In this document: piece after piece, positions 1 to 20,652 of the stretch | How positions within the stretch are numbered: position 1 is the first letter of the stretch | Layout of the letters: each line of letters opens with the position of its first letter | Virus record (IMG/VR): IMGVR_UViG_3300010885_082701 | Location: 1-20,652 of that record | DNA length: 20,652 nucleotides | Direction: 5' to 3' (one strand) | From: a virus | Notes under the pieces: model-generated | What the model was told of the DNA's origin: nothing | What the model saw: the letters and a program-made list of their open reading frames with translations, nothing else | Database searches by the model: none | Made by a program: the position numbers and the translations under genes

Positions 1-972
1 CTGCATGGTTGCTGTACCACTCATTGAGATACCATATGTATTGGCACCTGTGCCAGTGTTGGTAATAATACTCACACCCATACCCCATTGTGCTGTTCCA
101 CTTAGAGTAACCACAGCACCAGTGTTGGCTTCTATTCCACTTCTCAGCATATTGCCTGTAGAATCATTTGCCATGTTAAGCACTTGTCCTATGCCATTGG
201 TTTCCAGATTGTTTATGCTACAGAATCCACGCTGAATGTCTATTAGATATACGGAACCACTGGCTCTAGCCATGGTACAATCGTACATTTCGACTCTGCT
301 GCCAGTGCCAGTATTATTGGCATAAACACAACTCTTGGTGGCGTTGTTTTGATAAACATATACATCTTCTAGGAAAAGTTTTGCAGGATTAGTGCCAACT
401 AACTCAATAGCGTGATTGGCAGTAGAAGGAATAATAGCAACATTAAACAAACCAAATCTATTGACATTAATGGCATTTGCGCTGGAGTCTGCTGGGATAA
501 CAGTAACGTAACCTTTGATCCAAATTGGTACGTGACCAGCATTAGGAGTAACAGAACCGATAAAAATGTTTCCACGAGTTAGTACCACATTTTCTGTAGT
601 TGAACTCATCAGTTGGATAAATTGCGGGTTGTCGACAATAGTCCCATTGATATCGATCGTTAAAGTACCACCAGCGATACGTGCTTCAATGTAAGCCAAC
701 GCTTCAGTAATTGATAAGAAAGGATTGTTTAGACTTCCAGTTGATGTACCTACTGAAATATCTGTTCTGCTTGGATCAACATACCAATTACAATCTGTCG
801 CAGTAATTCCAGTAGGTTCTGTGATGGCTAGACCACCTGGATTTACTCCATTGGAAAGTTTGATAGATCCAATTTCTGGATCATAGAATAGATCACCAGC
901 TACACCAATATAAGAGGCAGCAGATCTGCCACCCATTTTATCGGCGAATAGTTTATATGTTTTATTTGACAT
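1..972 (-). CDS. Tail fibre/spike-like structural protein, C-terminus beyond window
   Basis: The reading frame is open from an ATG at 970-972 to the left window edge, giving 324 codons without a stop, so the C-terminus is missing. A strong ribosome site (GGGGGA) lies about 8 bases upstream of the ATG. Residues about 20-48 (GDLFYDPEIGSIKLSNGVNP, then GG) resemble the short N-terminal module found at the start of many phage fibre proteins and in Mtd-like tropism determinants. Residues from about 60 (NWYVDP, then LNNPFLSITEAL) resemble the entry to a right-handed beta-helix of the pectate-lyase/tailspike kind. The rest is rich in Gly, Thr, Asn and Val with regularly spaced short strands, as expected of a beta-helix. 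It follows two small non-structural genes and a tmRNA-like element, but lies on the same strand as the fibre genes further up. I infer a virion fibre or spike; the tip and any enzymatic activity cannot be judged. Confidence 0.7.
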   Translation of the reverse strand, partial: MSNKTYKLFADKMGGRSAASYIGVAGDLFYDPEIGSIKLSNGVNPGGLAITEPTGITATDCNWYVDPSRTDISVGTSTGSLNNPFLSITEALAYIEARIAGGTLTIDINGTIVDNPQFIQLMSSTTENVVLTRGNIFIGSVTPNAGHVPIWIKGYVTVIPADSSANAINVNRFGLFNVAIIPSTANHAIELVGTNPAKLFLEDVYVYQNNATKSCVYANNTGTGSRVEMYDCTMARASGSVYLIDIQRGFCSINNLETNGIGQVLNMANDSTGNMLRSGIEANTGAVVTLSGTAQWGMGVSIITNTGTGANTYGISMSGTATMQ

Positions 973-1050
973 TTTATTTCCCCCTGTTATAAGATAACGT
1001 CCTTTTTCAAGGAAAATTAAATTGTTAAAATAAAGGCATACAAAGAACCT

Positions 1051-1115
1051 TAGTGGAGATGGGCGGAATCGAACCGCCGTCTAGAACCCTTTTCCTTCTA
1101 CTTCATACAGCAATT
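1051..1115 (-). ncRNA. ssrA: Acceptor (3') piece of a split tmRNA, or a remnant of one
   Basis: On the minus strand there is a perfect T-arm: stem GGCGG (1074-1078), 7-base loop TTCGATT (1067-1073), stem CCGCC (1062-1066). It is followed by a 7-base acceptor strand CATCTCC (1055-1061) and discriminator A (1054). The next three bases are CTA, so CCA is not encoded. The preceding bases (GAAGTAGAAGG, then GGTTCTAGAC) resemble the region just before the T-arm in bacterial tmRNAs. No matching 5' acceptor strand (GGAGATG) or D-arm is present within 500 bases on either side, so it is not an ordinary tRNA. Split tmRNAs with a separate acceptor RNA are established in alphaproteobacteria and, as I recall, in SAR11 and OM43 myophages. 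The coding piece with the tag is not visible in this window. It could therefore lie elsewhere in the genome, or this could be a fossil. Confidence 0.5.
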
Positions 1116-1117
1116 CT

Positions 1118-1384
1118 TTAGTGCTTGTCTTTCAGTTTTTCTTCTAGAAGACGAACACGCACATCTAATTCTTGTATACGACCAACCAGATCTTCCTTTA
1201 ACTGTTCTCTCGCAGCAGCTGATAGAGGTGAATCAGTAGGAACACCTTGAGACATAATTAACGCTGGCATCTTGGACTTAATATCAATTAAATCACCTTG
1301 CATGGAATTAACCGATGTTATCATCCAACCTACTGCTGCTACCATCACAGGAAAAATCATACCTATGATTTTTGACCACTCCAT
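1118..1384 (-). CDS. Small membrane protein with coiled-coil tail
   Basis: This is an 88-residue protein. I chose the ATG at 1382-1384 because AAGGAGA lies 7-8 bases upstream; the in-frame ATG ten codons earlier has no such site. Residues about 5-24 (IIGMIFPVMVAAVGWMITSV) form one hydrophobic membrane segment. Residues about 57-88 are highly charged with leucines at heptad spacing (AREQLKEDLVGRIQELDVRV), suggesting a coiled coil. The family is not recognised. One membrane anchor plus a coiled coil resembles inner-membrane spanins or holin-associated proteins, but nothing specific supports a lysis role. The gene follows, and overlaps in another frame by 77 bases, the Bfd-like gene, and probably shares the promoter at 1553-1581. 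Confidence 0.6.
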   Translation of the reverse strand: MEWSKIIGMIFPVMVAAVGWMITSVNSMQGDLIDIKSKMPALIMSQGVPTDSPLSAAAREQLKEDLVGRIQELDVRVRLLEEKLKDKH

Positions 1385-1535
1385 AATGAATCTCCTTTTT
1401 ATATTTATTTCCATCCATTATATATTTAGTCTGACAGATTCCGCACTTAAAATCTTTCTGCATGATTCTTTCTTTTAGTGCTTCTTCTGTTGTATATTGT
1501 CTAGTATAAATTCCTCTACAACTACATACTATCAT
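1308..1535 (-). CDS. Bfd-like small [2Fe-2S] protein
   Basis: This is a 75-residue protein starting at the ATG at 1533-1535, with GGAGG (1540-1544) just upstream. Its N-terminal half carries the cysteine pattern of bacterioferritin-associated ferredoxins: C4-x-C6, 24 residues, then C31-x2-C34 (KCGICQ). This pattern binds one [2Fe-2S] cluster. Bfd donates electrons to bacterioferritin to release stored iron, so a phage copy could mobilise host iron during infection; this role is inferred. About 40 residues follow the last cysteine with no recognisable domain. The last 25 codons overlap the next gene, which has its own strong ribosome site. A 77-base overlap is unusual here, so the true C-terminus may be shorter or a frameshift may be present. 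A consensus sigma70 promoter lies directly upstream. Confidence 0.6.
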   Translation of the reverse strand: MIVCSCRGIYTRQYTTEEALKERIMQKDFKCGICQTKYIMDGNKYKKEIHYGVVKNHRYDFSCDGSSSRLDDNIG

Positions 1536-1552
1536 TTTTCCTCCACATAGAC

Positions 1553-1581
1553 ATTATAGTAGTAGTAAGTATAATAGTCAA
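1553..1581 (-). promoter_or_regulatory. Strong sigma70 promoter for the Bfd-like gene
   Basis: On the minus strand TTGACT (1576-1581) and TATAAT (1553-1558) are separated by exactly 17 bases. That is 5/6 and 6/6 matches to the bacterial -35 and -10 consensus. It reads towards the Bfd-like gene, whose ATG is at 1533-1535. The -35 box overlaps the stop codon of the LamG gene. This is the clearest host-type promoter in the window and should drive early transcription, in contrast to the late-type structural genes on either side. Confidence 0.75.
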
Positions 1582-3635
1582 GATGTGGGAAGAGAGATTG
1601 GTGAGGTAAAGTTGGCTGTGTAGCGTGCGTAGCCCTTGGTGATGCGCAGGTCGTCAATGTAGCCTGATGCTTCAGCAAAAGAGGATGAGTTCCACCAAAC
1701 TCCTATACCTTTTTGATAAGTTGAGCGGTTTACAATAGAACCGGATATACCAGTAAGATTCAAATCTCGGTTGCCATTTACAAACAACATCCAAGTTGTT
1801 CCGTTTCTTACATAAGCAATATGATTCCACCCATTTTGGGTTACTGTTGTAGTTCCTATCCCGTTGCCACCACCATCCGCGTTAATTAAGTTCCAAGACG
1901 AACCATTACTGCTGGCCCATATACCAATTTTTTGATTTGTAGAAACGCTACTGTAATCAATACCAATAGACCAGTCTGCACCAAAACTACCGTGATATAG
2001 AGCTTGTCTTCCTGTTGATGTTGGATACCACCAAAACTCAATAGTAAAATCACCGCTACCAAATTCTAAATTAACGGTTGGCGGGGCCAACAAATATGAA
2101 TCGTTGACTGGAAATGTTATTGACCCTCCACCAAACTTGCTTTGTGCTGTGCTGATTTGCGCAGAAGTCACCGTTTCTAGGTTGTTCATCATCGCGTTGT
2201 CGAAGATGGCACCGTTGGTGAAGTTGCAAAGCAGATTGGTATTGGCGATTGCTGTGAGCGGAGTAGTTGGCGGTGTGAACGTCGATGTATAAAGGCACGT
2301 TCCATTAAGAATTCTAAAATTGCTGATATAACCAGCCCAAATGTCGCTTGTTGAAGAAATGGTTTGTTCAGCGCCAATGCAAAAATTAGCCATTGTTACT
2401 GTGCCAGCACCAGTTGCACTAGACGCAAGAACGCCATTCAAAAACACACGTTGCACATTACTGGCGTCTCTGGTTACAGCAATGTGATACCACTGGTTTG
2501 TGTTAATTGTTTGCGTAGAACTACTAGTCCCGCCCGGGCTGCAATACCACTCAAGGTTGCTTCCTGACTTTCTCAACAAGCATCCGGTACTCCAGTTACC
2601 AAAAAATACAGCTGGGGCTGGGAATGAAGTGGCGTAATACCAACCCTCAATGGTGAACTGGCCCGTCAAATTGCTTGGGGTACAGTAGATTAAATCCCCC
2701 GTCCCATCAAAGTACCCACTACCGCCAATTACGGAAGTAGAGTAAGCAGCAGTCGGTGAGAACGGGCTGAAGCGTTGGACAGATACATCGCCGTTACGCG
2801 TGATAGCGAAGTTGTTAGTGCTGTTGTCGATGAAGCGGTTTGATTGGCAGGTCAGCAGTGAGGTGCCAGATACAGCGGTCAAAGGCGTAGTAGAAACGGT
2901 GTATGAAGAACCCGTATACAGCGCAGTGCCTTTAATAATGCGAACATTAGACAAATAACCCGTAACGAGTTGTACGGGGTTGCCATTAAAATTTGGAGTT
3001 AATCCACCAACCATTACGTTAGGTGCAGTTAATAGACTTTCAGTAGTTGTAGCAGTGCCAATCCTCGTGCCATTTGAATACCAACTTATTGTGGTGCCAC
3101 TACGAGTTACAGCCAAATTAAACCATTGATTTCTTGACCACCCGGGTATTGTGTACCTTGTAGAAAATACTTGAACAGTGCCAGCATCATTAGTTATTGA
3201 AAAATAAAAGTCTCCATTTGTGGTATCTATGGATGTTCCACAATAGCCATTTGTGCTTGGATTATAAAGAGCAACCGGTGATTGATACTGCGAACTGCCT
3301 GTTATGTATACAGAAAATTCAATTGTAAAATCGCCAGTACCTAGATTGAATGCTGCGTTGTTTGTTACAGTTAAATAATCCCCACTCCCATCAAAATAAT
3401 TTGACCAATTATTACCATAAGGGCTGAACGAACCCTGAGTGGTATTACCGTTACGAGTAATCGTAAAGTTATTAGTCGAGGAATCTACAAATGCATTGTT
3501 ATTTGCATTATTTGTACCGTCTCCTTTCAAAAGTAAAGTAACATAATTAAAAAAAGAATCATAAGATAGAGAAGATATGCCAGTAAATCCAAACCCTTTA
3601 CTTGATGCTGCACCTCTAGTACTAAATAGCGACAT
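1578..3635 (-). CDS. Triple LamG/concanavalin-A-like domain virion protein
   Basis: This 685-residue protein is built from three LamG-like (Laminin_G_3/concanavalin A-like lectin) units at about residues 75-250, 305-460 and 505-680. Each unit shows the recurring signatures YFDGSGDYLT, GDFTIEFSVY, QWFNLAVTRSGTT, GYLSNVRIIKGTALYT and TPLTA. The linkers repeat as well (FVDSSTNNFTITRNGN near residue 49, FIDNSTNNFAITRNGD near 268). Domains of this kind bind glycans and are common in phage fibres and head decorations. The start at 3633-3635 follows an AGGATAGAG-like ribosome site, 9 bases after the collagen-like gene's stop. It lies in the fibre block, so I infer a tail or capsid decoration that binds cell-surface sugars. 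There is no signal peptide. Stop codon is TGA. Confidence 0.75.
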   Translation of the reverse strand: MSLFSTRGAASSKGFGFTGISSLSYDSFFNYVTLLLKGDGTNNANNNAFVDSSTNNFTITRNGNTTQGSFSPYGNNWSNYFDGSGDYLTVTNNAAFNLGTGDFTIEFSVYITGSSQYQSPVALYNPSTNGYCGTSIDTTNGDFYFSITNDAGTVQVFSTRYTIPGWSRNQWFNLAVTRSGTTISWYSNGTRIGTATTTESLLTAPNVMVGGLTPNFNGNPVQLVTGYLSNVRIIKGTALYTGSSYTVSTTPLTAVSGTSLLTCQSNRFIDNSTNNFAITRNGDVSVQRFSPFSPTAAYSTSVIGGSGYFDGTGDLIYCTPSNLTGQFTIEGWYYATSFPAPAVFFGNWSTGCLLRKSGSNLEWYCSPGGTSSSTQTINTNQWYHIAVTRDASNVQRVFLNGVLASSATGAGTVTMANFCIGAEQTISSTSDIWAGYISNFRILNGTCLYTSTFTPPTTPLTAIANTNLLCNFTNGAIFDNAMMNNLETVTSAQISTAQSKFGGGSITFPVNDSYLLAPPTVNLEFGSGDFTIEFWWYPTSTGRQALYHGSFGADWSIGIDYSSVSTNQKIGIWASSNGSSWNLINADGGGNGIGTTTVTQNGWNHIAYVRNGTTWMLFVNGNRDLNLTGISGSIVNRSTYQKGIGVWWNSSSFAEASGYIDDLRITKGYARYTANFTSPISLPTS

Positions 3636-3644
3636 AACTCTATC

Positions 3645-4752
<1,108 letters not shown>

Positions 4753-4760
<8 letters not shown>

Positions 4761-5280
4761 GTTTTTTAAGTTTTATTGTGGTAAGATACTTAAACAAGTT
4801 TTCTAGTTTAGTGTTTTCATAGGGATCTTCGTTAGTATCATATTCCTCAGAAAAACGATACTCTATTTTATTATCATTAAAAATAAATAATTCTCGCCTA
4901 CTTCGTAAACCTAATACATTTCGATATATAAGATTATTAAAATTTTTTGCAAATATTAAATCTATATCGCTTATAAACTTTAATTTTTTTATTCTCATTG
5001 CATCAGCCCATACGCGTTGAGTAAAAAAATCATTAGATGTCAAAATATATATTTCTTCTATTCCCAGGTTTTTAATTTCTTGTGCTGCATTTTCAAACTC
5101 AGGTACTTGATTAAATGTGCAAATAGGAGTAAATGCGCCCGGTAACGTTAAAATGATAGTACGCTTTTTAGTAATTTCTTCAAAAGTAGCTGTAAAAGTC
5201 GGATAAACTAGTACCCCATCTTTTAGTTCCTTCTCAAACTCACTAATAAAAAAATATTGCCTCAATATGTCACTATTCAT
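4753..5280 (-). CDS. Peroxiredoxin, Prx5/type II-like
   Basis: This is a 175-residue thioredoxin-fold peroxidase. The active-site loop LPGAFTPICT (residues 46-55) matches the PGAFTPxCS signature of Prx5-type peroxiredoxins, with C54 as the peroxidatic cysteine and T51 in its usual place. It is followed by VPEFENAAQEI, a SNDFFTQRVWADAM block (family form NDPFVxxAW), and LRSRR at about 126-130, which matches the conserved arginine region. C54 is the only cysteine, so it would work as a 1-Cys enzyme reduced by an external thiol. The family reduces H2O2 and organic peroxides. It sits unexpectedly inside the fibre block, between the 2OG oxygenase and a collagen-like fibre gene. A ribosome site (AGGTG) overlaps the stop of the upstream gene. 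It may protect the infected cell or the iron enzyme next to it. Confidence 0.8.
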
Positions 5281-5283
5281 AAT

Positions 5284-5922
5284 TCACCTAAAAGGAGGTC
5301 CGTAAAAAAATAATATCATAGAATATCTGATTCCTGTTGTAACTGTTGAAACTTTATGTACACAAAAAGAAGGAAATACTGTAATTGCCCCTCTTTCTTT
5401 TTTAATAGTATTATGCGATCTAGGATCTTCGTTTTCAAAAAATATTAAATCACCACCGGAATACTCTTCTGATCTACTAAGTTGAACACTTGCAGCCAGC
5501 TTACAATAAGGTCTGTATTTATTAATGTCTCTATGGAAACAATACCCTTGACCATTTTGAAATTTATGAATTAAACATTCAAAATTGTCTTCATCTAATT
5601 CATATTTGTATGTAAGCTTATTTATTTCTAAAACTACATTTTTTATTTTTTGTATAGGTAAAAGCTCTTTGCTAGGATGTACATCTCTCGATCCGCCACT
5701 TAGTGTATGTCTTATGTTGTAACCTCTTATATTAGCGTGGTTAATTAGTTCATTGCATTCGTCATGACTTAAAGTTACATCAATATAACTGCTACTATCT
5801 AAAAAAATCGGTACTATAAAGTTTTGAGTTTCTTGCCACCAGTCTTCTAAGTAAGTAATAGAAGAAAACTTGCATTTATTATTTTGCAAGGTATTAACTT
5901 TCTGAAAAATTCCATACAACAT
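5284..5922 (-). CDS. 2OG-Fe(II) oxygenase, prolyl/lysyl hydroxylase-like
   Basis: This is a 212-residue protein from the ATG at 5920-5922. The frame is open further back to 6048, but that stretch lies inside the 3' end of the adhesin gene and reads as non-native sequence, so I rejected the longer start. The C-terminal half carries the double-stranded beta-helix signature of prolyl 4-hydroxylase-type dioxygenases. The iron triad is H130-x-D132 (YCFHRDINKY) and H189 (FPSFCVHKVSTVTTGIRYSM), and R199 should bind 2-oxoglutarate. SGGDLIFFE is the usual strand between them. Such enzymes hydroxylate proline or lysine side chains in proteins. The neighbours are two collagen-like fibres rich in Gly-X-Lys, which makes them attractive substrates; this is inference. 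The gene overlaps the upstream adhesin gene by 29 bases and has only a weak ribosome site. Stop codon is TAG. Confidence 0.8.
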   Translation of the reverse strand: MLYGIFQKVNTLQNNKCKFSSITYLEDWWQETQNFIVPIFLDSSSYIDVTLSHDECNELINHANIRGYNIRHTLSGGSRDVHPSKELLPIQKIKNVVLEINKLTYKYELDEDNFECLIHKFQNGQGYCFHRDINKYRPYCKLAASVQLSRSEEYSGGDLIFFENEDPRSHNTIKKERGAITVFPSFCVHKVSTVTTGIRYSMILFFYGPPFR

Positions 5923-6853
5923 AACCAGGCGCACCGGGTCCGCCAGCGTATGCTGTTTCCCCATACAAGGCGCCTGAGTCTGTGCCCCCTGAACCACCAC
6001 CTCCGTAACCGTTGCCTGTACTGCCTCTGCACCCGTCGCATGCGCCACAGCCTTGCGTTCTAGTCCCCCCGTGAGATGCTACCCCTGCAGGATTACTTCC
6101 AGACAATGCAGCTGCACCGCCATCAGCGCTGAACGAGCCAGAAGCGTTACCACCACTTGTTACCGTGGCACCGGCTGGTGTGAATGCTGCTGTACCTCCG
6201 GCGCCGCCGGCGGATCCTCCGTTAACCTGAACTATTCCTGCTATACCAGATATACCACCATTGACACCAGGGTTTCCTCCTCCTCCAGCCCTCATAGTAT
6301 AATTTGCACCAGGCGTCATAGAGGCTACACCGTCGATGTAAGCGCCGCCCCCTCCTCCATTATATTTTACACCACGACAGGAACCAAAATGCACATCATC
6401 ACCGCCTGTCTGACCACCACCCCCTCCGCTTAAAGCTCGAATTCTAACTTTGAAACATCCTGCAGGAACAGTTACAGCAGAAGTTGAATCGGTAGTACCA
6501 GAAGCAAGTAGTTGACCGCTAGCATTATTGCATGCAACTGAAGTGGTGTTTGATGCGGTTGCCGAGGTTTTACTATTCCCAACGGAATTGTATGAATACA
6601 CACTATACGTATACGAGGTGTTATAGTCAAGCCCTGAATCTGTAAACGATGTGCTTGTCTGCGTAGATACTAAGGTTGCTCCCCGGTATATTCTATACCC
6701 GTCGATACTAGTCCCAGGTATAGATGCAGGACTAGACCAACTTAAATTTAAAGACTTAGGCGCCGTGGTCGAAACTGCTACAGAAAAAGATTGCGGAACA
6801 CCGGGTGTCTGGGATCCAGAAGCCAATAATCTTGATGTTGCTGAGCTAGACAT
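5894..6853 (-). CDS. FN3 plus glycine-rich adhesin-like protein
   Basis: This is a 319-residue protein. Residues about 18-105 form a fibronectin type III domain (VPQSFSVAVS, LNLSWSSP, IDGYRIYRG, LDYNTSYTYSVYSYNSVGNS). Residues about 110-140 are a beta-rich linker (VTVPAGCFKVRIRALS). From about 141 to the end the chain is packed with glycine runs (SGGGGGQTGG, NGGGGGAY, AGGGGNPGVNGG, GYGGGGSGG) and ends GAPGYVVWNFSES. Glycine-rich lattices of this type form receptor-binding tips in some T-even-like adhesins (gp38 type) and in other phage fibre tips. Five cysteines (two in CGACDGC) are unusual. Its start codon overlaps the previous gene's stop as TAATG. This is a candidate host-range protein, because such tips are usually the variable part of the fibre. 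Confidence 0.65.
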   Translation of the reverse strand: MSSSATSRLLASGSQTPGVPQSFSVAVSTTAPKSLNLSWSSPASIPGTSIDGYRIYRGATLVSTQTSTSFTDSGLDYNTSYTYSVYSYNSVGNSKTSATASNTTSVACNNASGQLLASGTTDSTSAVTVPAGCFKVRIRALSGGGGGQTGGDDVHFGSCRGVKYNGGGGGAYIDGVASMTPGANYTMRAGGGGNPGVNGGISGIAGIVQVNGGSAGGAGGTAAFTPAGATVTSGGNASGSFSADGGAAALSGSNPAGVASHGGTRTQGCGACDGCRGSTGNGYGGGGSGGTDSGALYGETAYAGGPGAPGYVVWNFSES

Positions 6854-7767
6854 TATACTAATCTACCATAATTATTTAATATTCTTGATCTACCTGAATC
6901 AGTATTATGCCCTTCTGATTCAATTTTAATACCACCCGAACTAAAAGTATTACTTAGCTCTATATCTTCATTGTTAATCACGGTAAAAATTATTATATTA
7001 TTTAAACTATTATTTATGTTATTCAAAATAACATTTTTGCTATTAAATTGATCTATTTTGCGATAAAGTTCTATACTGAAAATGTCTTTACATTCTATAG
7101 TCGTGCTGTCGCAATAAAAATTCTTTTTTATATCTATAAGGTCTATGTTAATACAGTTCTCTAATTTTATTATTTGAAAGCTTTTGTCTACTAATGAAAT
7201 TTTACCTTCAAACCCTGTATCTTGATAAATTTTAAAATCTTTTTTAAAATAATTATCAAAGGTGCTAATATTAGTTCTTTGTAATAGGTATTTAAAATTG
7301 TTATTATTTTTTTTGTCATTATTGACTAATTTTGATTTACCCATCCATATAAAAATATAACTTTCTAAATCAATAAAACTATATTCAGGCCGGTTACGTT
7401 CCAATTGAACATTTTTAATTTCTTCTACTACAAAACCTTCAATAGCATGCCCGGCTGATATGAAGTTACCTGTTTGGTTTTTAGTTTCATTAATTCTTTT
7501 TATAATCAAATTTTTGTCTAATATTATCTTTACATTAGTACCAGGTTCTTGCTGCCCAGGCTCTATAGATATAATATCAGAATAAAAATAAGGGGTACTT
7601 AAAACTTCTCTTAAAGTAATATAATTTTCATCCTGTATAAAAGAATTAACTTTATACACATTAAAAAGATTAATTTCACTATCAGACAAAGCGCTAAAAT
7701 TTGAGGTGTGTTTATATGTAAGCGGCAACACCGGAAGAAGTTTTTTAGTATCTAAATCTATGTACAT
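6853..7767 (-). CDS. Unknown protein in the fibre block
   Basis: This 304-residue protein is not recognised. It is very rich in Ile, Asn and Lys and its DNA is markedly more AT-rich than the genes on either side. It has no signal peptide and no convincing membrane segment. The central part (ISAGHAIEGFVVEEIKNVQL, residues about 102-121) and the C-terminal half look like alternating strands with short Asn-rich loops. The C-terminus, from about residue 245 (VILNNINNSLNNIIIFTVIN), has a beta-repeat look. It lies 7 bases after the collagen-like gene and is coupled by TAATG to the adhesin-like gene. That arrangement suggests a structural partner or chaperone of the fibre, but nothing in the sequence shows this. 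Confidence 0.5.
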   Translation of the reverse strand: MYIDLDTKKLLPVLPLTYKHTSNFSALSDSEINLFNVYKVNSFIQDENYITLREVLSTPYFYSDIISIEPGQQEPGTNVKIILDKNLIIKRINETKNQTGNFISAGHAIEGFVVEEIKNVQLERNRPEYSFIDLESYIFIWMGKSKLVNNDKKNNNNFKYLLQRTNISTFDNYFKKDFKIYQDTGFEGKISLVDKSFQIIKLENCINIDLIDIKKNFYCDSTTIECKDIFSIELYRKIDQFNSKNVILNNINNSLNNIIIFTVINNEDIELSNTFSSGGIKIESEGHNTDSGRSRILNNYGRLV

Positions 7768-7774
7768 AAATTAA

Positions 7775-8758
7775 TTAAGAAAAATTAATACCGCTTATAA
7801 CACTATAAATTGTAGTGCCGCCATCAAATGTTATAAAAGTAAATAAATCAATAGCATTTAAACTATTTGTTAAAGCAGGTGCGCTGCCCCCTGACCATTT
7901 AAATGCAGACCCCCAGCTTATAGTAAGTGAAGCACCTGTGGTATTTTTTCTTAGTATAGAAAAACCAAAAGCTTTACTGGAGGGTATATTAGATAAAGTA
8001 ATTGATGTAATATTAGCGCCATGATTTAAAAAAATTACATTACCATTGTCTAGATTAATAGAAAGCGCGCCAGAAACAGTTTGATTGATAGTCTGAAAAA
8101 TTTCTTGTGTTTTTGTTACTTCTATAGCATTAAAATTTTGTAAAGCAGTAAATGTGTTAGTTGCATTAGGATTTACTCCTAAGTCGCCTTTGTCACCTTT
8201 AAGGAAGTCCCCTTTCTGACCCTTTATACCGTTAGCATAAAAGAAAGAACCATCACTGCTGCCAAAAGCAAGAGTACTATTAGCGTCTGTGTATGTAACT
8301 GTATATACTTGTTCGCCTTTACTACCTTTATCTCCAATTTCCCCTTTATCGCCTTTGCTGCCAGTGTCGCCTTTTGCTCCTGTGTCTCCTTTGTCGCCCT
8401 TATCGCCTTTTGTGCCTGTATCGCCTTTATTACCTTTTAAACCGGAAGCGTTAAATGTGGAATTGTCGCTATTAACAAAGACTACTGTATTGTTACTATT
8501 GTAGTAAGTTGCACTAGTTAGCTGGCTTCCTTTTTCTCCCTTGTCTCCTTTATCCCCTTTATCTCCGGGCTGGCCTTTATTGCCGTTTGAGCCAGAGGTT
8601 CCTTTTTCTCCAGGCTCCCCTTTAGGAAAATATCCAGGGCCTACGAAATACCCACTACTATTAATAACCGGAATTCCGGAGACTGTTATGTCTCCAGTAA
8701 ATGATGCTGTAGCGTCATTAGAGACAAATTTAGAAAGGGATTTATTTTTACTAGGCAT
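7775..8758 (-). CDS. Collagen-like tail fibre protein B
   Basis: This is a 327-residue paralogue of the protein at 3645-4760. It shares the N-terminal module (SKFVSNDATASFTGD, then VINSSGYFVGPG), Gly-X-Y repeats at about 48-78, 107-155 and 179-195, and both inserts (QLTSATYYNS and [11 protein letters not shown]). Repeat Y positions are again mostly lysine. The C-terminal 130 residues are unrelated in sequence to fibre A, but end in a typical phage fibre-tip motif (FKWSGGSAPALTN, then IDLFTFITFDGGT). It is the first gene after a perfect late promoter (8785-8792). No strong ribosome site lies next to the ATG at 8756-8758; a GAGGT lies about 20 bases upstream. The start is supported by alignment with fibre A. 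Likely the first member of a late fibre operon. Confidence 0.8.
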   Translation of the reverse strand: MPSKNKSLSKFVSNDATASFTGDITVSGIPVINSSGYFVGPGYFPKGEPGEKGTSGSNGNKGQPGDKGDKGDKGEKGSQLTSATYYNSNNTVVFVNSDNSTFNASGLKGNKGDTGTKGDKGDKGDTGAKGDTGSKGDKGEIGDKGSKGEQVYTVTYTDANSTLAFGSSDGSFFYANGIKGQKGDFLKGDKGDLGVNPNATNTFTALQNFNAIEVTKTQEIFQTINQTVSGALSINLDNGNVIFLNHGANITSITLSNIPSSKAFGFSILRKNTTGASLTISWGSAFKWSGGSAPALTNSLNAIDLFTFITFDGGTTIYSVISGINFS

Positions 8759-8784
8759 GATATTATAGAGTTAGCAGTACCTCA

Positions 8785-8792
8785 TATTTATA
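8785..8792 (-). promoter_or_regulatory. T4-type late promoter
   Basis: The minus strand reads TATAAATA exactly, the consensus -10 element used by T4-like phages with the gp55 late sigma factor and the gp45 sliding clamp. It lies 27 bases before the collagen-like gene at 7775-8758 and directly after the T-tract of the terminator at 8794-8817. It marks the boundary between the upstream genes and the late fibre block. I saw no other exact match in a useful position. Confidence 0.7.
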
Positions 8793-8793
8793 T

Positions 8794-8817
8794 AAAAAAA
8801 GAGCCTTCAGGCCCTTT
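8794..8817 (-). terminator. Intrinsic terminator downstream of pqqA
   Basis: On the minus strand the sequence reads AAAGGGCC, loop TGAA, GGCTCTTT and then more T, so the T-run is 7 long (8794-8800). One G-T wobble lies in the stem. It should stop transcripts coming from pqqA and DUF932 just before the late promoter restarts transcription for the fibre genes. Confidence 0.65.
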
Positions 8818-8857
8818 AATGATAGCCGAGGCGTGCTTTCGCAGAGGCCCCGGGCAT
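8816..8857 (-). other. Structured stretch with a 13-codon open frame after pqqA
   Basis: After the double stop of pqqA the minus strand contains ATG at 8855-8857 followed by 12 more sense codons (MPGASAKARLGYH) and TAA at 8816-8818. No clear ribosome site precedes it, so translation is doubtful. The same bases can fold: TGC-GAAA-GCA makes a GNRA-capped hairpin, flanked by GGGGC and GCCTC that can pair as an outer stem across a small internal loop. It is more GC-rich than its surroundings. It may be an RNA element protecting the short pqqA transcript, or an additional peptide. Confidence 0.3.
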
Positions 8858-8870
8858 ATTGAACTACTTA

Positions 8871-8942
8871 TTAACGCGATGCAATGTACATCGTGACTTC
8901 AAACCCGAAACGCTTGTCTTGAGCAGTTGGCTTTGTCCACAT
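8871..8942 (-). CDS. pqqA: PqqA, precursor peptide of pyrroloquinoline quinone
   Basis: This is a 23-residue peptide that begins MWTKPTAQDK, continues RFGFEVTMYIASR and ends in two consecutive stops (TAATAA). A perfect ribosome site AAGGAG (8949-8954) lies 6 bases before the ATG. Length and pattern match bacterial PqqA residue for residue: MWxKP at the start, D9, R11, G13, then E15-V-T-x-Y19 and a C-terminal Arg. E15 and Y19 are the two side chains that the radical-SAM enzyme PqqE, with chaperone PqqD, crosslinks to build PQQ. PQQ is the periplasmic cofactor of quinoprotein methanol and glucose dehydrogenases. No pqqB-E genes are in the window, so host enzymes would process this peptide. It stands alone between DUF932 and a terminator, with its own possible promoter. 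It was found by eye, being too short for routine gene calling. Confidence 0.88.
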   Translation of the reverse strand: MWTKPTAQDKRFGFEVTMYIASR

Positions 8943-8964
8943 ATTAGTCTCCTTAATAACAATA

Positions 8965-8979
8965 GTAGGGATATCCTAC
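8965..8979 (-). promoter_or_regulatory. Hairpin in the pqqA leader
   Basis: GTAGG (8965-8969) and CCTAC (8975-8979) can pair around a 5-base loop, and the core GGATATCC (8969-8976) is a perfect palindrome. It lies about 10 bases upstream of the pqqA ribosome site, in the untranslated leader. It could be an operator, a leader hairpin or chance; no known riboswitch class is recognised. Confidence 0.3.
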
Positions 8980-8984
8980 CTTAA

Positions 8985-8993
8985 TATTTTATA
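8985..8993 (-). promoter_or_regulatory. Possible -10 element for pqqA
   Basis: The minus strand reads TATAAAATA. This is close to a sigma70 -10 box and to the late octamer TATAAATA with one extra A. No good -35 box lies 16-18 bases upstream. It is about 43 bases before the pqqA start, leaving room for the leader hairpin and ribosome site. Further upstream (about 9003-9020) is a weak AT-rich stem followed by T residues, which might end DUF932 transcription. The pqqA-DUF932 interval 8943-9048 holds nothing else I can recognise. Confidence 0.3.
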
Positions 8994-9048
8994 CCCGGCC
9001 AATAAAAAATACTGGTATATTAGCATTAAGTGATGGTAACGATAAACA

Positions 9049-9981
9049 TTAAGCAGCTTCTGCAAACTCAACAGCCTTCTCTAGAGCCTTAATCTTGAGG
9101 GACTTGTTAGGACCAAACCAGGCCGACTGAATACGGGTCTCGTTAGTACGACCAAGCAGGTGATCAGTCATAAACGTAACTGCGTTGAACGGTTGCCACT
9201 AGCTACCTTCGGCAAACTTAGCACCAGGCTGCTTTTCCAAAACATCAAGCGCTTGAACGGCATTACGAGACATCTTACCTTCTTCCTTAGTAAGGCCGGG
9301 GAAGATAGTAGCAAAGTATTCCTTTACCTTATCCTCGTTATAACGCTTGCTACCGAGGAAAGCAGCCATCTCCTTATAGGTCTGAAGCTTATCCTTAGCA
9401 ATACCAAGCATCTCCTTAGCAACATCGCCGTCAAACGTACGACGATGATTCATCTTGTAAGAGTTAGCAGCCTTAGCATCTAGAGCAAGCGTAAGGGTAT
9501 TATTACAAACAACTCGGATAGGGGTAAAACGAATATCGATCGATTGACCGAACTTATGCGGATTAGTAAAGAGCAGATAACCCTTCACTTCATCACCACC
9601 AAACAGCTCAAAGCCGTCCTTGATCTTAGCCAAAGCCCAGACGACTTGACCGTTCTTCAACGAGCCGGCGGTATGCATCTCCATATCACCGCTATGTACA
9701 AACTCATCAAAGAACTCAAAAGCTTCTTGGTTCTGGACAGGATTCCAGTCGGTAGTAACGACGTCGAGAATGCTGTTATCAGACGAGCGAACTAGCGCAT
9801 GACGACCAGTTGCAGTCTTAACACCGTTAAGATCAATAAAAGTAGGAACCTTATCAACGGTCCAGTCTAGATCTGCAGTCTTGAGCATTTGCTCAGGGGA
9901 CAGGTCAGCAGGTACTTCCTTACCCAAACCATGCCAAGGTACTTCGCCAGCATAAGCCATATTCTCAATCAAGTGTGCCAT
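9049..9981 (-). pseudogene. DUF932 (TIGR03299-like) gene interrupted by an in-frame amber codon
   Basis: The first 260 codons (9981-9202) encode a clear DUF932 phage/plasmid-like protein: MAYAGEVPWHGLG near the start, then GRHALVRSS, VVTTDWNPVQNQEAFEF and FTPIRVVCNNTLTLAL. A TAG at 9199-9201 then interrupts the frame. The same frame continues for 49 codons to TAA at 9049-9051, and these encode the expected family C-terminus (WQPFNAVTFMTDH, then TRIQSAWFGPNKSLKIKAL). The whole would be about 310 residues. Other genes in the window end in TAG, so general recoding is unlikely. Remaining choices are programmed readthrough, a host or phage amber suppressor, a point mutation, or a sequencing error. 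The start has an excellent AAAGGAGAT site. The gene is visibly more GC-rich than most of its neighbours. DUF932 has no settled function. Confidence 0.75.
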
Positions 9982-10011
9982 GTCATATCTCCTTTAATTA
10001 ATGACATGTAT

Positions 10012-10040
10012 ATATTAATTTCGTCACGAAATAAAATCAA
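10012..10040 (-). promoter_or_regulatory. Possible promoter with palindromic operator before DUF932
   Basis: On the minus strand TTGATT (10035-10040) and TAATAT (10012-10017) are 17 bases apart, a moderate sigma70-type pair. The spacer holds a perfect inverted repeat, ATTTCGT-C-ACGAAAT (10018-10032). An inverted repeat between -35 and -10 is a typical repressor site. Transcription would start about 25 bases before the DUF932 ATG. The alternative is a weak hairpin overlapping the end of the upstream gene. Confidence 0.4.
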
Positions 10041-10221
10041 CTTCTTTTGTGAGATCATCTATGGCTTCCCAGTGAAGCATGTTAACTATGATGTAGAACG
10101 TTCTCAGATCTTCGTTATCCATATCATCTAGCATATCTGATGATATTTCTGAGATTGGAATTCCGTAGAAGATCTGATTTTGAATCATTTCTTCGAGTTC
10201 TGATGCTCTTCTGTAATCCAT
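10024..10221 (-). CDS. Small acidic protein, unknown
   Basis: This 65-residue protein starts at the ATG at 10219-10221 with a near-perfect AGGAGGTG site upstream. It is acidic and looks mostly helical (RRASELEEMIQNQI, SDMLDDMDNEDLRTFYIIV). No cysteines, membrane segment or known motif. It lies just after the terminator at 10237-10268 and about 40 bases before DUF932, so either readthrough or an unseen promoter serves it. The function is unknown. Confidence 0.65.
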   Translation of the reverse strand: MDYRRASELEEMIQNQIFYGIPISEISSDMLDDMDNEDLRTFYIIVNMLHWEAIDDLTKEVDFIS

Positions 10222-10236
10222 GGCACCTCCTAGAAC

Positions 10237-10268
10237 TAAAAAAGAAAAACGGGCATTGAAGCCCGTTT
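10237..10268 (-). terminator. Intrinsic terminator ending the exonuclease/RNase H gene run
   Basis: A perfect 8-bp stem, AAACGGGC with GCCCGTTT (10247-10254 and 10261-10268), encloses a 6-base loop. On the minus strand it is followed by TTTTTCTTTTTT-like sequence (10236-10249). It lies immediately after the stop of the gene at 10271, which makes it the end of the long transcript coming from the sugar and replication genes. Confidence 0.75.
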
Positions 10269-10270
10269 GC

Positions 10271-10810
10271 TTAAACTGTTAGTGCTCGTTTTGCACTATA
10301 GTAATACCCATAAGCCGACTGCTTCTCAATATTTAACCTTTCTGATATCTCTCGAACAATATCACCTGTCTTTTTATCGATCATACTTGCATAGATTTCT
10401 CTAGCAATAGATGACTTAGACGTGGATACCTCCTTTTCTTCTTGAACACTGATATCTTTGCCTAAAATAGTATTCAACTTTTCTAGACGTTTTTCGGCAA
10501 TGGACAATACTGACTTAGGATCAAAATTTTCACCTTGAGTCGTTGCTTCATCTAGTGCTGTTAATGCGTATACTCTGCTCTTACGCATCTCAGCATTAAA
10601 TTGTACTGGTACACCGAGCTTAAGTAGAATAGCGTTACATGCTCGGACTGGATTACTCTGATTATCAATATATGCTCGAGCTGTCTGAATCATAACAGTC
10701 TTTGACATGGCATTATTGATACCAATCTTGTTAAAAATCTCTTGTGCAGAATTACCTACGCTGCTATAGAGAGCTTCTTTCTTAAATTCTACTTTCTTTT
10801 TGCGTGCCAT
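10271..10810 (-). CDS. Possible HTH-type conserved phage protein
   Basis: This 179-residue protein starts at the ATG at 10808-10810 (MARKKKVEFKKEAL). The open frame reaches back to an ATG at 10858, but that would overlap the exonuclease gene by 77 bases; neither start has a clear ribosome site. The N-terminus is strongly basic. The C-terminal 40 residues (KTGDIVREISERLNIEKQSA, then YGYYYSAKRALTV) have the spacing of a helix-turn-helix, so DNA binding or transcription control is possible. The middle (DEATTQGENFDPKSVLSIAE, then KRLEKLN) is helical. I do not recognise the family. It is the last gene before a strong terminator. Confidence 0.55.
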   Translation of the reverse strand: MARKKKVEFKKEALYSSVGNSAQEIFNKIGINNAMSKTVMIQTARAYIDNQSNPVRACNAILLKLGVPVQFNAEMRKSRVYALTALDEATTQGENFDPKSVLSIAEKRLEKLNTILGKDISVQEEKEVSTSKSSIAREIYASMIDKKTGDIVREISERLNIEKQSAYGYYYSAKRALTV

Positions 10811-11459
10811 TTGTATGATATAATTTAAATAAGTTAATCGTTTCAGATCTATACTCATCCGGAGACTTTATAAAAATCTGCGGGGCATTTTCTTCTTCTA
10901 CTGCAATAACTACTACGATTCGATCGATCTTAAGATCGTACATCTCTTCGACCATCATCGAGTAGGCTGTGGTCTGTAGAAAGTAACCTTCTATCCACTC
11001 GTCCTTCTTAATCTTAGATGACGTCTTATAGTCAACAATACAGATTTTATCATCTATGCGGCCAAGCATATCGCATCTACCGGCTGCTTTTAGTACCTTT
11101 GAATGCAACGGTATTTCTAGATTATATACTGATTGCAGTTTATCGTCAAGAAAATCTTTGATTTGTTTAAACAAGGAAACATTAGCAGGCATAGCTTTGC
11201 TAGTATAGTTCTCTTTGTTATTTACATAATCTTCACATAGCTGATGAACTGCCGTTCCCCGGGTCGTAGCCTGTCTTGTTATCTTTTCTGCAGTTGAAGC
11301 TCCTACTCGTTCTCTCCATTCCGCAATCGATTTGCTCTTATAAGAAGAGAGAACAGTAGTTACTGAGGGATATTCTTCCCCATCTACTAGATAAAATCTT
11401 TTACCATCTTTTTCTATACTAGTAAGTTCTTGAACTGGTAGGGGATTGTGTATGAACAT
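10782..11459 (-). CDS. PD-(D/E)XK exonuclease
   Basis: This 225-residue protein carries the RecB/Cas4/MGME1-type nuclease core. RGTAVHQLCEDY (residues 68-79) contains the motif I His (H72). GRCDMLGRID follows with the metal-binding D130. IVDYKTSS contains the catalytic D143-x-K145, and YFLQTTAYSMM is the QxxxY motif. The N-terminus (EYPSVTTVLSSYK) is typical of phage members of the family. Such enzymes trim DNA ends in recombination or repair. It follows the FmdB-like gene with a 1-base overlap and precedes the HTH-like gene. Confidence 0.8.
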   Translation of the reverse strand: MFIHNPLPVQELTSIEKDGKRFYLVDGEEYPSVTTVLSSYKSKSIAEWRERVGASTAEKITRQATTRGTAVHQLCEDYVNNKENYTSKAMPANVSLFKQIKDFLDDKLQSVYNLEIPLHSKVLKAAGRCDMLGRIDDKICIVDYKTSSKIKKDEWIEGYFLQTTAYSMMVEEMYDLKIDRIVVVIAVEEENAPQIFIKSPDEYRSETINLFKLYHTNGTQKESRI

Positions 11460-11761
11460 TATTTTTTATTAAGGTGCTTTTTAATAACCTGTTCTGTCTT
11501 AACTTGCTTAATAGACTTTTTATTAACATTTCTATTGAGCTCACTATCCGGATGTTTCTCTCCGATTTTAGAGAGAACATCTTTCCAGCCAGAATCATTT
11601 TTAATACCACCGACTCCGCTAACCATACTTGGTATAGTAGAAATATCATGATATCGTATAAGATGGGGGTTTAATTTGACGAACGTATCGTATTCAGAAA
11701 TACTAAGCTTATGTTCTACTATTTCATCATTAGTAGAATCATGAAAAGTATAAAACGGCAT
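11459..11761 (-). CDS. Conserved phage protein, FmdB-like N-terminus
   Basis: This is a 100-residue protein. I chose the ATG at 11759-11761 (MPFYTFHD): it overlaps the stop of the tiny gene before it as TAATG, and the longer frame would need a TTG start. MPFYTFHDSTNDEIVE resembles the start of FmdB-family zinc-ribbon proteins, but the cysteines are absent. The rest (ISEYDTFVKLNPHLIRYHD, WKDVLSKIGEKHPDSEL, SIKQVKTEQVIKKHL) resembles a protein conserved in marine T4-like phages. Its role is not known. Confidence 0.65.
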   Translation of the reverse strand: MPFYTFHDSTNDEIVEHKLSISEYDTFVKLNPHLIRYHDISTIPSMVSGVGGIKNDSGWKDVLSKIGEKHPDSELNRNVNKKSIKQVKTEQVIKKHLNKK

Positions 11762-11871
11762 TACTTGTTTCTCTTTTCGTATTCTCTTCGTTTGCGCCAA
11801 ATGTAATTAGTAAGGGTAACTAATTTTGATTCAAACCAAACAATAAATTTACTACTCCATAGCCATTTCAT
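11761..11871 (-). CDS. 36-residue basic peptide
   Basis: The ATG at 11869-11871 directly follows the stop of the previous small gene, and the TAA at 11761-11763 overlaps the next ATG as TAATG. The peptide has a Trp-rich, moderately hydrophobic first half (MKWLWSSKFIVWFESKLVTL) and a strongly basic end (WRKRREYEKRNK). It could sit at the membrane surface. The tight coupling on both sides is the main evidence that it is translated. No family recognised. Confidence 0.5.
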   Translation of the reverse strand: MKWLWSSKFIVWFESKLVTLTNYIWRKRREYEKRNK

Positions 11872-12045
11872 TTAATAAGTATCATCCAATGTTAGCAGTC
11901 TGTCAATATTCTTTGACTTAAGAATGTTCTCTAGGTTTTTATAATTTTTCTTTTCTTTAGCATTTTTAAATTTTTTAACTTGATGATGAGGTCTATCATT
12001 ATCTTCGTAAACGTAATTATTATGCTTTTTTTGCGACTTGCTCAT
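11872..12045 (-). CDS. 57-residue basic protein, unknown
   Basis: The ATG at 12043-12045 has an AGGAGAG ribosome site 3-9 bases upstream and overlaps the previous gene by 26 bases. The protein is Lys- and Asn-rich (MSKSQKKHNNYVYEDNDRPH at the start, NAKEKKNYKNLENILKSKN in the middle) and ends with the acidic-hydrophobic IDRLLTLDDTY. No motif is known to me. Its position in an unbroken chain of overlapping genes and the good ribosome site support a real gene. Confidence 0.55.
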   Translation of the reverse strand: MSKSQKKHNNYVYEDNDRPHHQVKKFKNAKEKKNYKNLENILKSKNIDRLLTLDDTY

Positions 12046-12469
12046 TGCTCTCCTCTAATGGTAGTAGGTCTGGATATGCTGCTCTAACTATTTTCTCTGT
12101 AATGCCTTTAAAAGGCAACTTTTTATCTTTTACTGCGATTAAAAGTTCTGCATCTCGCTTATCTAGCGATTCGATAAGTTGGATGAAAAGCATTTCTCGT
12201 TTAAATTTGCTGAGATTAGGATTTCCACCCTCAACAAACAAATAGAGTTTTCTGGTCTCAGAATATAGTCTGCCTTCTAGATCTAGGTATTCACTAGGCT
12301 TGTAAGGGGGTGAACCTTCGGGAAGAAGAAAAATTATTTTAGGATCAAAAACACATTTAAGAATAGTTCTTAAAATAGGATTATCATTGCTTTGAAGAAA
12401 TCTTACTTTTTCTTCTATAGTCTTAAGATCACAACACGACTTAATAATCTCAGCAATACATTTTTTCAT
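12020..12469 (-). CDS. Conserved T4-like phage protein next to RNase H
   Basis: This 149-residue protein is coupled to RNase H by TAATG, with GGTGA as ribosome site. Features reminiscent of a family conserved in marine T4-like phages (DUF6433-like) are KTIEEKVRFLQSNDNPILRT, FDPKIIFLLPEGSPPYKP, LYLFVEGGNPNLSKFKREML and LIAVKDKKLPFKGITEKIV. It is probably a helical cytosolic protein. No catalytic motif is evident. Its constant position beside replication nucleases suggests a role in DNA replication or repair, which is inference only. Confidence 0.65.
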   Translation of the reverse strand: MKKCIAEIIKSCCDLKTIEEKVRFLQSNDNPILRTILKCVFDPKIIFLLPEGSPPYKPSEYLDLEGRLYSETRKLYLFVEGGNPNLSKFKREMLFIQLIESLDKRDAELLIAVKDKKLPFKGITEKIVRAAYPDLLPLEESNEQVAKKA

Positions 12470-13323
12470 TAAAATTCACCGATATGTTCTATTTGTTGTT
12501 TGAGCTTCTTACTAACAAGAAAATCTAAAAGCTTATCTTTATTCTTGTTACTTTCCTTATCATATTCGTCGTGCACGCATGCTTGAATATGTTCTGGTAC
12601 AAATGTGAGATCAATAAGTTGTTCGTTACGAATCCAATTTTTTAAGAGGTCGCCGGTAAGTTCCTTACGCGGATTATTCATACCCTCAAAGCGTTCAAGC
12701 CTCACGGGTTTCTGTCTAATATTATTTACTAGGCTATCGTCTGGAGATAGAATATTAGGAATACCATCACCACGATCGCCCTTAATAATAAGCTCTTTAG
12801 TAAACTTCACTGGGTCGTTGTTTTTAATTGGTTTTTTTCTAATAGGATCAAATTGACTAACATTACCAAATACTTGAAGTTGAACAAAATCTTTATCACC
12901 TGAGAGAATTAATATCGGCTCACCAGTATTTAGCATATGCCCGTGTTTTAGTACTAGAGTACCAATTACATCATCTGCTTCAGCACCTTTTACTTGAATA
13001 ACTCTATAAGGAAAGTATTCCTTGAGTTCCTGCTTAATAGCAGATAAAGTATTAAAAATGAATGACCAGTCTAGTTCTGATTCATCTCTAGTCTTCTTAC
13101 GATTAGCTTTGTAGTATGGAAATATATCCTTTCTCCATACTTTTTTATCATCACAACAGATTACAAGCTCACCATATTCTTCTGTGAACTTATTTTTTAA
13201 GGATCTAATGGTATTGAGAACCATATGCCTTAGTAGATTTTCATCTACCTTAACATTTGTATAATTACCAAGCTGTGCCATCAAATTAGCAATGCACACC
13301 TGGTTAAGGTCAAGTAAAATCAT
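12469..13323 (-). CDS. rnh: RNase H / 5'-3' exonuclease (T4 type)
   Basis: This 284-residue protein is of the FEN-1/T4 RNase H family, which removes RNA primers and adjacent DNA from lagging-strand fragments. Acidic metal ligands are in place: D5 (MILLDLNQ), D58-D59 (ICCDDKKVWRKDIFPYYKAN), E115/D117/D118 (KGAEADDVIG), D143/D145 (LILSGDKDFVQL) and D183/D186 (KGDRGDGIPNI). The length is close to the 305 residues of the T4 enzyme. TAATG overlaps join it to the GmhA-like gene upstream and the conserved gene downstream. Confidence 0.88.
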   Translation of the reverse strand: MILLDLNQVCIANLMAQLGNYTNVKVDENLLRHMVLNTIRSLKNKFTEEYGELVICCDDKKVWRKDIFPYYKANRKKTRDESELDWSFIFNTLSAIKQELKEYFPYRVIQVKGAEADDVIGTLVLKHGHMLNTGEPILILSGDKDFVQLQVFGNVSQFDPIRKKPIKNNDPVKFTKELIIKGDRGDGIPNILSPDDSLVNNIRQKPVRLERFEGMNNPRKELTGDLLKNWIRNEQLIDLTFVPEHIQACVHDEYDKESNKNKDKLLDFLVSKKLKQQIEHIGEF

Positions 13324-13910
13324 TACAGTTTAATAGTATCTTTATCTTTGTTTGTAATTCTAATATGCTGCGCTATTACGTGCATTATTGCTTGATGTGC
13401 GTCTTCTACGATACCGTAGTTACTAACAGGTACATGAAGAACTATATCTGCCAGATCTTTAGCTTCACCGCCGTCAAAGCCTACCAGCGCAATAGTCTTC
13501 ATATTACTAGCTTTGGCCGTGCGCAATGCATTTAATATATTTGATGAGTTGCCGCTAGATGATATCACTACAAGAACATCGCCCGGGTCTGCAAACATAT
13601 CGAGTTGATAGCTAAAAACACTATCATAAGATATATCATTACCAATCGCGGTAAGCAAAGACGTGTTGGATGGCAATGATACTATCTTAGGAAAAAATTT
13701 AGTATCGTTATAGATACCTTTGCTATGGTCGCAAAGGAAATGATCGCTTATAGCAGCTGAGCCACCATTGCCGCAAACAAAAATAGTGCCTTTTGCTAGC
13801 ATGGTAATTATTAGTAATGTTGCAGCTCTATCTAGAGCAAGAGGATCAACACTGCGTAGACCGTTGGCTAGGTCTTGAGCATAGCTTTGAAGCCTATCAT
13901 CAATTTGCAT
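13323..13910 (-). CDS. gmhA: Phosphoheptose isomerase-like SIS protein
   Basis: This 195-residue protein has one SIS domain. The phosphate-binding segments are CGNGGSAAISDH (46-57) and SSSGNSSN (117-124). EDAHQAIMHVIAQHI (169-183) matches the C-terminal E-x-x-H helix of GmhA, which converts sedoheptulose 7-phosphate to heptose 7-phosphate. The segment after GNGGSAA (FLCDHSKG) differs from the usual HFAAEL, so substrate choice could differ. It overlaps the GHMP kinase gene by 11 bases. The pairing of isomerase and kinase is the first two steps of nucleotide-activated heptose synthesis. Confidence 0.75.
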   Translation of the reverse strand: MQIDDRLQSYAQDLANGLRSVDPLALDRAATLLIITMLAKGTIFVCGNGGSAAISDHFLCDHSKGIYNDTKFFPKIVSLPSNTSLLTAIGNDISYDSVFSYQLDMFADPGDVLVVISSSGNSSNILNALRTAKASNMKTIALVGFDGGEAKDLADIVLHVPVSNYGIVEDAHQAIMHVIAQHIRITNKDKDTIKL

Positions 13911-14877
13911 AAACTACTCTACTTCCATCATTGTCAAAATTAAAATCAAAATGTTTAAGGCCTATTCTCTTGGCCTTTTCTAGTACCTTCTTTTTACTTA
14001 TGTCATCCGGAACATAGAATAAAAAGTAACCTCCACCACCAGCACCTAATATTTTACCACCTAATGCACCAGCTTTCTTAATATCACTGTAATAGTCATC
14101 TAGCTGCCCGCTGCTGATACCGCTTGCAAGTGAACGTTTAATATTCCACGAATAGTCTAGCATATCACCAAAATCATCTAACTTACCTGTTCTTATAGAT
14201 TTATAAGCGTCGTGAGCAAGCTTAACTAGTTCTCTTACTTCGTGATTTTTATCATTAGCAGATTGTTCTTGCAGAATATTAGCAGCACTTCTTGTAATAC
14301 CAGTATAGAATAACATTAAATTGCTTTTAAGTCTAGTAATAGTACTACTACTAGCTGGTACCGGGCTAACATCTACAACACCATCAGTATTAAAGGTAAA
14401 TAAATTAAGACCACCGAACGCAGCTGCATATTGGTCTTGTTTACCTATCGGATCTTTACACCAGTTAATTTCAATATCACATGCAGCTTCAGCTAGATCA
14501 AATCTGCTAGGAGTGGGCAAGTCCTGGTATCTGTAAATTGCATCTATAAGCCCAACCGTAAAGGCAGATGATGAACCTAATCCAGTACCTTTGGTAGGAA
14601 TCTCAGAAAAAGATGCAATTTCTATATTCTTTGCAATACTAAATGCCTTAAGCACATTTTTAATTCTATCGTGCTTTAATTCTTCTACATCCTCAGTAAC
14701 TTCTATTGAGTTGTAGATAGCTTTGACACCGTTAAGTGAAGTCTTACAAACAGTAATGTACATATACTTGTTAATCGTTGTTGACAAGCATGCACCTGGT
14801 TGCCTTTCGTAAAAGGACGATATATCGCTACCGCCTCCAAAAAAACTTACTCTTAACGGTGTCTTAGCTAAAATCAT
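13900..14877 (-). CDS. hddA: GHMP kinase, heptose-7-phosphate kinase-like
   Basis: This 325-residue GHMP-superfamily kinase begins AKTPLRVSFFGGGSD. The ATP-binding loop KGTGLGSSSAFTVG spans 96-109, a catalytic stretch is DPIGKQDQYAAAFGG (142-156), and the C-terminal motif is LGAGGGGYFLFY (277-288). This pattern fits HddA, which phosphorylates D-glycero-D-manno-heptose 7-phosphate at C1; related fucose or galactose kinases are alternatives. The GmhA-like gene immediately downstream supports the heptose reading. ATGA overlap with the glycosyltransferase gene. Confidence 0.75.
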   Translation of the reverse strand: MILAKTPLRVSFFGGGSDISSFYERQPGACLSTTINKYMYITVCKTSLNGVKAIYNSIEVTEDVEELKHDRIKNVLKAFSIAKNIEIASFSEIPTKGTGLGSSSAFTVGLIDAIYRYQDLPTPSRFDLAEAACDIEINWCKDPIGKQDQYAAAFGGLNLFTFNTDGVVDVSPVPASSSTITRLKSNLMLFYTGITRSAANILQEQSANDKNHEVRELVKLAHDAYKSIRTGKLDDFGDMLDYSWNIKRSLASGISSGQLDDYYSDIKKAGALGGKILGAGGGGYFLFYVPDDISKKKVLEKAKRIGLKHFDFNFDNDGSRVVYAN

Positions 14878-15872
14878 ACAGTATTATAAACGAACATAGG
14901 ACCGGCATTCTTAATCTTGCGGCTTTCTTCAGTTGGGTACTGTGCCTTAAGAGATGCCATTAGATCTTGCCACTGACTTGTAATCTTAGTCCAATTGAAT
15001 CTGCTATCTGCATACGTCTTTGTAAGCTTAAGATAGTCTTGAATCTGTTCTGTATTTACAATATCAATAGCGTTCTTAAGTGCGAAGTAGAAAGTACCTG
15101 CATGCTCTTGAACGTCGTCTGAACCTTGATACATGAAATTAAGCCCACCAGAAGTATCAATCAAACCGCCTCGGTTAGGATGCACGCAAAGTAGGCCGGC
15201 CGACATTGCTTCAATAAGCGACCGGCTATTGCATTCAGTCCAGATTGAAGGATACGCAAAAATATGTGCCTTTTGTAGAGCAGCTCGCACATCATCATTA
15301 GAGGCGTACGAATGATAATTGATCTTTGGATGTGCGCGCATGCGTTCATACAAAGGCTCGAACTGCTTGTCAGCATCATCCCAGCCATAGATCTTAAAGC
15401 TAGAATATACGTCAAGCACGATATTATCGTATTCCTCTGCAAGCTTTTCAAAGACTGGTACAAGTAGTCCTAGCCCGCGCTGAGGTGTAGATGTGTAGAT
15501 AAGACGAATCTCATCTTTACTCTTCTCTACAAAAGGAATTGGATCGATTGCCGTTTCGATAATAGTCGAGTGCGTATCGTATGGAACACCTAGCATGTGC
15601 TGATATCGGTAGTATTGCCACTGACCGCAGAAGACTAGCTTGTGAAACCGTCCGCGGCTAATCTCATCCTTAAGGTGATTAGTCTCTGGATCTTCTGGTA
15701 AGTCATGAAGCCAATAGATCCGAATCTTATCATCTTCTAGGTCTCTTACTCTGGAGCAAATAACCTGAAATTCATCCGCAGCATCCGGTGGAAGTCTTTC
15801 TGCAAGACCTCGTTTCATCATTTCAGTACCGCCCTGCGAATTCTTCGATACTTCATTTTCCTCAAAAGCCAT
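14874..15872 (-). CDS. GT4-type glycosyltransferase
   Basis: This 332-residue GT-B fold protein has the C-terminal nucleotide-sugar domain clear: IYTSTPQRGLGLLVPVFEKL (125-144), then YPSIWTECNSRSLIEAMSAG with the EX7E pair E213 and E221. The N-terminal domain is short and begins with a QGGTEMM motif usual at the acceptor side of GT4 enzymes. It probably transfers the sugar made by the neighbouring enzymes to host lipopolysaccharide, a virion protein or DNA; the acceptor is not visible. It overlaps the epimerase gene by 11 bases. Confidence 0.75.
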   Translation of the reverse strand: MAFEENEVSKNSQGGTEMMKRGLAERLPPDAADEFQVICSRVRDLEDDKIRIYWLHDLPEDPETNHLKDEISRGRFHKLVFCGQWQYYRYQHMLGVPYDTHSTIIETAIDPIPFVEKSKDEIRLIYTSTPQRGLGLLVPVFEKLAEEYDNIVLDVYSSFKIYGWDDADKQFEPLYERMRAHPKINYHSYASNDDVRAALQKAHIFAYPSIWTECNSRSLIEAMSAGLLCVHPNRGGLIDTSGGLNFMYQGSDDVQEHAGTFYFALKNAIDIVNTEQIQDYLKLTKTYADSRFNWTKITSQWQDLMASLKAQYPTEESRKIKNAGPMFVYNTV

Positions 15873-16848
15873 TTTTGTCTTCCCTATAACAATAAAACTC
15901 CCAACTGGAGCTAATAATAGATTCTATATTACCTTGATATTGAAAGCCAGTATCATTAATAAACTTATCAGGATTAGCAACTAGAAACCCTGGATCCCCT
16001 GGTCTCCTAGGGGCTAACGCATATGCAAGGTCAATTTTAACTACATCTTCAAACTTAGTAATAAGCTCGTTTAATGTTGTGCCTTGCTTTGTACCTAGAT
16101 TAAAAATATGCGCGCCAGGGTTGCTATTTAAGTATTCAATAGCAGTAAAATGTGCGCGGCACACATCATTAACATCAAGATAATCTCGTACTGCTGTACC
16201 ATCTTTAGTCTCATAGTCCGAACCATAAAGGCTAAATGGTTTGCCGCTATAAGCTGATTTACACAAAATCGGTATAATGTGAGAGGTATCAATACGGTCG
16301 CCTAGATCTTTATTAGCACCAGCAACATTAAAATATCTAAAGGTAACCGACGGTATCTTATAAAAACTAAAAAGTTTTTGTATAAGTTTTTCACACATCA
16401 GCTTAGATTTGCCATATTCATTAGGCGAACCCTTAGGACTATTTTCTAGAACGGGTTTTGAGATCTCTTTATAAACTGCAGCTGTACTAGAAAAAACTAT
16501 TTTACCGTTTCTTTCTACCCACCCTGATTGAGTAAGGTTATGCAGCATTCGTGCAGTATTGCCGACATTATTGTAATAGAACAAAAAGGGCATCTCTTGA
16601 CTTAGCTTAACATCAGCGGATGCGGCTAAGTGAAATACAGTAGAAATGTTTAGTTCTTTACAGGCTTCTGCAAATTTAATATCAGATATGCAGCAGTCGA
16701 GAACTCGATCCACATAAGCGGGCTGATCTAGATTTGTATATTCATGGTCTACACCTAAAACACTATAGCCAAGCATTTTGCAATGCTTGGCTAGTATATC
16801 GCCGATATAACCCTTACTTCCTGTTATTGCTATCCAATGATGATCCAT
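15862..16848 (-). CDS. NAD-dependent sugar epimerase, GalE-like
   Basis: This 328-residue extended SDR protein has the NAD-binding GSKGYIG (10-16), HLAASADV, FSSTAAVY (119-126) and the catalytic Y145-x3-K149 (YGKSK). FRYFNVAGA, GTAVRDYLDVNDVCRAH and RRPGDP are typical of UDP-glucose 4-epimerase (GalE). GalE interconverts UDP-glucose and UDP-galactose. Within a heptose module it might act on another nucleotide sugar. It starts inside the last codons of the nucleotidyltransferase gene (35-base overlap) with only a weak ribosome site. Confidence 0.75.
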   Translation of the reverse strand: MDHHWIAITGSKGYIGDILAKHCKMLGYSVLGVDHEYTNLDQPAYVDRVLDCCISDIKFAEACKELNISTVFHLAASADVKLSQEMPFLFYYNNVGNTARMLHNLTQSGWVERNGKIVFSSTAAVYKEISKPVLENSPKGSPNEYGKSKLMCEKLIQKLFSFYKIPSVTFRYFNVAGANKDLGDRIDTSHIIPILCKSAYSGKPFSLYGSDYETKDGTAVRDYLDVNDVCRAHFTAIEYLNSNPGAHIFNLGTKQGTTLNELITKFEDVVKIDLAYALAPRRPGDPGFLVANPDKFINDTGFQYQGNIESIISSSWEFYCYREDKNGF

Positions 16849-17452
16849 AATTATAGCTGCAACTCATATCTGTGTTTATTAGACTTGCTGGTTGTGCACC
16901 GTACATTGAGCCAATGTCCCCGCCACCACTACCGATTGTAATAGTATCTACTCCTGCAGCACCTACAATTACGTCAGAGCTCATAGAGCTGAGACTTACT
17001 GAAAATGGATCACTTGGCTGTTGAGTATTTAAATTATACCTGTTAGTAACACGCGACCTCAGTTCCGTTGAACTGAACCTGTGCTGGCGCTTGTTGTAGA
17101 AAATTTCTATGTCGCGCTTTTGACACATTTCTCTGCCAGAAAGATCCTTATCCTTATACTCTTCCCCTACAATACGAATATTAATAGGGAGGAAGCTAAG
17201 AAGATCTTCTAGATCCTTCTCAGTAACATAAGGGATAATTTCATCTACGTACTTTACTGCTTGAAGTTGAATATACCTCTCAACTAGAGTTTGTACTGGC
17301 TTATTTTTCCATGACCGATCTGCTGAAGGATCTACTTGAAGACCTACAATCAAGTAATCACATACATCCTTTGCCTGCCTTAACATATCGATATGACCGG
17401 CATGCAACAAATCAAAAGTCGAGCAGGTAAAGCCTACTTTTTGACCATACAT
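16814..17452 (-). CDS. Nucleotidyltransferase (cytidylyltransferase-like) with a C-terminal extension
   Basis: This is a 212-residue protein. Residues 5-135 form a TagD/HldE-C-type nucleotidyltransferase: GFTCSTFDLLHAGHI with the H17-x-G-H20 motif, RSWKNKPVQTLVERYIQL, and the closing FSSTELRSRV (126-135). Members activate glycerol 3-phosphate (CDP), ethanolamine phosphate or heptose 1-phosphate. In this module activation of heptose 1-phosphate is the best fit, but the nucleotide used cannot be read from sequence. The family usually ends near residue 135. Here about 70 further residues follow, rich in Ser and Gly (VIVGAAGVDTITIGSGGG, then YGAQPASLINTD), with no known match. First gene of the sugar module. 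Confidence 0.7.
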   Translation of the reverse strand: MYGQKVGFTCSTFDLLHAGHIDMLRQAKDVCDYLIVGLQVDPSADRSWKNKPVQTLVERYIQLQAVKYVDEIIPYVTEKDLEDLLSFLPINIRIVGEEYKDKDLSGREMCQKRDIEIFYNKRQHRFSSTELRSRVTNRYNLNTQQPSDPFSVSLSSMSSDVIVGAAGVDTITIGSGGGDIGSMYGAQPASLINTDMSCSYNYGSSLDSNNRK

Positions 17453-17471
17453 GATAAATTCCTATATCAAA

Positions 17472-17741
17472 TTAATTATTAAATGAAAATTCTGTAACGC
17501 TATCCCATCTAAAGGATCTCCATGCCTGCTTGTCTAGATCAAAGACAGGCTGGACTTCAGCATTAGCATTCTTAACGCGTTCAGTTTTCTTCTCATACTG
17601 AGGTACCAAACCTTCGCTAAGCGTACATCTCATTTCCCTATTTTCACCATTAGTCTTAGTAAACTTAATTACTACTTCTTGGGTGTTAAGGATGTTACGC
17701 AATACTTCTTTATCAGTATCAATAGCGAAATTATTACTCAC
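17472..17741 (-). CDS. WYL_2/DUF2693-like small protein
   Basis: This 89-residue protein starts at GTG (17739-17741), supported by GAGAGG 5-10 bases upstream and by an 8-base overlap with the preceding gene. A longer frame back to 17801 would lie inside that gene. VVIKFTKTNGENREMRCTLS, then FDLDKQAWRSFRWDSVTEF, matches the SH3-like fold family often found in T4-like phages of aquatic bacteria. The function is unknown; nucleic-acid or protein binding is suspected for the fold. Confidence 0.65.
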   Translation of the reverse strand: MSNNFAIDTDKEVLRNILNTQEVVIKFTKTNGENREMRCTLSEGLVPQYEKKTERVKNANAEVQPVFDLDKQAWRSFRWDSVTEFSFNN

Positions 17742-17904
17742 TGCTTTCCTCTCTTGCTTTAAATGTCTTCTTCTTTGCTTCTTCAAAGCTAATAGTCGCA
17801 TTAATAAAGAGGTCCTTAAGGACGCTCTTCTTACCTGCGTTCTTTTCTAGGCAAACAAGTCGCTTAAGATCTCGGGGCATTTTAAAAGTTGAGTTTGTTT
17901 TCAT
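17734..17904 (-). CDS. 56-residue basic protein, unknown
   Basis: The ATG at 17902-17904 overlaps the previous stop as ATGA and follows a lysine-rich AAAGGAA site. The protein begins MKTNSTFKMPRDLKRLVCLE and ends in a helical charged tail (FEEAKKKTFKAREESSE). The opening resembles that of ribbon-helix-helix or small DNA-binding proteins, but the match is loose. The overlap at both ends supports a real gene. The function is unknown. Confidence 0.55.
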   Translation of the reverse strand: MKTNSTFKMPRDLKRLVCLEKNAGKKSVLKDLFINATISFEEAKKKTFKAREESSE

Positions 17905-18101
17905 TTTCCTTTGTTCACTATAGTATGTGCTTCTTTAGCGAGCTTTTGTACTCGCCCGTTGCACTTAATAACATAAAAAGTACGACCGTCAATTTCTTCT
18001 TCGTTAATAATATCACCAATAGTACTAGTATTATTAAACGCGTTCTTTAAAGTAACGTTTTCTCTAATTTTATATTCAGGTTTCCGAAAGTTTGTCTTCA
18101 T
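17901..18101 (-). CDS. Small protein, possible SH3-like fold
   Basis: This 66-residue protein has regular strand-turn sequence (YKIRENVTLKNAFNNTSTIG, then GRTFYVIKCNGRVQKLAKE) typical of a small beta-barrel of the SH3/KOW kind. No conserved motif identifies it. It overlaps the membrane-protein gene upstream by 26 bases and the next gene by ATGA. A weak ribosome site (GAAGATAAA) precedes the ATG. Confidence 0.5.
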   Translation of the reverse strand: MKTNFRKPEYKIRENVTLKNAFNNTSTIGDIINEEEIDGRTFYVIKCNGRVQKLAKEAHTIVNKGK

Positions 18102-18423
18102 TTAGTTTATCTTCACTATTAACTGTAACACGCTTTGGTGGTATTTCTAGTTTATTCATTACATCAATTAAAAGCAACTCTTTTGTAGTCGACTGTGTAA
18201 TAAAATTACCATCTAGATCCCATGCATACCAGTAATTATCATTATATTTTAATTCTAACGGTACAATCCAGTCATCTGGTAGTGTGTCAACAATATTCTC
18301 TGAATTTTCTTCATCTAGCTGTCTAAGGTCGTTATATCTTATAATAACTTTACCCACAAACTCGATAATTGTAAGCAGGCCAATTCCGATTAAAACAAAT
18401 TCTAATATGTTAGAAATTTGCAT
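18076..18423 (-). CDS. Membrane-anchored small protein, unknown
   Basis: This 115-residue protein has one N-terminal membrane segment at about 8-29 (EFVLIGIGLLTIIEFVGKVI), followed by a charged soluble part (NDLRQLDEENSENIVDTLPD, WYAWDLDGNFITQ, then IPPKRVTVNSED). There is no cleavage site of the signal-peptide kind, so it probably stays as a membrane anchor. The family is not recognised. It overlaps the gene upstream by 14 bases. Confidence 0.55.
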   Translation of the reverse strand: MQISNILEFVLIGIGLLTIIEFVGKVIIRYNDLRQLDEENSENIVDTLPDDWIVPLELKYNDNYWYAWDLDGNFITQSTTKELLLIDVMNKLEIPPKRVTVNSEDKLNEDKLSET

Positions 18424-18637
18424 TTACTTCTTTCCATTTATTTTTAGTTAAGTTTATTAGGAATGAGCTGAGTTGCACTTCATCTAGCTTAAGTCTTTGC
18501 TGACCTGTAGAGCTTTTTTGAAGTAGGGCATAACCATATTGCTCTCTAAAGATACTAATTTCTTTATCTTCATTAATAAACTTATGAATAGGTTTAAGGT
18601 TTGAGTAGTCGTAACTGAATCCGCTGATAGTTTTCAT
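18410..18637 (-). CDS. Small protein, unknown
   Basis: This 75-residue protein (MKTISGFSYDYSNLKPIHKF at the start, YGYALLQKSSTGQQRLKLDE in the middle) has a GAGGA ribosome site (GAGGAGGATAT just before the ATG). It has no cysteines, membrane segment or known motif. It lies 17 bases after the RuvC-like gene and probably belongs to the same transcript. Confidence 0.5.
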   Translation of the reverse strand: MKTISGFSYDYSNLKPIHKFINEDKEISIFREQYGYALLQKSSTGQQRLKLDEVQLSSFLINLTKNKWKEVNANF

Positions 18638-18654
18638 ATATCCTCCTCAGAGAA

Positions 18655-19212
18655 TTATACTACCTTTTTATAATCCAAGCAACCAGTTTTACAGATGTAG
18701 AAGCTATCAATTAGGTCAGAAGAAGGGTTCCACTGCTTAGGTGAAAGGTTAAATAATGCTTTGAAATTGAAATTTGTTTCTTGCAAGAATGCTGTTTCCA
18801 TGGCTTCTTTATTAGCATTTCCTTTACCAGTAGCAATCTTTTTTACTACTGTTGGTGGTATAGTAACAAAACTAACGTTATTAAGCCATAAAATATATTT
18901 AAGTACACCGGTATTTTCTGCTATATGAAATACTCTACCGGTTGAACCAAAACTATAGTCTTCGATAAAAACTCGATTAACCCCATATTCCCCAATAACA
19001 TCCATTACCCAGGTTGAGATGTTTCTATATCTCTCGTATTGAGAATTATAAAATGGAAATAGCTGACTATTAACATTAGCTTGACTGATGACCCTTTTTG
19101 GATTATCAGTCAAGCACTCGAACTTACAATACTCAAACGAAAAATCGTCTTCATCTAAGCATACGCAGATTGCTGGTGATGTAAGTGAAAGATCAATTCC
19201 TGCGCATATCAT
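18655..19212 (-). CDS. RuvC-like Holliday-junction nuclease
   Basis: This 185-residue RNase H-fold protein of the RuvC type carries acidic residues in order: D7 (CAGIDLSLTSPAI), E84 (VFIEDYSFGSTGRVFHIAEN) and D166/D169 (PSSDLIDSFYI). The sequence between (IPPTVVKKIATGKGNANKEA) matches the basic region of phage RuvC-like proteins. They cut branched DNA, which T4-like phages must resolve before packaging; T4 itself uses endonuclease VII for this. The gene starts at the last base of the zinc-ribbon gene. Confidence 0.7.
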   Translation of the reverse strand: MICAGIDLSLTSPAICVCLDEDDFSFEYCKFECLTDNPKRVISQANVNSQLFPFYNSQYERYRNISTWVMDVIGEYGVNRVFIEDYSFGSTGRVFHIAENTGVLKYILWLNNVSFVTIPPTVVKKIATGKGNANKEAMETAFLQETNFNFKALFNLSPKQWNPSSDLIDSFYICKTGCLDYKKVV

Positions 19213-19418
19213 TAATTGTAGCTGTCTGACAAACCTTCGTCATCTAAATCATCTTCATCTCCGTCAAAATCTTCTTCTTCCATTTCTTCTAGCAACCCTG
19301 CGCCGCAGAAAGGACAAAAAAGTACTGGTTCATCTAAGTCATCAGCTGGCTCTACTGTAAATTCAGCGTAGCAATCATAACAATACGTATTAGTATTACC
19401 TTCTTCTAGAGGGCTCAT
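19212..19418 (-). CDS. Zinc-ribbon protein with acidic tail
   Basis: This 68-residue protein has two CxxC knuckles, C13-x2-C16 and C35-x2-C38 (YCYDCYAEF and LFCPFCGAG), which should bind one zinc. After them comes a run of Asp and Glu to the end (EEMEEEDFDGDEDDLDDEG). The tail could mimic DNA or contact a basic protein. AGGAGC precedes the ATG. It overlaps the RuvC-like gene by one base, so the two may work together; this is inference. Confidence 0.65.
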   Translation of the reverse strand: MSPLEEGNTNTYCYDCYAEFTVEPADDLDEPVLFCPFCGAGLLEEMEEEDFDGDEDDLDDEGLSDSYN

Positions 19419-19428
19419 AATGCTGCTC

Positions 19429-19911
19429 CTATTGAGTTTTAACGTATTTTTTCCAAGCTTCTATCCAATTTGAAGAGATAGCCTGTTGTGCTTCTTTAAG
19501 AGTAATCTCGCCCTTGCATACCTTAGCACGCAATGTATTTTCTAATCCATCTTTCATATGCGCGTTCCACTGGCCTGCATAAGATTGAGGCCATAGATTC
19601 TTAATATCGTTCGAGCCGCCTAGTTGAAGACTAATTAGGTGATCAATCTCGCATCCAACTTTAGGGTCGCAATACCCCTTATAGTTGCCTTCCATGCCAT
19701 ATTTTCGATATGCTAATAGCTTGGTGGCTTCCGTAACATTGCGAACCTTAGTTCCGTCTGCTTTTACTCCGCTAGTATATCCTCTAACGCAGATAACTTC
19801 TTTTGTTGCAGACGCGTCAATATCGCCAGGGGTGATTGTAGAGTTAGGTAAATCAGCTGAAAAAGCGTTTGACACCATTAAAAATAAACTAAGAAATACT
19901 ACGCGGCCCAT
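19429..19911 (-). CDS. Secreted HNH-nuclease-like protein
   Basis: This is a 160-residue protein from the ATG at 19909-19911, with GGGAGGA just upstream; the longer frame starts at a TTG inside nrdB. It has a classical signal peptide (MGRVVFLSLFLMVSNAFSA, cleavage likely before D20). The C-terminal half has an HNH-like centre: EIDHLISLQLGGSNDIKNLW (88-107) with D90, H91 and N105, followed by a helix with W114 and H118. Related secreted bacterial proteins are annotated as HNH nucleases. Four cysteines remain after cleavage, fitting a periplasmic fold. A periplasmic nuclease in a phage might attack DNA of competing phages or salvage DNA; this is inference. It overlaps nrdB by 13 bases. Confidence 0.7.
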   Translation of the reverse strand: MGRVVFLSLFLMVSNAFSADLPNSTITPGDIDASATKEVICVRGYTSGVKADGTKVRNVTEATKLLAYRKYGMEGNYKGYCDPKVGCEIDHLISLQLGGSNDIKNLWPQSYAGQWNAHMKDGLENTLRAKVCKGEITLKEAQQAISSNWIEAWKKYVKTQ

Positions 19912-20652
19912 ACATCCTCCCAAGTGCCAGACAATGCACCTTTTGCATAATCTGTTGCTCTGTTTTCAAAAAAGTTAGTGTGCGTTGGTGCATTTATCAT
20001 CTCTTCTACCCACGGTAATGGGTTTCTCTTAACTTTATATATTCCCTTGAGACCAAGTGAGATAAGGCGACGATCAGCAATGTAGCGAATATAATGCTTA
20101 ACATCCTCAGCTGTAAGAGATGGCATGTCCCCCATACTAAAAGACAAGTCAATAAATTTGTCCTCAAGTTCCACCATTTTTTCAGCAATAGTATAGATAT
20201 TTCCCTTAAGTTCATCATTCCATAACTCTTTATTTTCTTCTATATATGTTCTAAACAATTTAATCATAGATTCAGCATGCATTGTTTCATCAACAATGGA
20301 CCAGGTTACTATCTGTCCCATGCCCTTCATTAGACCGTGTCTGGGGAAGTTGAGAAGCATAATAAACGAGCTGAATAGTTGCATACCTTCGGTAAAGGCA
20401 GAAAAAGCAGCAATATTACTAGCTACTGATGCTGGTGTACCGTTCTTATGAGATAACTCAACAAAATATTCATGCTTATCTCTCATGGACTGATATTCTA
20501 GAAACTCACCATAAGTTGCTTCAGGCATACCTAGAGTTTCAATAAGGTGACTATAAGCAGCAATATGCAATGCTTCACGAGCTGCAAAACCAAGCAACAT
20601 CATACGCACTTCTGGTTGCGTAAAATAAGGAAGATAGTTCTTGACGTATCCA
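19899..20652 (-). CDS. nrdB: Ribonucleotide reductase class Ia small subunit, N-terminus beyond window
   Basis: The frame runs in from the right edge (GYVKNYLPYFTQPEVR) and ends at 19899. It is the C-terminal 250 residues of NrdB. REALHIAAY has the iron ligands E and H and the radical tyrosine at the spacing of E. coli E115, H118 and Y122. FTEGMQLFSSF supplies the next glutamate and VDETMHAESMIKLF the last Glu and His. The C-terminal tail (NFFENRATDYAKGALSGTWE) should dock to the large subunit NrdA, expected further upstream. The enzyme makes deoxynucleotides for phage replication in the cytosol. The start lies outside the window. Confidence 0.92.
   Translation of the reverse strand, partial: GYVKNYLPYFTQPEVRMMLLGFAAREALHIAAYSHLIETLGMPEATYGEFLEYQSMRDKHEYFVELSHKNGTPASVASNIAAFSAFTEGMQLFSSFIMLLNFPRHGLMKGMGQIVTWSIVDETMHAESMIKLFRTYIEENKELWNDELKGNIYTIAEKMVELEDKFIDLSFSMGDMPSLTAEDVKHYIRYIADRRLISLGLKGIYKVKRNPLPWVEEMINAPTHTNFFENRATDYAKGALSGTWEDVWAA

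Follow-up and report, generated by a model that had tools for sequence, protein, structure and literature searches.

Background

Cyanophage psbA and similar auxiliary genes supply a short-lived or consumed part of the host energy system. Methylophilaceae (OM43, Methylopumilus) are important methanol consumers of coasts and lakes. PqqA, the peptide substrate of PQQ synthesis, has already been reported in one phage population from Lake Baikal, VP_266, a metagenomic population that also carries a viral methanol dehydrogenase (Coutinho et al. 2020, PMC7678222); the isolate P19250A was said there to encode none of these genes. On the bacterial side, Methylophilaceae carry 3–12 copies of pqqA against a single pqqBCDE (PMC4109929), the host copies vary in expression (PMC9851590), and PqqE crosslinks a Glu and a Tyr of PqqD-bound PqqA (PMC10906245).

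The phage studied here resembles VP_266 in its T4-like character, a GC content of about 35%, a predicted Methylophilaceae host, PqqA as auxiliary metabolic gene, and the same proposed role. It differs in that the window (the whole stretch of DNA analysed, a virus record of 20,652 bases) and its 145.7 kb relative are without a dehydrogenase. Furthermore, VP_266 is one metagenomic population, whereas pqqA was found here across unlike cultured methylophages. With the PqqA of Methylophilaceae hosts, the window and other phage peptides share the length, the MWTKP start, the RFGFEVTMY core, and E15 and Y19, and some phage and host peptides are identical; the window peptide differs from host PqqA by QDK at positions 8–10, and no pqqBCDE genes lie beside the window gene. 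Like psbA in cyanophages, phage pqqA would add a used-up part of the host energy system, but PqqA is a peptide substrate and neither an enzyme nor a reaction-centre protein. The original prediction was unsure whether such a gene had been described before; phage PqqA itself was known, from one report (PMC7678222). New here are its presence in nine isolate records and in unlike lineages, the lack of annotation, and a correction of the published statement on P19250A, which does carry pqqA (at 28085–28153).

Identification of the pqqA gene

The pqqA open reading frame lies on the minus strand (8942..8871; ATG at 8942–8940, TAA at 8873–8871) and its translation is MWTKPTAQDKRFGFEVTMYIASR, i.e., 23 codons plus stop. 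The original prediction had the coordinates right but left the strand unstated; the frame read on the plus strand at 8871–8942 is meaningless and does not encode the peptide. Identity as PqqA, which had been proposed from the letters alone, was confirmed by profile comparison, the window peptide being a genuine family member by its scores against both PF08042 (34.5 bits, E 2e-8; curated cut-off 21.1) and the equivalog model TIGR02107 (32.7 bits, E 4.7e-8; cut-off 20). The profile search covered the whole record, over which the match reached an E-value of 4e-9, and the same search in 14 control genomes gave no match; chance was thus excluded as the source of the match. The predicted crosslink pair was likewise found, E15 and Y19 forming a Glu-x3-Tyr pair near the C-terminus of the 23 residues with the spacing of PqqA, and the proposed ribosome site is in place ahead of the start codon (Table 1).

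Table 1. Coordinates of pqqA and of the features surrounding it in the window
Feature	Position	Strand	Remarks
Collagen-like protein, downstream neighbour of pqqA	7775..8758	-	GXY-type repeats in translation; probably a tail fibre
Intrinsic terminator, stem followed by T run	8798..8817	-	Between pqqA and the probable tail-fibre gene
GC-rich hairpin directly 3' of pqqA	8826..8853	-	Kept in three relatives
pqqA	8871..8942	-	ORF; PF08042 34.5 bits; TIGR02107 32.7 bits
Ribosome site AAGGAG	8949..8954	-	6 nt 5' of ATG, read from sequence
Leader hairpin GTAGG-ATATC-CCTAC	8965..8979	-	Arms invariant, loop variable in 4 relatives
Possible -10 element TATAAAAT	8986..8993	-	By-eye comparison; TAAAATA kept in relatives
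DUF932-type gene (phrog_1221), upstream neighbour of pqqA	9049..9981	-	Broken by TAG at 9199-9201

Conserved hairpins flank pqqA at the same places in three relatives (L280, L281, and L293). The hairpin in the leader is confined to the phage family of the window. The GC-rich hairpin behind the gene is preceded in the relatives by a TATAAT-like box and followed by the terminator, and it could perhaps represent a separate small RNA. A search of Rfam for known RNA elements near pqqA returned no family at its cut-off. A sigma-70 scan upstream of the window pqqA found no full promoter; the candidate -10 element was proposed from the alignment by eye.

Phage context of the locus

Matches to PHROG families among the window proteins include an RNase H/exonuclease, a RuvC-like resolvase, the small subunit of ribonucleotide reductase, a nuclease, and baseplate-wedge-like proteins; the neighbours of pqqA are T4-type phage genes, as predicted. 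Nucleotide matches link the DUF932 gene of the window to Methylophilales phage Melnitz (70%) and its RNase H gene to T4-like cyanophages. Relatives of the locus were retrieved with the DUF932 gene as query. In four T4-like contigs (L280, L281, L283, and L293), pqqA occupies the same position after this gene, approximately 680 bases beyond its matched part, and less closely so in L302. In two of these contigs, L281 (145.7 kb) and L293 (84 kb), there are also genes homologous to those for gp32, gp59, RNase H, and the gp5 hub of Melnitz. The gene thus stands in a genuine phage genome and is kept in its relatives, which fits a phage auxiliary metabolic gene.

The DUF932 gene of the window is interrupted where TGG has become TAG (9199–9201, minus strand). 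This stop is a point mutation or a sequencing error and not stop-codon recoding, because the nearly identical contig L279 (99.98% identity) has TGG.

Distribution among cultured and environmental phages

The window peptide was searched with tblastn against 50,697 phage records, a collection in which the OM43 phages MEP431–434 did not show up near their genus type and in which unmatched methylophage records may have escaped notice, and 12 records matched. Nine of these are methylophage isolate records (Melnitz, four records; Venkman; MEP301; MEP401; MEP402; P19250A), and the others are ctXG6705, a phage from spring water, and a pair of contigs named as an Acinetobacter phage. The latter two were rejected as phage, since they are bacterial DNA in which pqqA has pqqB, C, D, and E next to it: both CAKLQF020000010.1 and CAKLQH020000055.1 go under the name Acinetobacter phage MD-2021a, and the stretch read in the former is bacterial. 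Mislabelled records of this kind can mislead surveys of phage genes. Each of seven phage records tested contained exactly one match above the PF08042 cut-off. The gene is annotated as PqqA in none of the phage records; its site is unannotated in Venkman, MEP301, MEP401, MEP402, and P19250A, and carries a “hypothetical protein” on the opposite strand in Melnitz and ctXG6705. The papers on methylophage isolates that were searched (PMC9004378, PMC8163748, PMC10580990, PMC8024684) do not mention PqqA as a phage gene.

A pattern scan of IMG/VR yielded more than 120 contigs with pqqA, which is a lower bound. Among 120 contigs listed, 89 could be linked through common proteins to one of seven reference phage groups (Melnitz 22, Venkman 21, ctXG6705 20, MEP301 9, MEP402 6, the family of the window 6, P19250A 5). 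Several of these groups are mutually unlike, which suggests that the gene has spread between lineages. Other PqqA types are almost missing from IMG/VR: the Pseudomonas-type pattern gave 0 contigs and the alphaproteobacterial pattern 2 contigs, both from one data set. The expectation that a gene too short for normal gene calling would be widespread and unannotated was hence borne out by isolates and environmental contigs alike. It is also rather probable that methylophages carry pqqA almost universally as a host-specific auxiliary gene, comparable to psbA in cyanophages. Mutually unlike Methylophilaceae phages, small as well as large tailed ones from several lineages, would each have acquired or exchanged these 72 bases, which would have been overlooked in the genomes of cultured methylophages for being too short for gene callers.

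Profiles of PqqE and PqqD gave no match above cut-off in the phage records tested. A methanol dehydrogenase model gave none in 71 phage records, most of which are fragments, and methanol dehydrogenase was rejected as partner of pqqA in the family of the window. In a separate scan, a XoxF-type methanol dehydrogenase turned up on five virus contigs, three of which also carry pqqA. On one of them (L417, contig G153), the phage methanol dehydrogenase at 173–1641 is followed about 200 nt behind by a pqqA with its own ribosome site; the encoded peptide, MWTTPAATEMRFGFEITAYIMNR, keeps E15 and Y19. On another (L404, contig G151), the stretch at 10001–14795 holds a gene for a xoxF-type methanol dehydrogenase and, immediately behind it, one for a molybdopterin alpha subunit of 946 residues resembling formate dehydrogenase. 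The same contig has pqqA at 41887–41943 as well as curli-like genes and those for DnaK and GroEL. A single phage may here combine two steps of methanol oxidation, the viral nature of the contig resting on IMG/VR and on phage-type replication genes.

Conservation of the coding sequence

Among the distinct phage pqqA loci listed, 132 of 135 have a Shine-Dalgarno-like site, compared to 11% in shuffled upstream sequence. A second pattern scan, in which codons 15 and 19 were left free, gave at least 138 matches representing 111 distinct sequences. E15 and Y19 were invariant across all 111 listed, although the pattern constrained neither position, and the Tyr19 codon was TAC in 57 and TAT in 54. Within the family of the window, the four pqqA variants differ pairwise by 3–10 synonymous and 0–2 non-synonymous changes. 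Over all phage copies, the pooled pN/pS was 0.17 and the median dN/dS 0.08, values that are biased low as the search patterns fixed many residues. Judged by these substitutions, phage pqqA is under purifying selection.

Host assignment and host pqq genes

Among the matches listed, the bacterial genomes with this PqqA type belong to Methylophilaceae, Methylophaga, and a few other proteobacteria, and are largely methylotrophs. All 30 methylotroph-type genomes tested carry pqqA (1–12 copies). Likewise, each of the 38 genomes most closely related to a Methylopumilus genome has 1–10 copies, and most others sampled have none. Of 30 genomes with this PqqA type, 28 have a PqqE that scores above cut-off, and PqqD was found in all three such genomes tested. 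The predicted host of the window phage is a methylotroph, most likely of the Methylophilaceae. A host without pqqB–E, named in the original prediction as an argument against a PQQ function, is not suggested by the pqqE of bacteria with this PqqA type. Of the two enzymes that had been proposed to benefit, methanol dehydrogenase fits, whereas glucose dehydrogenase is unlikely, this PqqA type occurring mostly in methylotrophs. Phages and hosts have the same peptide as their commonest one. The window variant with QDK was absent from the host peptides found, the nearest of which is identical at 19 of 23 positions.

Proposed role and alternative explanations

We consider that phage PqqA feeds the PQQ synthesis of the host, with a probability of roughly 0.75. 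The phage would make additional PqqA peptide in the infected cell, which host PqqD and PqqE would bind, joining Glu15 to Tyr19 by a crosslink, and PQQ would be completed by proteases, PqqB, and PqqC of the host. The cofactor would then load the methanol dehydrogenase of the host or, in a few phages, one encoded by the phage, so that methanol oxidation, the energy source of the host, would be kept running until lysis. The phage would supply only the consumed part and leave the reusable enzymes to the host. As one molecule of PqqA is consumed per PQQ, a small gene could raise or sustain the cofactor once host transcription falls. Multiple host copies of pqqA beside a single pqqBCDE suggest that peptide supply matters and is a likely bottleneck; the phages that pair pqqA with methanol dehydrogenase also point to a gain in PQQ. 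We infer that the gene is expressed, that its product is processed by the host, and that PQQ and phage yield increase. Since the hosts already possess several pqqA copies, an extra one may have little effect if its expression is not strong.

Alternative explanations were weighed against this supply of substrate. An assembly chimera or host contamination, for which only the bacterial origin of the PqqA family counts, has a negligible probability: in the relatives L280, L281, L283, and L293, pqqA likewise follows the DUF932 gene at this position, which rules out a chimera with bacterial DNA as envisaged in the original prediction, and complete isolate genomes carry the gene. Alternatively, the peptide could be a decoy that occupies PqqD and PqqE, lowers or diverts PQQ, and shuts down methanol oxidation of the host. 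An over-supply of substrate could saturate the chaperone, and the differing expression of host pqqA copies (PMC9851590) would be compatible with this, both being weak arguments. A decoy would, however, be expected to lose its reactive residues in some lineages, whereas none of 111 distinct genes departs from E15 and Y19, and some phages carry pqqA together with methanol dehydrogenase; we regard this explanation as improbable.

We also see little likelihood that host pqq or xox genes are regulated by the peptide or its RNA, in place of a role as substrate. The leader and downstream hairpins conserved in the family of the window would suit such regulation, but the leader hairpin occurs only in this family, whereas the peptide is common to many lineages and its crosslink residues do not vary. 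Very improbable, finally, is a neutral passenger repeatedly acquired from pqqA-rich hosts at no benefit to the phage. The identity of the commonest phage and host peptides makes exchange likely; the gene is nevertheless intact and preceded by a ribosome site in many phages that are unlike one another, which argues against neutrality, as does the QDK variant, which is missing from the host peptides found and is kept in relatives of the window while silent sites vary.

Implications for methylotroph infection and annotation

Provided that nearly all Methylophilaceae phages carry pqqA, infection may keep up or raise PQQ and hence methanol turnover, and PqqA supply becomes a bottleneck that can be tested in cultured phage–host pairs. 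A near-universal presence of the gene in methylophages would suggest that this supply limits methanol-fuelled phage production. Genes of 23 codons fall into a blind spot of annotation, and published surveys of auxiliary genes in methylophages are incomplete, including one statement of absence. pqqA could also serve as a simple sequence marker for viral contigs that infect methylotrophs.

Further genes of the window and its relatives

Two related collagen-like proteins with GXY repeats are encoded in the window (3645–4760 and 7775–8758); their N-terminal parts are very similar, and both are probably tail fibres. A peroxiredoxin-like protein (phrog_2281) is located amid these genes at 4753–5280. 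The stretch at 13323–17452 forms a nucleotide-sugar block with a cytidylyltransferase-like protein, an epimerase, a glycosyltransferase-like protein, a GHMP kinase, and a SIS-domain-like protein, perhaps for heptose or a surface sugar. PqqE is an iron-sulphur enzyme. In a close relative of the window (L282), the DUF932 gene is followed at approximately 11000–12381 not by pqqA but by IscU-like and ErpA/IscA-like iron-sulphur assembly genes.
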